The notes beneath the pieces were generated by a model that was given only the letters and a program-made list of their open reading frames with translations, did not search any database and had not been told where the DNA came from. From Inediibacterium massiliense (GTDB lineage Bacteria; Bacillota; Clostridia; Peptostreptococcales; Thermotaleaceae), in contig NZ_LN876587.1 in NCBI RefSeq assembly GCF_001282725.1, positions 1,421,695 to 1,485,694 on the forward strand: a stretch of DNA of 64,000 nt, written 5' to 3'. Position 1 is the first letter of the stretch, and each line of letters starts with the position of its first letter. Below, in pieces: positions 1-64,000 of this stretch. A program made the translations under genes and the position numbers.

Positions 1-761
1 TCTATATTAAAATATTTTACTCTATCTTTTAAATTAGGATCTATTAATTCCACCAACTCTAAAATACTCTTATACTTTTCTTTATCATTAATGATAAATT
101 GATCTATATCTTGAGTAAATGAATCTCTTACTGTTCGATGCAATAGATCCATGTCTTTATAAATAACTCTTGGAGCAAATCCTAATTTTTTTTCTTTTTC
201 AATTTTTTGCCATAGCTTTAATAAAAATTTCAAGTCATCTTTTAATTCTTTTTCTTCTTTTCCCTCTCCAGCTGTTCTTATGATGATTCCCACATTTTGT
301 GGTCTAATTTGCTCTATTATTTTTCTAAGCCTATCTCTTTCTTCTTCTTTTTCTATTCTTCTAGAAATCCCAACATAATTATTTCCTGGCATTAAAACTA
401 AATATCTTCCTGGAAGTGTCAAATGAGTGGTCACTCTTGCTCCTTTTGTTCCCATAGGTTCTTTGGTTACTTGAACAATAATCTCTTGTCCATTTTTGAC
501 AGCCTCTTTAATAGATATCCCTTTTTTTCCTTGTGAATAAGGAATTGCATCTTTTACATATAAGAAGCCATTTTTTTCAAGACCCATATCTACAAATGCT
601 GCCTGCATACCTGGCAATACATTTGTCACTCTTCCTTTATAGATATTTCCTACTACTCTTTTATAATGATCTGTTTCCATATATATTTCTGACAACTCTT
701 CATCTTCTAAAAGAGCAACTCTAATTTGATTTAAACTAGCATCCACAACAATTTCATTCAT
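1..761 (-). CDS. rng: Ribonuclease G (Rne/Rng family), 5' part only
   Basis: The reverse strand reads open from an ATG at 761 to the window edge, so about 253 N-terminal residues are seen and the catalytic C-terminal part is outside. The protein starts MNEIVVDASLNQIRVALL and contains an S1-like RNA-binding segment (GMQAAFVDMGLEKNGFLYV, about residues 50-70), typical of RNase G/E, an endoribonuclease for rRNA and mRNA processing. The ATG at 761 is preferred over an in-frame ATG at 767 because AGGAGG lies 8 nt before 761 but only 2 nt before 767. It is the last visible gene of a run with the TIGR03936 and TIGR03960 proteins, the usual neighbours of rng and rplU-rpmA in Clostridia. Confidence 0.92.
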   Translation of the reverse strand, partial: MNEIVVDASLNQIRVALLEDEELSEIYMETDHYKRVVGNIYKGRVTNVLPGMQAAFVDMGLEKNGFLYVKDAIPYSQGKKGISIKEAVKNGQEIIVQVTKEPMGTKGARVTTHLTLPGRYLVLMPGNNYVGISRRIEKEEERDRLRKIIEQIRPQNVGIIIRTAGEGKEEKELKDDLKFLLKLWQKIEKEKKLGFAPRVIYKDMDLLHRTVRDSFTQDIDQFIINDKEKYKSILELVELIDPNLKDRVKYFNI

Positions 762-782
762 TCCCATACCCTCCTACAACCA

Positions 783-1499
783 TTATGCAGTTATATCTAA
801 TGGTGTAACTAGTTTTTCGTTCTCCAACCCATACAAGTCTAACCTATGAATACGAATTTTTTGAGCATCTATAGGCATATGGAAAATTTCTTCTAGTTTT
901 TGTATGACAACTTCTGGTTTTATATTTCCTTTACTTCCTGCCTTTAATAACATCTTCAATATACAATAATCTTCTTCATGACTTGATAATTCTATTTTTT
1001 CTATTAAAGGTCTAATATTTACTACTTTTTTTTGTTCTCTTCCTTTTTTCTTTACTGTTTTTTCCATCCATATTTCTTCTTCATTCATCAATTGATCCAT
1101 AATATTTTTTATATCACACTCTTTCATTTTTTGTGTGAAAGGACATTTAATCATATAAGTAGAATACTCTATAAACGCCATTAATGCTTCACTCTTTATA
1201 GGGATATATTTACATCCTAATACTTCAATCCCTTGTGGTAATTCTTCGTTTATTGTTTTTTTAAACCATTCTAAATCTATTTGTTCCTCTACTTCTATAT
1301 CCATATATTCTCCATCACTAGATACTCCTAAAGCTAGAGCTGTAGCAAAAGAAATCTTTGGATGGGGATTAAATCCTTGAGAAAAAGATAAGGAAATCCT
1401 AGCCCTTCTTAAAGCTCTTTCCATAAGTCTTAATAAATCCAAATGAGAAATAAAAATCATCCATTCTTTTTTTGTAAATCGAATTCTAATTTTATACAT
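783..1499 (-). CDS. TIGR03936 family radical SAM-associated protein (DUF2344)
   Basis: A 238-residue soluble protein starting MYKIRIRFTKKEWMIFISHLD and containing SFSQGFNPHPKISFA, the signature of the DUF2344/TIGR03936 family. Its members are found beside, or fused to, the TIGR03960 radical SAM protein, and the biochemical role is unproven. The gene overlaps the end of the upstream radical SAM gene by 8 bases, which suggests translational coupling. The ATG at 1499 is chosen over the GTG at 1508 because GGGGGT sits 7 nt ahead of it. The lysine-rich insert at about residues 125-150 is not unusual for the family. An RNA- or tRNA-modification role is only an inference from the neighbours. Confidence 0.88.
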   Translation of the reverse strand: MYKIRIRFTKKEWMIFISHLDLLRLMERALRRARISLSFSQGFNPHPKISFATALALGVSSDGEYMDIEVEEQIDLEWFKKTINEELPQGIEVLGCKYIPIKSEALMAFIEYSTYMIKCPFTQKMKECDIKNIMDQLMNEEEIWMEKTVKKKGREQKKVVNIRPLIEKIELSSHEEDYCILKMLLKAGSKGNIKPEVVIQKLEEIFHMPIDAQKIRIHRLDLYGLENEKLVTPLDITA

Positions 1500-3336
1500 T
1501 ACATACACCCCCTAGACTTCCTTTATTGATTCCACAGGCACTACATCCTTTTCTACAATCAGGGGTTAATATGCCCTTGTGTGCCTTTTCATTTTCCTTT
1601 TTTAAATATTCTTTACTCACACCTATATCAATAAAATCCCACGGAAAAATTTCATCGTAACTTCTTTGTCTATTTGCATAAAAATGAGGATCTATATGAC
1701 AATCTTCAAAAGCTTGCATCCATTTTTCATAATCAAAATGATCTCCCCAACCATCAAACTTACATCCTAATTCCCAAGCTTTCATTAAAACCTTTCCTAC
1801 TTTTCTATCTCCTCTTGCAAACACTCCTTCTAAAAAGCTTGTTTTTGTATCATGATAATTGTATTTTATGTTTTTATGTCTTAATTTTTCTTTCAAATAG
1901 TATTGCTTTTCTTTTAAAGTTTCAATAGAGTCTTGTCCATGCCACTGAAAAGGAGTACATGCCTTTGGAACAAAAGAAGACGTACTAATAGTTACTTTAA
2001 GTCCCTTTCCTCTTTTCTCTTTTGGAGTATCATAATAAAGATTTACTACTTTATAGGCTAAATCCACAATTCCATCTAAATCTTCATAGGTTTCTGTAGG
2101 AAGACCAATCATAAAATAAAGCTTTATGCTATTCCATCCAAGAGAAAAAGCATCTTTCATAGCATCTATTAAATCTTTTTCTGTAATCCCTTTATTAATA
2201 ACATCTCTAAGCCTTTGAGTTCCTGCCTCTGGTGCAAAAGTAAGTCCTGTTTTTCTAACCTTTTGTATTTGCTCAATGACTTCTAGTGGGAATTTATCTA
2301 GTCTTAAAGATGGCAAAGACAATCCTATTTTGTCTTTTTCATTTTCTTTCATCAAATGCTCAATAAGTGGTTCAATTTGAGAATAATCACTTGTACTTAA
2401 AGATGATAAAGATAATTCTTCATATCCTGTATTTTCTAAAAGTTTTTTTGCTAAAGTCTTTACTTTCTCTATACTTCTTTCTCTTACAGGTCTATAGATC
2501 ATTCCTGCTTGACAAAATCTACAGCCTCTTGTACATCCCCTAAAAATCTCTACCATTGCTCTATTATGAACAATATCTGTAAAGGGTACAATCACCTCTT
2601 GTGGGTAATAAATATCATCTAAATTGTTTATAATTCTTTTTGTTATTTTTTTAGGATATGTTTCACTTTTAGGTATAAATTCTTTGATAGTACCATCTTC
2701 ATGATAAACTACATCATAAAATTTAGGAACATATACACCTTTGATATCTGCAATTTCTTCTAAAAATTCTTCTTTAGAAGCTTTTCTTTTTTTCCACTCT
2801 TTATATTTTGCTAGTATTTCAAGATTTACTTCTTCTCCTTCTCCTAACACAAAAAAATCTATAATCTCTGCCAAAGGCTCTGGATTATAAGCACAAGGTC
2901 CTCCTGCCATAATAAAAGGATAATCTTTTTTTCTATCTTCACTTTTAATAGGAATATGTCCTAGATCTAATATATTTAATATATTGCTATAACTTAGCTC
3001 ATATTGAAGAGTAAAGGCGATCATATCTAAATCTTTAATAGGACTATGACTTTCTAATGTAAATAGTGGAATGTTTTCTTTTCTTAAAAGATTCTCTAAA
3101 TCCATCCATGGTGCAAATATTCTCTCACAAAAAATATCTTTTTGTTTATTTTTTAGATTATATAAAATATGCATACCTAAATGAGACATACCTACCTCAT
3201 AAACATCTGGAAAAGAAAATCCAAATCTTATGGAAACATCCTCTAATGATTTGTTCACAGAGTTTATTTCTTGTCCTATATATCTTGCTGGTTTTTCTAC
3301 TTGTAAAAGTAATTCCTGAAGCTTTGGTCTGTTCAT
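1492..3336 (-). CDS. TIGR03960 family B12-binding radical SAM protein
   Basis: A 614-residue protein with an N-terminal B12-binding-like region (about 1-190; GMSHLGMHILYNL, FVLGEGEE) and a radical SAM core carrying the 4Fe-4S motif CTRGCRFCQAG (CxxxCxxC) near residue 268. The C-terminus has another cysteine set (DCRKGCSACG). The family is widespread in Clostridia next to rng and TIGR03936. Its substrate is not established. GGAGG lies just before the ATG at 3336. The 91-base gap up to spoIVFB has no clear terminator, so read-through from the sporulation operon is possible. Confidence 0.9.
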   Translation of the reverse strand: MNRPKLQELLLQVEKPARYIGQEINSVNKSLEDVSIRFGFSFPDVYEVGMSHLGMHILYNLKNKQKDIFCERIFAPWMDLENLLRKENIPLFTLESHSPIKDLDMIAFTLQYELSYSNILNILDLGHIPIKSEDRKKDYPFIMAGGPCAYNPEPLAEIIDFFVLGEGEEVNLEILAKYKEWKKRKASKEEFLEEIADIKGVYVPKFYDVVYHEDGTIKEFIPKSETYPKKITKRIINNLDDIYYPQEVIVPFTDIVHNRAMVEIFRGCTRGCRFCQAGMIYRPVRERSIEKVKTLAKKLLENTGYEELSLSSLSTSDYSQIEPLIEHLMKENEKDKIGLSLPSLRLDKFPLEVIEQIQKVRKTGLTFAPEAGTQRLRDVINKGITEKDLIDAMKDAFSLGWNSIKLYFMIGLPTETYEDLDGIVDLAYKVVNLYYDTPKEKRGKGLKVTISTSSFVPKACTPFQWHGQDSIETLKEKQYYLKEKLRHKNIKYNYHDTKTSFLEGVFARGDRKVGKVLMKAWELGCKFDGWGDHFDYEKWMQAFEDCHIDPHFYANRQRSYDEIFPWDFIDIGVSKEYLKKENEKAHKGILTPDCRKGCSACGINKGSLGGVCNV

Positions 3337-3427
3337 CTTTTTCCTCCTAAAAATATCTTCTCTTTTGTATTATCTCTACTTTTATATTCTTTGATACTCA
3401 ATGTTTTTGTATTACTATTCTACCATT

Positions 3428-4306
3428 TTACTTATTTATTAACAACTTTTCTAGTGTTGTATTTACACCGTATTTTATCATTCCTTCAAACAAATCATTT
3501 TCTGTTAGCATACCCATCATATTGCATTTTTCATCCATTACAATAATCATATAATACTTTCTTGGAATAAACTGATTTAGTACTTCTTGAATAGAAGTAT
3601 TTTTTAAAGCCGTCAAATGTTTTGTATGTAACATGCCCCTTTGAAGAAGGTGTTGTTTCTTTAGACTAATTTCTTTCATAAAAATAAAAGCTGCCATCTT
3701 ATATTCTTTACATGCAGCAATATACAAAAAAATAGCTAAACAAGATAAATAAATATGAAATGGATTAGACCTATATAATAAAATCCCTATCATAAAAAGT
3801 ATAACACTTATACTCTTAGATAAAATAGCTACCAATTTAGTAGCTTTTTTGATTCCTATAAAATAAGCACAATAAGCTCTTATAATCCTTCCTCCATCTA
3901 ATGGCAATATAGGAATTAAATTGAATATCCCAATTATAAAATTCGATAAAATAAAAAAAACAAATAATTCATGGGTATACATTCCTGCATTGTATAATTC
4001 ATACCCTAATAAAGCCATTACTAAATTAAAAAGTGGTCCTGCTGCTGCAATAAATATTTCATGAGATGGATGTATAGCTACCTCTCCTACTACTTTCGCC
4101 ACTCCTCCAAAGGGAAAAAGCTCAATGCTACTAAGTTGATACCCAAATTTTTTTGCAGCTATCATATGAGCACCTTCATGTAATAGCACAATAAATAAAG
4201 ATATTATTAAATTTTTTATATATCCCAATAAAAAAAATATCAAAAAAACAATAGATAATAAAGGATTCATCTCAATATCTATTCCCAATATTTTTACAAT
4301 CCTCAT
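3428..4306 (-). CDS. spoIVFB: SpoIVFB-like site-2 (M50) intramembrane metalloprotease with CBS region
   Basis: A 292-residue polytopic membrane protein. The zinc motif HEGAH (HExxH) is at about residues 44-48 and the third ligand motif LPLDGGR is near residue 137, as in S2P proteases. The last 80 residues look like a CBS module (MIIVMDEKCNMMGMLTENDLFEG). In Bacillus, SpoIVFB cleaves pro-sigma-K in the outer forespore membrane and its CBS domain senses ATP. Pairing with the upstream spoIVFA gene (15-base gap) and the sigma-E-like promoter of that gene support the same role here. The start at 4306 has GGTGG 7 nt upstream. Confidence 0.9.
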   Translation of the reverse strand: MRIVKILGIDIEMNPLLSIVFLIFFLLGYIKNLIISLFIVLLHEGAHMIAAKKFGYQLSSIELFPFGGVAKVVGEVAIHPSHEIFIAAAGPLFNLVMALLGYELYNAGMYTHELFVFFILSNFIIGIFNLIPILPLDGGRIIRAYCAYFIGIKKATKLVAILSKSISVILFMIGILLYRSNPFHIYLSCLAIFLYIAACKEYKMAAFIFMKEISLKKQHLLQRGMLHTKHLTALKNTSIQEVLNQFIPRKYYMIIVMDEKCNMMGMLTENDLFEGMIKYGVNTTLEKLLINK

Positions 4307-4321
4307 TCATATACCACCTTG

Positions 4322-5047
4322 CTAAAGCATTTTTTTGTCAAATGAGATGTAATTAGTTGGATCTACTACTTTTCCATCTACCCAAAGTTCAAAATGTAAA
4401 TAGGTATTTTCTTCTTTTGGTTTATGAATGACTGCAATAGACTCTCCCTTTTGTATCTTCTGTCCTTTTTTGGCATAAACATCTGAACAATTGCCATACA
4501 AAGAAAATATATTTGTATTATGTTTTACTTTTATATACTTTCCTAAGCTATCTCCTTCTCCAACCTCTACTACTTCTCCGTCTCCTATACATACAATTTC
4601 TTTTTTCTCCTTAACCTGTATATCTACTCCTCTTTGAAATGTCTTTGTATGTAAAAGGGGTTCTGTATTTTCTCCATAATTAGAAATAATATCGCCCTCC
4701 ATAGGAACTACAAAATTATACTTTGAATTTTCACTCTTAGAAAAATGATCAAAAACATTTACTACTTTGTCTGGTACTTTAGGTATTTCTTTTGCATATC
4801 TTAAAACTTTTTTTGCTGTATTTTTCATATTCATCTCATGGTTAAGAGAAGTTTTAATCACACCTGTGACTTTATTTGTAATAGGTGTATTCATATGCTT
4901 AACACATATAACCAGTAATACAATAATGATAGACAATATTGTTTTTTTAAACATCTTACTATAAAATTCTTTCTGTCGGTCTTTTGGTTTCATATAAGGC
5001 ATACTCTTTTGTCTATTGACATTCATTGGATCATATAATGGTTTCAT
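4322..5047 (-). CDS. spoIVFA: SpoIVFA-like stage IV sporulation protein with LytM/M23 domain
   Basis: A 241-residue protein with one membrane segment at about residues 33-48 (TILSIIIVLLVICV) and a C-terminal M23/LytM-type domain (about 120-235; GVDIQVKEKKEIVCIGDGEV, YLHFELWVDGKVVDP). The histidine and aspartate set of active M23 peptidases is not intact: HTKTFQRGVDI replaces the usual HxGxD. This fits a regulator rather than an enzyme. In Bacillus, SpoIVFA anchors and inhibits SpoIVFB until the SpoIVB signal arrives. GGAGGGG precedes the ATG. Confidence 0.85.
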   Translation of the reverse strand: MKPLYDPMNVNRQKSMPYMKPKDRQKEFYSKMFKKTILSIIIVLLVICVKHMNTPITNKVTGVIKTSLNHEMNMKNTAKKVLRYAKEIPKVPDKVVNVFDHFSKSENSKYNFVVPMEGDIISNYGENTEPLLHTKTFQRGVDIQVKEKKEIVCIGDGEVVEVGEGDSLGKYIKVKHNTNIFSLYGNCSDVYAKKGQKIQKGESIAVIHKPKEENTYLHFELWVDGKVVDPTNYISFDKKML

Positions 5048-5077
5048 AATTCCCCTCCTTATGTTGATGCTACTATC

Positions 5078-5106
5078 ATTGTATTGTTAAAAAGGAGGAA
5101 ATATTA
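5078..5106 (-). promoter_or_regulatory. Sigma-E-type promoter of spoIVFA-spoIVFB
   Basis: On the minus strand TAATATT (5100-5106) fits the sigma-E -35 pattern KMATATT fully. After 14 bases comes AATACAAT (5078-5085), one mismatch from the -10 pattern CATACAnT. It lies about 30 bases before the spoIVFA start. The Bacillus spoIVF operon is known to be sigma-E controlled. The match is by eye only. Confidence 0.6.
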
Positions 5107-5111
5107 CACAA

Positions 5112-5145
5112 ATTAAAAGGGCTAAAGCTTTCACTTTAGTCCTTT
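5112..5145 (-). terminator. Terminator overlapping the apbE stop codon
   Basis: AAAGGACTAAAG and CTTTAGCCCTTT form a 12-base stem (one G-U-type mismatch) with a 6-base loop, followed on the minus strand by TTTTAATTTG. It separates apbE from the sigma-E-driven spoIVFA unit. Confidence 0.6.
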
Positions 5146-6170
5146 AATTGAAATTTTTCATTGGTAATATTAAATTTTTCCTTTAATCCAGATGATACAT
5201 ATACCCCTTTGTCTTGTGTAATCAATATACATTCTACATTTTCTAGGCTTTCTATAAGCTTCATTCCCTCATCTACTCCTAATATATAGGTTGCTGTAGA
5301 TAGTGCATCTGCATCCATAGATTGATCTGTAACAATAGTTGCACTAATAATCCCATTTTCTGCTGGATATCCTTTATAAGGATCTATAATATGATGGTAT
5401 CTTTGATTATTCTGAATAAAAAATCTTTCATAATTTCCTGATGTTACAACAGCTTGATTCGATATTTCCAAAGTCCCCATATGAGTACCTGTTTTTTGTA
5501 GTGGATCCTGTATTCCAATCTTCCAATGAGATCCATCTAGTTTGTTCCCTACTGCATATATATTTCCACCTAAATTAATTAGGGCATGTTCTATTTTTTC
5601 TTTTTTTAATATTTTATATACTTCATCTGCTGCATACCCTTTTGCAATTCCTCCTAAATCAATACGCATACCCTTTTTCTCTAATTTAAAATATTTCTCA
5701 TCTTTTTGTTTTATCAGGTGATAATCTACATATTGTAATGCATTTTCTATTTCTTCCTGAGAAGGAATTCTTTCTCTATCTGTTCCAATTCCCCATAGCT
5801 CCACCAATTTACCGGTTGTAGGATCAAAAGCTCCTTTAGATAATTCTCCATAAATTAGGGATTTTTTTAAAACTTCGCTTGTATCTTGACTTACCTTTAT
5901 AAAATTTTCTCCTGATGCATGATTAATCTTATTAATTTCACTATCTTCTAAATTGATACTCATTTTCTTTTCTATTTCTTGAATTCTATCAAAACATTTT
6001 TTTATGATTTGTCTACCCTGCTGTTCGTCATCTGTCCAAATGGTAATCTTTAAATAGGTTCCAAGCATATAACTAGAATCTTCAACTGGTTTTATTTCTT
6101 TACTACATCCTGATAAAAAAATTAAAAGAATAAAAATATATAAAGTCCATATAGAAATTTTTTTTCCCAT
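5136..6170 (-). CDS. apbE: FAD:protein FMN transferase ApbE, lipoprotein
   Basis: A 344-residue lipoprotein: a short basic N-terminus, a hydrophobic segment and the lipobox LSGC near residue 21, then an ApbE domain (SYMLGTYLKITIW; RIDLGGIAKGYAADEV; VTSGNYERFF; HHIIDPYKGYPAENG; DALSTATYILG). ApbE enzymes transfer FMN from FAD to a Thr/Ser of flavoproteins on the outer face of the membrane. Likely local targets are RnfG (SGAT) and RnfD (STAT). The reading frame extends upstream into mgsA, but the ATG at 6170, with GGAG before it, is the only start that gives a clean lipoprotein signal. It is probably transcribed with rodA and mgsA. Confidence 0.93.
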   Translation of the reverse strand: MGKKISIWTLYIFILLIFLSGCSKEIKPVEDSSYMLGTYLKITIWTDDEQQGRQIIKKCFDRIQEIEKKMSINLEDSEINKINHASGENFIKVSQDTSEVLKKSLIYGELSKGAFDPTTGKLVELWGIGTDRERIPSQEEIENALQYVDYHLIKQKDEKYFKLEKKGMRIDLGGIAKGYAADEVYKILKKEKIEHALINLGGNIYAVGNKLDGSHWKIGIQDPLQKTGTHMGTLEISNQAVVTSGNYERFFIQNNQRYHHIIDPYKGYPAENGIISATIVTDQSMDADALSTATYILGVDEGMKLIESLENVECILITQDKGVYVSSGLKEKFNITNEKFQLKD

Positions 6171-6205
6171 TTTCTTCACTCCATATTTTACATCCAAAAT
6201 TTTTG

Positions 6206-6233
6206 AACTCCTAATACAATTGTATTGGGAGTT
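6206..6233. repeat. 28-base near-perfect palindrome between mgsA and apbE
   Basis: Two 14-base arms (6206-6219 and 6220-6233) are inverted copies with one T:G difference and essentially no loop. On the minus strand no proper T-run follows, so it is a poor terminator. It may be an mRNA-stabilising or processing hairpin between mgsA and apbE. Confidence 0.45.
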
Positions 6234-6240
6234 ACAAACG

Positions 6241-6648
6241 TTAGTAATCATATTTTTTAATAATTTCTCTCCAATGAAACTCTCCTCTTTCCATAGCTCG
6301 AAGAAGTATTTCTGCTGTTGCAATATTCGTTGCTACTGGAATTTTATAAACATCACATAATCTTAATAAAGCTAATATATCTGGCTCATGAGGTTGAGCA
6401 GTAAGGGGATCTCTCAAAAAAATTACTAAATCCACTTTATTTTGAGCAATCTCAGCTCCTACCTGTTGATCTCCTCCCAAAGGTCCTGATTGAAACTTTG
6501 TAACATTTAGTCCTGTAGCCTCTTCAATTTTTTTCCCTGTAGTACCTGTAGCAATTAAATCATACTTTTTTAAAGTATCTTGATAGGCTATCGTAAAATT
6601 GACTATACTTTCCTTTTTCTTGTCATGTGCAACTAATGCAATTTTCAT
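6241..6648 (-). CDS. mgsA: Methylglyoxal synthase
   Basis: A 135-residue cytosolic enzyme that turns dihydroxyacetone phosphate into methylglyoxal and phosphate, a bypass used when phosphorylated sugars pile up. Family motifs are present: the phosphate-binding ATGTTG, the catalytic aspartate region [13 protein letters not shown], and [12 protein letters not shown] with the active-site histidine. The ATG at 6648 is preferred over the in-frame ATG at 6669 because GAGGAG lies 9 nt before it and nothing suitable precedes 6669. It directly follows rodA, as in many Clostridia. Confidence 0.95.
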
Positions 6649-6670
6649 GTTTATCTTCTCCTCACCCATT

Positions 6671-7777
6671 TTAAAAATTTATTTTTTGTCTTCTCATGCC
6701 TATATTTAAGACAATTCCAATTGCAATCATATTTGTCATCAGAGAACTTCCTCCATAGCTTAGAAAAGGAAGAGTTACTCCTGTAACAGGCATCACTCCC
6801 ATAGTCATTCCAATATTTTCAAAAATCTGAAAAGCAAACATAGATGTAATTCCTACAGCAATCAAACATCCATATAAATCTTTTGCATTTTTTGCAATTT
6901 TAATCATTTTATATAAAAATAAAAAATAAAGAACAAGAATAATAAATCCACCTATAAATCCAAACTCTTCTCCTAATACTGCAAAAATAAAATCTGATTC
7001 TTGTACAGGTAAAAAATTATAATTATTTTGGGTTCCTTGATATAACCCTTTTCCTAATAGTTGTCCTGATCCAATAGCTATTTTTGACTGCATAACATGA
7101 TAATTTCCTGGAAGACTTAGATCAGAAGGATTTAAATAAGCATCAATTCTAACTCTTTGATGTGGAGCCATTAGCTTGTACACCAGAGGTAGAGAAACAG
7201 CTCCAGCAAATATGCCCTTCCCAATTAACTTGGAATCTAGTCCTGATACAAATATCATTCCAAATATAATAACCATAAAAACAAGTGCATTTCCAAGATC
7301 TGGCTCTTTCAAAACAAGTAAAACAGGTAAAGCTGCATATGCTCCTATTGGAAGTAGATCTTTTATCGTATCTAACCTATTTTGCTTATCTTCTAAAAAT
7401 TTTGCAAAAGAAAGAATAAACCCTATCTTTACGATTTCAGAAGGTTGTATATCAATAGGTCCTAAGTTGATCCAGCTTCTTGCTCCAAACTGCTCTTTTC
7501 CGATTCCAGGTATATATACTAATAAAAGCAGCAATATACAAGCAACATAAATATGTTTTTGAAAATTTGCAAAAGTATTATAGTCAATAAATAAGATAAA
7601 CACCACTGCAATTATACCTAAAAAGAAAGCAATAGCTTGTATTTGTACTTTTCTAGTTATACCATTTTGTGTAATATGGGTTGCACTACTAATCATCATT
7701 AAACTGATACAAAATAACACCACAACCAAAATAATAACTCCTACATCAATATGTTTGATTAATTTTTTATCTATCAT
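6671..7777 (-). CDS. rodA: Rod shape-determining protein RodA (SEDS glycosyltransferase)
   Basis: A 368-residue polytopic protein of the FtsW/RodA/SpoVE family, which polymerises lipid II for side-wall growth together with a class B PBP. Motifs seen: the loop [21 protein letters not shown] cut here to its core [15 protein letters not shown], the region [18 protein letters not shown], and the C-terminal [10 protein letters not shown]. The likely partner PBP2 (mrdA) and MreBCD are encoded just upstream. RodA has its own promoter after the min-operon terminator. Confidence 0.95.
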
Positions 7778-7807
7778 TGTACACCTCTTTTAATATACTT
7801 CATTATG

Positions 7808-7837
7808 ATTATAACATATTCATCTTTTTTTACTCAA
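7808..7837 (-). promoter_or_regulatory. Sigma-A promoter of rodA-mgsA(-apbE)
   Basis: Minus strand TTGAGT (7832-7837), an 18-base spacer, then a perfect TATAAT (7808-7813), about 35 bases before the rodA start. It lies downstream of the minE terminator and so begins a new transcription unit. Confidence 0.65.
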
Positions 7838-7922
7838 TATAAATCTAATTTTATGACGAATATTGTAATAGTAAATCTGAATTTCTAAATTCATTTAAAA
7901 TTTATATAATTTCGCAAATAAT

Positions 7923-7965
7923 AAAAAAGTCTTTCATTGAAAATTTCTCAATGTAGACTTTTTTA
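7923..7965 (-). terminator. Terminator after minE
   Basis: Minus strand stem AAAGTCTACATTGAG pairing with CAATG(A)AAGACTTT, followed by TTTTTTATT. It closes the minCDE unit 5 bases after the minE stop. Confidence 0.75.
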
Positions 7966-7969
7966 TTAT

Positions 7970-8245
7970 TTATTTTGTCTTCATTTTTTTTATAGGAATA
8001 TTTGCAATGAGTGCAGGAATCATTGCATTGTCTATACTTCTTTTTGTCTTTGTAATTTTTATATCCAGCCCTGCTTCATCAATTTCTATATAATCAGATA
8101 TGACATTTAATATATCTCCTTTTATCATTTCTAAAAAATGAGGAGAACAATGTGTTCGGTCATGTACTAATACTAATTTTAATCTTTCTTTTGCAACATT
8201 TTTGCTGGAAGAGCTATCTCTACTAAACAGCTTAAAAACGTCCAT
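7970..8245 (-). CDS. minE: Cell division topological specificity factor MinE
   Basis: A 91-residue protein: an N-terminal MinD-binding region (about 1-35; SKNVAKERLKLVLVHDR) and a C-terminal topological domain (CSPHFLEMIKGDILNVISDYI). MinE displaces MinCD from midcell by stimulating the MinD ATPase. Its presence means the Min system here should oscillate or be MinE-controlled, unlike Bacillus, which uses DivIVA/MinJ. It is the last gene of minC-minD-minE and is followed by a terminator. Confidence 0.95.
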   Translation of the reverse strand: MDVFKLFSRDSSSSKNVAKERLKLVLVHDRTHCSPHFLEMIKGDILNVISDYIEIDEAGLDIKITKTKRSIDNAMIPALIANIPIKKMKTK

Positions 8246-8263
8246 TCTTTTCTCTCCCCCTTC

Positions 8264-9058
8264 TTATTTCATTCCAAATAGCTTTCTTAGTTTTGACAAG
8301 AAAGTTTCTTGTCCTTCCAGTTCAAGAAATGGAATCTCTTCTCCTAAAATACGTTTTGTAATATTTCTATAGGCTTGTCCTGCCATGGTACTAGAATCTG
8401 TTACAGCAGGTTCCCCTTTATTTGTAGATATGACAATATACTCATCATCAGGGACAACACCTAAAAGATCAATAGCTAATATGTCAATCATATCCTCAAT
8501 ATTCATCATATCTCCCTTTTTTACCATATCAATTCTTAGTCTGTTAATTACCAATTGAGGATTTCTTAATTCAGCTGCTTCTAACAATCCTATGATTCTA
8601 TCTGCATCTCTTACAGCTGATATTTCAGGAGTAGTAACCACCAACGCTCTATCTGCCCCTGCAATAGCATTTTTAAATCCTTGCTCAATTCCTGCAGGAC
8701 AATCTACTATAACAAAATCAAAAATTTCTTTTAATTCATTACAAAGATTTTGCATTTGTTCAGGCTTAAGAGCCGTTTTATCTTTTGTTTGGGCAGCAGG
8801 AAGTAGAAATAATCCATCGTATCTTTTATCTTTAATAAGTGCTTGCCTTAACCTACATACACCCTCTACTACATCTACAATATCATATACAATTCTATTT
8901 TCAAGTCCCATTACTACATCTAAATTTCTAAGACCAATATCTGCATCTACAACGACTACTTTTTTACCTTCCAAAACTAGTCCTGTTCCCAGATTGGCAG
9001 TGGTAGTAGTTTTTCCAACTCCACCTTTTCCTGATGTTATAACAATTACTTCACCCAT
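8264..9058 (-). CDS. minD: Septum site-determining ATPase MinD
   Basis: A 264-residue ParA/MRP-type ATPase with the deviant Walker A motif GKGGVGKTT near residue 10, the switch region VDADIGLRNLD, and a C-terminal amphipathic membrane-targeting helix (FLSKLRKLFGMK). It recruits MinC to the membrane to block FtsZ rings near the poles. The start MGEVIVIT at 9058 is chosen because GGAGG lies 8 nt upstream; ATGs at 9064 and 9076 are too close to, or upstream of, that site. Confidence 0.96.
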   Translation of the reverse strand: MGEVIVITSGKGGVGKTTTTANLGTGLVLEGKKVVVVDADIGLRNLDVVMGLENRIVYDIVDVVEGVCRLRQALIKDKRYDGLFLLPAAQTKDKTALKPEQMQNLCNELKEIFDFVIVDCPAGIEQGFKNAIAGADRALVVTTPEISAVRDADRIIGLLEAAELRNPQLVINRLRIDMVKKGDMMNIEDMIDILAIDLLGVVPDDEYIVISTNKGEPAVTDSSTMAGQAYRNITKRILGEEIPFLELEGQETFLSKLRKLFGMK

Positions 9059-9092
9059 TTTCATTCCCTCCATCATTTACATTAATCAGTTC

Positions 9093-9728
9093 TTACTTAT
9101 TTGGTAAATAAGGTTCAATGACAACACTACCATTTTTAATCATTGCCAGTTCAGGACCCATAGGCTTTACTGTCTCATGATCTGGTGATCTTGCAATTTT
9201 TTTAGAAATTCTTAATTGTGTTGGTTGTAAACTATATGCTGCAACAAAAGCCCTTTCATTTCCACTAACACCTGCATGGGCTACTCCTCTTAAAGATCCC
9301 ATAACCATAATATTTCCTTCTGCTATAATTTCTGCCCCTGGATTGACATCTCCAATAATGACTAGATTCCCTGAAAATTTAATTCTTTGTCCTGAACGAA
9401 TGGTCGCACGAATAAATTTTGTATTTCCTTCCTCTATTCCTTCAAAGACTTTTTTTGGTGTCTTTATATTTTTAATATTTGTTTTTTCTTTCTCTGATAC
9501 AATCATTCCAAATCTTGAATGAATGATTTCTTTTATTTCTTTTTTTTCATCGTCTGTCAAAATTTTTCCTTGAATACTAATAACTTTAGCACCTTTAAAA
9601 AATTTTTTGGCAGATTCAAGCTTTTTAATTAATTGATCTCTTACTTTCACATAATCTGCATCCTTTTTAAAATAAATAATAATTCCATCTTTACTTCCTT
9701 TGAATGCAACATAATTTCCTTCGTACAT
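9093..9728 (-). CDS. minC: Septum site-determining protein MinC
   Basis: A 211-residue FtsZ inhibitor with an N-terminal domain (about 1-90) and the C-terminal right-handed beta-helix domain (RSGQRIKFSGNLVIIGDVN; GNIMVMGSLRGVAHAG). The ATG at 9728, with GGAGG 10 nt upstream, is preferred over a TTG at 9755. A plausible sigma-A promoter lies just ahead, behind the mrdA terminator, so minCDE can form its own unit. Confidence 0.93.
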   Translation of the reverse strand: MYEGNYVAFKGSKDGIIIYFKKDADYVKVRDQLIKKLESAKKFFKGAKVISIQGKILTDDEKKEIKEIIHSRFGMIVSEKEKTNIKNIKTPKKVFEGIEEGNTKFIRATIRSGQRIKFSGNLVIIGDVNPGAEIIAEGNIMVMGSLRGVAHAGVSGNERAFVAAYSLQPTQLRISKKIARSPDHETVKPMGPELAMIKNGSVVIEPYLPNK

Positions 9729-9760
9729 CCAGTGACTACCTCCAAATTCGTGCAAGTAAA

Positions 9761-9788
9761 TCTATAACATGAATAAGTAATTCTTCAA
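9761..9788 (-). promoter_or_regulatory. Candidate sigma-A promoter of minCDE
   Basis: Minus strand TTGAAG (9783-9788), a 16-base spacer, then TATAGA (9761-9766) preceded by TGT, an extended -10 pattern. It is located between the mrdA terminator and minC. Confidence 0.45.
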
Positions 9789-9816
9789 AATCTATTCAAA
9801 TCCTCTTTTTTTGTTA

Positions 9817-9849
9817 AAAAATACACTTACTAATTTGTAAGTGTATTCC
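9817..9849 (-). terminator. Terminator overlapping the mrdA stop codon
   Basis: Minus strand AATACACTTAC pairs with GTAAGTGTATT around a short AAATTA loop, followed by TTTTTTAAC. The stem includes the last codons and the stop of mrdA. Confidence 0.65.
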
Positions 9850-12574
9850 CTAACTGAATTTTGTCATATTCTTCTGAATTCAGTCCAAAATATTCTGCAA
9901 TAATCTCTCTTGCTATAGGAGAAGCATATCCTCCATGTCCCCCTTGAAAAATAAGAGAAACTACTGCAATTTGAGGATGATCACTAGGCGCATAGGATAC
10001 AAACCATGCAAAGTTATCATAATCGGGTTTATATTGATCTAGTACTGCATCTGTAATACGACCATTGCTTAAATCCTTAATAGCTTTTCTCATGGCCATT
10101 CCTTCGTTTTTATATGTTTTCATATATTCTTTTGTTTTTTGCTGAATCGCACTTCTAGAAATTCCTGGAGCAATACGTCCCATATATTTTTCTAAATATG
10201 CCACTTCATCCTTTGGCTGAATCTTTCCTGATTTTTCAGCTGTTCCTGTTTTTGCAGATACCTTAATAGGAAATCTTAAAAATGTTTTACTACCCGTCCC
10301 TTGCTCCTCTTGTGTTACTCTATCCATTCCAATTTTTACATGCTTTAAGTTCTCAGAATCTTTAAGAGGTACCTTTTCTCTTTTATGCTCTATTTTTTCA
10401 TCCGTTTCACTACTTCCTACTTTATTTACAAGATGAACTTCATTTTTATATCCTCCATTAGAAAGGGTTGCAATATAATTCGCAATCTGTAAAGGGGTAT
10501 AAGCATGTTGTCCTTGTCCAATAGCTAAGTTAAAAGTATCTCCTTTTGTCCATTTTGCTTGAATATAATAATTAAATTTTGCTAAATCTGCCAAAGGTTC
10601 TACTTGATCTTTTTTTACATCTAATTTACCAATTCTATGGATAAGCTCTCCTCTAGATGGATTTTCATCTGTCCAATCTACAATTTTTTGAATTTGTTCC
10701 TCTAGCTTTTTCTCATCTTTTAATATAGTTTCTTCAAAATATTTTCTAGCATGAGATGCAACATCTCTCTTTAAAAGAATTTTAGTATTGGCTAGTTTTT
10801 GTTGAGGATTTGGAAGGCCATAAGCACTTTCACTAATTTCAATACCTGTAGACTGACCGAGCCCAAACATTTTGGCATATTCTAAAATTTTGTCTGCTCC
10901 CATATTAATACCTAAAGACTTATTTTTATAATGATCCCATCCTGTGGATACATTATAAAAATAATAGTTACAAGAAACCTCTAAAGCTTTATAAAGATCT
11001 ACTGGTCCATGTTTTCTATGATAGCCATTCCATAACCAACATCCAAAGCTTCTTCCCCCTAATTTTATATAACCATCATCATATAACTGTAAATGTGGAT
11101 CTAGTCCTTGTTCTATAGCAGCTAACCCTGTCATCATTTTAAAAATAGATCCAGGCTGTACTGCTGTTTTAGTAGCCACATTATAAAGAGGAAGAGGCGA
11201 TAGTGGATCTCTTGGATTTTCATCTTGTACTAATTTCCATGCTTCTGAGGATATACCCGTTGCAAATAAATTAGGATCAAAGGATGGATAATTTGCAAGA
11301 GCTAATACTTCACCAGTATTTACATCTAGCGCTACTACTGCACCTGAAGTAGCATTTGGAAAGGCGCTATATTTGTAGTCACCCCACTCACTCTTAAAAC
11401 TTCCTCCTACTTGAATTTGTTTTAATGCGTGTTCTAGGGCATCCTCTGCTATCTTTTGAAGCTTTGCATCAATAGATAGATACAAAGTTTCTCCTTTTTG
11501 AGGCTTTTGTTCTCTTAATACATTTACAAGTCTTCCAATTACATCTACTTCTACATATTTTGCTCCATCTTTTCCTTTTAGTTTTTCTTCATATACTCTT
11601 TCTAATCCATCTTTTCCTATGAGTGAATTTGGAGTATATCCTTTGGCTGCTGTAAATGTTTTTTGTTCCTGATCAGAAATTTTCCCTAAATATCCTAAAA
11701 TATGAGATGCTAAATTCCCATTAGGATAGTACCTAATAGGATCTACTTCCACATTTACACCTGGAAGATCCATACTTGATTCTTCTATGGTCGAGACTGT
11801 TTTAGCCGAAACATTTAATGCGATTTTTACAGGTTGATATTGCCTGTATCCTTGTTCCTTTAATTCATGTCTAATGACTAATATCTTTCTAACATCTTCA
11901 TCAGAATATTCGTCTTTTATTTTAAACTTTTCTTTTAAAGCCACAAAAGCATCTTTTGCATTCATATTTTCTTTTAAATTATATTTTTGTAGAAAATTCT
12001 CTTTTTTCATTTCTGGTATAAATTTCATAGTTTTTACAGAAATTGGAGGATATACATTATGTGATGTTTGCATTTCAGTTTGAGCTTCATAATCATTTAA
12101 GTTTTTATTAATTCCTAATTGTTGTCTTAACAAGCTAAAAGCATCCTTTGCATCCTTTACCCCTGTTAATCCTTGAGAAGTAAGCCACTCCTGTATTTCC
12201 TTGTCAAATGTATAAGAAAATTTACCATTTTCTAGAATAATAGGAAAATTATCTTGGTATTTTTCACTATTCTCGATAAAAATATTCAGAAGTTTTATGG
12301 CTACTTTATTAATTTTTTCATCAATGAGCTCATTTTTCATGATTTGAACTGTAAAGCTTGGCTCACTAGTAGCCAATAATCTTCCATATCGATCTCTTAT
12401 ATCTCCTCTCGGAGCAGAAATAGGAATTTTTTTAATTCGAATATTTTCTGCCATTTTTTTATATTTTTCTCCCTGTACAACTGTAAGAGTAAATAGTCTA
12501 ATAATTAGAATAAATATAAATATGGTAAAAAATAAAATTACTTGATTATGTCTATCTTTTAATTTTTCTATCAT
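9830..12574 (-). CDS. mrdA: Penicillin-binding protein 2 (class B, elongasome transpeptidase)
   Basis: A 914-residue membrane-anchored transpeptidase: one TM segment at residues 14-34, a PBP dimerisation domain (about 50-360; SAPRGDIRDRYGR) and a transpeptidase domain with SxxK at S476-K479 (PGSIFKM), SxN at S534-N536 (SCN) and KTG at 775-777. It cross-links side-wall peptidoglycan with RodA/MreBCD. It is much longer than enterobacterial PBP2 (about 630 residues). Extra length lies at residues 100-260 in the head and at 585-680 inside the transpeptidase, a layout also known in other Clostridia. It follows mreD by 4 bases. Confidence 0.94.
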   Translation of the reverse strand: MIEKLKDRHNQVILFFTIFIFILIIRLFTLTVVQGEKYKKMAENIRIKKIPISAPRGDIRDRYGRLLATSEPSFTVQIMKNELIDEKINKVAIKLLNIFIENSEKYQDNFPIILENGKFSYTFDKEIQEWLTSQGLTGVKDAKDAFSLLRQQLGINKNLNDYEAQTEMQTSHNVYPPISVKTMKFIPEMKKENFLQKYNLKENMNAKDAFVALKEKFKIKDEYSDEDVRKILVIRHELKEQGYRQYQPVKIALNVSAKTVSTIEESSMDLPGVNVEVDPIRYYPNGNLASHILGYLGKISDQEQKTFTAAKGYTPNSLIGKDGLERVYEEKLKGKDGAKYVEVDVIGRLVNVLREQKPQKGETLYLSIDAKLQKIAEDALEHALKQIQVGGSFKSEWGDYKYSAFPNATSGAVVALDVNTGEVLALANYPSFDPNLFATGISSEAWKLVQDENPRDPLSPLPLYNVATKTAVQPGSIFKMMTGLAAIEQGLDPHLQLYDDGYIKLGGRSFGCWLWNGYHRKHGPVDLYKALEVSCNYYFYNVSTGWDHYKNKSLGINMGADKILEYAKMFGLGQSTGIEISESAYGLPNPQQKLANTKILLKRDVASHARKYFEETILKDEKKLEEQIQKIVDWTDENPSRGELIHRIGKLDVKKDQVEPLADLAKFNYYIQAKWTKGDTFNLAIGQGQHAYTPLQIANYIATLSNGGYKNEVHLVNKVGSSETDEKIEHKREKVPLKDSENLKHVKIGMDRVTQEEQGTGSKTFLRFPIKVSAKTGTAEKSGKIQPKDEVAYLEKYMGRIAPGISRSAIQQKTKEYMKTYKNEGMAMRKAIKDLSNGRITDAVLDQYKPDYDNFAWFVSYAPSDHPQIAVVSLIFQGGHGGYASPIAREIIAEYFGLNSEEYDKIQLGNTLTN

Positions 12575-12578
12575 TTCA

Positions 12579-13079
12579 TCACCTTATCTTCGCCTTCATA
12601 TAAGGATATTGAGTAATTTTATAGATCCATCTATAAATAAAAATAGATACTATACTATTATAAATCATCTCTATCAACACAACTTTTCTAAAAATAAAAA
12701 CAAAATCAAAAGTATGCTTTGTAAGATACATAATCACATAATACAACAAATGATAGGAAACAGTCCCTGCAATAGTAAATAAAACAGGTGTAATATGATT
12801 ATCTTTATATATATTTTTTTCAAAAATACCAATATTGTATCCCACTAACATATAAACTAAAGCATTAGCTCCAATCATACTTCCCAATAAAATGTCTTGA
12901 AGCATTCCTGCAAAGAATCCAATTGTAGCACCTTTCTTTTTTCCCCATAAAATAGAAAATACTACTACAATAATCAATGTAGTATTGGGTATAATATCTA
13001 AAAGCCTAAAATGTTGTAGCCAGGTAGATTGTATGAAAAAATTAACAATCATAATCATAAAAACTGTAAACAGTTTCAT
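12579..13079 (-). CDS. mreD: Rod shape-determining protein MreD
   Basis: A 166-residue protein with about five membrane segments (MKLFTVFMIMIVNFFIQS at the start; FFAGMLQDILLG in the middle, typical of MreD). It is part of the elongasome with MreB, MreC, RodA and PBP2. The ATG at 13079 is chosen because GAGGGG lies 9 nt upstream. A more distal in-frame ATG at 13130 would put 17 extra residues inside the end of mreC. Confidence 0.88.
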   Translation of the reverse strand: MKLFTVFMIMIVNFFIQSTWLQHFRLLDIIPNTTLIIVVVFSILWGKKKGATIGFFAGMLQDILLGSMIGANALVYMLVGYNIGIFEKNIYKDNHITPVLFTIAGTVSYHLLYYVIMYLTKHTFDFVFIFRKVVLIEMIYNSIVSIFIYRWIYKITQYPYMKAKIR

Positions 13080-13101
13080 TTCAATAACCCCTCTAATCTC
13101 A

Positions 13102-13950
13102 TTATGGCATAATAATAAATACTTTATCAATTTTTTTAAAATTTACTTCTGGTTCTACCAAAATAGTTTTTAAAAGCTCATTTTCCTTTTTTACTACTTT
13201 TTTAATTTGTCCAATAGGAATCCCTTTTTCATATGTGCTCAGTCCTGAAGTAATTAATTTATCTCCTACTAGTACTTCTGCTTGAGGATCAATTAAATAT
13301 CCTGTAAGGTCTCCTTGTGCACTTCCTCTAAATTCTCCTTCTTGTATACTTCCCCTCACCACTCCAATATATTGACTATTCCTAAGAACCTGAAAACTTA
13401 CAGAGCTTTTATTATCCACAATCGTAATCACCTTGGACCAATTATCTCCCACTTCAAAAACTCTTCCAATTAATCCTTCCCCATTCATAACCGTACTTCC
13501 TTTTACAACTCCTTGATTGGAACCTACATCAATAGTAAACATATTAAACCAATTTCCTAAATCCTTTCCTGTTACACTAGCAGATATATAGTTATATTTT
13601 GCATGCTCTGTTGCATAATTAAGTGCTTTTTGAAGAGTTTTTAGTTCATCCAATTCATCTTTTGTAAGAGATAATTGAATCACCTTTTGATTGAGCTTTT
13701 CTACTTCTTTTTTTAATTCTTTATTTTCTTTTGAAATTTCTCTAAAAGAAAATAAAGAATTCACTCCATCTCCAATTGCTCTTCCAGTACCATAAAAGAT
13801 TTTTTGAATAGGTGTAATAATTTTTCCAATCATATTCTCAGGTGAAGATACTCTTTCTCTTCCTCCTAATGTTATGCCTATTATAATAATGAGAATGATA
13901 GTAACAAGTGTTACTATCATTATAGCTCCCCTTTTTATCCAATTACCCAT
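13102..13950 (-). CDS. mreC: Rod shape-determining protein MreC
   Basis: A 282-residue bitopic protein: TM segment at residues 10-28, a coiled coil at about 70-110 (ENKELKKEVEKLNQKVIQL) and a beta-rich extracellular domain (SSVSFQVLRNSQYIGVVRG; VGDKLITSGLSTYEKGIPIG). It links MreB to the PBP2/RodA synthase outside the membrane. It lies 14 bases after mreB and just before mreD. Confidence 0.95.
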   Translation of the reverse strand: MGNWIKRGAIMIVTLVTIILIIIIGITLGGRERVSSPENMIGKIITPIQKIFYGTGRAIGDGVNSLFSFREISKENKELKKEVEKLNQKVIQLSLTKDELDELKTLQKALNYATEHAKYNYISASVTGKDLGNWFNMFTIDVGSNQGVVKGSTVMNGEGLIGRVFEVGDNWSKVITIVDNKSSVSFQVLRNSQYIGVVRGSIQEGEFRGSAQGDLTGYLIDPQAEVLVGDKLITSGLSTYEKGIPIGQIKKVVKKENELLKTILVEPEVNFKKIDKVFIIMP

Positions 13951-13964
13951 AAATATTCACCACT

Positions 13965-14999
13965 TTATCTATGTCTTTTGGAAGAAATTAATACTCTTTT
14001 TAAAGTTTCAATTTCCTCAATGGTTTTTCCTGTTCCTAAAGCCACACAATCTAGCGCTTCTTCTGCAATATGAACAGGCATGCCTGTTTCTTTACGAACA
14101 AGCTTATCAAATCCATCTAGCATAGCTCCACCACCTGTAAGCATAATTCCTAATTCCATAATATCTGATGCTAATTCTGGTGGAGTCTTTTCAAGTGTAT
14201 ATTTAATTGCCTCAATAATTGCATTAATCGGCTCATGTAGTGCTTCTAAAATTTCAGTAGAAGATATAGTAAGGGTTTTTGGAAGACCAGAAACTAAATC
14301 TCTTCCTCTAATAGACATTTTATCTTCTTTTAATTTGGGAAAGGCTGATCCTACTGTTACTTTTATTTCTTCAGCTGTTCTTTCTCCAATCATTAAGCTA
14401 TATTCTTTTTTGATATACTGTACAATGGATTCATCAAACTCATCTCCACCAATTCTTACAGATCTACTAGTTACAATTCCTCCTAGTGAAATAATAGCAA
14501 TCTCTGTAGTTCCTCCTCCAATATCTACTACCATACTTCCTGTAGGCTCCTCAACTGGAAGTCCTGCTCCAATAGCAGCAGCCATTGGTTCTTCGATTAA
14601 ATAAGCTTCTCTTGCCCCTGCTTGAATTGCTGCTTCTTCCACAGATCTTCTTTCTACTTCCGTTACTCCTGATGGAACTCCTACTACTACTCTAGGTGCA
14701 AATAAAAGAGATTTTTTAGGATATGCTCTTTTAATAAAGTATTTTAGCATACTTTGCGTAATATCAAAATCAGCAATTACACCATCTTTTAGTGGTCTAA
14801 TTGCAATGATATTTCCTGGAGTTCTTCCTATCATTTGTTTTGCCTCTTGTCCCACAGCTAAAACTTCCTTTGTATCTTCTTGTATAGCAACTACAGAAGG
14901 TTCTCTTACTACGATTCCTCTTCCTCTTACATATACAAGTGTATTTGCTGTTCCTAGATCTATTCCCATATCCTTTGAAAAGAAATTAAACATTGCCAT
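13965..14999 (-). CDS. mreB: Actin-like rod shape protein MreB
   Basis: A 344-residue actin-fold ATPase: phosphate-1 motif [11 protein letters not shown], phosphate-2 motif [13 protein letters not shown] and adenosine motif [13 protein letters not shown]. It forms membrane-bound filaments that orient side-wall synthesis. The N-terminal amphipathic [10 protein letters not shown] fits membrane binding. First of mreB-mreC-mreD-mrdA, 25 bases after radC. Confidence 0.97.
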
Positions 15000-15024
15000 A
15001 CATACTGCTCCTCCCTATAATGCT

Positions 15025-15714
15025 TTATATCATATTACTTTCTTTTAAACTTATATATTTTCCATCTCCAATAATGATATGATCTAAAATGTAAATACCT
15101 ATAATTTTTCCTGCTTCTATCAATCTTTTTGTAACATTTATATCTTCACTGCTAGGTTTTGGATTTCCACTAGGATGATTGTGAACTAATATAATAGATG
15201 CAACACTTTTTTTTATGGCATTTACAAATACTTCCCTTGGATGAACTAATGAACTATTCAAACTTCCTATAGAGATATTGTCTATACTCAATATTTCATT
15301 TTTCGTATTCAAAAGAATCGTTTTAAAATATTCTTTTTTATAATATCTCATCTCTTCCATTAGTATATTTGAAACATCCTTTGGCGATGTGATACTATAT
15401 TTTTCTTTCGAACTACTCAAGGCAAGCCTTTTTCCAAGTTCAATAGAAGAAAGTATTTGACATGCTTTTGCTATACCTATTCCTTTAATATTACTTAATT
15501 CTTCTACAGTACAATTTGTTAGGTATCTTAACCCTTCTTGATCTATAGATAATACCTTCTGGGCTAAATCAAGAGCAGACAAATCCTTTGTACCGGTTCG
15601 AATTAAAATAGCCAAAAGTTCTGCATTGGATAAACATTCTACTCCCCATTTTAATAATTTTTCTCTAGGGCGTTCAGTCTTCGCCATTTCCCTAATGGAA
15701 ATATGCGCATCCAT
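15025..15714 (-). CDS. radC: RadC family protein (JAB/MPN domain)
   Basis: A 229-residue protein with an N-terminal HhH-like region (about 1-100; ERPREKLLKWG, LSNIKGIGIAKA) and a JAMM metal motif HNHPSGNPKPSSED with the upstream glutamate in the REVF segment. Despite the name, a repair role is not proven. The ATG at 15714 is favoured over a TTG at 15720. Its place between maf and mreB is the same as in Bacillus. Confidence 0.93.
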   Translation of the reverse strand: MDAHISIREMAKTERPREKLLKWGVECLSNAELLAILIRTGTKDLSALDLAQKVLSIDQEGLRYLTNCTVEELSNIKGIGIAKACQILSSIELGKRLALSSSKEKYSITSPKDVSNILMEEMRYYKKEYFKTILLNTKNEILSIDNISIGSLNSSLVHPREVFVNAIKKSVASIILVHNHPSGNPKPSSEDINVTKRLIEAGKIIGIYILDHIIIGDGKYISLKESNMI

Positions 15715-15727
15715 ACTCAATCACATC

Positions 15728-16306
15728 CTACATAAGATCTACGTGAAAATATGTGCTTAATATACTTTGAAGCTTTCCTATTGGAAGCCCTACTACATTA
15801 AAATAATCTCCTTCAATCCATTCTATCAATACAGAGCCTTTGCCTTGTATAGCATAAGCCCCTGCCTTATCCCATACTTCTCCTGTATCAATATACCTTT
15901 TAATCAACCCATCTGTCAACTCTTTCATTTTCACTTTTGTTTGATCATAGCTTACAAATTTATTATAAGTATGTGCTTGTATAACTGCAATACCTGTAAT
16001 CACAAAATGTATATTATTTTGTAATTTTTTTAACATACAAAAGGCATCATCATAGTTTTTTGGTTTTCCTAATATATGATTCTTTACTACAATAGTATCT
16101 GCAGCAATAACAATATCTCCTGCTTCACACTCTTTTGAAACCTCTATAGCTTTTTCAAAAGCTAAAGTCATAGCTACTTGTTTTGGTGTATCTCCTGCAT
16201 AGATCTTTTCCTCTATTGATGATGTTTTTACCTCAAAAGGAATGTCAAACCTACTAAGAATGTCTTTTCTTCTAGGAGAAGATGAAGCCAATATGATTTT
16301 ACTCAA
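15728..16306 (-). CDS. maf: Maf nucleotide pyrophosphatase (dTTP/UTP type)
   Basis: A 192-residue house-cleaning enzyme that hydrolyses dTTP, UTP or modified nucleotides to monophosphates. Motifs: SKIILASSSPRRKDIL at the N-terminus, the catalytic AADTIVV, and the KAGAYAIQGKGSVLIEWIEG region. The TTG at 16306 is the best start: AGGTGG lies 5 nt upstream and the protein then begins as other Maf proteins do. A GTG at 16315 overlaps that ribosome site. Confidence 0.92.
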   Translation of the reverse strand: MSKIILASSSPRRKDILSRFDIPFEVKTSSIEEKIYAGDTPKQVAMTLAFEKAIEVSKECEAGDIVIAADTIVVKNHILGKPKNYDDAFCMLKKLQNNIHFVITGIAVIQAHTYNKFVSYDQTKVKMKELTDGLIKRYIDTGEVWDKAGAYAIQGKGSVLIEWIEGDYFNVVGLPIGKLQSILSTYFHVDLM

Positions 16307-16354
16307 TATTTCCACCTACTATCTTTAAAATGAAAAATATACAATGAAATATAC

Positions 16355-16885
16355 CTACAATTTTTTTATTTGATAGTTATTATTTCCTAAAATGTTTTTT
16401 AAATGATTTGAAATATATTTAGAACTAAGACCTATAAAATATCCAGTAAATAAACTCATAAGCATCATAAGTGGTAAATAGGTAAATATGAGTGTATTAT
16501 GAATCATAAAACTTGCCACACTAAGTTGCGCAATATTATGACCTAATGCTCCAAATATACTCACACCAATTAAACTAAATTGTTTAGAAAAAAACTTATA
16601 AACCACCCACATAATCATTGTACTCACAATAGCTCCTGCTAAGCTGTAAAAAAGACCTGTCACTGCCCCTGTACCTAATGTTGCTAAAATACTTCTTAGT
16701 ATTCCTACAATCAGGCCATACTTTAGTCCAAATACAATTAAAGCGACTAGATTTACAATATTTGCAAGCCCTAGCTTTGCTCCTGGAACTCCTGAAATAG
16801 GTAATGGTATAAAAGATTCTAAAATATTTAAAGCAATCCCAATAGTAGTAATCAGTGATAAATATAAGATCTTCTTTGTCTTCAT
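16355..16885 (-). CDS. Gx transporter family membrane protein
   Basis: A 176-residue protein with five or six membrane segments (GLANIVNLVALIVFGLKYG; LFYSLAGAIVSTMIMWVVY). It matches the Gx transporter family, often misannotated as heptaprenyl diphosphate synthase component I. It has an ECF-transporter S-component-like look. The gene lies 15 bases after the NusG-domain-II gene and both lie downstream of rnf; the same pair occurs near rnf or apbE in many anaerobes, so a role in flavin- or quinone-based electron transfer has been proposed. The substrate is unknown. Confidence 0.85.
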   Translation of the reverse strand: MKTKKILYLSLITTIGIALNILESFIPLPISGVPGAKLGLANIVNLVALIVFGLKYGLIVGILRSILATLGTGAVTGLFYSLAGAIVSTMIMWVVYKFFSKQFSLIGVSIFGALGHNIAQLSVASFMIHNTLIFTYLPLMMLMSLFTGYFIGLSSKYISNHLKNILGNNNYQIKKL

Positions 16886-16900
16886 TATAAAGTCCTTTCC

Positions 16901-17278
16901 TTAATAACTAATTCCATCTATTTCTGATTGTTCTTTAGATACTACTTTAATAGATATTCTATTGGGTAAACATATGCTTGTTTGATTACTCTTTGTAATT
17001 TTTCCCATTTTTATACATAATTGATCTTTGCAATCAGATTCTATAAACCTTGCCCCGTCTTGATCCACTTCAATGACACTATTTCCATAAGATGTATGAA
17101 TATGAAATGTTTGAGTTTTGCCATTAGCATCTAGGGCAATTTTTTTATATTCTTTTCCCTCTACTTCAATAATGACATATAACTGTCCCTCATGAATTGT
17201 TAAAGATTTTACCCAAAACATCCCTCCAAAAGCAAAAAAAATAACCAAAATTATCAAAACTTTATCCCATTTTGTCAT
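16901..17278 (-). CDS. NusG domain II-containing protein
   Basis: A 125-residue protein with an N-terminal membrane segment (residues 7-23, VLIILVIFFAFGGMFWV) and an exposed beta-sandwich (NusG domain II; DUF/TIGR families found in Firmicutes). Cysteines in ESDCKDQLCIKMG and SICLPN are conserved in the family. It lies just before the Gx transporter gene and after the rnf terminator. The function is unknown; linkage to Rnf and ApbE suggests an envelope redox role. Confidence 0.85.
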   Translation of the reverse strand: MTKWDKVLIILVIFFAFGGMFWVKSLTIHEGQLYVIIEVEGKEYKKIALDANGKTQTFHIHTSYGNSVIEVDQDGARFIESDCKDQLCIKMGKITKSNQTSICLPNRISIKVVSKEQSEIDGISY

Positions 17279-17445
17279 TTTATCATCTCTCGCTATTTAT
17301 ATTTTAGGGTTTATACATTAATATTATACTTTTACATAAATTTACACATATTGACCCATTATTCAATATAGTTTAAGTTTAACATTTTGGTAATCCCTTT
17401 ACAAGTAGCAAATATATATTGAAAAAGAACAAAATTTTCCTTGAA

Positions 17446-17482
17446 ATAAAAGAACATGCCAAAAGGCATGCTCTTTTATTTC
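17446..17482 (-). terminator. Terminator of the rnf operon
   Basis: Minus strand AAATAAAAGAGCATGCC pairs with GGCATGTTCTTTTATTT around TTTT. The stem spans the rnfB stop codon and is followed by CAAGG, so its U-tract is within the stem end. Confidence 0.7.
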
Positions 17483-18459
17483 ATAACAATTGTTTTCTTA
17501 GGACATTTTTCTGCACAGGCACCACAACCGATACATTTATCTTCTAATACTTTATGCACTTGTTTTAACTCACCTTCAATTGCATCTACTGGACATTGTT
17601 TTGCACAAATGGTACATCCTATACAATTTTCAGCAACAATCTCAGCTTTTTTTCTTTGTTCAAAGTTTGCATATATAGCTCCTGTTGGACATTTTTCAGC
17701 ACAAATCATACAATTTTTACATTTAGAATAATCAATCTTTGCAAGATTATTTTCAAATGTAATGGCTTCAAAAGGACAAGATCTTACACAAAGTTGACAA
17801 CCAATACATCCTACAGAACAATTATCTTTTACTGATTTACCTCTCTCTTTATTGTTACAATCTACTACTACATTTTGTTCATAAGGTACTAAATCAATTA
17901 CATTTTTAGGACATGCTTCTATACATTTTCCACATGAAGTACATTTTTCTGGGTCTACTTTTGCTACTCCATCTTTTGTAACATGAATCGCATCAAAAGG
18001 ACATACGGTTACACAAGTTCCTAGTCCTAAACATCCATAAGCACAGCTTTTACTTCCACCGCTCACCATTGCCGCTGCCTTACAGTCTTTAATTCCTGAG
18101 TAATCAAATTTTTCTTTACAGTTTGCATGAGTACCATTACAAATCACTCTAGCTACTTTTTTTACATTATCTCCTGCAGACACTCCCATGATTTCTGCAA
18201 TTTTAGCAGCACATTCACTTCCTCCAACAGGACAACCATTTACAGGTGCTTTTCCTTCAACGATAGCGCTTGCAAGTCCTCCACATCCTGGGTATCCACA
18301 TCCTCCACAGTTTGCTCCTGGAAGTGCTTCTCCAATTGCAGTGATTCTAGGATCTACTTCTACAGCAAATTTTTGAGAAGCATATGCAAGTCCTGCTCCG
18401 AACACTAGACCCATTCCGCCTAAACTGACTACTGGGCCTACTAATGTTGAAATATCCAT
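17476..18459 (-). CDS. rnfB: Rnf complex subunit RnfB, multi-cluster ferredoxin protein
   Basis: A 327-residue protein anchored by an N-terminal membrane helix (LVGPVVSLGGMGLVFGAGLAYA). After it comes the RnfB-type cluster GANCGGCGYPGCGG and then six ferredoxin-like cysteine sets (CVTVCPFDAI, CTSCGKCIEACP, CIGCQLCVRSCP, CKNCMICAEKCP, CIGCTICAKQCP, CIGCGACAEKCP). It takes electrons from ferredoxin into the Rnf pump. It is much richer in clusters than proteobacterial RnfB, as in Acetobacterium and Clostridium. The ATG at 18459 follows GGAGG; an ATG at 18480 lies before that site. Confidence 0.97.
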   Translation of the reverse strand: MDISTLVGPVVSLGGMGLVFGAGLAYASQKFAVEVDPRITAIGEALPGANCGGCGYPGCGGLASAIVEGKAPVNGCPVGGSECAAKIAEIMGVSAGDNVKKVARVICNGTHANCKEKFDYSGIKDCKAAAMVSGGSKSCAYGCLGLGTCVTVCPFDAIHVTKDGVAKVDPEKCTSCGKCIEACPKNVIDLVPYEQNVVVDCNNKERGKSVKDNCSVGCIGCQLCVRSCPFEAITFENNLAKIDYSKCKNCMICAEKCPTGAIYANFEQRKKAEIVAENCIGCTICAKQCPVDAIEGELKQVHKVLEDKCIGCGACAEKCPKKTIVMK

Positions 18460-18472
18460 ATTTTTTCCCTCC

Positions 18473-19054
18473 TTATACAAGTCCTGCGAAACCTAAAAAG
18501 GCAATAGACATCAAGCTTGCAGTAATTAATGCAATTGGAAAACCTTTAAATAGTTCAGGTACATCTGAAATCTCAAGTTTTTCTCTGATTCCTGCAAATA
18601 AAATGATTGCAAGAGAAAATCCAATTGCAGCTCCAACACCATTTACAATCGTTTCAATTAAATTATAATCAGATTGAATATTTAAAATTGCAACCCCAAG
18701 TACAGCACAGTTTGTAGTAATCAGTGGTAAATATACTCCTAGTGCTTGATATAGAGTAGGACTTACCTTTTGAATAACCATCTCTACAAATTGAACCAAT
18801 GCCGCAATAACTAAAATAAAAGCTATTGTTTGTAAAAATTCTAATCCATAAGGAACCAATATAAACTTTTGAATAATCCATGTAACAATAGATGCAATGG
18901 TCATAACAAAAGTAACAGCCATTCCCATTCCTGTAGCAGTTTCAACTTGTTTGGATACTCCTAAAAATGGACAAATTCCTAAGAACTTGGAAAGTACAAA
19001 GTTGTTTACAAGTATACTGCTTACAAGTATAACAAATAATCCGCCTATAGACAT
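18473..19054 (-). CDS. rnfA: Rnf complex subunit RnfA
   Basis: A 193-residue integral membrane subunit with six predicted helices, starting [21 protein letters not shown] and containing [11 protein letters not shown], which matches the cysteine that holds the shared membrane [2Fe-2S] cluster between RnfA and RnfE. Preceded by GGAGG and lies between rnfE and rnfB. Confidence 0.97.
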
Positions 19055-19069
19055 ATTCTTTCTCCTCCT

Positions 19070-19672
19070 TTAATTTTGATTTGCTTTCTTAGATTGAATA
19101 AATCTTAAAAGAACTAGTAATAAAGCTAATGCAAGGAACGCACCAGGAGGAAGAATCATAATTAAAGCTGGTTGATAAGAAGCTCCAAATATAGCATGCC
19201 CAAATATAGAACCTGCTCCTAATATTTCTCTTACACTTCCTAAAATAGTAAGGGATATAGTAAATCCAAGTCCCATACCAATACCATCTACAGCTGAAGC
19301 AATTACAGAGTTTTTAGAAGCAAAAGCTTCTGCTCTTCCTAAAATGATACAGTTAACAACAATTAATGGAATAAAAAGTCCTAATGAAGCATCTAATGCT
19401 GGAACAAAGGCTTTTAACATTAGACCTACTACTGTCACGAATGTCGCAATAACAACAACGAATGCTGGTATACGAATCTTACTAGGTATAACCTTTTTTA
19501 ATAATGAAATTACAACGTTTGATCCTAATAATACAGCAGTTGTTGCAAGTCCCATTCCTACACCATTTTCAGCTGAAGTAGTAACAGCTAGTGTTGGACA
19601 CATTCCTAACATTTGTATAAAAGTTGGATTTTCAAATAAAATCCCCGTCATAAATATTTTTCCTAAATTCAT
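19070..19672 (-). CDS. rnfE: Rnf complex subunit RnfE
   Basis: A 200-residue membrane subunit homologous to RnfA in inverted topology, with the cluster-binding LGMCPTLAVTTSAENG near residue 23 and about six helices. Adjacent genes rnfG and rnfA are 16-17 bases away. Confidence 0.97.
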   Translation of the reverse strand: MNLGKIFMTGILFENPTFIQMLGMCPTLAVTTSAENGVGMGLATTAVLLGSNVVISLLKKVIPSKIRIPAFVVVIATFVTVVGLMLKAFVPALDASLGLFIPLIVVNCIILGRAEAFASKNSVIASAVDGIGMGLGFTISLTILGSVREILGAGSIFGHAIFGASYQPALIMILPPGAFLALALLLVLLRFIQSKKANQN

Positions 19673-19688
19673 TTCGTCACCTCCAAAA

Positions 19689-20249
19689 CTACTTTAATTT
19701 TTCATTAAATAATTTAATTGCACTATTTACACCTGTAGTTACTGCTCTTGATGTAATAGTAGCTCCTGAAATAGCCATAATTTCATTATCTTTAGGTGTT
19801 CCCGCCTTAATAACTTCTAAGTCACTTTCTGCACTTTTGTCATTATATTGATCTTTAAATTCTCCAGATGCTTTTGCACCAAGACCTGGAGTTTCTTGAT
19901 GGCTTCCTATATTTACACCACTAATTACACTATCAGCAGTAATTCCTACCATCACTTCTACTTCTCCACCATATCCTTTTGGATTTGTTTTTACAGTGTA
20001 TCCTACAACTTCTCCATCTTTCATTCCTTTATATACTTCTACAATATTTTCATATCCATTAAATTCACCTTGATCTACCATTTCAAAATCAGTAGCTGTA
20101 GGTAAAACAGTTTGACGAGCCTTTGTATTTGCCTCTTCCATTTGCTTTGCGATTGGCTCTTTTGTGATTTCATTGCTATAACCTAGTACTACAGCAGCCA
20201 CAGCTGTAATGATTAATAAAATAATTCCTAATTTCATAATTTCTTTCAT
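19689..20249 (-). CDS. rnfG: Rnf complex subunit RnfG, covalent FMN protein
   Basis: A 186-residue protein with one N-terminal membrane helix (residues 7-24) and an FMN-binding domain. The flavinylation motif is SGAT at 161-164; T164 would carry FMN through a phosphoester bond made by ApbE. The motif HQETPGLGAKA (117-127) is also typical. Its start codon abuts the rnfD stop. Confidence 0.97.
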   Translation of the reverse strand: MKEIMKLGIILLIITAVAAVVLGYSNEITKEPIAKQMEEANTKARQTVLPTATDFEMVDQGEFNGYENIVEVYKGMKDGEVVGYTVKTNPKGYGGEVEVMVGITADSVISGVNIGSHQETPGLGAKASGEFKDQYNDKSAESDLEVIKAGTPKDNEIMAISGATITSRAVTTGVNSAIKLFNEKLK

Positions 20250-21185
20250 CTACTTCACCTCCCCAAATACTCTTGGGCTTGTGTATTTGTCAATCAATGG
20301 TGCAGCTACGTTCATTAAAAGAATAGAATAAGATACACCTTCTGGATATCCACCATATACTCTGATAACACTTGTTAATAGCCCACATCCTAATGCAAAG
20401 ATTATTTGACCTTTAGGTGTTACAGGTGATGAAGCATAATCTGTTGCCATATAGATTGCTCCTAACATTAAACCACCTGCAAAGATTTGATAAATCATAA
20501 ATTGTGCATCAAATCCTCCAAAAATAAATGTAAGAACCGCTACTGTAGCGATATAAATAACTGGAATCTTTGGAGTAATAACACCTCTATATACAAGATA
20601 AATTCCTCCAAGTATTAATAAAATAGCAGAAGTTTCTCCAATACATCCACCAACATTCCCAATAATTAAATCTGCTAATGATGGTAATGCTTCTTTTGCT
20701 TCTCCTCCTAAAATAGCTAGTGGAGTTGCTGTACTTACAGCATCAGTTCCTGGTTTTACCCAAGCTGTCATTTGTACTGGCCAAGAAGCTAAAAGCATGG
20801 CACGAGCAGCTAGTGCTGGGTTCATAAAGTTATGTCCTACCCCTCCAAATACTTGCTTTACAATAGCAATAGCAAATACTGAACCTATTGCTGGAAGCCA
20901 CCAAGGGGCACTCGCTGGAATATTAAAAGCCAATAATAATCCTGTTACAACAGCACTCCAGTCATTAATAGTAACTGGTTTTTTACAAATTTTTTGGACA
21001 GCAGCTTCTGTTAACACAGCTGCAATGACAGCTGCTAAAATTACTTTTACTGCTCCCATTCTAAAAAAATATACACCTGCTAATGTTGCAGGCAACAATG
21101 CAATAACAACGTCTCTCATGATCTTATTTGTAGTCTCATTAGATCTAATATGAGGAGACGAAGATACAATAAGTCGATTCTCCAT
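20250..21185 (-). CDS. rnfD: Rnf complex subunit RnfD, covalent FMN membrane protein
   Basis: A 311-residue polytopic subunit. The flavinylation motif VSTATPLA gives a predicted FMN-threonine at about residue 154. VGHNFMNPALAARA and GAIYMATDYASSPVT are family signatures. The ATG at 21185 (GGAGG 10 nt upstream) is chosen over an ATG at 21203 that overlaps the rnfC stop. Confidence 0.97.
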   Translation of the reverse strand: MENRLIVSSSPHIRSNETTNKIMRDVVIALLPATLAGVYFFRMGAVKVILAAVIAAVLTEAAVQKICKKPVTINDWSAVVTGLLLAFNIPASAPWWLPAIGSVFAIAIVKQVFGGVGHNFMNPALAARAMLLASWPVQMTAWVKPGTDAVSTATPLAILGGEAKEALPSLADLIIGNVGGCIGETSAILLILGGIYLVYRGVITPKIPVIYIATVAVLTFIFGGFDAQFMIYQIFAGGLMLGAIYMATDYASSPVTPKGQIIFALGCGLLTSVIRVYGGYPEGVSYSILLMNVAAPLIDKYTSPRVFGEVK

Positions 21186-21202
21186 ATTCCTATTCCCTCC
21201 CA

Positions 21203-22525
21203 TTACTTACTCTTTTTCTTTTTGGCTACGATTTCTCGTTTGGCTACTCGAATGGATTGAAGTAGTGGTCTCTTTGATGGACAAATAAATGAACAAGAAC
21301 CACATTCTATACAATCAAGAGCTCGATATTTCTCAGCTGTGTCATACATACCTTTTAGGGAATAAGCACTTACATATAATGGTTGTAAGAAAGCTGGACA
21401 AATATCTACACACTTGCCACACTTAATACATGATGTAGGTTCAGGAAGTCTTGCTTCCTCTGGACTGAGTACTAATATACCAGATGTTCCTTTGATTGCA
21501 GGAATCTCATCTGTATGTTGTGCAAGCCCCATCATAGGTCCTCCCATGATTAGTTTTCCTACAGTTCCATTGTATCCTCCACATTGTTCAATGATTTCTT
21601 TAAAAGGTGTACCTATTTTAATTAATAAATTTTTAGGTTCTTTAATACCTTTTCCTGTAATAGTTGCAATTCTTTCGATCAAAGGCATTCCAGTTTGAAT
21701 TGCATTAGCAATTGCTGATGCAGTTCCTACGTTATTTACAATCACTCCCGCATCCATTGGAAGTCCTCCTGATGGAACTTCTCTTTGTGTACAGGCATAA
21801 ATCAGTTGTTTTTCAGCTCCTTGAGGATATTTTGTTCTAAGACCCACAACCTCAATAGATGCCTCATCTTTTGCTGCATTTTTCATGCTTTCAATGGCAT
21901 CAGGTTTATTATCTTCTATACCTATATACGCTTTAGAAACATTTGTAGCTTTCATCATTGCTTTTAATCCATAAATAATACTTTGTGGATTTTCTAACAT
22001 CAATCTGTGGTCAGCTGTTAGATACGGTTCACACTCTGCACCATTTAAGACAATCGTGTCAATTTTCTTATCTGGTGGAGGAGATAGTTTTACATGAGTT
22101 GGGAAAGCTGCTCCTCCCATCCCTACAATACCTGCTTCTTTAATGATCTCTAAGATCTCTTTTCCAGATAAACTATCAATGTCTCCTTTTGGTATAACGC
22201 TTTCATGAACTTCATTTAAACCATCAGATTCAATAACAATACATTGTGCTTCTCCTGTGGGCGTAAGCATTTTTGTAATTTGTTTTACTTGACCTGATAT
22301 ACTACTGTGGATTGGTGCAGAAACAAAAGCTTTTGCTTCTCCTATTTTTTGTCCTACTTTTACATGGTCTCCAACCTTTACTAAAGCTTCACAAGGAGCC
22401 CCAATGTGTTGTTGAAGAGGGATCGCTACACGAGTTGGTTCGTTTGCTTTTTCTACTTTAATTCTTTCTGTTGCTTCCTTATAGTGAGGAGGATGTACCC
22501 CTCCTCTGAAGGATAAAAGATTCAT
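21203..22525 (-). CDS. rnfC: Rnf complex subunit RnfC, NADH-binding
   Basis: A 440-residue peripheral subunit that reduces NAD+ with electrons from the other Rnf subunits. It has the N-terminal barrel-sandwich part (FRGGVHPPHYKEAT), the NADH/FMN site (GIVGMGGAAFPTHVK; LNGAECEPYLTADHRLM) and two 4Fe-4S motifs CIKCGKCVDICP and CIECGSCSFICP near residues 365-405. It is the first gene of rnfCDGEAB. Confidence 0.97.
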   Translation of the reverse strand: MNLLSFRGGVHPPHYKEATERIKVEKANEPTRVAIPLQQHIGAPCEALVKVGDHVKVGQKIGEAKAFVSAPIHSSISGQVKQITKMLTPTGEAQCIVIESDGLNEVHESVIPKGDIDSLSGKEILEIIKEAGIVGMGGAAFPTHVKLSPPPDKKIDTIVLNGAECEPYLTADHRLMLENPQSIIYGLKAMMKATNVSKAYIGIEDNKPDAIESMKNAAKDEASIEVVGLRTKYPQGAEKQLIYACTQREVPSGGLPMDAGVIVNNVGTASAIANAIQTGMPLIERIATITGKGIKEPKNLLIKIGTPFKEIIEQCGGYNGTVGKLIMGGPMMGLAQHTDEIPAIKGTSGILVLSPEEARLPEPTSCIKCGKCVDICPAFLQPLYVSAYSLKGMYDTAEKYRALDCIECGSCSFICPSKRPLLQSIRVAKREIVAKKKKSK

Positions 22526-22605
22526 TTATGTTCACCCCTTATTTCATAAAATTAATTTAAAATAATTTATAACCACAGGCAATGATGACTTAGCACGCTA
22601 ATTAT

Positions 22606-22634
22606 ATATTAACTTCTATGTCTAAAAAAGTCAA
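22606..22634 (-). promoter_or_regulatory. Sigma-A promoter of rnfCDGEAB
   Basis: Minus strand TTGACT (22629-22634), exactly 17 bases, then TAATAT (22606-22611), about 80 bases before rnfC. Transcription would start near 22598. The remaining part of the 245-base gap, 22640-22770, holds no clear feature. Confidence 0.75.
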
Positions 22635-22770
22635 TGAAACTTCATAGTCATGTCTTTAATTTACAATTCACAAAATATACTTAAAAATTAGAATTTATTC
22701 ACATTTATTTCACGCTTTTTCTTTTTACTTTTTTAAAAATCAAATCCTAATGTTTTTATTCAAATTTCTT

Positions 22771-23619
22771 CTAACTCTCATGAGCGGTCATAAATTTTAA
22801 ATATTTGTATAAATTTTTTATAAAAACATTTTCCACCTCAAACAATGGATTGTCTTGATTTTTTAAAGCTTCTGTCAATTCTTTTGAAAAATCTTTTATC
22901 CTATTCATCCATTCATCATGCATCTTTTTTAAATCTTTAGAAATTTTCTCTTGGTTTGCTTTCTTTTCTATTTCATTTAAACTATCTATATCTACTTGAA
23001 ATGATTGTATTTTTCCTGTATTTTTTTGTTCTTGTATTTTATTTCCAATACTCTTTAATATTTCTACAAATTTTTCATTTTCCTCTTTCAAAATCTGTAT
23101 ATACTTTTCATCGTCTTTGTGATACTGAATAATTTTATCAGGTATGCTTCTACTCCATACAAAAGTTTCTTCATAGTCTACCTTTATATTTTTCATAAAA
23201 ACATCTGCACTATTTCGATCCGTCATTACTCCAGCAATGACTTTATATCCTTTTTCTTCCAATATAAAGCCAGGCATTTTTCTTTCATATAACTGATCTA
23301 ACATATTCTGTGCATTTTCCTTGGTGGAAAAACTTCCTATTTGAACACTAAAGATATCAAGCCCCTTTAAACTCATTGTGTTTATTTGATTTGTAGAAGC
23401 TTGTTCTTCTTCTTTTTTTCCTTGTATTTTCTCTGGTTTGGCTTGTTTCACTATTCTTTTCTCCTGTACGTGATGATTAAAAAAAGAAGGTATGATAATA
23501 TGCTGAGTCAACAAAAAACCAAATCCAATAGATAAAAAAATTAACAATCCTAAAGAAAAAACAATCCCTATTTTTTTTCCTTCATTCTCTTTTCTTATTC
23601 TATTTCTTTTTAGTCTCAT
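22771..23619 (-). CDS. SPOR domain-containing membrane protein
   Basis: A 282-residue bitopic protein: a basic cytoplasmic start (MRLKRNRIRKENEGKK), a TM segment at residues 18-38, a charged linker, then a SPOR domain at about 85-145 (FSVQIGSFSTKENAQNMLDQL; GYKVIAGVMTDRNSAD). SPOR domains bind denuded glycan at division or sporulation septa. The C-terminal 130 residues are helical and charged with no recognised domain. It follows dinB by 15 bases. No clear terminator is seen downstream. Confidence 0.8.
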   Translation of the reverse strand: MRLKRNRIRKENEGKKIGIVFSLGLLIFLSIGFGFLLTQHIIIPSFFNHHVQEKRIVKQAKPEKIQGKKEEEQASTNQINTMSLKGLDIFSVQIGSFSTKENAQNMLDQLYERKMPGFILEEKGYKVIAGVMTDRNSADVFMKNIKVDYEETFVWSRSIPDKIIQYHKDDEKYIQILKEENEKFVEILKSIGNKIQEQKNTGKIQSFQVDIDSLNEIEKKANQEKISKDLKKMHDEWMNRIKDFSKELTEALKNQDNPLFEVENVFIKNLYKYLKFMTAHES

Positions 23620-23634
23620 TTCCCACTCCCCCTT

Positions 23635-24690
23635 TTAAAAAATATCTTCTATTTTCATTTGGATAGGATCATTTGGATATAAAATGTTAGATACTTGTAC
23701 TCCTATGAGTCTAATCTTTTTTTCAAAACTAATTTTTTTTACAAGCATCATCTCACTTACTTGATACAGTTCTTCATATGTATTTGTATAATGAGGCAGT
23801 GTTTGACTTCTTGTAATAGAAGTAAAATCCTCATATTTTATTTTTAAAGTAATAGTTCTTACTGTTAATTTTTTGTTATTAAGTCTATCCTCTATTTGTT
23901 TACAATGATTTTTTATAAATTCTTTTAAAATTTTTAAATCTCTAGTATCCTTTTTTAAAGTGCTTTCTTCTCCTATTGATTTTGTTCTATTTTTATTTTC
24001 TACACTCCTATCATCTTTTCCTTTTGCATATTGAAATAATTCCAATCCTTTTTTTCCAAATTTTTTCTTCAATATTTGAGGATTATATCTTAAAATATCT
24101 TCTATATGATATAAACCTAATTTGTGTAGCTCTTTTTCTGTCTTAGGCCCCACTCCCCATAATTTTCTAATAGGTAAAGGCCCTAAAAATTTTTCTATTT
24201 CATCTTTTTTAATAATAGTAAAACCATTTGGTTTTTCATAATCAGATGCAAGTTTTGCTAAATATTTATTAATAGATATCCCTACCGAAGCTGTAATTCC
24301 TATTTCATCTTGTATTCTTTTTTTGATTTCCTGTCCAATGAATATAGGATCTCCTCCCGTTACATCTAAAAAAGCTTCGTCTATAGAAATAGGTTCAATA
24401 AATTCTGTATATTCTTCAAGAATATTATGAATATTTTGGGATACTTCTAAATATTTTTCCATTTTAACAGGCACAAAAATTAAGTGTGGACATAGTTTTT
24501 TAGCTTGCTTGGAAGGCATAGCAGACCTAACACCATATTTTCTAGCCTCATAAGAGGCTGTACAAACAACTCCTCTTTCTTTTGGATCTCCTCCTACTGC
24601 AATAGGCTTATTTCTATAATCCTTATGATCCCTTTGTTCTATAGATGCATAAAAAGCATCCATGTCAATATGAATAATGTCTCTTTCCAT
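23635..24690 (-). CDS. dinB: DNA polymerase IV (Y family)
   Basis: A 351-residue error-prone translesion polymerase: catalytic motifs IHIDMDAFYASIEQRD near the N-terminus and SIDEAFLDVTG near residue 103, a thumb HhH region (LWGVGPKTEKELHKLG) and a little-finger domain. The C-terminus (NILYPNDPIQMKIEDIF) lacks an obvious beta-clamp motif QxxLF, though MKIEDIF may be a weak one. The ATG at 24690 fits GAGGG 6 nt upstream; an ATG at 24696 touches it. Confidence 0.94.
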   Translation of the reverse strand: MERDIIHIDMDAFYASIEQRDHKDYRNKPIAVGGDPKERGVVCTASYEARKYGVRSAMPSKQAKKLCPHLIFVPVKMEKYLEVSQNIHNILEEYTEFIEPISIDEAFLDVTGGDPIFIGQEIKKRIQDEIGITASVGISINKYLAKLASDYEKPNGFTIIKKDEIEKFLGPLPIRKLWGVGPKTEKELHKLGLYHIEDILRYNPQILKKKFGKKGLELFQYAKGKDDRSVENKNRTKSIGEESTLKKDTRDLKILKEFIKNHCKQIEDRLNNKKLTVRTITLKIKYEDFTSITRSQTLPHYTNTYEELYQVSEMMLVKKISFEKKIRLIGVQVSNILYPNDPIQMKIEDIF

Positions 24691-24731
24691 ATTCATCCCT
24701 CACTAAATTGTTTTATCTTTTTCTAAATATA

Positions 24732-24760
24732 TTGTATCAAATATCCGATATAGATAATAA
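24732..24760 (+). promoter_or_regulatory. Candidate sigma-A promoter of the plus-strand transglycosylase
   Basis: TTGTAT (24732-24737), 17 bases, TAATAA (24755-24760), about 57 bases before the ATG at 24817. Confidence 0.45.
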
Positions 24761-24816
24761 GAAACCAACTTACACTTTTCTTATATCTTATAAAAATATC
24801 AAAAGGAGTCTTTACC

Positions 24817-25353
24817 ATGAAAATTAATTCTGTTCAGTCCATATTTAATCAAAAATTGGCTGATATACAAAGTAGATTACCATCTGGTGTAAATTTAATC
24901 CATACTAATTCTTCTACTAATTTTGAAGATGTATTCAATAACCAAATAGAAGAAACTTCAAATTTAGATCATAAAAAATATGAAACAATTATAGAAACTG
25001 TAGCTAAAAAATATAATATAGACGCCAGTTTAATCAAGGCAGTGATTCATGCTGAATCATCTTTTAATCCATATGCCAAATCACAAGTAGGTGCACAAGG
25101 ACTTATGCAACTTATGCCTGATACTGCAAAGGGTCTTGGAGTTTCTAATCCATGGGATCCTGTACAAAATATATATGGAGGAACCAAATACCTCAAGAAT
25201 CTTTTAGATCAATATAATGGAAATACCTCCCTTGCTTTAGCAGCATACAATGCAGGTCCTTCCAATGTAGAAAAATATAATGGAATACCTCCCTTTAACG
25301 AGACACAAAATTATGTCAAAAAAGTTTTATCTCTTAAAAATATATATGAATAA
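24817..25353 (+). CDS. Lytic transglycosylase (SLT domain), secreted or phage-like without signal peptide
   Basis: A 178-residue protein with an SLT family 1 domain at about 60-175: catalytic glutamate in [15 protein letters not shown], then [17 protein letters not shown] and [16 protein letters not shown]. It cleaves peptidoglycan glycan strands to 1,6-anhydro products. The first 50 residues are low-complexity and no signal peptide is seen, so how it reaches the wall is unclear. AAGGAG precedes the ATG. It is one of few plus-strand genes, a monocistronic unit with its own promoter and terminator. Confidence 0.88.
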
Positions 25354-25386
25354 AAACATCCTACTAAAATTAGTAGGATGTTTTTA
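25354..25386. terminator. Bidirectional terminator between convergent genes
   Basis: ACATCCTACTA (25356-25366) pairs with TAGTAGGATGT (25371-25381) around AAAT, flanked by A-run and T-run, so it can stop both the plus-strand transglycosylase and the minus-strand NlpC/P60 gene. Confidence 0.85.
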
Positions 25387-25398
25387 TATCCGCTTTTT

Positions 25399-26259
25399 TT
25401 ATTTTAAAATTCTTCTAGCTGTAATATATCTATGTCTATAAAAAGAATCATCTAACCCCGATATAGTTACAGACCCTGCTTTTCCTGATGAAGCATGAAT
25501 GAAATTTCCATTTCCTATGTATATTCCTACATGATTGATACTACCATTATCAGATGTATCAAAAAATACTAAATCTCCCCTTTGAAGTTCTTCTTTTGAT
25601 ACCTTTACTCCATTTGTAGCTTGACTTCTTGAATCCCTATCAATTTTAATGCCATTTTGTCTATATACATAAGATGTAAATCCAGAGCAATCAAATGCAT
25701 TTGGTCCATTAGATCCATAAGAATATGGTTTTCCTCTTAAACTCATAGCTGTTTGAAGAAGCTTGTCCACTTGAACATTATGACTTCCTCTCGACACAAC
25801 CGGCTCATTTTTTACTTCTCCCACATATTTGCTATAAACCCATCCAATTTGTCCATCTTCTGTTTGTACTGCATACCAATCTTGTTCAGTACTTTTTACT
25901 TCTACAAGTGTTCCTCCACTTAAAGTTCCTGATACCTCACAATCAGTAGAAGGCGCTACTCTTAAATTTACACCATTTCCTGTGATTTGCATTTTTGCTT
26001 TTACATAATCTTTATGAATCCAGCCCTCTTTATTATCAAAAGAAATTTGATACCAATCTCCTTTATCATTCATAATTTGAACATTATCTCCATTTTTTAA
26101 ACTAATAATCTTTTGTGCATCTGTACTTGGCTGTTGTCTTACATTAACAGATGTCCCTGTAACCGTTCCTATTCCTTGTCCATAAGAAAAAGATCCCATT
26201 CCAAAAGTAAAAGCTCCTATCATCATAGTAACAGCTACAGGCTTGATCCATTTTATCAT
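25399..26259 (-). CDS. NlpC/P60 (C40) endopeptidase with two SH3b domains
   Basis: A 286-residue secreted cell-wall hydrolase: signal peptide (residues 1-28, ends near FSYGQG), two bacterial SH3 domains (about 33-90, GTSVNVRQQPSTDA; 93-152, GVNLRVAPSTDC) and a C40 domain with catalytic cysteine in NAFDCSGFTSYV and histidine in SINHVGIYIGNGNFIHAS. It likely cuts D-gamma-Glu-meso-DAP bonds. An unusual G-only GGGGGG ribosome site precedes the ATG. Monocistronic, convergent with the SLT gene. Confidence 0.93.
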   Translation of the reverse strand: MIKWIKPVAVTMMIGAFTFGMGSFSYGQGIGTVTGTSVNVRQQPSTDAQKIISLKNGDNVQIMNDKGDWYQISFDNKEGWIHKDYVKAKMQITGNGVNLRVAPSTDCEVSGTLSGGTLVEVKSTEQDWYAVQTEDGQIGWVYSKYVGEVKNEPVVSRGSHNVQVDKLLQTAMSLRGKPYSYGSNGPNAFDCSGFTSYVYRQNGIKIDRDSRSQATNGVKVSKEELQRGDLVFFDTSDNGSINHVGIYIGNGNFIHASSGKAGSVTISGLDDSFYRHRYITARRILK

Positions 26260-26383
26260 TTTTCGCCCCCCTATTGTTTATTATTTATAATTCTTATTGT
26301 TTGATGTTTACGAATTTAATTTGACTTTTACTATATTCTACATATTTTTTAGAAATCCTTCTTTTTTTAGAAAAAAATCGCAA

Positions 26384-26410
26384 TAAAAAAACTACTCTTT
26401 AAGAGTAGTT
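26384..26410 (-). terminator. Terminator of tRNA-Leu(GAG)
   Basis: Minus strand ACTACTCTT pairs with AAGAGTAGT, followed by TTTTTTTATTG, 11 bases after the tRNA 3' end. Confidence 0.85.
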
Positions 26411-26420
26411 ATATGCTTAT

Positions 26421-26505
26421 TGGTGCGAGAGACGGGACTTGAACCCGTACGCCATAAGACACACGCCCCTCAAACGTGCCTGTCTGCCGATTCCAGCACT
26501 CTCGC
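26421..26505 (-). tRNA. tRNA-Leu, anticodon GAG
   Basis: An 85-base class II tRNA with encoded CCA (26421-26423). The acceptor stem GCGAGAG pairs with CTCTCGC, the anticodon stem CACGT/GCGTG holds the loop TTGAGGG, and the anticodon GAG is at 26469-26471. A long variable arm and a T-arm with GGTTCAAGTCC are present. It reads CUU/CUC codons. Confidence 0.95.
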
Positions 26506-26530
26506 CTTTTTATAATTATATTACTTAGAT

Positions 26531-26559
26531 AGTATAATCAACTTTTTATATATTGTCAA
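26531..26559 (-). promoter_or_regulatory. Sigma-A promoter of tRNA-Leu(GAG)
   Basis: Minus strand TTGACA (26554-26559), 17 bases, TATACT (26531-26536). Start would be about 20 bases before the tRNA 5' end. A near-consensus promoter for a stable RNA. Confidence 0.85.
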
Positions 26560-26617
26560 TATTTTTTTAAAAAATTTCCAATTTCCCATGAGAACTACTT
26601 GCATTAACAAATTTTTA

Positions 26618-28222
26618 TTATTTTTGTTGAATATACCAATTCTCAATATTGTTATAAATATTTGAATTTGTTGGTAAAATGTCTCCTTTTACTCGACCTC
26701 GTACAATAATAGAACTATTTTTAAAATACAAGCTCAAATAAGGTATTTCTTCTACAAATAGTTTTTGAAACTTTTCATATTTCTTTCTTCTTAACGCTTC
26801 ATCTTGTATTCCTGCCATTTCATTTAAAATCTGATCCATATTAGGGTTACTATATTGTATAAAATTTGTACTTCTTATATAACTTGAGTGAAATAAAAAG
26901 CTTAAATTTTCATTTTCTAAAAGTTTCCATCCTCCTAATAATAAATCAAATTGACCTGCATAAATTTTTCTTTCATATTCTTTGAAATTCACTGCATGAA
27001 TAGATACATCTATACCGATCTCTTTTAAATCAGATGCTATTCCTTCTGCTGCTTTTACTCTTTGTATGTTCTCTTCATTAACCAATATAGAAATTTTCAA
27101 ATTTTGTCCAGTTTCATTTTCTAAATAAGAGTTATTCTGTTTTTTAATCCATCCTAATTCTTTCAATAAATTTTTTGCTTTTGCAAGATCTTTTCCGTAT
27201 TTTTTTTGTTCCTCTTGATACAAATAAGAAGAAGGGGAAATAGGGACATCTACTAAAGTTGCATGTCCTAAATACACTTCATCTATCAGATCATGTCTGT
27301 CAATGGTATAAGCAAAAACTTTTCTCATTTTTTTATCTGCAAGAAGCGTATTTCTAAAATTAAACCCTAAAAATTCATATTCTTGAGTAACATACTCATA
27401 AATCTTTAAATCCTTATTTTCACTATATTTTTCCCAATCAAAATTCATAGCACTTGCTACATCTCCTTCATTTGCCTCTACAGTAGTAAGTGCCGCTTCT
27501 TTATCTGGTACTTTTTTTGCTAAAATAGATGATATATAAGGTTTTTTACCCCAATACTGATCATTTACGACTAATTCTATATCTTTATATTTATTATACT
27601 TTCCTATCTTATAAGAACCTGTTCCAATAGGAGTTATATTCTTGACTTCATATACTTTTTTAGAATCCTTAAATTGATGCTTTGGAATAATCGGAAAGAT
27701 AAAATTTTCAATAGCACTATAATGAGGATCATCAAAAATAATAAGAATCCTATAATTATCTAGTACTTGGGCACTTTGTATATGATCTGTATAAACTTTA
27801 TAAACAGATGCTCCTCCTGCTAATTTTAGTGTGTCTATAGTAAATTTTACATCTTCTGCAGAAAAAGCTTGTCCATCATGCCAAACTACATCATCTCTTA
27901 ATTCAAATACTAAAGTATTTCCATCTGATAAATACCAGCTTTTAGCTAACACAGGTTGGGCCTTTCCATTTTCATCTAGCTTCATAAGCCCTTCATAAAT
28001 CAAATTATTAACATGATATATACTTTCATTATCATTTATAATAGGATTTAAAGTAGATAACCCAATAGCAGGGATTCTTAATTGCCCTCCTGCTACTGGC
28101 TCACTACTTTTTATCATTTCTTTTTCAGTAAAGGGTTGATTCTCATTTTTATCTGCACATGCAGATAACATTACAATACACAGTAAAAGAAAACCGCAAA
28201 AAAATTTTTTAATATACTTCAC
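26618..28222 (-). CDS. ABC transporter substrate-binding lipoprotein (SBP_bac_5, peptide type)
   Basis: A 534-residue extracellular lipoprotein with the lipobox LSAC at about residue 22, then a family 5 solute-binding domain (LVFELRDDVVWHDGQAFSAED cut to its core VVWHDGQAFSAEDVKFT; GTGSYKIGKYN). These proteins feed oligopeptides or similar ligands to Opp/Dpp permeases, but no permease gene is nearby. The gene is third in a unit with DUF441 and nicotinate phosphoribosyltransferase genes (22-base gap), so a ligand related to NAD precursors is possible but unproven. Confidence 0.9.
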   Translation of the reverse strand: MKYIKKFFCGFLLLCIVMLSACADKNENQPFTEKEMIKSSEPVAGGQLRIPAIGLSTLNPIINDNESIYHVNNLIYEGLMKLDENGKAQPVLAKSWYLSDGNTLVFELRDDVVWHDGQAFSAEDVKFTIDTLKLAGGASVYKVYTDHIQSAQVLDNYRILIIFDDPHYSAIENFIFPIIPKHQFKDSKKVYEVKNITPIGTGSYKIGKYNKYKDIELVVNDQYWGKKPYISSILAKKVPDKEAALTTVEANEGDVASAMNFDWEKYSENKDLKIYEYVTQEYEFLGFNFRNTLLADKKMRKVFAYTIDRHDLIDEVYLGHATLVDVPISPSSYLYQEEQKKYGKDLAKAKNLLKELGWIKKQNNSYLENETGQNLKISILVNEENIQRVKAAEGIASDLKEIGIDVSIHAVNFKEYERKIYAGQFDLLLGGWKLLENENLSFLFHSSYIRSTNFIQYSNPNMDQILNEMAGIQDEALRRKKYEKFQKLFVEEIPYLSLYFKNSSIIVRGRVKGDILPTNSNIYNNIENWYIQQK

Positions 28223-28244
28223 TCAATTCCCTCCATTACTAGGA

Positions 28245-29279
28245 TTAAAAAATTCTTTTTAATTTATTATTTTCTATGATCCCAGGAATTCTTCCTCTCT
28301 TTGCCACAGATTTTCCTCCTACTTCTTTGATATCCATAGTCATATCAATAGCAGGAGCTCCTGAAATATAACTTCCTACTCCAAAAGAATCCGCACCTGC
28401 ATCAGATAATAATCTTATTTTTTCAGGAGTCAATCCTCCAGATACAAAAATCTTTATATGATGATATCCATTAATATCTAGTTTTGCACGAAGCTCTCTT
28501 ACAAGGTTTGGAGTAACTCCTCCTCTTTCACTAGGAGTATCTAGACGAATTCCAAATAATTCATCTCCTAACTCTTTTGCAATTCTTAAGCTCTCCTCTA
28601 CTTCGTCTTTAAAAGTATCTACCAATACAATTCTTTTATGAGACTTTGGTGTCACCTCATTATAAACTTTTGCAACATCTAATGTATCTCCAGCAATTAG
28701 CATAGCTGCATGAGGCAATGTTCCAGAAGCTTCCATATTTAATAGTTTTGCAGCTAATACACAACTTGCTCCATTTGCTCCTCCAATCACTGCAGCTCTT
28801 TCCATGACTGGAGCTATAGCAGGGTGTACATGTCTTGCTCCAAAACATAAAAATGGTTTTTCTCCACAAGCTTTTTTTACTTCTTTAGACGCTGTAGCCC
28901 AACCACTTCCACTAGCTAAACTTCCAAGCATGGCTGTTTCAAAAACTCCGAATTCACTATAAGGCCCCTTTATTCTTACTAAAGTTTCTTTTGCTTCAAA
29001 TTCTTCTCCTTCTTCTAATGCCCATACTTCTACATTTTTGTCTTTTAACATGCTTTTTACTTCTTCAATTCCAACAAATACCCCAGGTTTTCTTGCAAAT
29101 ATCTCAGCTGTTACAATCTCATGATCTAAATTCATATGTCTTAAAATATCTAAGGTTCTTAAAAAATAAACATCTGTTGTAAGCCCTGTTAATATTTCAT
29201 CGTGATTACCTGAGTGCATCAACCTCTCCTCGCTGATTTTGATCCCCTTTATGTCCTCAAGGCTTGTCATATGTTTCAT
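28245..29279 (-). CDS. Nicotinate phosphoribosyltransferase (short clade)
   Basis: A 344-residue enzyme converting nicotinate and PRPP (with ATP) to nicotinate mononucleotide for NAD salvage. Motifs: GLTTDVYFLRTLDILRH near the start, GARHVHPAI, LVDTFKDEVEE, GIRLDTPSERGGVTPN and IFVSGGLTPEKI. It belongs to the shorter archaeal/clostridial group rather than the 400-plus-residue E. coli PncB. Co-transcribed after the DUF441 gene (15-base gap). Confidence 0.9.
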   Translation of the reverse strand: MKHMTSLEDIKGIKISEERLMHSGNHDEILTGLTTDVYFLRTLDILRHMNLDHEIVTAEIFARKPGVFVGIEEVKSMLKDKNVEVWALEEGEEFEAKETLVRIKGPYSEFGVFETAMLGSLASGSGWATASKEVKKACGEKPFLCFGARHVHPAIAPVMERAAVIGGANGASCVLAAKLLNMEASGTLPHAAMLIAGDTLDVAKVYNEVTPKSHKRIVLVDTFKDEVEESLRIAKELGDELFGIRLDTPSERGGVTPNLVRELRAKLDINGYHHIKIFVSGGLTPEKIRLLSDAGADSFGVGSYISGAPAIDMTMDIKEVGGKSVAKRGRIPGIIENNKLKRIF

Positions 29280-29294
29280 AAATCACATTCCTTT

Positions 29295-29792
29295 CTATTT
29301 TTTCATAAATATTTCTGCTATGTAAATCATAAAATATGCAATTCCAGAACCAATCAAAGGTCCCACAGGATATCCTTTAAATAATACGATCCCTATTATA
29401 GTACCAATCACCACAGAAGTTACTGTAGAAGGTTCTATTTGTAGAAGATATCCTCCTTTTGCTCCAAAGATAGCTACTAATAATCCTGCTAAAATACCTA
29501 TCAATCCTTTATAAGTTTTAAAAGTCATAAGCATAGATATTACATCTGACTCTCCAAGTGCAAAAGGGGCAAGTATTCCTATCATCAATAAAACAAGTCC
29601 TAAATTTAATCCATATTGATCTAAAAAAACAAGAATCGTATGAGAAAAACTTTTGATTTCTCCTCCCATCTGACCAAGAAGCATCAAAAAAATCAAAGCA
29701 CTTATGGCTACAGCTAAGGCATTGTTTTTACCTACCATAGCCAAAATTAATAAAATTAACAAAGTAATACTCCCTAAATATTCTTGACTCAT
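29295..29792 (-). CDS. DUF441 family membrane protein
   Basis: A 165-residue protein with four or five membrane segments and the family pattern LILLILAMVGKNNALAVAISA and GIVLFKGYPVGPLIGSGIAY. DUF441 proteins are common in Firmicutes and of unknown role. First gene of a unit with nicotinate phosphoribosyltransferase and a solute-binding lipoprotein. The good promoter upstream supports this. Confidence 0.88.
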   Translation of the reverse strand: MSQEYLGSITLLILLILAMVGKNNALAVAISALIFLMLLGQMGGEIKSFSHTILVFLDQYGLNLGLVLLMIGILAPFALGESDVISMLMTFKTYKGLIGILAGLLVAIFGAKGGYLLQIEPSTVTSVVIGTIIGIVLFKGYPVGPLIGSGIAYFMIYIAEIFMKK

Positions 29793-29853
29793 AACCTCTC
29801 TCCTATATATTTTTTAGTCATCACTTTCATATAGGATTATATTGTCCTTAATC

Positions 29854-29882
29854 ATTATAAATGACTTATCTACTTTATTCAA
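29854..29882 (-). promoter_or_regulatory. Sigma-A promoter of the DUF441/NAPRTase/SBP unit
   Basis: Minus strand TTGAAT (29877-29882), 17 bases, perfect TATAAT (29854-29859), about 60 bases before the DUF441 start. Confidence 0.7.
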
Positions 29883-29925
29883 CAATATCCTTATTCATTC
29901 ACTAAATATATACAATTTTTAATTT

Positions 29926-30498
29926 TTATTCTCTATATAACATTTGATATACTTTATAACTTTTCTTTACTTTTTTTACATAATTCTTTGTTTCAGGAAA
30001 AGGAATGTCCTCTAAAACTTTCCCGTCCTTGCTATAGCGAATATCTTTTAACCATTTGTTTACATTTCCGCTTCCTCCATTGTAAGCTGCAAGCATCAAT
30101 TCTAAATTTCCATTAAATTCATTTCTTAATCGATTTAAGTACCAACAACCAATCATAATATTCATCTCTGGTATAAATAAAAATGTTTCATCATATTTAT
30201 CTATTTTTAATTCTTTAGATGCCCATTCTCCAGTTATTGGGGAAATTTGCATAAGCCCTTTCGCTTCTCTATGAGATTTGGCATTTTCATCAAACTTACT
30301 TTCTGTTCGAATAATTGCTGCAATTAAATAAGGGTCTAAATCATATTCTTTTGCATATTTTCGAATAATATCTTCATAATAAATAGGATATATTATTTTA
30401 AATATAGCATATATACTATAAAATCCTATTACAAGTACAAGCACAAGCATTATTAATCTTAATATTTTTTTATATTTACTGATATCTATTAAAAGCAA
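29926..30498 (-). CDS. Membrane-anchored lytic transglycosylase (SLT)
   Basis: A 190-residue protein with an N-terminal TM segment at residues 14-32 (LIMLVLVLVIGFYSIYAIF) and an SLT domain (AAIIRTESKFDENAKS with the catalytic glutamate; EAKGLMQISPITGEWA; LMLAAYNGGSGNVNKW). It is distinct from the 24817 gene: it is anchored and carries GG instead of AG in the AYNxG motif. It follows coaE by 13 bases, the usual clostridial polA-coaE-SLT order. Confidence 0.9.
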   Translation of the reverse strand: MLLIDISKYKKILRLIMLVLVLVIGFYSIYAIFKIIYPIYYEDIIRKYAKEYDLDPYLIAAIIRTESKFDENAKSHREAKGLMQISPITGEWASKELKIDKYDETFLFIPEMNIMIGCWYLNRLRNEFNGNLELMLAAYNGGSGNVNKWLKDIRYSKDGKVLEDIPFPETKNYVKKVKKSYKVYQMLYRE

Positions 30499-30511
30499 AT
30501 GGATCCCTCCA

Positions 30512-31111
30512 TCAATACTCTCTCACCCTTTTTAATTCCTCTTGTATTTTATTTGTCAAATCCTCTATACTTCCGCTATTATTTAAAACAACATGAGCAT
30601 ATTTCGTTTTTTCCTCTGTAGACATTTGAGCATTTATTCTTTTTTTTGCACTTTCAAAAGAAAATCCATCTCTTTCCATAAGCCTATAAATCTGTGTTTG
30701 TTTATCTGTTATGACAAGCCAAACTTCATCTACCAAATCATTCATCTTCATTTCAATTAATAAAGCTGCATCTACAATTATAACAGGATAGATAGAAAGT
30801 TTTCTATACATATTTATTTTATTAATGATTTCATCTATTATTCTTTGATGGGTAATATCGTTTAGTTTTTTTAATTTTTCCTGATTAGAAAATACAATAT
30901 TTCCTAATTTTTTTCTATCTAAATCACCATTTTTTTGAAGAACTTCTTCTCCAAAATATTTTACAATTTCAAAAAAAGCTTCTTTTTTAGGTTCTACAAT
31001 TTCTCTTGCTACTAAATCTGCATCAATCACCGGAACTCCTAAACCCTTTATAATAAACGAAGCTGTACTTTTTCCTGTAGCAATTCCTCCTGTAAGACCA
31101 ATCACTTTCAT
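30512..31111 (-). CDS. coaE: Dephospho-CoA kinase
   Basis: A 199-residue kinase for the last step of coenzyme A synthesis: P-loop [12 protein letters not shown] at the N-terminus, [13 protein letters not shown], and the lid region (RMNAQ-type [13 protein letters not shown]). It follows polA by 16 bases. Confidence 0.95.
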
Positions 31112-31127
31112 AGTTTACTTCCTTTCA

Positions 31128-33788
31128 TTACTTTGTATCATACCAACTATTCCCTATATTCATATCTACGTTCAGTGGAACTTTTAAACTTATAGCATTC
31201 TCCATCTCTTCTTTTACAATTTTTTTTACTTCGTCTATTTCATCTTTATGAGTTTCTACCATAAGTTCATCATGAACTTGCAAAATTAGTTTTGATTTTA
31301 ATTTTTTGTTTTTTAATTTTTCATACACTCGAATCATAGCAATTTTTATAATATCTGCTGCACTTCCTTGTATTGGAGTATTCATTGCAGTTCTTTCTCC
31401 AAAAGAACGTATATTAAAATTTTTAGATTTTAATTCTGGAATATATCTTCTTCTATTTAAAATAGTTGTCACATATCCTTTTTCTTTCCCTACTTCTACA
31501 ATATGATCCATATAATTTTTTACCCCTTCATATTTACTAAAATATTCATCTATATATCTTTGCGCTTCCTTTTTCGTAATATGTAGATTTTCAGATAAAC
31601 CATAGTCACTAATTCCATAGACGATTCCAAAATTTACTGCTTTTGCTCTACTTCGTTGTAATGAACTTACTTCTTCTATAGGTACATGAAATACTTTTGA
31701 AGCTGTAGAAGCATGAATATCTTGTTTTTGATGAAAAGCCTCTATTAAATTTTCATCCTTTGAAATATGAGCAAGTATTCTTAATTCAATTTGAGAATAA
31801 TCTGCATCTAATAAAACATAATCTTCATTAGTAGGCACAAATACTTTTCTTATTTTTCTCCCTACCTCTAGCTTAATAGGAATATTTTGAAGATTAGGCT
31901 CTGTACTACTAATTCTTCCTGTAGCCGTTACTGTTTGATGAAAGCTAGAATGAATTTTATGAGTATTAGGGTTAATGACTCCTATGAGGCCATCTATATA
32001 TGTAGTTTTTAGCTTTACCAGTTGCCTATATTCGATGATGCTTGGAATAATAGGATGTTTATCGTAAAGTTTTTCTAGCACTTCAATATTTGTAGAATAA
32101 CCTGTTTTTGTTTTTTTCATAGGTGGCAATTTTAGTTTGTCAAATAAAATTTCTCCTAATTGCTTTGTAGAATTAATATTAAAAACACCTTCTGCATAAG
32201 TATAAATTTCTTCTGTCAAAGCATTTATTTTTTCATTCAATTCTTTCCCTATTTCTTCAAGTCTTTGTTGATCTACATAAAATCCTTCAAACTCCATTCC
32301 TGCTAATACTTTCATAAGTGGAATCTCAATATCCTTATACAAATCATAAAGTTCATCTTCTTTTAATTTTTCTATGATTTTTTCTTTTATTTTTCTTACC
32401 GTATTACAAATTCCATATCCATATTGAATTAATTTTTCTTCCTCTACCCCATCATAATGGATTCTCTTTTTTCCTTTTCCTAAAAGTTCCTCTTCTCCTA
32501 CAATCTTTTCATTCAAATATTCATAAGCAATATCTTCTATAGCATAGGATTTTCTTGTAGGCTCTATTAAATATAATGCAATAGCTAAATCAAAATCTAT
32601 TCCTTCAAAATTCATATTATGTCCATATAAAGCTAAAATATCTTTTTTCATTTCAAATCCATATTTTTTAATATGTACATCTTCAAATATATCTTTTAAT
32701 TCTATCAAGAATTCATTGTGATTTTTTATATCTACAAAATAATTTGTGTCTTCTATTTGAATATAAATTCCTACAATCTCATCTTTTATAATATTTTTTT
32801 CACTAGAAAATACTTTTACATATATCTCTTTTTTGTCTTTCATTTTATGCTTTAGTTTATCTAATTTTTCTTTTTTGTCAATTTGAATGATCTCTATATT
32901 TTCACTTTGTTGTGATATAGGATCTTGGTCTTTTAACTTATCTAAAAATTTTTTAAACTCCAGCTTATAAAAGAGTTCTGTTAATTTTTTTGTGTCTGGC
33001 TCTGTTCTCCTAAATTCATCTAAAGACATTTCTACAGGAACATTTAGCATAATGGTAGCTAACTTTTTACTTAAAACAGCCTGCTCTGCATATTCTCTTA
33101 TTTTTTCTCTTAGTTTAGGACTAGATACTTGATCTACATTTTCTAGTAAATTTTCTACACTTTCAAATTCCTTAATCAATTTAATAGCAGTCTTTTCTCC
33201 AATACCAGAAACTCCTGGAATATTATCTGATTTGTCTCCCATAAGTCCTTTTACATCTATAAACTGTTTAGGTGTCACTTCATATTGATTCATAAAATTT
33301 TGTTCATCATATTCTTCTAGGCTACTTACTCCTTTTTTAGTAATAAAAACTTTTGTTTTTTTAGAAACCAATTGAAGAGCGTCCTTATCTCCCGTAATCA
33401 CAATAGGATGGATATTTTGTGTCTCGCTATAATTTACAATGGTCCCAATCAAATCGTCTGCCTCAAAGCCATCAATTTCTACTCTATGAATATGAAAAGC
33501 ATCTAAAATCTCTTTTAGAATAGGAAATTGCTCTGCCAATTCGTCTGGCATTTTTTTTCTTCCTGCTTTATATTCATCAAAAGCTTTATGTCTAAAAGTA
33601 GGTGCCTTCCTATCAAAAGCTACTGTAATGTAATCTGGATTATAATCTTCAAAAATTTTATGTAATACACTTACAAACCCATATACAGCATTTGTATGAA
33701 CTCCATCTTTTGTAGTAAGTTCAGGAATTGCATAAAAAGTCCTGTTAATCAAGCTATTTCCGTCTATTATAATGATTTTTTCTTCCAA
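31128..33788 (-). CDS. polA: DNA polymerase I, probably without proofreading
   Basis: An 886-residue protein: a 5'-3' exonuclease domain (about 1-285; IIIIDGNSLINRTFYA, GEKTAIKLIKEF), a degenerate 3'-5' exonuclease region (about 300-480) and a polymerase domain with DYSQIELR, RAKAVNFGIVYGISDYG and QVHDELM. In the middle region the DxE metal motif is replaced (KEIYVKVFSSEKN), so proofreading is probably lost, as in many Gram-positives. The start is TTG at 33788: AGGAG lies about 9 nt upstream and the protein then starts MEEKIIIIDGN like its homologues. An ATG at 33839 would add 17 unrelated residues. Confidence 0.94.
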   Translation of the reverse strand: MEEKIIIIDGNSLINRTFYAIPELTTKDGVHTNAVYGFVSVLHKIFEDYNPDYITVAFDRKAPTFRHKAFDEYKAGRKKMPDELAEQFPILKEILDAFHIHRVEIDGFEADDLIGTIVNYSETQNIHPIVITGDKDALQLVSKKTKVFITKKGVSSLEEYDEQNFMNQYEVTPKQFIDVKGLMGDKSDNIPGVSGIGEKTAIKLIKEFESVENLLENVDQVSSPKLREKIREYAEQAVLSKKLATIMLNVPVEMSLDEFRRTEPDTKKLTELFYKLEFKKFLDKLKDQDPISQQSENIEIIQIDKKEKLDKLKHKMKDKKEIYVKVFSSEKNIIKDEIVGIYIQIEDTNYFVDIKNHNEFLIELKDIFEDVHIKKYGFEMKKDILALYGHNMNFEGIDFDLAIALYLIEPTRKSYAIEDIAYEYLNEKIVGEEELLGKGKKRIHYDGVEEEKLIQYGYGICNTVRKIKEKIIEKLKEDELYDLYKDIEIPLMKVLAGMEFEGFYVDQQRLEEIGKELNEKINALTEEIYTYAEGVFNINSTKQLGEILFDKLKLPPMKKTKTGYSTNIEVLEKLYDKHPIIPSIIEYRQLVKLKTTYIDGLIGVINPNTHKIHSSFHQTVTATGRISSTEPNLQNIPIKLEVGRKIRKVFVPTNEDYVLLDADYSQIELRILAHISKDENLIEAFHQKQDIHASTASKVFHVPIEEVSSLQRSRAKAVNFGIVYGISDYGLSENLHITKKEAQRYIDEYFSKYEGVKNYMDHIVEVGKEKGYVTTILNRRRYIPELKSKNFNIRSFGERTAMNTPIQGSAADIIKIAMIRVYEKLKNKKLKSKLILQVHDELMVETHKDEIDEVKKIVKEEMENAISLKVPLNVDMNIGNSWYDTK

Positions 33789-33903
33789 TAAAATCCTCTC
33801 CTTGCAAATCTCTTTAAGTTTAACTATATATTTCCCCAAAAAAATATATTGTAGTCTTTAACTATATTCTCAATTACTTTCTAAATTCCTCCTTGAAAAT
33901 TCC

Positions 33904-33938
33904 TATATAAAAACAAGCCTTTTCAATAAGGCTTGTTT
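33904..33938 (-). terminator. Terminator of the sigma/anti-sigma operon
   Basis: Minus strand AAACAAGCCTT and AAGGCTTGTTT form an 11-base stem with loop ATTGAA(A), followed by TTATATAGG. It overlaps the anti-sigma stop at 33923. Confidence 0.75.
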
Positions 33939-35005
33939 GACTCATTATATAAAGATACATAAATCGTACACATTTCCATTTCTTCATCCGAATTTTTTAC
34001 ATTTTCTTGGAATTGATCTATATCCTGATTTCCTTTATGGATTGGTTCTTGGGTTTGTAAATTTTCGATTTTCTCTAAAGGGCTTTCATTATTTTTTTCA
34101 ACTTCTTCATCTTCTATCAAATATTTTTCAACTTCTCCTAATTCCTTTGCTTGTTTTTCAAACTCTAATAGTTTTTCTTTAGGAATATAGACCACCATTT
34201 CCTCCATCTGAGAAACATTTCTTTTTGTTTTTACCTCATCTATTTCACAGTCTTTAGAAACTTCCAAATTTCCACCTAAATTTTTTACCATTTGAATAAA
34301 TTCATTTTTAGGTATATGAATCGTCATAGAAACATTTTGACTTATGCTTTGAGTAGATTGCTGTATACTAAACTTCCTTAATGTAGGCACTTCTTGAGAT
34401 CCATTATAAAGAGCCACTTTAGGATCATTATCTTGGGGATAATCTGGTAGTTTTTCCTCCACAAAAACATCATGACTCAAAACAGAGTTTTGGGGATCAT
34501 TGCTTTCCTTTTGTGATAAAGATTTTTTTACTTCTTTCTTTGGATTTTCTATATCTTTTTTATTTTCTTTTAAAGTTTCTGTATCCTCTACTTTTTCCAT
34601 GTTTCTTTCTGAATTTGATTCTTTTGGGGCAAAATACTCTATTTTGGTAGAATATATTTCTTCTTTTATATCTTTTGGAGAATAAAATAAAGACATAGAT
34701 GTAATACCTATCACCAACATAGCGGCAACAGAAGTGAATACTTTCCAATTTATTTTATTTATACTTTTTCTTTTTGTACTTTTCTGAACATCTACTAATT
34801 TTTCATGTAAACTTTCCGCAAAATCTTCTGGTAAATCTATCATAGGCAAATCTTTACATAAAGAAATATACTCTAGCATTTTTTCATATTCCTCTTTGCA
34901 CACTTGACATTCCATTAAATGATTTTTAACTTCTTTCTTTGTCCACTCATCTAATTGATCATCTATATATAAAGAAATCATTTCTTGTATTTGTAGACAA
35001 TTCAT
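33923..35005 (-). CDS. Zinc-finger anti-sigma factor with extracellular DUF4349-like domain
   Basis: A 360-residue single-pass protein. The N-terminus has the ZAS motif H29-x3-C33-x2-C36 (HLMECQVC), a TM segment at 88-108 (VFTSVAAMLVIGITSMSLFY) and a long acidic/serine-rich linker. The exposed part (about 215-310; VSMTIHIPKNEFIQMVKNLGG, MVVYIPKEKLLEFEKQAKELG) resembles DUF4349, with two SMTIHIP/MVVYIP strands. It should hold the ECF sigma factor encoded 14 bases upstream until a membrane or wall stress signal comes. The signal is unknown. Confidence 0.88.
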   Translation of the reverse strand: MNCLQIQEMISLYIDDQLDEWTKKEVKNHLMECQVCKEEYEKMLEYISLCKDLPMIDLPEDFAESLHEKLVDVQKSTKRKSINKINWKVFTSVAAMLVIGITSMSLFYSPKDIKEEIYSTKIEYFAPKESNSERNMEKVEDTETLKENKKDIENPKKEVKKSLSQKESNDPQNSVLSHDVFVEEKLPDYPQDNDPKVALYNGSQEVPTLRKFSIQQSTQSISQNVSMTIHIPKNEFIQMVKNLGGNLEVSKDCEIDEVKTKRNVSQMEEMVVYIPKEKLLEFEKQAKELGEVEKYLIEDEEVEKNNESPLEKIENLQTQEPIHKGNQDIDQFQENVKNSDEEMEMCTIYVSLYNESNKPY

Positions 35006-35019
35006 ATGATCCCTCCTTC

Positions 35020-35610
35020 CTATATTTTGACGTAATCTTTATGGAAAAGTTCCTCTGATGTTATGATCTTCTTTAAAGCTTGTCTTGCCCTATTGAGTCT
35101 TGATTTAACAGTTCCTTCAGAACAATTCAATATTCTCCCAATTTCTTCATATGAAAAACCTTGTATATCTCTTAGTATAATCACAGATCTATGATTCTCC
35201 GATAAAGAATCAATAGCCTTTTGTATATGTCTTTGAATTTCATTTTTTTCAATTATTTTCTCTGGAGTATTTTTTTCGTCTGGTATTTCTCTTAAAATAT
35301 TTCCATCTTCTGTTTCTAACTTCTGATCATAAGAATAAATTTTCATTTTCTTTTTCTTTCTTAATACATCTAAGCAAGTATTTGTAACAATTTTATAAAG
35401 CCAAGTAGAAAAAGTGCTTTCTTCTTTAAATTTGTCAATATTTTTATATGCTTTTATAAAAGCATCTTGTGTAGCATCCTTCGCATCTTCTATATTTCCA
35501 AGCATTCTATAAGCAATATTAAAAGCAAGTTTTTGATGATTTTGAATTAAAATTTCAAAGCTTTCTATGTGTCCTTTTTGACTTTTATGTATAAGACTTT
35601 TCTCCTGCAC
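35020..35610 (-). CDS. ECF RNA polymerase sigma factor (SigW/RpoE type)
   Basis: A 196-residue sigma-70 family ECF factor with region 2 (RMLGNIEDAKDATQDAFIKAYKN; FSTWLYKIVTNTCLDVLRKK) and region 4 (LPEnHRS-type SENHRSVIILRDIQGFSYEEIG, SEGTVKSRLNRAR). The GTG at 35610 is chosen: GGAGG is 7 nt before it and the ECF-type promoter at 35650-35674 lies just upstream. An ATG at 35676 would fall before that promoter. It forms an operon with the anti-sigma gene. Confidence 0.92.
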   Translation of the reverse strand: MQEKSLIHKSQKGHIESFEILIQNHQKLAFNIAYRMLGNIEDAKDATQDAFIKAYKNIDKFKEESTFSTWLYKIVTNTCLDVLRKKKKMKIYSYDQKLETEDGNILREIPDEKNTPEKIIEKNEIQRHIQKAIDSLSENHRSVIILRDIQGFSYEEIGRILNCSEGTVKSRLNRARQALKKIITSEELFHKDYVKI

Positions 35611-35649
35611 TAAAGTCCCTCCTTTCCTCATAAAAATCCCTATAAATAA

Positions 35650-35674
35650 GACGAAACTTTTTATAAAAAGTTCC
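35650..35674 (-). promoter_or_regulatory. ECF-type promoter of the sigma/anti-sigma operon (autoregulation)
   Basis: Minus strand GGAAC (35670-35674), exactly 16 bases, CGTC (35650-35653). This is the classic ECF -35 GGAAC and -10 CGTC architecture, about 40 bases before the GTG start. The spacer contains a palindrome, AACTTTTTATAAAAAGTT. Confidence 0.7.
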
Positions 35675-35702
35675 ATATTTGCTCATATTATTTCTAAAAA
35701 AT

Positions 35703-35733
35703 AAAGAACCTACTTATACAGTAGATTCTATCT
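35703..35733 (-). terminator. Terminator of the DUF457-type gene
   Basis: Minus strand GAATCTAC pairs with GTAGGTTC around TGTATAA, followed by TTTATTTTTTAG; it overlaps the end of the gene at 35728. Confidence 0.7.
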
Positions 35734-36678
35734 TGTTTCCATTACAGGAATATTTTTAGTAATATGATAAGGATGAAAAAAAGATTCAACTATATGCTTT
35801 TCTTGATCGTATACAACTGTAGCATGATGCATAAAATTATTTTTGAAATAATATCGAAGATCAATAGATTTTAATATAATATTATCTTTCTTTTCTAATT
35901 GTACCACATGATAAATAGGAGTAAATTCTTTGAAATATTTTCCTACATTTGTTTGTTGGAACATTTCTACTACCTCATCTTGAGGTTTTTTAAATTTCTT
36001 TCTTTCAAAAACCTTTCCATTTACAAAATTTACTTGGCCTACTAGATGATACGTAGTAGTACTTACAATAAAATCCCATTTGTGAAAAGCCATAAGTGCT
36101 GGCAAAATATTAATATCTATAATTTTATATCCATTTTGATAATATTCTTTTACAATTTTTTTTGCATATACCTTCATAGCATATCTAAATCCTAAATACA
36201 AGAAGAATGTAACCCCGGTCAAGCTATAAAAAAGAAATGACTTTTCCTTTACAAAAATAAGCAATATACACAATAACGTAATTACAGGGTCATAAAGCAT
36301 TAAAATTCCTATCATAGATTTTTTCTTTGTAAAAGGCATAAATAATTTTGCTCCATAAGAATTTAAAATATCAAATACCGTATGGGATAAACATCCAACA
36401 AATGTCCAAAATAGCACTTGTAAAAATTGAAATTGAACGAAAAAAGATAACCCTATTGTAATGATTACCGCAAGCCCTATTAAAGATGGCAGAGAATGAG
36501 AAATACCTCTATGATGTTTTAAATAGGTATAATCACCTTTTACTTTCGCAATAATATCAATATCTGGCGACATAGCTCCAATAGCACATCCTAAGGATAT
36601 AGGATTTGTAAGACTTACAGGATCTCCGCTAAATGCAGATATTGCAAGTCCAATGACTCCATGTGTAAGTGGATCCAT
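35728..36678 (-). CDS. Membrane-bound metal-dependent hydrolase (DUF457/YdjM family)
   Basis: A 316-residue protein with four or five N-terminal membrane helices holding the family histidines (MDPLTHGVIGLAIS; YLKHHRGISHSLPS; LSHTVFDILNSYG) and a soluble C-terminal 130 residues without a known domain. YdjM/YbcI-like proteins are often LexA/SOS-regulated in E. coli; no LexA-like box was seen here. The ATG at 36678 follows AAGGAAGGTGG; an upstream ATG at 36702 precedes that site. Confidence 0.85.
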   Translation of the reverse strand: MDPLTHGVIGLAISAFSGDPVSLTNPISLGCAIGAMSPDIDIIAKVKGDYTYLKHHRGISHSLPSLIGLAVIITIGLSFFVQFQFLQVLFWTFVGCLSHTVFDILNSYGAKLFMPFTKKKSMIGILMLYDPVITLLCILLIFVKEKSFLFYSLTGVTFFLYLGFRYAMKVYAKKIVKEYYQNGYKIIDINILPALMAFHKWDFIVSTTTYHLVGQVNFVNGKVFERKKFKKPQDEVVEMFQQTNVGKYFKEFTPIYHVVQLEKKDNIILKSIDLRYYFKNNFMHHATVVYDQEKHIVESFFHPYHITKNIPVMETR

Positions 36679-36820
36679 TTTTCCACCTTCCTTTCTAATC
36701 ATTCACTATTATCTATTTTATATTTTGTTTTCATTTCATATACATCAATTTAGTTTACCATAATCTTTTTATATCTTCAACAAGAATTTTGTTATTGAAG
36801 ATAATTTTTAAAAATTTCTA

Positions 36821-36849
36821 TTGCACTTTGTATATATATATGGTATTAT
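36821..36849 (+). promoter_or_regulatory. Sigma-A promoter of tRNA-Leu(CAA)
   Basis: TTGCAC (36821-36826), 17 bases, TATTAT (36844-36849), about 14 bases before the tRNA. Confidence 0.8.
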
Positions 36850-36863
36850 AATTCTTGTCACAA

Positions 36864-36950
36864 GCCGAAGTGGTGGAATTGGCAGACGCGCTGGACTCAA
36901 AATCCAGTGATGGCAACATCGTGCGGGTTCGACCCCCGCCTTCGGCACCA
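36864..36950 (+). tRNA. tRNA-Leu, anticodon CAA
   Basis: An 87-base class II tRNA with encoded CCA (36948-36950). Acceptor arm GCCGAAG/CTTCGGC, anticodon stem CTGGA/TCCAG with loop CTCAAAA, anticodon CAA at 36898-36900, long variable arm and GGGTTCGACCC T-arm. It reads UUG codons. Confidence 0.96.
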
Positions 36951-36958
36951 ATCAATAA

Positions 36959-36989
36959 AAAAACCTAGGTTATCAAACCTAGGTTTTTT
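36959..36989. terminator. Bidirectional terminator: tRNA-Leu(CAA) and the convergent coiled-coil gene
   Basis: AAAACCTAGGTT and AACCTAGGTTTT-type arms around ATCA with A-run and T-run on the two sides. Confidence 0.85.
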
Positions 36990-37211
36990 CTATATTCTTC
37001 TCCCAAACAGCCCTCTTCTCCTACTTAGATATTCCTCTATATACTGCACTCTTTCATGAAGTTCTTCTAATTTTTTCATTTCTTCTGAAATTCTTTTTAC
37101 ATCTTCATTTAGTTTTTTAAATTCATTTTCTTTTATGTATACACCTTCTACCTTTTGTTTTTCCTTTTTTTCTACTTTTTCTTCTATTTTTGTTCTTTCT
37201 TCACCTTCCAT
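36990..37211 (-). CDS. Small charged coiled-coil protein, unknown
   Basis: A 73-residue protein, over 45% charged, with a predicted coiled coil at about 25-60 (EFKKLNEDVKRISEEMKKLEE) and a basic tail SRRRGLFGRRI. No family is recognised. It starts at the stop of the beta-propeller gene (1-base overlap), which shows translational coupling, and it ends at a terminator. It may work with the propeller protein. Confidence 0.7.
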   Translation of the reverse strand: MEGEERTKIEEKVEKKEKQKVEGVYIKENEFKKLNEDVKRISEEMKKLEELHERVQYIEEYLSRRRGLFGRRI

Positions 37212-38272
37212 TATCGATACCTCCTCTTTTTTTTTATAGGAATTTCTTGTGCCTTTTCTAAAGGTCCAAATCCTATAAACGAAAATTCAGGATATGCTTT
37301 CCCAAAAGCATAACAAAGCTGATAATTTTCTTTGATTTTTTCATAATTTGTATAATATTTATATTGAAAGAACAATATTTCTTTAGACTCCTTCCACAAG
37401 TAAGGCTCACTCCATGTAATTCCTTCATCTATAGAAAAACTACTAACCACTTGATCATATTCGGTCCATATGGTCCAAAGTTTATCCTTCTCTTTTACAA
37501 ATAATGGATAAGAACAATTTGCAGGATTAGATAAAATATGTTCAATTTTTTTAATAGCTTGATCTTGTTCTAGTTTATATTTTTCGTACTTAATGATTAA
37601 ATTTCCATCTACATATGAAGAATATGTCACATGAATTAACTCCTCATGAGTCATGAGTAAATTTAAATATAATTTTTCACAACTAGACCATGTTAATTGT
37701 ATAGAAGGGTTCCACTGTTGTTTTTGTATATCAAATTCTTTTATAAATATTTGTTCATACCCCTTTATAAGCTGATAAAAACCAATGACTAACTTATTTT
37801 CATAGTCAATCAATTGAAATGGATTTAAAAATTTTTGAATTTCAATATCTTCTACTACAAAACTTCTCCATTCTTGATTTTCACAATAATGGTGATAAAT
37901 TCTATAACACATGGAATTTTCTTGTGCTTTCACGCAATAAACAATATGCACTTTTCCTGTACACAATACAATGTTTAAGTTAAAAACTTTTAGACTTACA
38001 TCTCCTCCTAAAGAATTTTCATACCATATTCCTTTTTTAAAAGTCATAAGTATAATCTCACCTTTTGTATTTTGATAGACCATGTACAAATCTTTTTCGT
38101 CCATACTTGCATCAAATTCTCCGCTGCTATTTTCTATCAATACTTCTTTTTTATATTCGCCTAATTGTTTATCAAAATATGTGTATATTATTTTTTCTTT
38201 TTCTTCTTGAAAACTGTGTAAATTTCCTACTTCATCATGCATTAAAATATTTTTTTGATTTGAAAATGGCAT
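37211..38272 (-). CDS. Asp-box beta-propeller protein, unknown
   Basis: A 353-residue soluble protein with no signal peptide. Its sequence is made of about six similar blades of 50 residues, each with a strand such as DLYMVYQNTKGEIILMTF, VHIVYCV, LVIGFYQL, LIHVTYSS, LWTIWTEY. A canonical Asp-box SIDEGITW is at residues 280-287, as in sialidase-like propellers, but catalytic sialidase residues (the Arg triad) were not recognised. The tail is basic (KKKRRYR). ATG at 38272 with GGTGGTGAG upstream. Divergent from the cysteine-rich gene and coupled to a coiled-coil gene. A structural or binding role, perhaps on the spore, is inference. Confidence 0.72.
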   Translation of the reverse strand: MPFSNQKNILMHDEVGNLHSFQEEKEKIIYTYFDKQLGEYKKEVLIENSSGEFDASMDEKDLYMVYQNTKGEIILMTFKKGIWYENSLGGDVSLKVFNLNIVLCTGKVHIVYCVKAQENSMCYRIYHHYCENQEWRSFVVEDIEIQKFLNPFQLIDYENKLVIGFYQLIKGYEQIFIKEFDIQKQQWNPSIQLTWSSCEKLYLNLLMTHEELIHVTYSSYVDGNLIIKYEKYKLEQDQAIKKIEHILSNPANCSYPLFVKEKDKLWTIWTEYDQVVSSFSIDEGITWSEPYLWKESKEILFFQYKYYTNYEKIKENYQLCYAFGKAYPEFSFIGFGPLEKAQEIPIKKKRRYR

Positions 38273-38372
38273 TCTCTCACCACCTAATTGCAAATTTCAT
38301 AAGTTTAGATTTTTCTCTTACTATCATATTTTTAAAATCAAAATATATGACAAAATCTATTGAATGAATGTC

Positions 38373-38400
38373 ACACAAATTTTTTGTCATGAATATACTA
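38373..38400 (+). promoter_or_regulatory. Candidate sigma-K-type promoter of the cysteine-rich gene
   Basis: ACAC (38373-38376), 15 bases, AATATACTA (38392-38400), one mismatch from the sigma-K -10 pattern CATAnnnTA. The -35 pattern is short, so chance matches are common. It is about 45 bases before the ATG, with AAGGAGG at 38431-38437. Confidence 0.3.
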
Positions 38401-38445
38401 GCATTGAGAGAAGATTATCTCAGAATATAAAAGGAGGTTAAAACT

Positions 38446-39420
38446 ATGGGATGTAATAGTAATACAAGACCAATAAGTCTTTCTATTAGTGATAAATGTT
38501 GTACTGCAACTACTGGATGTCATTTTGATGGGTCACTTAGAAATGTTGTAGCTGAACCTGTATATGTTCAAAAAGTTTATGATGCTGCGTTATTTAATTT
38601 ACAAGGGTTAAGAACAATTTCTTGTCAACCTCTTCAACCTAATTTAGGTAGAAATTCAAGAATCACAAGAGTTTTAGACATTCGATGCAGAAAGTTTTTT
38701 AATCCTGAAAATATAAACGACGAAAGAAATCTAAAAGTAAAACCCATTACAACTGTTTCTGGAGCAGATTTTGTTGAAGATGGATGTGGAAAACCTATAA
38801 AAGTAATAGGTCCAGATGGCACTAGATCAGAAAAAATTCTTTATACAAACACAGAAACATGTGATAATGAATTTAAAGGAACTCCTATATTTGGAACACA
38901 AAATGTTGAAATCACTGGAAATGTAGTAATTGAAATTGATGTGCTTTATACAGATCATTGTGATAAAGAATGTGAAATTACACTTGCAGCAAATGTTCCT
39001 ATTGCAAGAGACAGCGCCCCTCTTTTACTCACAAACTTCTTTGAATTATGTATGCCATCTGTATTTGATACAGCATTCTTACCAAGATTTACTGAATTCT
39101 GTAATATTGATTGCGAAACTAGACTTGCAACCAATAGTATCTTAAGAGACTTTAGTATTGATCCTACTACAGGAGCAGTTTGTGTAAACTTAATTATCGC
39201 TTTATGTGTAACTTGCGAAAAGAAAATTATTGTCCCTGTTCAACTTTGTGTTTTATCTACAGGATTCCCTGTACTTGAAGCAGACACATCACCAATATGC
39301 ACAACATTCCCTCAACTATTCCCAAATCAAATAGACGATAAAAGAAAACCCTGCAGACAAGAAGTAGAAGAACAAACAGAAACAGCTCCAGTAGAAACTT
39401 CTGAAGATGAAGACTGCTAA
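38446..39420 (+). CDS. Cysteine-rich protein, possible spore-surface (exosporium-like) protein
   Basis: A 324-residue protein without signal peptide or TM segment and with 20 cysteines (6%), spread along the chain (GCN, KCC, TGC, GCGK, HCDKEC, NIDCE, CVTCE and a final DEDC). The middle is beta-strand-rich (VEITGNVVIEIDVLY) and the C-terminus is acidic and threonine-rich. Many cysteines with no export signal are typical of self-assembling clostridial spore coat or exosporium proteins (CdeC- or CsxA-like). No family is recognised directly. It has a strong AAGGAGG, its own terminator and a possible sigma-K promoter. Confidence 0.75.
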   Translation: MGCNSNTRPISLSISDKCCTATTGCHFDGSLRNVVAEPVYVQKVYDAALFNLQGLRTISCQPLQPNLGRNSRITRVLDIRCRKFFNPENINDERNLKVKPITTVSGADFVEDGCGKPIKVIGPDGTRSEKILYTNTETCDNEFKGTPIFGTQNVEITGNVVIEIDVLYTDHCDKECEITLAANVPIARDSAPLLLTNFFELCMPSVFDTAFLPRFTEFCNIDCETRLATNSILRDFSIDPTTGAVCVNLIIALCVTCEKKIIVPVQLCVLSTGFPVLEADTSPICTTFPQLFPNQIDDKRKPCRQEVEEQTETAPVETSEDEDC

Positions 39421-39433
39421 AAATAAAACACAA

Positions 39434-39462
39434 AATCCAAGGTAAAATACCTTGGATTTACA
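39434..39462. terminator. Bidirectional terminator after the cysteine-rich gene
   Basis: AAATCCAAGGTA and TACCTTGGATTT arms around AAA. The T-rich tract is better on the minus strand, after the membrane-protein gene, but the hairpin sits between the two convergent genes. Confidence 0.75.
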
Positions 39463-39468
39463 TAACAA

Positions 39469-39960
39469 CTATTTAGATAACATATTTTCTTTAATATCTA
39501 TATAGTATTCTTGAAATTTTTCTAGTTTTAAAAAACTATTTATAACTACACTGACAGCAATTCCTATAGAAGTATCTAAAACTCTATTGACGGCATATAC
39601 AATAGACGAAGAATCTCTGAGGTTGGTCATAATAGATATAAAAACTATACATGCAATCACTACAGAATCATTTTGCTTGCATATGTTACATAAATAAATC
39701 ACCAACATAATCCCTCCTCCACAAATTAAAGGAGTACTGTCCACAACCATAGAAAACCAAAGCCCCACTATTCCTCCTAAGATCGTTCCGATCATCCTAT
39801 TTTTTCCCATTACCAAAGAATTATGAATAGATGGTTTTGTGCACACCACTGCTGCAATACAAGCATAGAATGGATGTGGTCTATGTAATAGTTGAAATAT
39901 AAGCATACATATAGCGACTGAGATTGCTGTTTTAATATTACGAGAGCCTATTTTTACCAT
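39469..39960 (-). CDS. FUSC/aromatic acid exporter-like membrane protein (ArAE_1 domain)
   Basis: A 163-residue protein with four or five membrane segments and the ArAE_1/DUF939 pattern (GSRNIKTAISVAICMLIFQLL; RMIGTILGGIVGLWFS; RVLDTSIGIAVSVVIN). Full exporters carry a soluble C-terminal domain of 150 or more residues; this one ends right after the membrane part, so it is a minimal version. Substrate unknown. A TTATGG-17-TATAAT promoter lies at 39988-40016. Confidence 0.82.
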   Translation of the reverse strand: MVKIGSRNIKTAISVAICMLIFQLLHRPHPFYACIAAVVCTKPSIHNSLVMGKNRMIGTILGGIVGLWFSMVVDSTPLICGGGIMLVIYLCNICKQNDSVVIACIVFISIMTNLRDSSSIVYAVNRVLDTSIGIAVSVVINSFLKLEKFQEYYIDIKENMLSK

Positions 39961-39987
39961 AATATGTTTTCTACCTTTCTATTCCTT

Positions 39988-40016
39988 ATTATATGAGCAT
40001 TGTTATTGTACCATAA
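39988..40016 (-). promoter_or_regulatory. Candidate sigma-A promoter of the ArAE-like gene
   Basis: Minus strand TTATGG (40011-40016), 17 bases, perfect TATAAT (39988-39993). The -35 is weak. Confidence 0.35.
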
Positions 40017-40069
40017 CTACTTCATATATTCAAAATAAAACTATACAAACTTTCTATTCTAAATCTTCC

Positions 40070-40110
40070 TAAGCAAAGAAAACTCAACGCCTTAAAAGCA
40101 TTGAGTTTCC
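40070..40110 (-). terminator. Terminator after RNase P RNA
   Basis: Minus strand AAACTCAATGC pairs with GCGTTGAGTTT around TTTTAAG, followed by TCTTTGCTT, about 10 bases past the RNA 3' end. Confidence 0.6.
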
Positions 40111-40120
40111 ATGATATATA

Positions 40121-40465
40121 ATCGAGCAAATCTATAAGCCGAGTTCTGTATTAAATGATCATCTATCTAGGTCTACTGTTGCCAGTAGACTCAAGCGACC
40201 TACCACGGGACGCGACGGGCAGCCGCTTTTTTATCCCTACTTGGTCTTGCTCCGGGTGGGGTTTACATAGCAGACTAGTCGCCTAGCCTCTGGTGAGCTC
40301 TTACCTCACCTTTCCATCCTTACCAACAAAAGTTGGCGGTTTCTTTCTGTTGCACTTTCCTTAGAGTCACCTCCACTGGGTATTACCCAGCACCCTTGCC
40401 CTACGGAGCTCGGACTTTCCTCGTTCATGCATAGCATGAGCCGCGATCATCTGACTTACTCGAAA
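40121..40465 (-). ncRNA. rnpB: RNase P RNA (M1-type catalytic RNA)
   Basis: The minus strand carries the universal core GAGGAAAGTCCGAGCTCC, GTAGGGCAAGGGTGC and, near the 3' end, ACAGAACTCGGCTTAT. The P1 helix pairs CGAGTAAGTC (5' end) with GATTTGCTCG (40123-40132 region). It processes the 5' ends of tRNA precursors with the RnpA protein, which is not encoded here. Ends are accurate to a few bases. Confidence 0.95.
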
Positions 40466-40489
40466 TATTTATTTTTCGTTACAAGTGAT

Positions 40490-40518
40490 ATATTATCATA
40501 AATTATATTCTTTGTCAA
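40490..40518 (-). promoter_or_regulatory. Sigma-A promoter of rnpB
   Basis: Minus strand consensus TTGACA (40513-40518), 17 bases, TAATAT (40490-40495), about 25 bases before the RNA. Confidence 0.85.
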
Positions 40519-40525
40519 AATCCAA

Positions 40526-41245
40526 TTATTGTAAATCGTTAGATGCAATTAATATTCTTCCACAGTTTTCGCACAAAGTTAGTTTATCTTTTTTTAAATT
40601 TTGTACGGTCATAATCGATACATCCATATGGCATCCCGTACAAATATTTTCGTGAACCAACAAAGCAATAGGATGATTTTTTTTGTCCTTTACATCTTGA
40701 TACACTTTCAAATCATTCTCATCTATTGTTTCTATAAGCTCTTTTCTTTCTTGTATCTCTTGTTGTATTTCTTTTTTTAGTTTTTCTACTTCTACTTTAT
40801 TTTTATGGATTCGTTCTTTGATTTCACATCCTAATTTTCTTCCTTTCATACTCATCTCTTTCATTTCTTCTTCTATTTTATATAAGGCTTCCATATATTC
40901 TAATATGACTTGTTCCATTTTGGCTATAGTTTCTTTTATTTTTTCTTCTTCTTCATATAAAGATTCTAATTGCTTTGGATTTTTTATACTTCCTCCATAC
41001 AATTTTTCTTTGATTTCTTTTTCCTCATAAGAAATTTCTTTTCCCTTTTTTTCTTCTTTGTATAATATATTTTGAATTTTTTCTTTTTCATTTTTCTTAT
41101 CTTCATAAAGCTCTTTTAAATTTTTATATTCATCTACTTTTTTATGAAGATCTTCATCTCTTTTAATATATTCTATTTCTTTTTTCTTTTTCTTTATTTT
41201 TGTTTCTACTTCTTGCAATTTCCATAAATATTTTTTTTGATTCAT
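40526..41245 (-). CDS. C4-type zinc-ribbon coiled-coil protein
   Basis: A 239-residue protein: a long charged coiled coil (about 5-175) and a C-terminal zinc ribbon CTGCH...CENCG (zf-RING_7/DUF164-like family). The family is found next to nif3-like genes in many bacteria; its role is not settled, though ribosome- or nucleic-acid-related tasks have been suggested. The ATG at 41245, with AGGGTG upstream, is preferred; an in-frame ATG at 41347 would run through the nif3 terminator. Confidence 0.88.
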   Translation of the reverse strand: MNQKKYLWKLQEVETKIKKKKKEIEYIKRDEDLHKKVDEYKNLKELYEDKKNEKEKIQNILYKEEKKGKEISYEEKEIKEKLYGGSIKNPKQLESLYEEEEKIKETIAKMEQVILEYMEALYKIEEEMKEMSMKGRKLGCEIKERIHKNKVEVEKLKKEIQQEIQERKELIETIDENDLKVYQDVKDKKNHPIALLVHENICTGCHMDVSIMTVQNLKKDKLTLCENCGRILIASNDLQ

Positions 41246-41275
41246 ATCATTCACCCTTTCTAAAATGATTCTTAC

Positions 41276-41325
41276 AAAATAAAAACCATATAAGAATAGA
41301 CTATGCCTATTCTTATATGGTTTTA
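41276..41325 (-). terminator. Strong hairpin terminator at the nif3 end
   Basis: A perfect 18-base inverted repeat (arms 41282-41299 and 41307-41324, loop 7 bases), followed on the minus strand by TTTTTATTTTG. It overlaps the last codons and stop of the Nif3-like gene. Confidence 0.8.
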
Positions 41326-42431
41326 AATGGATTAATATCCTCATCACTTAATAATATTTCTACATTGTATTGATTCATTTGCATATGATCTTTTAATGTT
41401 TCAAATAGCGGTCTACAAATAATATTTTCTGTTTCAAAATGACCAGCATCAATAACTGCCATGCCTAGCTCATTGGCATATTGAGCATCATGGTATTTTA
41501 CATCTCCTGTAATATAGCAATCACATGAAACTTTATATGCATCATCAATAAACTCTGCTCCACTTCCTGTACAAAGTCCTACTTTTTTTATTTCTTTCTG
41601 TGGATTTCCTATAAATTTTATTGTTTTCATATTCAATTTTTCTTTTATTGTTTTACAAAGCATAGACAAAGTCATATTTTTTTCTAATTGCCCTACTCTT
41701 CCTAATCCCTCATAATGAATTTTATTTTCTAAAGGAATAATATCATATGCTACTTCTTCATAAGGATGTGCTTTGATCATATTTTCAATAATTTTATGTA
41801 GATCTTTTTTCGATACAATACTTTCTAACCTATGTTCACATACTTTTTCTATATTCCCTTGGCTGCCTATAAAGGGATTTGTTCCTCCTAATGGCATAAA
41901 AGTTCCAATCCCTTCACTTCTAAAAGTGCAATGACTATAATTTCCTACATGACCTGCCCCATAAGTACACATAACTTCTCCTACTTTTTCTACATAATCT
42001 TTTGGCACATAGACTACTAATTTCAAATATTTTTCTTCATGGGTTTTCACGAGAGGAACTACCCCTACTAAATTTAGACTTTGAGCTAATACATCACTTG
42101 TTCCGCCCTTTGCTACATCTAAATTGGTATGGGCACAATAAAGAGAAATATCATGCTTTATCAGTTTATGGATCATACTTTGGATAGGATCATCTCTTCT
42201 AATTCTTTTTATGGGTTTAAAAATCAAAGGATGATGGCAAACAATCATATCTATGTTTTTTTGTATCCCTTCGTCTATAATACTTTGAGTCACTTCAAGA
42301 CATACTAATATTTTATTTACTTCTTTTTCATAATCTCCTATTTGAAGCCCTATATTATCCCAGCTTTCTGCTAAATAAGAAGGTGCAATATCTTCCATAA
42401 TACGAATAATATTTTTTATTTTTTCAGCCAT
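41313..42431 (-). CDS. Nif3-like dinuclear metal centre protein (YqfO)
   Basis: A 372-residue protein of the NIF3/GTP-cyclohydrolase-I-type-2 family with a central PII-like insert (about 130-230; KYLKLVVYVPKDYVEKVGEVM, HPYEEVAYDIIPL). Metal ligands are in VCHHPLIFKP, YCAHTNLDVAKGG and VIDAGHFETE. It forms hexameric toroids; the activity in the cell is unclear. It overlaps trmK by 16 bases. The ATG at 42431 with GGAGG 8 nt ahead is chosen over 42470. Confidence 0.93.
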   Translation of the reverse strand: MAEKIKNIIRIMEDIAPSYLAESWDNIGLQIGDYEKEVNKILVCLEVTQSIIDEGIQKNIDMIVCHHPLIFKPIKRIRRDDPIQSMIHKLIKHDISLYCAHTNLDVAKGGTSDVLAQSLNLVGVVPLVKTHEEKYLKLVVYVPKDYVEKVGEVMCTYGAGHVGNYSHCTFRSEGIGTFMPLGGTNPFIGSQGNIEKVCEHRLESIVSKKDLHKIIENMIKAHPYEEVAYDIIPLENKIHYEGLGRVGQLEKNMTLSMLCKTIKEKLNMKTIKFIGNPQKEIKKVGLCTGSGAEFIDDAYKVSCDCYITGDVKYHDAQYANELGMAVIDAGHFETENIICRPLFETLKDHMQMNQYNVEILLSDEDINPFKTI

Positions 42432-43111
42432 TCTAGCACCTCCTCTAGTTTTCTTAATTCTTCTATACATTCATTTCTTTTTTCATTCGCCTTATCACTT
42501 ATTTGTCCTTCTAAATTTCTAAAAATTTTTTTTTGTTTTTGAATATGCTTTTGAATAAAAACTTCTAATAAAGGGTCTTTATTTTCAATAAGCTTCTTTG
42601 AAATTTTATAATAAATTTCATCTTCTATCATCTGTTCTCCCTTTTCTACAACCATGATCTCATAGATTCTATGATCTTCTTTTTCTAATTTTTCATCTAC
42701 AATTTTGAAATGATTCTGAATGAGCCACTTTCTTAAATCTTCTTGAGCTACCATGGGTTGGAGAATAAATCTTTTGATAGATCTTGTCACTTCTAAATCA
42801 TTTTTTAATATATCTCTTATGAGTAAACCACCCATTCCTGCAATTATGACCGTATCTACTTCATAAGACTTTATAGGAACAAGTCCACTTCCCAATCTTG
42901 TTTGTATGTATTTTTCTAAACCATGCTCCTTGATGGTTTCTTTTGCACTGTTTAAAGGGCCTTCATTTACATCTGTAGCAATTACTTCTTTGGATATATG
43001 ATTTTTAACTAGATACACTGGAATATATCCATGATCTGTACCCACATCTGCAACAGAAGATCCTTTTTTCACAAATTTTGTAATAGCTAATAATCTATTC
43101 GTAAGTTTCAT
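42416..43111 (-). CDS. trmK: tRNA (adenine(22)-N1)-methyltransferase TrmK
   Basis: A 231-residue SAM-dependent enzyme methylating A22 of tRNA. SAM motif VADVGTDHGYIPVYL near residue 20 and the acceptor motif TVIIAGMGGLLIRDIL. The order rpoD-trmK-nif3 is as in Bacillus. The ATG at 43111 (GAGGA 6-7 nt before) is chosen over 43117. Confidence 0.93.
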   Translation of the reverse strand: MKLTNRLLAITKFVKKGSSVADVGTDHGYIPVYLVKNHISKEVIATDVNEGPLNSAKETIKEHGLEKYIQTRLGSGLVPIKSYEVDTVIIAGMGGLLIRDILKNDLEVTRSIKRFILQPMVAQEDLRKWLIQNHFKIVDEKLEKEDHRIYEIMVVEKGEQMIEDEIYYKISKKLIENKDPLLEVFIQKHIQKQKKIFRNLEGQISDKANEKRNECIEELRKLEEVLEWLKK

Positions 43112-43235
43112 AAGCATTCCTCTCTTACATATTCTATAAATTTTTTACAATTCCTTTTTTTATAGTCCATAGGAAATTATTAAATCACATCTTTTTGATC
43201 TTTATGTACAAAACTAAAGAAGAGGAGGATAAATG

Positions 43236-43412
43236 ATGAAAAAAAATAATGATCCTAAAAAATCTATTCCTCATTTTAAATGGGGAGGAAATACTCCCGA
43301 ATGGGAATGTGAAGCAGAAAATCTTGCAGATTATATCGATCATCAAGATGAAGAACCTAAAGAAGAAAAAGAAAAAAAGATTGCTTATGGTACCCAAAAA
43401 CAATATTGGTAG
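43236..43412 (+). CDS. 58-residue charged small protein, unknown
   Basis: A short gene opposite in direction to its neighbours trmK and rpoD. AGAGGAGG (43221-43228) lies 7 nt before the ATG at 43236; another ATG at 43233 is too close. The product is MKKNNDPKKSIPHFKWGG at the start, then acidic and lysine-rich, ending in QKQYW. It has one cysteine and no signal or membrane segment. It has a terminator right after it, so it looks like a real expressed gene. No family recognised; a sporulation or small regulatory role cannot be judged. Confidence 0.7.
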   Translation: MKKNNDPKKSIPHFKWGGNTPEWECEAENLADYIDHQDEEPKEEKEKKIAYGTQKQYW

Positions 43413-43416
43413 ACAA

Positions 43417-43445
43417 TAAAGATTCGCAAATTCTGCGAATCTTTA
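43417..43445. terminator. Bidirectional terminator between the small gene and rpoD
   Basis: AAAGATTCGC and GCGAATCTTT form a 10-base perfect stem around AAATTCT, with A- and T-rich flanks for both directions. Confidence 0.85.
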
Positions 43446-44543
43446 TTCTAAATAATCTTTTAATTTTTTGCTTCTGCTAGGATGTCTTAATTTTCTTAAT
43501 GCTTTTGCTTCTATTTGTCTAATTCTTTCTCTTGTCACATCAAATTTCTTTCCTACTTCTTCCAATGTTCTTGCACGACCATCATCTAATCCAAATCTTA
43601 ATCTTAAAACTTTTTGTTCTCTTGGAGTAAGGGTGTCTAACACTTCTACTAGTTGTTCTTTTAGCATAGAAAATGCTGCCGCTTCTGCTGGTGCAGGTGC
43701 ATCATCATCAGGAATAAAATCGCCAAGATGACTATCTTCTTCTTCTCCTATAGGAGTTTCTAAAGAAACTGGTTCTTGTGCTATTTTCAATATATCTCTT
43801 ACTTTTTCTTCAGGTAAATCCATTTCTTTTGCAATTTCTTCAGGCTTTGGTTCTCTGCCTAATTCTTGCAAAAGTTGTCTGGATACTCTAATCAATTTAT
43901 TAATGGTTTCTACCATATGAACAGGAATTCTAATAGTTCTTGCTTGGTCTGCAATGGCTCTTGTAATTGCCTGTCTAATCCACCATGTTGCATAAGTACT
44001 AAACTTATATCCTTTTCTCCAATCAAATTTTTCAACAGCTTTAATAAGTCCTAAATTTCCTTCTTGTATTAAATCTAAAAAGAGCATTCCTCTTCCTACA
44101 TATCTTTTCGCAATACTTACAACTAACCGTAAATTCGCTTCACAAAGTCTTTTCTTTGCTTCTTCGTCTCCCTGCTCCATTCTCTTTGCTAATTCTATTT
44201 CTTCTACAGCCGAAAGTAAAGGTACTTTTCCAATTTCTTTTAAATACATTCTAACAGGGTCATCTATATTGATCCCTTTTGGAATAGAAAGATCTAACTC
44301 CACAACTTCTTCTTCTTCCGTATCAGATATTTCCTCTATCTCCTCATCTTTATCTCCTACAATATCTATACCCATTGCACCTAAATGATCGTATACTTCT
44401 TCTACTTGCTCCTTATCTAAATCTATTTCCTCTAAGGTATCCATAATTTCAGTATAAGTAAGCATTCCTCTTTTTTTGCCTTTTTCAATTAAGGATTTTA
44501 CAGATTGAACTTTTTTTTCTTTATTTTGTTGTTTTTTTGCCAT
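43443..44543 (-). CDS. rpoD: Primary sigma factor RpoD (SigA)
   Basis: A 366-residue housekeeping sigma factor: region 1.1 remnant (1-100, acidic), 1.2 ([17 protein letters not shown]), 2.3-2.4 ([22 protein letters not shown]), 3 and 4.2 ([24 protein letters not shown]). It reads the TTGACA/TATAAT promoters seen in this window. ATG at 44543 with AGGAGGG before it; a GTG at 44546 is also in frame. Follows dnaG by about 24 bases. Confidence 0.97.
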
Positions 44544-44567
44544 CACATTCCCTCCTTTCCAAAAATA

Positions 44568-46409
44568 CTACTGTTTCTTTAGTTCTTTTAATAACTTTTC
44601 GTAATCTATACATAACTCCCTGATCCTCACTATCTGATTTGGTGTTTTATCTTTCATTTTTTCAATTTCTTTTAATTCATTTTCAATTTCTGTTTTTCTT
44701 GTTGTTAATTTATGTTTTTTTATAACATCCATATAGTCTATGAAAGCTTTATCTATATTTTCTATAGGAACAACTTTTTTATAAATATCATGAAGTATAG
44801 AAATTTCTTCTTCATTAAATTGTCCTACAATCATTTCTATAGAAACAAATTCATTTGTTTCATATAAACCCTCTATCACTTTTGCTATTTTTATATGAAT
44901 ATCATCTATAAAGTCTTCACAACTCATCATATTTTTTATTTTATCAAATAACCGTTTATCATCCATCATTAATTTTAATAAACTTCTTTCTGCTTCTATA
45001 TAACCCATTTTTTGTATAGGCTTCACAGGTTTTATATCATATTTATTAGTATACCTATCGTTTTTACTTCTATACTTATTCTTATAAGATGGATTATCTT
45101 TTTGATAATTTCCTTTATTATTTCCATAGATTTCCGATTTTATAGCCTCTGGCGAAATATGTGAAGCTGAAGCTATCTTTTGTATATAAGCATCTATTTC
45201 TACAGGACTTTTTAATGTCTTTAGTATAGAAGTGATAGATTGTACAAATTTTATTTTACCTTCTGTAGTAGTCATATCATTTTCATTATGAGCTAATTTT
45301 ATTTTATAGTCCACCAAAGGCAAAGCTTTTTGTATTTCTTCTAAAAAAGCATCTCTTCCCTTTTTTCTAACATATTCATCTGGATCTACTCCATCTGATA
45401 AATCTACTACTTTTACTTTACATCCTACATCTTTTAAAACATCTAGTCCTCTTAGTGTTGCTGCTTTTCCTGCCGTATCGCCATCATAAGCAATCATCAC
45501 TTCATCTGCATATCTTTTTAATAGATATCCTTGACTCTTTGTAAGAGCTGTTCCTAGTGATGCAACAGCATTATAGATGCCGCCTTCATAAAGACCGATC
45601 ACATCCATATATCCTTCTACTACAATAATTTGTTTTTTCTTTCTGATTTCATCTTTTGATAGATTTAGTCCATATAAATGATTTCCTTTATTAAACACAG
45701 GAGTTTCAGGAGAATTTAAATATTTAGGCTCACCTTCATCAATGATTCTGCCTCCAAATCCTATCACTTTTCCTGATACATTAATAATAGGAAATATGAC
45801 TCTATTTCTAAATCTATCGTAGTAACCATCTTTTGTTTTTCTTTTGATGACCAATCCTGCTTTATAAATAAGCTTTTGATCGTATCCTTTGCTTAAAAGA
45901 TATCTATTTAGTAACTCCCACTGATTTTTTGCATATCCTAAGCCAAATTTTTTGATGGTTTGAATATTTAATCCTCTTTCATGTAAATAATTTAGTCCTA
46001 TATTTCCTGTTTGAAAAAGATTTTTATAATAAAACAACGCAGCTTCTCTATTGATTTCATATAATTGATTTTTAATATGAATTTCTTCTCTTTGACGATC
46101 AGATGTAGCATGCTCTTCTATAGAGATTCCTGCCCAATCTCCTAACATATGTATCGCATCTATAAAGTCTATATGTTCCATCTGCATAACAAATTGAATT
46201 GCATCTCCTGATTTTCCACATCCAAAACAATGATAGAATTGTTTTTCCTCAGATACTACAAAAGATGGTGTCTTCTCATGATGAAAAGGACATAATCCTT
46301 TGTATGTAGATCCACTTTTTTTAAGAGGTACATACCTAGAGACTACATCTATAATAGGATTTCTTTCTTTTATTTCTTCAATTAATTCTTCATCAAAATA
46401 AGTACTCAT
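44568..46409 (-). CDS. dnaG: DNA primase DnaG
   Basis: A 613-residue primase: CHC2 zinc finger (CPFHHEKTPSF...FHCFGCG-type YHCFGCGKSGD), TOPRIM domain (VVEGYMDVIGLYEGG; IAYDGDTAGKAA) and a C-terminal DnaB-binding helical domain. It primes Okazaki fragments. It is in the standard yqxD-dnaG-rpoD macromolecular synthesis operon. ATG at 46409 follows GGTGAT; a GTG at 46418 overlaps it. Confidence 0.96.
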   Translation of the reverse strand: MSTYFDEELIEEIKERNPIIDVVSRYVPLKKSGSTYKGLCPFHHEKTPSFVVSEEKQFYHCFGCGKSGDAIQFVMQMEHIDFIDAIHMLGDWAGISIEEHATSDRQREEIHIKNQLYEINREAALFYYKNLFQTGNIGLNYLHERGLNIQTIKKFGLGYAKNQWELLNRYLLSKGYDQKLIYKAGLVIKRKTKDGYYDRFRNRVIFPIINVSGKVIGFGGRIIDEGEPKYLNSPETPVFNKGNHLYGLNLSKDEIRKKKQIIVVEGYMDVIGLYEGGIYNAVASLGTALTKSQGYLLKRYADEVMIAYDGDTAGKAATLRGLDVLKDVGCKVKVVDLSDGVDPDEYVRKKGRDAFLEEIQKALPLVDYKIKLAHNENDMTTTEGKIKFVQSITSILKTLKSPVEIDAYIQKIASASHISPEAIKSEIYGNNKGNYQKDNPSYKNKYRSKNDRYTNKYDIKPVKPIQKMGYIEAERSLLKLMMDDKRLFDKIKNMMSCEDFIDDIHIKIAKVIEGLYETNEFVSIEMIVGQFNEEEISILHDIYKKVVPIENIDKAFIDYMDVIKKHKLTTRKTEIENELKEIEKMKDKTPNQIVRIRELCIDYEKLLKELKKQ

Positions 46410-46475
46410 TTTTATCACCTATATTATCCTTTTCTCCATATATATGAAATTTCCTTCTTTCAAAAAGTTTAATCT

Positions 46476-46931
46476 CTAAATATCAGAATTATATAGGCAT
46501 TTATGTAGAATTTTGTTGAAATTATTCATAAATCTTATATCATCTTCTTTACTTCTTTTAGAGGGTCCTTTAACTTTATTGCCTCCTCTCATGCTTTTCA
46601 TATTTATATATCTTCTTATGAGGAGATCTTCTATATTCTCTTGTGTATATATGAATCCTCTAGTTGATAAACAAAGTACTTGTTTGCCTAATAAAAGGGA
46701 TGCCAATCCATAATCATCTGTAATCACCAAATCATTTTTTTGTGTTTTATTTATAATCATCATATCTACTGATTGATTCTCGTTATCTACAATCACATAT
46801 TCTACATCTTTTTGACGCTTCGAAACATGGCAAATACTAATGACCATAACTACCTTTACAGTATATTTTTTAGAGTGATGAATAATCAGTTCTTTCACAC
46901 AACAGGCATCACCATCTACATATATTGTCAT
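46476..46931 (-). CDS. YaiI/YqxD family protein (DUF188, PIN-like)
   Basis: A 151-residue protein with the family start MTIYVDGDACCVKELI, NDLVITDDYGLASLLL and the C-terminal GGNKVKGPSKRSKED, RFMNNFNKIL. PIN-like NYN-type fold with conserved acidic residues suggests a nuclease, unproven. It precedes dnaG as in Bacillus yqxD. The ATG follows GAGGTGAG. Confidence 0.92.
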   Translation of the reverse strand: MTIYVDGDACCVKELIIHHSKKYTVKVVMVISICHVSKRQKDVEYVIVDNENQSVDMMIINKTQKNDLVITDDYGLASLLLGKQVLCLSTRGFIYTQENIEDLLIRRYINMKSMRGGNKVKGPSKRSKEDDIRFMNNFNKILHKCLYNSDI

Positions 46932-47127
46932 TTATATATATACTCACCTCATTTTTTCTTTATCTTTCTCAATATTCGACATAAGTATCTTTAATCCTCC
47001 TTTATTTAAAAGGAAAATAAAATACATAATTGTCTGTCATTTCTCTAAATTTCACAAATTACTTCTATTTTTCTACTTTTGTATTAATATATATACCACA
47101 ATATATTCATTATTCCTCCTATAATAA

Positions 47128-47164
47128 AAAAAAGACATGGAAAAATTTTTCCATGTCTTTTTTT
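47128..47164 (-). terminator. Terminator of the ccpN-ppsR-ppdK operon
   Basis: AAAGACATGGAAAAA and TTTTTCCATGTCTTT are a near-perfect 15-base inverted repeat, followed on the minus strand by TTTTTTTATTATAGG, directly at the ppdK stop. Confidence 0.85.
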
Positions 47165-49786
47165 TTATTTATTTTGTACTGCTGCACGTGCTGCTGCAAG
47201 TCTTGCAATAGGTACTCTATATGGAGAGCATGATACATAATGAAGTCCTATTTTGTGACAAAATTCAATAGAATCTGGATCTCCTCCATGTTCCCCACAA
47301 ATGCCAAGTTTAATATCTTCTCTTTGAGATTTTCCTAGTTCTACAGCCATTTTCATAAGTTTTCCAACCCCTACCTGATCTAATCTTTGGAAAGGATCTT
47401 TTTCAAATATTTCTTTTTTTCTATATTCTGGAATGAATTTTCCTGCATCATCTCTTGAAAATCCATAAGTCATTTGAGTCAAATCATTTGTTCCAAAAGA
47501 GAAAAACTCTGCATGTTTTGCAATTTCATCAGCAGTTAAAGCAGCTCTTGGTACTTCAATCATAGTACCTACTTTAATTTTTAATGTCTCGCCCATTTCA
47601 TCCATTACTTCTTTTGCAGTCTTTATAATTAAATCTTTGATAATTTCTAATTCCTTTTCACTTCCAATAAGCGGAACCATAATCTCAGGTTCAATATTGA
47701 TATTTTTTTCTTTCTTTACTTCTATAGCTGCCATTATGATAGCTTTTGTTTGCATTTCACATATTTCTGGATACGTAATAGATAATCTGCATCCTCTATG
47801 ACCAAGCATTGGATTCACTTCTTTTAATTCCTCTACTGTTTCTTTTAATTCTTCATAAGAAACTCCTATTTGTTTTGAAAGTGCTTTTATGTCTTCATCA
47901 TGATGTGGTAAAAATTCATGTAGTGGTGGATCTAGTAATCTAATTGTTACTGATCTTTCTCCCATTTCCTTGAAAATTCCTACAAAATCATTTTTTTGGA
48001 AAGGCAGTAATTTATCTAGTGCAGCTACTCTTTCTTCTACAGTTTTAGAAAGAATCATTTTTCTCACAGCAGGAATTCTTTCTTCCTCAAAGAACATATG
48101 CTCTGTTCTACAAAGTCCAATTCCCTCTGCTCCAAATTTTACAGCTACAGCTGCATCCTTTGGTGTGTCTGCATTTGTTCTTACTTTTAGTTTTCTAATT
48201 TCATCTGCCCAATTCATTAAAGTAGCAAAGTTTCCTGATAATTCTGGATCTTTTGTTTCAATACTTCCTTCATATACATTTCCTGTATTTCCATCAAGAG
48301 AAATAAAATCTCCTTCTTTAAAAATTTTAGTTCCTACTTTAAATAATTTATTTGTTTCATCTACTCTTAACTCTCCACATCCTGCTACACAACATTTCCC
48401 CATTCCTCTTGCTACTACTGCTGCATGAGAAGTCATTCCTCCTCTTGCTGTTAAAATTCCTTGTGCTGCTACCATTCCTTCTATATCTTCAGGAGAAGTT
48501 TCCAGTCTTACTAAAACTACTTTTTCTCCTTCACTAGCTTTAGCTACGACATCTTCTGCATTGAAATAAATTTTTCCTGTAGCAGCTCCAGGAGATGCTG
48601 GCAATCCTTTTGTAATTTTTGTAGCTTCTTTTATGGCTTTCTCTTCAAAAGTAGGATGAAGAAGTTGGTCTAATTGATTTGGTTCGATTCTTAATATAGC
48701 CGTCTCTTTATCAATGATTTTTTCATTTACCATATCTACTGCTACATTAATTGCTGCTGCTGCTGTTCTTTTTCCATTTCTTGTTTGAAGTAAGAATAAT
48801 TTGCCTTTTTCTATTGTAAATTCAATATCTTGCATATCTTTATAGTGATTTTCTAATAAATTGGCAACATTTACAAATTGATCATATACAGGAGGCATTG
48901 TATTTTGAAGCTGTGCAATAGGTTGAGGTGTTCTAATTCCTGCTACCACATCCTCTCCTTGTGCATTCATTAAAAATTCTCCAAATAATTTTTTCTCTCC
49001 TGTAGCAGGATTTCGAGTGAATGCAACTCCTGTTCCTGAAGTATCTCCCATATTTCCAAATACCATGGATTGTACATTTACAGCTGTTCCAAAGTGGCTT
49101 GGAATCTCATTTAATTCTCTATATACAATAGCTCTAGGATTATTCCAAGAACTAAATACAGCTTGAACTGCCATTAATAATTGTTCTTTTGGATCTTGTG
49201 GAAAATCTTTTCTAGATTCTTTTTTCACAAGCTTTTTATATTCTTCAATAATATTTTTAAGATTTTCTGATGTTAACTCTGTATCTAGCTCTACATGACT
49301 AATTTCCTTTTCTTTTTCTAATATATGATCAAATTTATATTTTGGGATTTCAAGTACTACATCTCCAAACATTTGAATAAATCTTCTGTAGCTATCATAA
49401 GCAAATCTTTCATTTTCTGTTGCTTTTGCCATTCCTACTACCGTTTGGTCATTAAGACCTAAGTTTAATATGGTATCCATCATACCAGGCATAGAAACAA
49501 CAGCTCCAGATCTTACAGATACTAAAAGAGGATTGGTTGCATCTCCAAATTTCTTTCCTATTTTTTCTTCTAAATTTTTTAGATTTTCAAAAATTTCTCC
49601 CACAATACTTTCATGAATTTGTTTTCCATCTTCATAATATTGATTACAAGCTTGTGTAGTCACTGTAAACCCTGGAGGGACAGGAAGTCCTATCTTCGTC
49701 ATTTCTGCTAAATTTGCACCTTTTCCCCCTAGTAAAGATTTCATTTCCTTATTTCCTTCATAAAATGCATATACATATTTTGTCAT
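47165..49786 (-). CDS. ppdK: Pyruvate, phosphate dikinase
   Basis: An 873-residue enzyme that interconverts pyruvate + ATP + Pi and PEP + AMP + PPi. The N-terminal nucleotide domain (GGKGANLAEMTKIGLPVPPG), the swivelling domain with catalytic histidine H454 (GGMTSHAAVVARGMG), and the C-terminal TIM barrel (GLCRTEHMFF; KLGICGEHGG with the catalytic cysteine) are all present. T452, two residues before H454, is the site where its regulator (encoded next) would act. In anaerobes it can run toward pyruvate and ATP in glycolysis. Confidence 0.97.
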   Translation of the reverse strand: MTKYVYAFYEGNKEMKSLLGGKGANLAEMTKIGLPVPPGFTVTTQACNQYYEDGKQIHESIVGEIFENLKNLEEKIGKKFGDATNPLLVSVRSGAVVSMPGMMDTILNLGLNDQTVVGMAKATENERFAYDSYRRFIQMFGDVVLEIPKYKFDHILEKEKEISHVELDTELTSENLKNIIEEYKKLVKKESRKDFPQDPKEQLLMAVQAVFSSWNNPRAIVYRELNEIPSHFGTAVNVQSMVFGNMGDTSGTGVAFTRNPATGEKKLFGEFLMNAQGEDVVAGIRTPQPIAQLQNTMPPVYDQFVNVANLLENHYKDMQDIEFTIEKGKLFLLQTRNGKRTAAAAINVAVDMVNEKIIDKETAILRIEPNQLDQLLHPTFEEKAIKEATKITKGLPASPGAATGKIYFNAEDVVAKASEGEKVVLVRLETSPEDIEGMVAAQGILTARGGMTSHAAVVARGMGKCCVAGCGELRVDETNKLFKVGTKIFKEGDFISLDGNTGNVYEGSIETKDPELSGNFATLMNWADEIRKLKVRTNADTPKDAAVAVKFGAEGIGLCRTEHMFFEEERIPAVRKMILSKTVEERVAALDKLLPFQKNDFVGIFKEMGERSVTIRLLDPPLHEFLPHHDEDIKALSKQIGVSYEELKETVEELKEVNPMLGHRGCRLSITYPEICEMQTKAIIMAAIEVKKEKNINIEPEIMVPLIGSEKELEIIKDLIIKTAKEVMDEMGETLKIKVGTMIEVPRAALTADEIAKHAEFFSFGTNDLTQMTYGFSRDDAGKFIPEYRKKEIFEKDPFQRLDQVGVGKLMKMAVELGKSQREDIKLGICGEHGGDPDSIEFCHKIGLHYVSCSPYRVPIARLAAARAAVQNK

Positions 49787-49803
49787 ATTTCAAACCCCTT
49801 TCA

Positions 49804-50616
49804 TTATTTCCAATTTTCTTTTAATATTTCTAAAATAATATTTGCACTTTCTTCAATAGCTTTAGAAGATACATCAATGATAGGACATCCTACTCTTTTC
49901 ATAATACCTTCCGCATAATCCAGTTCCATTAAAATTCTTTCCATACTTGCATAATTCGCTTCATTTTTAAGACCTAATGCTTTGAGTCTTTCCTGTCTTA
50001 TTTCATTTAATTTAATAGGATTTGTAGTAAGGCCTATAATCTTTTTAGCAGGAACATTAAATAATTCTTCTGGTACAGGTACCTCTGGAACTAATGGAAC
50101 ATTGGCTACTTTTATATTTTTATGAGCTAAATACATACTAAGGGGGGTCTTAGATGTTCTTGAAATTCCTATTAAAACTGCATCTGCTTTTTTAAGTCCC
50201 CTCGGATCTTTTCCATCATCATATTTTACCGCGAATTCTATAGCTTCTATTTTTTTGAAATACTTTTCATCTAATTTTCTAATAAGTCCTGGTTCATTTT
50301 TAGGAGATTCTCCTAAAGTTTTCTCTAAAGCTTCTGTAATAGGAGTCATAATATCAATAGCAATAATATTTTTTTCCTTTGCTTTTTCCTCTAAAACTCT
50401 TCTTAAAGAAGGAATCACCATTGTAAAAACAATAAAAGAATTTTCATGACTTGCTTCATTTATAATTTCAACAATCTGATCTTCATCTGATATATATGGA
50501 AATCTCCTAAATTCACAATTTTTGCATAAGAATTGACTTGTTGCTGCTTTTACAACTTGTTCTCCTGTTTCTCCTATAGAGTCAGAAATAATATATACCA
50601 CTAGCCTGCGATCCAT
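49804..50616 (-). CDS. ppsR: PPDK/PEP synthase regulatory kinase/pyrophosphorylase (DUF299)
   Basis: A 270-residue bifunctional regulator that phosphorylates the TSH threonine with ADP to stop PPDK, and dephosphorylates it with phosphate. Family motifs: VVYIISDSIGETGEQVVKAA at the start, the P-loop-like GISRTSKTPLSMYLA, and GLTTNPIKLNEIRQERL. It lies 17 bases before its target ppdK and after ccpN. ATG at 50616 with GGAGG 8 nt upstream. Confidence 0.95.
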   Translation of the reverse strand: MDRRLVVYIISDSIGETGEQVVKAATSQFLCKNCEFRRFPYISDEDQIVEIINEASHENSFIVFTMVIPSLRRVLEEKAKEKNIIAIDIMTPITEALEKTLGESPKNEPGLIRKLDEKYFKKIEAIEFAVKYDDGKDPRGLKKADAVLIGISRTSKTPLSMYLAHKNIKVANVPLVPEVPVPEELFNVPAKKIIGLTTNPIKLNEIRQERLKALGLKNEANYASMERILMELDYAEGIMKRVGCPIIDVSSKAIEESANIILEILKENWK

Positions 50617-50632
50617 GCGCATTCCTCCTTTT

Positions 50633-51274
50633 TTATTGCTGCCTTCCAAGTTCTACAAATAATTTAGTTATATTGGTTTTAGATACTTTTCCTACCACTT
50701 TAAAAAATTCCTTGCCATCTTCTATAACTTTCTCCACTACTGGAAGACTATCTACTTGATGATCTATAATTTTAATGGCAGCTTCTAGAGCAGTTTCATC
50801 TGGATACGTCATGACAATATTAGGCATTCTAGTCATAATCAAACCTACAGGTACTTTGTTTACATCCGTTCCACCCATAATTGTTCTTAAAAAATCCTTT
50901 CTGGATACAATACCTACAAGATAGTTATTAGATGTCACAAAAATACTGCCTACATCTTCTAAAAACAAAGTAACAATTGCATCATATAGATTTGTTTGCT
51001 CTCCCACTACAATAGGCATAGATTTAATTTCTTTTACTTTAATACGGTGAATTTCTTCTGAAATCAAATTAATAGGTATATTTCCCGAATACAAATAACC
51101 CACTTTAGGTCTTGCATCTAACATTCCCGTCATAGTCAAAATAGCTAAATCCGGTCTTAATGTAGCTCTTGTAACCTTTAACAAATTGGCAATCTGTTCG
51201 CTCGTAATAGGCTCCTTTTCTTTTACGATATCAATAATCTTTTTTTGTCGCTCTGTAAACTCTATGGTGATCAC
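50633..51274 (-). CDS. ccpN: CcpN-like HTH-CBS transcription repressor
   Basis: A 213-residue protein: winged helix (about 1-65; ITSEQIANLLKVTRATLRPDLAIL) and two CBS domains (about 80-210; GSIFVTSNNYLVGIVSRKDFLR, DSLPVVEKV). Bacillus CcpN represses gluconeogenic gapB and pckA and its CBS pair senses ADP/ATP. The gene is first in ccpN-ppsR-ppdK. The start is GTG (51274) with GGAG 8 nt upstream. Two CcpN-operator-like sites lie ahead, so it may repress itself and ppdK. Confidence 0.92.
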   Translation of the reverse strand: MITIEFTERQKKIIDIVKEKEPITSEQIANLLKVTRATLRPDLAILTMTGMLDARPKVGYLYSGNIPINLISEEIHRIKVKEIKSMPIVVGEQTNLYDAIVTLFLEDVGSIFVTSNNYLVGIVSRKDFLRTIMGGTDVNKVPVGLIMTRMPNIVMTYPDETALEAAIKIIDHQVDSLPVVEKVIEDGKEFFKVVGKVSKTNITKLFVELGRQQ

Positions 51275-51297
51275 CTCTTTATCTCCGTTTTATGTAA

Positions 51298-51330
51298 TAT
51301 GTTATACTATTTATGTTTATATGTTATATT
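51298..51330 (-). promoter_or_regulatory. Two CcpN operator-like sites over the ccpN-ppsR-ppdK promoter
   Basis: On the plus strand TATGTTATACT (51298-51308) and TATGTTATATT (51320-51330) both fit the recalled CcpN consensus TRTGHYATAYW at every position. The sites are 22 bases apart (two helix turns) and lie 24 and 46 bases before the GTG. Candidate -10 elements (TATAAT at 51328-51333 or TAACAT at 51321-51326) overlap the second site. Confidence 0.65.
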
Positions 51331-51404
51331 ATATATAGATTGTAACAAATATTTGTGATTATTTCTATATTTTTTTGCATTTTTTTTAAAATTATTTTTG
51401 TAAA

Positions 51405-51445
51405 AAAAATAAAGGAGACATTTTATCACTTCGCCTCCTTTATTT
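51405..51445 (-). terminator. Terminator after glyS
   Basis: Minus strand AAATAAAGGAG pairs with CTCCTTTATTT across a 17-20-base loop, followed by TTTTTTTAC. Confidence 0.7.
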
Positions 51446-51456
51446 TCTCCATATCA

Positions 51457-52845
51457 TTAAAATTCTAATTTTGATTCTATATATTTTTCTAAGTCTTCTA
51501 TTTTCACTCTTTCTTGCTCCATAGTATCTCTATCTCTTACAGTAACTGAATGATCTTCTAATGTATCAAAATCATAAGTCACACAAAATGGCGTTCCAAT
51601 TTCATCTTGTCTTCTATATCTTTTTCCAATACTTCCTGATATATCATAATCTACCATGAACTTTTTAGATAATTGTGCATACAACTCTTCTGCACCTTCA
51701 CTTAATTTTTTAGTAAGTGGCAAAATACAAACTTTGTATGGAGATAAAGCCGGATGAAGTTTTAATACAGTTCTTGTAGTTCCATCATCTAATGCTTCCT
51801 CTTCATATGCATCTACTAGAAATGCCAAAGTTACTCTGTCTGCTCCTAAAGATGGTTCAATACAATATGGAATATATTTTTCATTTGTAACGGGATCTTG
51901 ATAGCTTAAATCTACTCCTGAATGTTCTTTATGTTGTTTTAAGTCAAAATCTGTTCGATCTGCAATTCCCCAAAGCTCTCCCCAACCAAATGGAAATAAA
52001 TATTCTATGTCTGTTGTAGCATTGCTATAATGTGATAATTCCTCTTGATCATGATCTCTTAGACGAATATTGTCTTCGTTTATATTTAATGATAATAACC
52101 ATTCTTTACAAAACTCTTTCCAATAATAAAACCATTCTAAATCTTCTCCAGGTTTACAGAAAAACTCAAGCTCCATTTGTTCAAATTCACGAGTTCTAAA
52201 TGTAAAATTACCAGGAGTAATCTCATTTCTAAAAGATTTTCCTATTTGTCCTATTCCAAAAGGCATTTTTTTTCTAGATGCTCTTGCTACATTTTTAAAG
52301 TTTACAAATATTCCTTGAGCAGTCTCAGGTCTTAAATATATTTCTGATTTTGAATCTTCAGTTACCCCTTGATAAGTTTTAAACATTAAATTAAATTGTC
52401 TAATGCTTGTATAATTTAGTTCTCCACATTCAGGACATTTGATATCTTTTTCTTTTATATAATTTTCCATTTTTTCATTGGACCAACCATCTACATTCAT
52501 TTCTTCATTTTGTGTCATTAGATAATCTTCGATTAGTTTATCTGCCCTAAAACGTGATTTACAGCTTTTACAGTCTAATAATGGATCATTAAATCCTCCT
52601 ACGTGACCTGATGCTACCCAAGTTTGAGGATTCATAAGAATCGCCGCATCCAATCCTACATTGTATGGAGATTCTTGAATAAATTTTTTCCACCAAGCTT
52701 TTTTTACATTATTTTTTAATTCTACTCCTAAAGGTCCATAATCCCATGTATTGGCAAGACCTCCATATATTTCTGATCCTGGAAATATAAATCCTCTTCC
52801 TTTTGCCAATGATACTACTTTTTCCATTGATTTTTGTGTATTCAT
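51457..52845 (-). CDS. glyS: Glycyl-tRNA synthetase, single-chain alpha2 type
   Basis: A 462-residue class II synthetase. It has the start [25 protein letters not shown], a cysteine set that looks like a zinc site ([21 protein letters not shown]), motif 2 region ([21 protein letters not shown]), motif 3 ([12 protein letters not shown]) and a C-terminal anticodon-binding domain. It is the archaeal/eukaryotic-type alpha2 GlyRS, placed where Bacillus has the unrelated glyQ and glyS pair. A T-box leader precedes it. Confidence 0.96.
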
Positions 52846-52870
52846 TTTTATCCTCCTGTTTCTTTCAAAA

Positions 52871-53060
52871 ATATAAAAAACCCTTCATCCCTATCAAGGG
52901 ACGAAAGGTTTTACTTCCGCGGTTCCACCCTAGTTGATACTAATGTATCCACTTTCAACTATTCACTCTAGAGTGCCTTTCACCAAAATACAATATCGGA
53001 TTCTCAGCATCCCCGACTCTCTGTGATTTTACTTTTGATTACTTCTCTCTGTCATCATGA
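52871..53060 (-). promoter_or_regulatory. Glycine T-box riboswitch leader of glyS
   Basis: The T-box AGGGTGGAACCGCGG is at 52917-52931 on the minus strand. A terminator stem (52879-52912, AACCTTTCGTCCC with GGGATGAAGGGTT) is followed by T-runs; the antiterminator uses the T-box region. The predicted specifier is GGC at 52975-52977 (in GAAAGGCACT), a glycine codon. AGAGAG at the 5' side is typical of stem I. Uncharged tRNA-Gly would turn on glyS. Confidence 0.92.
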
Positions 53061-53078
53061 TTATTAGATTTGTCTAAG

Positions 53079-53107
53079 ATTTTACCATATTAACTTCTTT
53101 CTGTAAA
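53079..53107 (-). promoter_or_regulatory. Sigma-A promoter of the T-box-glyS unit
   Basis: Minus strand TTTACA (53102-53107), 17 bases, TAAAAT (53079-53084), just after the DUF4342 gene and 20-30 bases before stem I of the T-box. Confidence 0.6.
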
Positions 53108-53110
53108 GAC

Positions 53111-53647
53111 TTATTCTTCTTCCTTTTTTTCTATATCTACAGCTTCATCTTTATTAAGATCTACTTTATTTTTGTTCACACTCATCTTCGATTTAATTTG
53201 CTCAAATGTATCCTCTGCTGTATTTTTCATATTATCTAAAGCGCCTTCTGCCATTTCATTTAAGTCTACTACTTCTCCATCAGTTTTGACAATCTCAATT
53301 TTACATTTTGTTGCTAGTGCTGCCAAAGTTCCAATCATAGCGATTTGAGGAGCTAAAAAAGCGCCTACGGCTCCTGCTGTTACAGGAATATTCATCATTA
53401 CTTCTCCATCTTTTTTAAATACTATCTTTGTTATATTTCCCTTTTTTACAATCTCTTTTAACTTTTCTACTATATCATTTCCTACTCCAGAAATATTTTC
53501 CTTAAAGTTTTTACTTTGTTTTTCTTCAATGAGTATAATTGCATCTATTACATTTCCCCCTGCTACCTCTAAAGCTTCACGTGCTTCTTTGTAGCTAACA
53601 CCTGTTCTATCCCTTACTTGATCGATTTGTTCTAGTGTAATTTCCAT
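53111..53647 (-). CDS. UBA-like/DUF4342 domain protein
   Basis: A 178-residue protein with an N-terminal UBA-like helix bundle (ITLEQIDQVRDRTGVSYKEAREALEVAGGNVIDAI-type, here residues 2-36), a DUF4342 part (about 58-120; GNITKIVFKKDGEVMMNIPVTAGAVGAFLAP) with a hydrophobic stretch, and a charged C-terminal tail. Function unknown; common in Clostridia between recO and glyS. ATG at 53647 follows AAGGTGG; an ATG at 53659 is upstream of that site. Confidence 0.85.
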   Translation of the reverse strand: MEITLEQIDQVRDRTGVSYKEAREALEVAGGNVIDAIILIEEKQSKNFKENISGVGNDIVEKLKEIVKKGNITKIVFKKDGEVMMNIPVTAGAVGAFLAPQIAMIGTLAALATKCKIEIVKTDGEVVDLNEMAEGALDNMKNTAEDTFEQIKSKMSVNKNKVDLNKDEAVDIEKKEEE

Positions 53648-53668
53648 ACATAACACCACCTTTATTTT

Positions 53669-54412
53669 TTATGGTTGTATGGCTTGTAAAAAAGCCATAG
53701 ATTTAAATTTATCTTTTCCTATATGTGTAGAAATATAATGCTTTACAATTTTATTTAATTCCTTTAATACATCTGGTTTAATTTTGAGTCTACAAATTTT
53801 TTCTAAATCTGCTTCTATCAAATACCTCATTACATTAATAGTTACTTTTGAAATTTTCATAGCATAAGGATCTTGAGCAAAACATTCTCTACATAAAATT
53901 CCTCCCTCTCTTGAACTAAATTTTGCTTTTTCAGCTGTTTTTCCACAACAAACACAACTTTCAAGCTGGGGTTCATACCCCGAAAAACTTATTAATTTCA
54001 TTTCATAAGCTTTTACTAAAGTTTCGTGATTCCCTTTTTGTAATGAAAAAATATGTATCCATTTTAATAAAGTATAAAAAAGTCTATGATTTGTTTGACC
54101 CTCTGTTAAAACATTTTCTGTTAATTCTAATATATATGAAGCATACGCCAATGTCAGCACATCTTCTCGAAGTTTATAAAAAGAATTTTTTAAATCTATT
54201 TGAGAAATTTGATATAGCTCTTTTCCCTTGTATAATACATATTCTCCATAACAAAAAGGTTGCGTTCCTACAGCATATTTTCCCTTTGTTCTTTTTACTC
54301 CCTTAGCTACTGCTTGTATTTTCCCTACCTTTTTTGCAAATAAAGTTACAATGGCATCTCCTTCACCAAACTTTGTTTGCTTTAACACTACCGCATCTGT
54401 CTTTATAAGCAC
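53669..54412 (-). CDS. recO: DNA repair protein RecO
   Basis: A 247-residue protein: N-terminal OB fold (DAVVLKQTKFGEGDAIVTLFAKKVG), helical middle and a zinc-type CVCCG...CREC set (residues 152-180). RecO loads RecA on SSB-coated DNA in RecFOR recombination. It lies just after the yqzL gene and near era, as in Bacillus. Confidence 0.95.
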   Translation of the reverse strand: MLIKTDAVVLKQTKFGEGDAIVTLFAKKVGKIQAVAKGVKRTKGKYAVGTQPFCYGEYVLYKGKELYQISQIDLKNSFYKLREDVLTLAYASYILELTENVLTEGQTNHRLFYTLLKWIHIFSLQKGNHETLVKAYEMKLISFSGYEPQLESCVCCGKTAEKAKFSSREGGILCRECFAQDPYAMKISKVTINVMRYLIEADLEKICRLKIKPDVLKELNKIVKHYISTHIGKDKFKSMAFLQAIQP

Positions 54413-54421
54413 TTCATCACC

Positions 54422-54538
54422 TCAAGAGCATATATCTTTTAAATCTTTGGTCTTTTTTTCTTCTGTTTCTTCTCCTAACTCTTTATAATTTAAATAAACA
54501 TCCACATCCCCTGTAACTAAAAATAAATTCCACAACAT
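54422..54538 (-). CDS. yqzL: YqzL family small protein
   Basis: A 38-residue protein starting MLWNLFLVTGDVDVYLNYK, close to the Bacillus YqzL pattern (W-x-x-F-x-x-T-G-x-V-D-x-Y-L-x-x-K-E). It sits between era and recO, the usual place of yqzL. Too short for most gene callers. Its function is unknown. The nearest ribosome-site-like element is GGGTG about 10 nt upstream, which is weak. Confidence 0.8.
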   Translation of the reverse strand: MLWNLFLVTGDVDVYLNYKELGEETEEKKTKDLKDICS

Positions 54539-54635
54539 TTTTTCTAACACCCGACTCACCTCTTTTGTATATAGTAAATCTCATTTTTATTCTTTTTCCT
54601 TATGGGTGTTAGTATACATTGTAAATTTTACTAGG

Positions 54636-55526
54636 TTACAATTTGTATCCTAAAGTATTTAAAATATTTTCGTGATCTCTCCAGTCTTCTTTTATTTTTA
54701 CCCAAAGCTCTAAAAACACTTTAGATCCTAAAAGTCTTTCAATATCTTCTCTTGCACTTTTTCCTATTCCTTTTAATTTTCTTCCACCTTTACCAATGAT
54801 AATTCCTTTGTGAGATTTTTTTTCACAATAAATAGTAGCACTAATGTCTACAATATCTTTATCTTGTCTATTTTTCATACTCATAACTTCTACTGCTACT
54901 CCATGAGGAACTTCTTCATGAAGATAATGAAGTATTTTTTCTCTTATAATTTCACTAACAATTACTTTTTCTGGTTGATCCGTAATCATATCCTTTGGGA
55001 AATACTGAGGACCTTCTGGTAAAAATTCCACTATTTTTCCAACTAATTTTTCAACATTTTTACTCTCTAATGCAGATATAGCTACAAGTTCACGAAATAT
55101 ATTTTCTTTTGTATACATTTCATATATCTTTTCAAATTTTTCTGGAGGAATTCGATCCATCTTATTGACTACAAGAAAAATAGGCGTTTTTACATTTTTT
55201 AACATTTCCAATATATATTGATCCCCTGGTCCCATATCTGCTGTATCATCAATCACTAACAAAATAAGGTCTACTTCATTTAATGTTTGCTGCGCCGTTT
55301 TTTGCATATACTCCCCTAGTTTATTCTTAGGTTTATGCATACCAGGAGTATCTAAAAATATAATTTGAAAATGATCCTCTGTATAAATAGTTTGAATCCT
55401 ATTTCTAGTAGTCTGAGGTTTATCAGACATGATGGCTATTTTTTCTCCTATGATTTGATTCATTAATGTAGATTTTCCCACGTTTGGTCTTCCTATAATA
55501 GTTACAAATCCTGATTTAAATTTCAT
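54636..55526 (-). CDS. era: GTPase Era
   Basis: A 296-residue GTPase for 16S rRNA/30S maturation: G1 GRPNVGKST, G3 DTPGMH, G4 NKMD and a C-terminal KH domain (CEKKSHKGIIIGKGGRKLKGIG, about 215-285). It follows cdd by 19 bases and precedes yqzL-recO. Confidence 0.97.
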   Translation of the reverse strand: MKFKSGFVTIIGRPNVGKSTLMNQIIGEKIAIMSDKPQTTRNRIQTIYTEDHFQIIFLDTPGMHKPKNKLGEYMQKTAQQTLNEVDLILLVIDDTADMGPGDQYILEMLKNVKTPIFLVVNKMDRIPPEKFEKIYEMYTKENIFRELVAISALESKNVEKLVGKIVEFLPEGPQYFPKDMITDQPEKVIVSEIIREKILHYLHEEVPHGVAVEVMSMKNRQDKDIVDISATIYCEKKSHKGIIIGKGGRKLKGIGKSAREDIERLLGSKVFLELWVKIKEDWRDHENILNTLGYKL

Positions 55527-55545
55527 TTATTTACATTCCTCCTAT

Positions 55546-55935
55546 TTAAAAATCTTCTTTTGAAAATCCATTAGGTAACAATTCTTCTATAGTCATAATT
55601 TTTAAATCTTCATTTGATTTACCTACAATTATTTTTATGCTTTTTCCAAATTCAAAAATAACCTGTCTACAAATTCCACATGGAAATGTATAATCTTCAT
55701 TATCGCTAGCGATTGCAATAGCCTCAAAATCTTTATTTCCTTCTGATACAGCCTTAAAAATCGCCGTTCTTTCTGCACAATTGGTAGCCCCAAAGGATGC
55801 ACATTCTATATTACAGCCTGTATATATTTTTCCATTATGAGTTAAAAGCGCTGCTCCTACTCTAAATTTAGAATAAGGAACATATGCATTTTTTCTTGCT
55901 TCTACTGCTCTTTGAAATAATTGTTTGTAATCCAT
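55546..55935 (-). CDS. cdd: Cytidine deaminase
   Basis: A 129-residue tetrameric-type enzyme converting cytidine/deoxycytidine to uridine forms. Zinc motifs NCAERTAIF and PCGICRQVIFE; N-terminal AYVPYSKFRVGAALL. Between the DUF502 gene and era as in many Firmicutes. Confidence 0.96.
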   Translation of the reverse strand: MDYKQLFQRAVEARKNAYVPYSKFRVGAALLTHNGKIYTGCNIECASFGATNCAERTAIFKAVSEGNKDFEAIAIASDNEDYTFPCGICRQVIFEFGKSIKIIVGKSNEDLKIMTIEELLPNGFSKEDF

Positions 55936-55950
55936 AATTTTTCTCCTTCC

Positions 55951-56553
55951 TTATTTTTTCCCTTTATCAGGAAGTAAAATTCCCCCAGACACAACAAGTT
56001 TTAGAGCTGCTTCAATAGAAATATCTAGCATGATAATATCATTTTTAGGAATCATCACAAGCATGCCAGACGTAGGATTCGGCGTAGTTGGAATAAAAAT
56101 ACTTTTCATATCCTGATTCAAAGTACTTGAAATCTCAGAGGAGGTATCTCCTGTAATAAACCCTATAGTATAAATACCCTTTGAGGGATATTGTACCAAA
56201 ACCGCACTCTTAAAAGCATCTCTTTGTTTTAAAAAAAGAGTATCAATAAGCTGCTTTACAGATATATATATAGTGTTTACCAATGGAATTTTTGTCAATG
56301 TCTTTTCAACAAAACAAATAATTTGTTTTCCCAAATAGTTTGTAGCAAAAAAACCTGTGATCGTAATAATGATTAGATTTAAAACAACGCCTACCCCAAT
56401 AAGAGGAAATCCTATAATTTTTTCTAGTGGAATTCTAAATATAGAATCTATTTTATTAAATACCCATCCTATCAAAGATACAGTCACTACAATTGGTATA
56501 AGTACCAAAAGACCTGTAATAAACATCTTTCTTATGTTTTTCATAGAAAACAT
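55951..56553 (-). CDS. DUF502 family membrane protein
   Basis: A 200-residue protein with two N-terminal TM segments (about 11-33 and 48-70) and the DUF502 signatures VENTIYISVKQLIDT-like LVNTIYISVKQLID and FIPTTPNPTSGMLVMIP. Related to plant COV proteins; function unknown. Its start is spaced 15 nt from GAGGAGG, longer than usual, so the true start may be less efficient. It lies between the ankyrin gene and cdd. Confidence 0.88.
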   Translation of the reverse strand: MFSMKNIRKMFITGLLVLIPIVVTVSLIGWVFNKIDSIFRIPLEKIIGFPLIGVGVVLNLIIITITGFFATNYLGKQIICFVEKTLTKIPLVNTIYISVKQLIDTLFLKQRDAFKSAVLVQYPSKGIYTIGFITGDTSSEISSTLNQDMKSIFIPTTPNPTSGMLVMIPKNDIIMLDISIEAALKLVVSGGILLPDKGKK

Positions 56554-56576
56554 TTCTATATGATTTTACCTCCTCT

Positions 56577-57392
56577 TTATTTGCATTTTTCTATAAAATC
56601 TCTATATTCCTTATAGTATTGTTCATTACTTTTTTTATAAGTTTCTTCTACTCTATTTTTAAAATTTTCTAAAGTTCCAGTAAAATAATTCGTAATCATT
56701 AAATCTTTATCTTTAAAATATAAAAGAATACCCTCTTTTGGATTTATTTTATCAGAATATCTAATATGATTATAATTGCCTTTTTCTACTAAATATTTTA
56801 CAATCTCTATATGGCCAAAACCTGCACTCCATCTTAAGGCATAATCATTATCAATATATATGTCTGACCCTTTCTCAACCAAATATTTGACAACCTCTAA
56901 ATGTCCATTTTTAGCACTTAATCTAAAAGCAATGTCATCTTTAGCATGAATATTTGCACCTTTTTCTACTAAATACTGAACGACTTCTATATGCCCATTA
57001 ATAGCACTCATTTTTAATGCACAATCATTCTCAGCATGAATGTTGGCACCCTTTTCTACTAAATATTTGACAATCTCTATGTGACCTCTATTCGCACTCC
57101 ATCTTAAGGCATAATCGTTAGCAGCATGAATATGGGCACCTTTTTCTACTAAATATTTCACTAATTCTGTATGTCCTTCACTAGCACTCCATCTTAGAGG
57201 ATAATCTTGATCCGTATGAAGACCTGCGCCTTTTTCTACTAAATACTGAGTCATTTCTAACTGTCCATTTTCTGCACTAAATCTTAATGCATACTCCTTG
57301 TCCACACATATATCAGAATCATTCTCTATAATAGATATTAATCCATCTACATCACCATTTTTTAAAATTTCAACTAATTCTTTTTCTTTCAT
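56577..57392 (-). CDS. Ankyrin-repeat protein with six exact 30-residue repeats
   Basis: A 271-residue cytosolic protein. Residues 31-210 are six ankyrin repeats, each exactly 30 residues with no indels, of the pattern DYALRWSAxxGHxEIVKYLV followed by EKGAxIHAxN. A partial N-terminal cap precedes them. The last 60 residues form a distinct basic helical tail (FKNRVEETYKKSNEQYYKEY). Ankyrin arrays bind other proteins; the partner is unknown. It has no own promoter in sight and sits in the era/dgkA supercluster, where it is not standard, so insertion or duplication is likely. Confidence 0.88.
   Translation of the reverse strand: MKEKELVEILKNGDVDGLISIIENDSDICVDKEYALRFSAENGQLEMTQYLVEKGAGLHTDQDYPLRWSASEGHTELVKYLVEKGAHIHAANDYALRWSANRGHIEIVKYLVEKGANIHAENDCALKMSAINGHIEVVQYLVEKGANIHAKDDIAFRLSAKNGHLEVVKYLVEKGSDIYIDNDYALRWSAGFGHIEIVKYLVEKGNYNHIRYSDKINPKEGILLYFKDKDLMITNYFTGTLENFKNRVEETYKKSNEQYYKEYRDFIEKCK
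56763..57302 (-). repeat. Six tandem 90-bp coding repeats in the ankyrin gene
   Basis: Six in-frame 90-base units encode the 30-residue ankyrin repeats. Strings such as TTTTTCTACTAAATATTT (plus strand) recur in each unit, so the array may change copy number by recombination or slippage. Confidence 0.85.
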
Positions 57393-57426
57393 TTTTTGTC
57401 TCCCCTTTTTTGATGTAAAATTTGTC

Positions 57427-58695
57427 TTATTGATTTACTTTTTTGATTTCTAACTGTTTTATTCTTCTATTTTGTACATTTAAAACCTTAATTTTTATAT
57501 TTTCTAATTCAATTTCATCTCCTTTAACAGGAACTCTTCCCAATATATTAAATACAAATCCTCCTATAGATTCATATTCTTCTTCAGAAAGATTTACTGC
57601 TAATCTTTCATTAATTTCTTCAATAGAAGCTTTTGCATTTACAATTAATGAATGTTCTCCTAATTCTTCTATATAGTCTATTTCATTGTCATATTCATCT
57701 ATAATATCTCCCACAATTTCTTCTAAAATATCCTCTATGGTTACAAGTCCTAAAGTTCCCCCATATTCATCTAATACAATTGCAATATGGATTTTTTCCT
57801 TTTGCATTTCCTTTAAAAGATCTCTTACCTTTTTACTTTCTGGAACATAATAGGCACTTCTAACAAATTTTAAAAGATCAAAGTCATAGTTTTTCTCTTC
57901 TTCCTTTGAATAAATTAATAAATCTTTTGCATATAAAATACCAATGACATCATCTATAGTATCTTTGATTACGGGGATTCTAGAATATCCATGTTGAATC
58001 ACCGTCTCAAGTGATTCTCCTAAACTAGCATCTTGCTCAAGATAAACCATATCTATTCTTGGCACCATCACTTCTGTTACTTCAATATCTCCTATTTCAA
58101 ATATACTATTGATCATTTCTTTTTCATCACTTTGTATAATCCCTACTTCCTCTCCTACATCCATAAGAGTCAGTATTTCTTCTTCTGATACCAATGCATT
58201 TGGTTTTTTTGCATTCACGCCAAATAACTTCATAATAAACTTGGTCATTCCTGTTAGAATTTTCAAAATAGGATTTAAAATAATAGATAATACTTCTAAG
58301 GATCTTCCTAATTTTAACGCTACCTTTTCAGGGTTCTCTGCAGAATACGTCTTTGGAGTAATTTCTCCAAATATAAGGATAAGTAATGTCATGGTAAAAG
58401 TTACAAAGACTGTGGCATTTTTTCCTGAAAAAATTTTAAAAGTAAGTTCTGTGGCAATAGCAGTAGCAGCAATATTGACAATATTATTTCCTATCAATAT
58501 AGTTGCAATCATTTTAGGAGTTTTTTGTATCAATCTTTTTAAAACATCTACATTTTTGATTCCTTCATTTTGAAGCTTTTTTACTTTTATGATATTCATA
58601 GAAGTAAGAGCAGTTTCTGCACTTGAAAAAAGAGCGGACAAAGTAAGCAATATAATAAGCAAAACAATCTTAATCCATTCTTCGTATGTAAACAA
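57427..58695 (-). CDS. CorC/HlyC-type membrane protein (DUF21-CBS-CorC)
   Basis: A 422-residue protein: DUF21/CNNM membrane domain with four helices (about 5-190; LFSSAETALTSMNIIKVKKLQ), a CBS pair (about 205-325; VMVPRIDMVYLEQ, VRDLLKEMQKEKIHIAIVLDEYG) and a C-terminal CorC_HlyC domain. Such proteins are linked to Mg2+ export (MpfA/YhdP-like). The best start is TTG at 58695, with GGAGG 7 nt upstream; the ATG at 58701 is only 1 nt after it and a TTG at 58710 precedes it. Confidence 0.9.
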   Translation of the reverse strand: MFTYEEWIKIVLLIILLTLSALFSSAETALTSMNIIKVKKLQNEGIKNVDVLKRLIQKTPKMIATILIGNNIVNIAATAIATELTFKIFSGKNATVFVTFTMTLLILIFGEITPKTYSAENPEKVALKLGRSLEVLSIILNPILKILTGMTKFIMKLFGVNAKKPNALVSEEEILTLMDVGEEVGIIQSDEKEMINSIFEIGDIEVTEVMVPRIDMVYLEQDASLGESLETVIQHGYSRIPVIKDTIDDVIGILYAKDLLIYSKEEEKNYDFDLLKFVRSAYYVPESKKVRDLLKEMQKEKIHIAIVLDEYGGTLGLVTIEDILEEIVGDIIDEYDNEIDYIEELGEHSLIVNAKASIEEINERLAVNLSEEEYESIGGFVFNILGRVPVKGDEIELENIKIKVLNVQNRRIKQLEIKKVNQ

Positions 58696-58746
58696 AATCA
58701 TACCTCCCAAATGTTGTCTATAAAAGGGAGCAGTTGATCTACTCCC

Positions 58747-59445
58747 CTAATAAATCAGCTTAAAAATCAAACCTGTAATCATAAGTCCTAAAATAGCACC
58801 CATCATAACTTGAAAAAAAGTATGAATACCTCCTTCTATTCTACTTTGAGCAACTAAAATAGCTAAGAATAGACACAAAGTAATAACAAGAGCGTTTTCT
58901 GATAAAAAAGCAACTGCAATGACAATAGCAAATGCTAAAGCTGCATGACCACTAGGCATTCCTCCTCTTAAAGGAGTTCCAGTATTTGTATATGCTTTCA
59001 CACTAATCACTACAAAAATGACAATAATTAAACTAATAAAAGTAATATGAATGGGCATTCTTTTTACTTTATGAAGAACGTTTTCTGTCAAATTACTAAA
59101 TTCATCAAAAAATATAAGATACGCAACAATAATAGCATTAAAAGCTGCAATCAGTACTGCACCTGCTGCTACATTTTTAGCAATTTTAGCTAACTCATGA
59201 TATTCCTTAGTAATCAAATCTATAGTTGCTTCAATAGAAGTATTGACCATCTCAGCAATAATTACAAGGGCAATTGTAAAAAATAAAATTAATACTTCAA
59301 GCTTAGATAAATGAAAAAATAGACTTAAAAATAATACACTCACTGCCATAGTAAAATGAATACGCATATTGCGCTGAGTTTTCAAAGTATATATAATCCC
59401 ATCAATAGCATAATTAAAGCTATCTATTAATTTTCTTACTTTCAT
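58747..59445 (-). CDS. dgkA: Diacylglycerol/undecaprenol kinase fused to a PAP2 phosphatase domain
   Basis: A 232-residue membrane protein. Residues 1-115 are a DgkA-type kinase with EMVNTSIEATID (65-76). Residues 130-232 are a PAP2-like domain with PSGH (164-167) and SRIEGGIHTFFQ (201-212). In PAP2 enzymes the final motif reads SRxxxxxHxxxD; here the last D is Q212, and the KxxxxxxRP motif is not obvious. Firmicute DgkA phosphorylates undecaprenol, so the fusion joins a kinase and a phosphatase that act on the same lipid carrier. In the usual place of dgkA after ybeY. Confidence 0.9.
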   Translation of the reverse strand: MKVRKLIDSFNYAIDGIIYTLKTQRNMRIHFTMAVSVLFLSLFFHLSKLEVLILFFTIALVIIAEMVNTSIEATIDLITKEYHELAKIAKNVAAGAVLIAAFNAIIVAYLIFFDEFSNLTENVLHKVKRMPIHITFISLIIVIFVVISVKAYTNTGTPLRGGMPSGHAALAFAIVIAVAFLSENALVITLCLFLAILVAQSRIEGGIHTFFQVMMGAILGLMITGLIFKLIY

Positions 59446-59450
59446 AATCC

Positions 59451-59906
59451 TTACTTTCTTAATATACCCATTTTACTTAAAACTTCTTCCTCTTTTTGCC
59501 TCATTTTTTTTGTATTTTCTTCTGTATCATGATCATACCCAAAAAGATGAAACATACTATGGACAGTTAAAAACAATACTTCTCTTTCAAAAGAATGTTC
59601 ATATTCCTCTGATTGCTCTTTTGCTCTCTCTAAAGAAATAACAATATCTCCCAACGATGAAAATTTTTCAATATCTTTCATATTTTCATATTGTGGAAAA
59701 GACAACACATCTGTAGGACGATCTACCTCTCTATATTCTTTATTTAGCTTATGAATTTCTTCATTATCTACAAAAGATACACTTACCTCTACCTCTTTAT
59801 CTACATTTTCCTTTTCTAGAGATAAAGATACTGCATCTACTATTAATTTTTCAATCTTTAGATCATATTTTATTTTTTCTTGTCTATTGTCAATAATTAC
59901 TTCCAT
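59451..59906 (-). CDS. ybeY: Endoribonuclease YbeY
   Basis: A 151-residue metal-dependent rRNA maturation RNase: the zinc motif HSMFHLFGYDHD (H-x3-H-x5-H) and DRPTDVLSFPQ. It overlaps the pgpH stop by one base and precedes dgkA by 5 bases, as in Bacillus yqfG. Confidence 0.96.
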   Translation of the reverse strand: MEVIIDNRQEKIKYDLKIEKLIVDAVSLSLEKENVDKEVEVSVSFVDNEEIHKLNKEYREVDRPTDVLSFPQYENMKDIEKFSSLGDIVISLERAKEQSEEYEHSFEREVLFLTVHSMFHLFGYDHDTEENTKKMRQKEEEVLSKMGILRK

Positions 59907-61999
59907 TATTTCGCCACCTCTATCTTTTTTGTATCCATTTCTGGATATTCTATTCTTTCATGAAAAATTCCTGACAACACCGTTTGAAAAGATGTTGCAA
60001 TTTTTTCCAAATCTTTGAGTGTAATCGGACATTCTGACAATTGTTCATCTTCAAGCTTATCTTTTATTATTTTTTTAATCAAATTTTTCATTTTTTCAGG
60101 AGTAGGCTCTGGCATACTTCTTACAGCAGCTTCTACAGAATCTGCCATCATGACGATAGCAGCTTCTTTACTTTGAGGCTTTCTACCTTTGTATCTAAAA
60201 TCATCATCATTTAATTGATCATTTTTTTCCTCTATTTTTGCTTTATGATAAAAGAATTTTACTAATGTATCTCCATGATGTTGTTCAATAACCTCTATAA
60301 TTTCTTGAGGAAGTTTTGCTTGTTTTGCCATTTCTATACCATCTTTTACATGGCTTGTAATAATTTTCGAACTTAATCTAGGACCAATCTTATCATGTGG
60401 ATTTTCACAAGTAAGTTGATTTTCTTTAAATAGATAAGGTCTTTTTAACTTTCCAATATCGTGATAATAAGCACTAACCCTAGCTAAAAGCTCATCTCCA
60501 CCTATAGCATCTGCTGCTGCTTCACTTAAATTTCCAACAATAATGCTATGATGATAAGTCCCAGGTGCTTCCAATAAAAGCTTTTTAAGTACAGGTTGAT
60601 TTGGATTGGATAACTCTAAAAGCTTTAATGGTGTTAAAATATGAAAAGCAGATTCCCAAAATGGTAACGTACCTATTGTGAGTATGGCACAAAATATACC
60701 GTTTAATAGACCATAGAAACTATCTACTAATATTTTATACCATTCATAATGATTAATCAGTGAAATGCCCATCATTCCTACTACATTGCTTATACTTACC
60801 AAAAGTCCTGATAAAAAAATATTAGACCTTTGATGGGTATGAGCTCCACTAAAAGCTCCTATCGTTCCTCCTATCAATGTTGTAATAAAAAAGCCCATAT
60901 GATTTCCATTATTTAAAGTCAGTAATACACTCATACCTAAGTTTACTGCCATAGCCAACTTTGCATCTAACAATATACTAATGAGCATAGCAGCTGTAGC
61001 TACTGGCGCTACATAACTAGATATTTGATAGGTAGTTTTAGATACTAAATATACAGATAAAAATATAATCTCGATTAAATACAACTTAGGTAAAGAATCA
61101 CATATCTCCTTGTTGAATACATATAAATAAGCAATGAGCAGAGATTGAACCATTATAATTAAAAGAGCAGTTCCTAAATATAAAGATAAATCTTGTCCCT
61201 CTTGTTTGGTCATTCCTACATTTGTTAATATCTGCAATTGTTCTTTTGTGATACTCTCTCCTTCATTTACAATGATACTTCCTTTTTTTATAATAACTTT
61301 TTCAATACTCTCCTCTGCTTCTTTTATTTTTTGCTGTGTTGTTTCTTCATCTAAAAATCGATTAGGCTCAATGGAATGATTCACAATCTTACTTCCTAGC
61401 ATTCTCATAGAAGGGTTAAATTCATTGATTCCATTAAAATAATTTTCAATATTTTTCTTTTCTTTGTCTATTTCCTCTTCCTTAATCCCAGTAGACATAA
61501 CCTGCATAATCATTTCATAAGCATAGCTTTCTATATTTTTTAAATCTTTTTCAGCAATTGTTAATAAAAGAAGTAAATCTTTTTCACTTAATTTTAATAC
61601 ATTTTTATCCTTTGCAAGAATTAATTTTTCTTCTTCTGAAATATCTTCCATTTGACGAATCTGATCTATGCCTTTAAAGAATCTTTCTGCTTTTTTTTTG
61701 CTATCTATTTGAATCGTAGGATCAATTTTTTCTCTAGGTTCAACAGCTTGTACTGCCTTTTGAATTAGCCTGTCTGTCTCTTTTTTATCTTCTATATCTC
61801 TAGGTGCTCTTAAATCTTCTGGTGCCTTTTGTCCTACTTCTAATTCATATTTCTGAGGAGCAAGCGTTGCAACGGTACTAAAAAATAAAACTATAAAAGG
61901 AATAATCATAAGCATGATATAATTTACACTTCTTTTTTTAAAAAACTTTATCATGACATTTTTATTGACATCCTTTATAATATGCTTAAAAAAATGCAT
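59906..61999 (-). CDS. pgpH: PgpH-type cyclic-di-AMP phosphodiesterase (7TMR-HDED/HD)
   Basis: A 697-residue protein: an extracellular 7TMR-HDED domain (about 45-260; GQKAPEDLRAPRDIEDKKET), seven TM segments (about 270-460) and a cytosolic HD domain (TYHHSIIVGNLSEAAA; YYHDIGKLKRPYLF; HHGDTLVKFF). It degrades c-di-AMP to pApA and so controls osmolytes and wall stress. In Bacillus it is yqfF, between phoH and ybeY, the same as here. Confidence 0.95.
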   Translation of the reverse strand: MHFFKHIIKDVNKNVMIKFFKKRSVNYIMLMIIPFIVLFFSTVATLAPQKYELEVGQKAPEDLRAPRDIEDKKETDRLIQKAVQAVEPREKIDPTIQIDSKKKAERFFKGIDQIRQMEDISEEEKLILAKDKNVLKLSEKDLLLLLTIAEKDLKNIESYAYEMIMQVMSTGIKEEEIDKEKKNIENYFNGINEFNPSMRMLGSKIVNHSIEPNRFLDEETTQQKIKEAEESIEKVIIKKGSIIVNEGESITKEQLQILTNVGMTKQEGQDLSLYLGTALLIIMVQSLLIAYLYVFNKEICDSLPKLYLIEIIFLSVYLVSKTTYQISSYVAPVATAAMLISILLDAKLAMAVNLGMSVLLTLNNGNHMGFFITTLIGGTIGAFSGAHTHQRSNIFLSGLLVSISNVVGMMGISLINHYEWYKILVDSFYGLLNGIFCAILTIGTLPFWESAFHILTPLKLLELSNPNQPVLKKLLLEAPGTYHHSIIVGNLSEAAADAIGGDELLARVSAYYHDIGKLKRPYLFKENQLTCENPHDKIGPRLSSKIITSHVKDGIEMAKQAKLPQEIIEVIEQHHGDTLVKFFYHKAKIEEKNDQLNDDDFRYKGRKPQSKEAAIVMMADSVEAAVRSMPEPTPEKMKNLIKKIIKDKLEDEQLSECPITLKDLEKIATSFQTVLSGIFHERIEYPEMDTKKIEVAK

Positions 62000-62019
62000 A
62001 TGGATTTCCTCCTAATGGA

Positions 62020-63015
62020 TTATCTCATCCTATTTTTCTTATCCTTTATTTCTTTTTGTTTTTCAAATTTATCATAAGCTCTTATAATTCTTTGAACTAA
62101 TGAATGTCTCACTACATCGTTTTCATTTAAAAATATAAATCCTATTCCTTCTACCTCTGATAAAATCTCTACAGCTTCTTTAAGTCCTGATGCTTTTCCT
62201 CTTGGAAGGTCTATTTGAGTAATATCTCCTGTTACAATGGCTTTAGATCCTATCCCTAACCTTGTAAGAAACATTTTCATCTGTTCTTTTGTTGTATTTT
62301 GTGCTTCATCTAATATAATAAAAGAATCATTTAATGTTCTTCCTCTCATATAAGCTAGGGGTGCTACTTCTATCATACCCCTTTCTTTATACTTTAAAAA
62401 TGTTTCTCCTCCCAATATATCATATAAGGCATCATATAATGGTCTTAAATATGGATCTACTTTATCTTGTAAATCCCCTGGCAAAAAACCTAAGCTCTCA
62501 CCTGCTTCTACTGCTGGTCTTGTCAAAATAATTCTACTTACTTCTTTATTTTTAAATGCAGAAACTGCCATTGCCATAGCTAAATAGGTTTTTCCCGTAC
62601 CTGCAGGACCTATTCCAAAAACTACATCATTCTTTTTAATACTTTGTACGTATTTTTTTTGACCTATGGTTTTAGGTTTAATTTGTTTTCCTTTTGCACT
62701 TACACAAACAATATCATCTAGTTCTTGCATTTGTGTTTCTTCACCCTTTTTCAAAAGAGTTATAGAATAAGTAATCTTTTGAGGATCTAACCTTTCTCCT
62801 TTGTTGATTATTTCCATTAAATTAGATAATAATCTTTCTGTTCTATTTACTTTCTGAGATTCTCCTATAATTACAATTTCTCCACCTCTAGATACAATAT
62901 TTATGCCTAAACCATCTTCTATAATCTTTATATGTTCATCAAAATTTCCAAAAATTTCTTTTGTATAATCAAATTCCTCCATGTTCATTCTTTTTTCTAT
63001 TACTTTTGTTTCCAA
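62020..63015 (-). CDS. phoH: PhoH family ATPase
   Basis: A 331-residue protein with an N-terminal KH-like part (1-110) and a helicase-superfamily-1-type ATPase: Walker A GPAGTGKTYLA (about 138), Walker B FIILDEAQNTT, and IVTGDITQIDLPRG. PhoH-like ATPases are linked to RNA metabolism and are next to ybeY here as in most bacteria. Confidence 0.95.
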   Translation of the reverse strand: METKVIEKRMNMEEFDYTKEIFGNFDEHIKIIEDGLGINIVSRGGEIVIIGESQKVNRTERLLSNLMEIINKGERLDPQKITYSITLLKKGEETQMQELDDIVCVSAKGKQIKPKTIGQKKYVQSIKKNDVVFGIGPAGTGKTYLAMAMAVSAFKNKEVSRIILTRPAVEAGESLGFLPGDLQDKVDPYLRPLYDALYDILGGETFLKYKERGMIEVAPLAYMRGRTLNDSFIILDEAQNTTKEQMKMFLTRLGIGSKAIVTGDITQIDLPRGKASGLKEAVEILSEVEGIGFIFLNENDVVRHSLVQRIIRAYDKFEKQKEIKDKKNRMR

Positions 63016-64000
63016 TCACAAGTCCTCCTTCAATTCTATATGTGGTGTAATCTTTTGTTGTTCTCCGATTTCCTCTAATACCTCAATGATTAATTTCCCT
63101 TTTATTTTATTGCCTTTCTTTGAAAATACTATATCTTGATTTAATATACTTGCATTTTGAGGTATATTTTTTACCAAATCTACTGTCATTTTTTCCACTA
63201 ATGCATCTTTAGCAATACTTTCATTAATGGTTTCTTTTTTCTGAATCACTTCATAATAATCTTCTGTAATAAATTCGACAGGAATTTGAATATTCCTCCA
63301 GTTTAAAAGTCTTTTGTTTCTCCTCTCAATTATAACATTTTTATAAGGAATTTCTTCTAGACTTAAAATAATTTGATTATTTCCAATTTTTGCAATCCTT
63401 CTAGTGAATTTCTTTCCAGTTTTTATTTTTTTTATCTCACTCAAAGAAATTTCATCTTCTTTTTCATAATAAGTTCTGGCAAAAATTTCTCCTAATGCAT
63501 GTACATATCTAGTATCTATCTCTTCCCTTTGAATCTGTCCTGTAATTAATCTTTGCCCTTTCTTTACAATATCTCCCCTTTGCACAAGGGCATCCCCATT
63601 TCTAGCAATAACTTTTTCAATGACTCCTTTTTTCTTAGCTACAAGATCACAAGGAATATTTTTAGGAATAATTTTAGGAGGATCAATTCCCTCTACAATC
63701 TCTACAATTGCTTTGGTTCCTTGAATATGAATTCCTACCCAAGTCAAATGATCTAATTTTATCATCATATTGTTTTCAATATCTGATAAATTCAGCTTAT
63801 ATTTTAACGCTCCTTCATATAACCCTAATGTATCTAAATACTTGATTATATCATTTTCTGAATTTTTTTCATTACCAACAATTTCTATATTCCATATAAA
63901 AGAAGTCATCATAAAAACCATAAAAATACAGAAAATAAATCCTGTAATAAACATTTTTCTTTCCTTCATTCTATGCATAAAAAAAGGATATCCTATTTTT
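63016..64000 (-). CDS. yqfD: Sporulation protein YqfD, 3' part only
   Basis: At least 327 residues: a TM segment (FITGFIFCIFMVFMMTSFIW) and a long extracytosolic part (YVHALGEIFARTYYE; GDIVKKGQRLITG). The frame stays open across the ATG at 63978 to the window edge, reading KIGYPFFMHRMKERKMF, which matches the inside of Bacillus YqfD (KGFPFMLKQSK), so the true start is outside. YqfD is needed for efficient sporulation (stage IV). It ends at the phoH start. Confidence 0.93.
   Translation of the reverse strand, partial: KIGYPFFMHRMKERKMFITGFIFCIFMVFMMTSFIWNIEIVGNEKNSENDIIKYLDTLGLYEGALKYKLNLSDIENNMMIKLDHLTWVGIHIQGTKAIVEIVEGIDPPKIIPKNIPCDLVAKKKGVIEKVIARNGDALVQRGDIVKKGQRLITGQIQREEIDTRYVHALGEIFARTYYEKEDEISLSEIKKIKTGKKFTRRIAKIGNNQIILSLEEIPYKNVIIERRNKRLLNWRNIQIPVEFITEDYYEVIQKKETINESIAKDALVEKMTVDLVKNIPQNASILNQDIVFSKKGNKIKGKLIIEVLEEIGEQQKITPHIELKEDL

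Follow-up and report, generated by a model that had tools for sequence, protein, structure and literature searches.

The best explanation for the sequence features upstream of ccpN in Inediibacterium massiliense is that the CcpN orthologue represses its own operon, ccpN-ppsR-ppdK, and a second GAPDH gene (gap2), closing two gluconeogenic steps; judged from promoter comparison, this reading is very likely. For Clostridia, Clostridioides-like genera among them, it offers a concrete candidate for a transcription switch at the PEP/pyruvate node, where the sign and the trigger of PPDK control are a practical question. As predicted, the local content is one autoregulated operon in which PPDK and its regulator are both encoded, together with the second gap gene.

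Genes of the operon

The operon occupies the minus strand of the window, by which is meant the whole 64,000-nucleotide stretch analyzed (Table 1). Its first product matches the CcpN model NF053704 over the full length with 309.1 bits, against a curated equivalog cut-off of 260, and Pfam assigns it an N-terminal HTH_11 domain and CBS in two stretches. The CBS half matches structures of YqzB, the Bacillus subtilis CcpN (3fv6, 3fwr, 3fws), and 20 of 26 HTH residues are identical to those of Bacillus-type CcpN proteins. There is one CcpN in the genome, the sole other match being a weak CBS hit. PpsR is recognized by NF003742 (337.6 bits; cut-off 225) and by PF03618; its score for the equivalog NF049928 falls under that model's cut-off. 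The three genes are separated by short intergenic spacing, and no terminator was reported on the minus strand between ccpN and ppdK. Both the identity of the ccpN homologue and the gene order ccpN-ppsR-ppdK, as given in the first-pass annotation, are borne out, since the family models match and the order is kept in relatives.

Table 1. Annotated and predicted features of the ccpN-ppsR-ppdK region (positions in the window)
Feature	Position	Strand	Remarks
Hairpin with T-runs, probable operon terminator	47126..47165	reported on +, stem symmetric	directly after ppdK
ppdK, pyruvate, phosphate dikinase	47165..49786	-	TIGR01828, 1460 bits
ppsR, PPDK/PEP synthase regulator (kinase/pyrophosphorylase)	49804..50616	-	NF003742, PF03618; start by own ribosome-binding site
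ccpN	50633..51265	-	HTH_11 and two CBS domains; probable AUA start
Shine-Dalgarno GAGGTGATC of ccpN	51269..51277	-	contains the GTG usually called as start
CcpN operator site 2 (predicted)	51298..51308	-	sense AGTATAACATA; exact consensus match; 14.1 bits
CcpN operator site 1 (predicted)	51320..51330	-	sense AATATAACATA; exact consensus match; 11.7 bits
Probable -10 box TATAAT fused to site 1	51328..51333	-	TATAT flank conserved

A pair of predicted operators upstream of ccpN

Two perfect matches to TRTGHYATAYW, which we take to be the Bacillus CcpN operator consensus, had been noted 22 bp apart before the operon, and both 11-mers are exact. The plus strand reads TATGTTATACT at 51298-51308 and TATGTTATATT at 51320-51330; with ccpN-ppsR-ppdK on the minus strand, site 1 lies on the promoter side and site 2 on the gene side, 22 bp further downstream (start to start). 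Site 2 is the most strongly conserved site, and the paired site is also kept in relatives. A literature search for the exact consensus TRTGHYATAYW did not find it.

Single exact matches in the window number 8 against 3.8 expected, a mild enrichment. Across the whole 3.5-Mb genome, one exact pair in the same orientation with a gap of 0-25 bp occurs; with two hits for the reversed control pattern, the count in its own genome does not by itself make the pair significant. An order-wide search with a tighter pattern, TRTGHYATAYT-N6-13-TRTGHYATAYW, returned 31 matches in 198 genomes versus 10 for the reversed pattern used as control. Fifteen of the 31 stand before ccpN, four before glpX, and one before a gap gene; the 11 outside these three genes are at about the control level, so pairs of this kind are not common at random promoters.

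Conservation across the order and the phylum

The comparison of ccpN upstream regions covered 104 distinct loci from the order and 96 from a wider phylum sample, which includes a few lactobacilli and vagococci. On the same strand, ppsR follows ccpN at 103 of the 104 order loci and 95 of the 96 phylum loci, and ppdK follows in operon order at 98 and 77 of them, respectively. An EM motif search given no consensus as input returned ATAGTATAnCAYA for the order set and AATAGTATAnCAY for the phylum set, both of them TRTGHYATAYW read as reverse complement, so that the presumed CcpN consensus is recovered de novo. Their log-likelihoods, 334 (order) and 279 (phylum), compare with 54-71 for dinucleotide shuffles (55-67 for those of the order set).

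Sites of at least 10 bits are present in 88/104 order promoters and 50/96 phylum promoters versus 1.5% of mononucleotide shuffles, and pairs of at least 16 bits in 59/104 order promoters versus none in shuffles, fractions that are partly so by construction because the position weight matrix (PWM) was trained on the ccpN promoters of the order set. Of the 78 pairs that reach 12 bits, 56 have a spacing of 20-22 bp. Site 2 is kept as AGTATAGCACA and site 1 changed to TATAATATACTATATA in Clostridioides-like genera (family f4; label inferred), and a recognizable site was not found in some genomes of the order (for example, at L107, L114, and L122). The sites are thus conserved in relatives throughout the order, and about half of the phylum sample keeps them as single sites.

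Matches to so short a word might reflect a chance likeness of AT-rich promoter sequence, in which TATAAT-like words abound. Such a reading, to which the low GC, the part of the -10 box that falls inside site 1, and the occurrence of reversed-control pairs all lend something, is already contradicted by conservation: orientation, spacing, and the C/A positions are kept across 33 non-redundant promoters, the de novo motif stands far above shuffles, and a site is present at gap2 with none at gapA (see "Other predicted targets: gap2 and glpX"). Chance is accordingly given almost no weight, and the comparison of position and conservation places the pair clearly beyond it. Control by the CcpN homologue of itself, the PPDK regulator, and PPDK, as first proposed, is supported by the predicted operators conserved across the order together with the operon structure.

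Promoter architecture and direction of control

Site 1 overlaps the second half of the probable -10 box. Of the sequence flanking site 1, the TATAT immediately ahead of it is conserved best among 33 non-redundant relatives, giving a TATAAT or TATAGT that runs into the operator, and this agrees with the earlier view that the sites cover the likely promoter. By eye, family f9 and the f4 genera carry TTAACA or TTTACA 17-18 bp ahead of the -10 box, and -35 boxes at proper spacing can be seen in relatives (L036, L094). Site 1 would extend roughly from -9 to +2 and site 2 roughly from +13 to +23; both would face the same side of the helix, where a bound protein could block initiation or promoter escape. 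A few bases upstream lies an alternative extended -10, TGTTACAAT; if it is used, both operator sites are downstream of the transcription start. A third site about 41 bp before site 1 (AGTATAGCAAA in some relatives, by eye) was discarded, as the PWM lent it no support at any upstream offset.

In the mechanism favored here, CcpN molecules would occupy both sites, two helical turns apart, one over the -10 box and start region and the other just downstream, and would block transcription while the cell is in a glycolytic state. Nucleotides are generally known as the signal of CcpN; by extension from the Bacillus protein, the likely signal would be adenine nucleotides acting on the CBS domains. The two steps closed together would be pyruvate to PEP (PPDK) and the reverse GAPDH step.

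Repression as the sign of control is carried over from Bacillus. The PPDK reaction is reversible, and in some Clostridia it serves glycolysis; CcpN might then bind as an activator or in simple feedback, with PPDK running in the glycolytic direction and no glycolytic repression of ppdK, and from the position of site 2 past the start, taken on its own, the sign cannot be read. This has perhaps a slim chance of being right. The fusion of site 1 to the TATAAT box, with the overlap of the -10 box that this entails, suggests repression at the promoter, and the co-targets, the second gap gene here and glpX in relatives, also point away from an activator. A further argument is metabolic: the genome encodes pyruvate kinase, and neither an ATP- nor a GTP-type PEP carboxykinase was found in it, which makes PPDK the natural route from pyruvate to PEP.

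Repression by CcpN would thus fall on the enzyme at hand. The B. subtilis protein represses gapB and pckA (PMC7028823, PMC3616900); pckA is absent from the present genome, and with no PEP carboxykinase encoded, ppdK appears to take its place. Its absence is read as target replacement and is no argument against CcpN identity. Predicted operator sites do stand before gluconeogenic genes, as a pair at the ppdK operon and as one strong and one weak site at gap2.

Other predicted targets: gap2 and glpX

A sequence-only profile built from 40 operator pairs was run over 40 genomes, with 150 candidates scored per genome. In the genome of I. massiliense itself, the best of the 150 candidates scored is the ccpN promoter (E 1.7e-4), followed by C14:314823-314848 (E 0.0065). 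The latter lies upstream of gap2, the start of which is at about C14:314908. One strong and one weak site make up the gap2 arrangement, the second site being the weak one, and a promoter word is common to both targets (TATAATATAACACA at gap2, TATAATATAACATA at ccpN). The strong site recurs in 12 of the 12 family genomes fetched, at -84 to -89 in 11 and at -76 in 1. The CcpN-type site at gap2 of this genome (L309, L350) lies on the -10 box.

The other GAPDH gene of the genome sits between a SorC/DeoR-type regulator and pgk, which marks it as the glycolytic gapA, and gap2 is placed apart from other glycolytic genes. For gapA, a site on the sense strand was found in 0 of 13 genes. CcpN would accordingly be expected to repress the second, non-glycolytic GAPDH gene as well. 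Naming this gene GapB by family model was given up, as both paralogues have the same NCBIfam model as best match.

Profile matches were also seen at gap in two genomes of family f12 (among 150 candidates scored per genome), and, in two family f4 genera, exact pairs stand upstream of glpX (L137, L138, L144, L145), the gene for class II fructose-bisphosphatase. No site of at least 8.5 bits was found within 250 bp of glpX in I. massiliense. Unlike the ccpN counts, the gap2 and glpX matches are not by construction. The proposal of one switch over the PEP/pyruvate node is too narrow in scope, the predicted regulon reaching to the second GAPDH gene here and to glpX in relatives.

With kinship ignored and 150 candidates scored per genome, profile matches of E <0.01 occur in at least 25 of 32 genomes with ccpN and in 0 of 8 without it. 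Together, the de novo motif and this co-occurrence suggest that CcpN binds TRTGHYATAYW-type operators. The exact consensus was nevertheless not found in the literature search, the 11-mer is short, and the operators are predicted from sequence; another regulator with a similar AT-rich site might be the one that uses them. We consider this improbable: across the 40 genomes, matches at that threshold are confined to those with ccpN, the motif is found at ccpN itself across the phylum, and it is found at gap, a known type of CcpN target (PMC7028823, PMC7936320).

No clear gluconeogenic gene accompanies the profile matches at L336 and L343, which may be due to chance. In one genome (G151; L130/L157), TATGTTATATT-type sites stand in tandem three times, at 20-bp intervals, near a carboxyltransferase-like ORF, and no CcpN was found there.

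Relation to known CcpN regulons

The predicted operon appears to be a well-supported clostridial case of a known type of CcpN regulon. With the B. subtilis regulon of CcpN (YqzB), comprising gapB, pckA, and sr1, it shares an orthologous HTH and CBS repressor, the same 11-bp site, a GAPDH gene as target, and the adjacency of ppsR (yqfL) to ccpN. It differs in that its main predicted target is the operon of the regulator itself, including ppsR and ppdK, and in that ppdK stands in for the missing pckA. CcpN would in this way keep its role, closing gluconeogenesis, while the target enzyme varies with the enzyme present.

A Lactobacillales CcpN regulon of ppdK, ccpN, and fbp was predicted in a 2013 reconstruction (PMC3616900), and the idea of CcpN control over ppdK and ccpN is for that reason less new than had been suggested. 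Both ppdK and ccpN are targets in common with that prediction, its fbp parallels glpX of other families, and the clostridial set adds the second gap gene. Gene order differs, ppdK lying upstream of ccpN-ppsR in the lactobacilli and vagococci examined and downstream here. Earlier work on CcpN in Clostridia was not found in a literature search that covered few subscription journals.

The start codon of ccpN

The 51274 boundary first given for the operator region is that of the GTG of a mechanical ORF, which lies within the ribosome-binding site GAGGTGATC; the codon three places further on is ATA (51265-51263), and translation probably starts there, at AUA 51265. Relatives keep AGGTGAT ahead of a near-cognate codon. 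At the aligned start of 200 ccpN genes, 153 have ATA, ATT, or ATC, 46 have ATG, GTG, or TTG, and 1 has TTA; the codon just before is variable, and 15 of the 200 genes have no canonical start in the whole stretch from the upstream stop to codon 12. A non-canonical start is thus probable for most ccpN genes of the Bacillota genomes sampled, and the usual GTG call is probably wrong.

An AUA start of Staphylococcus aureus ccpN was shown by ribosome profiling in 2026, with non-canonical starts reaching, in poor medium, about 10% of the reporter level obtained with AUG; the same authors report the ccpN start to be conserved in B. subtilis (PMC13009471). The arrangement is shared, an extended Shine-Dalgarno sequence and then an AUA, AUU, or AUC start; the S. 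aureus start is experimental (PMC13009471), whereas the clostridial one is drawn from comparison and extends the range to Clostridia. Such a start would keep the repressor scarce, and one mRNA could then give little CcpN and much PpsR and PPDK.

It is conceivable, though we lean somewhat against it, that a doubly limited autocontrol of ccpN-ppsR(-ppdK) is ancestral in Bacillota and that the B. subtilis regulon is derived, with pckA replacing ppdK. The two limits in that scenario would be autorepression at the promoter and the near-cognate AUA, AUU, or AUC start on the repressor.

Neighboring genes

The glycyl-tRNA synthetase gene that precedes ccpN is itself preceded by a T-box leader (RF00230, 103.5 bits, 52894-53064). 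Further along the window, an ankyrin-repeat protein gene (56577-57392) is flanked by a DUF502-like gene and a gene for a hemolysin/CNNM-like membrane protein, within a housekeeping cluster with ybeY, era, and recO (all identities by eye).
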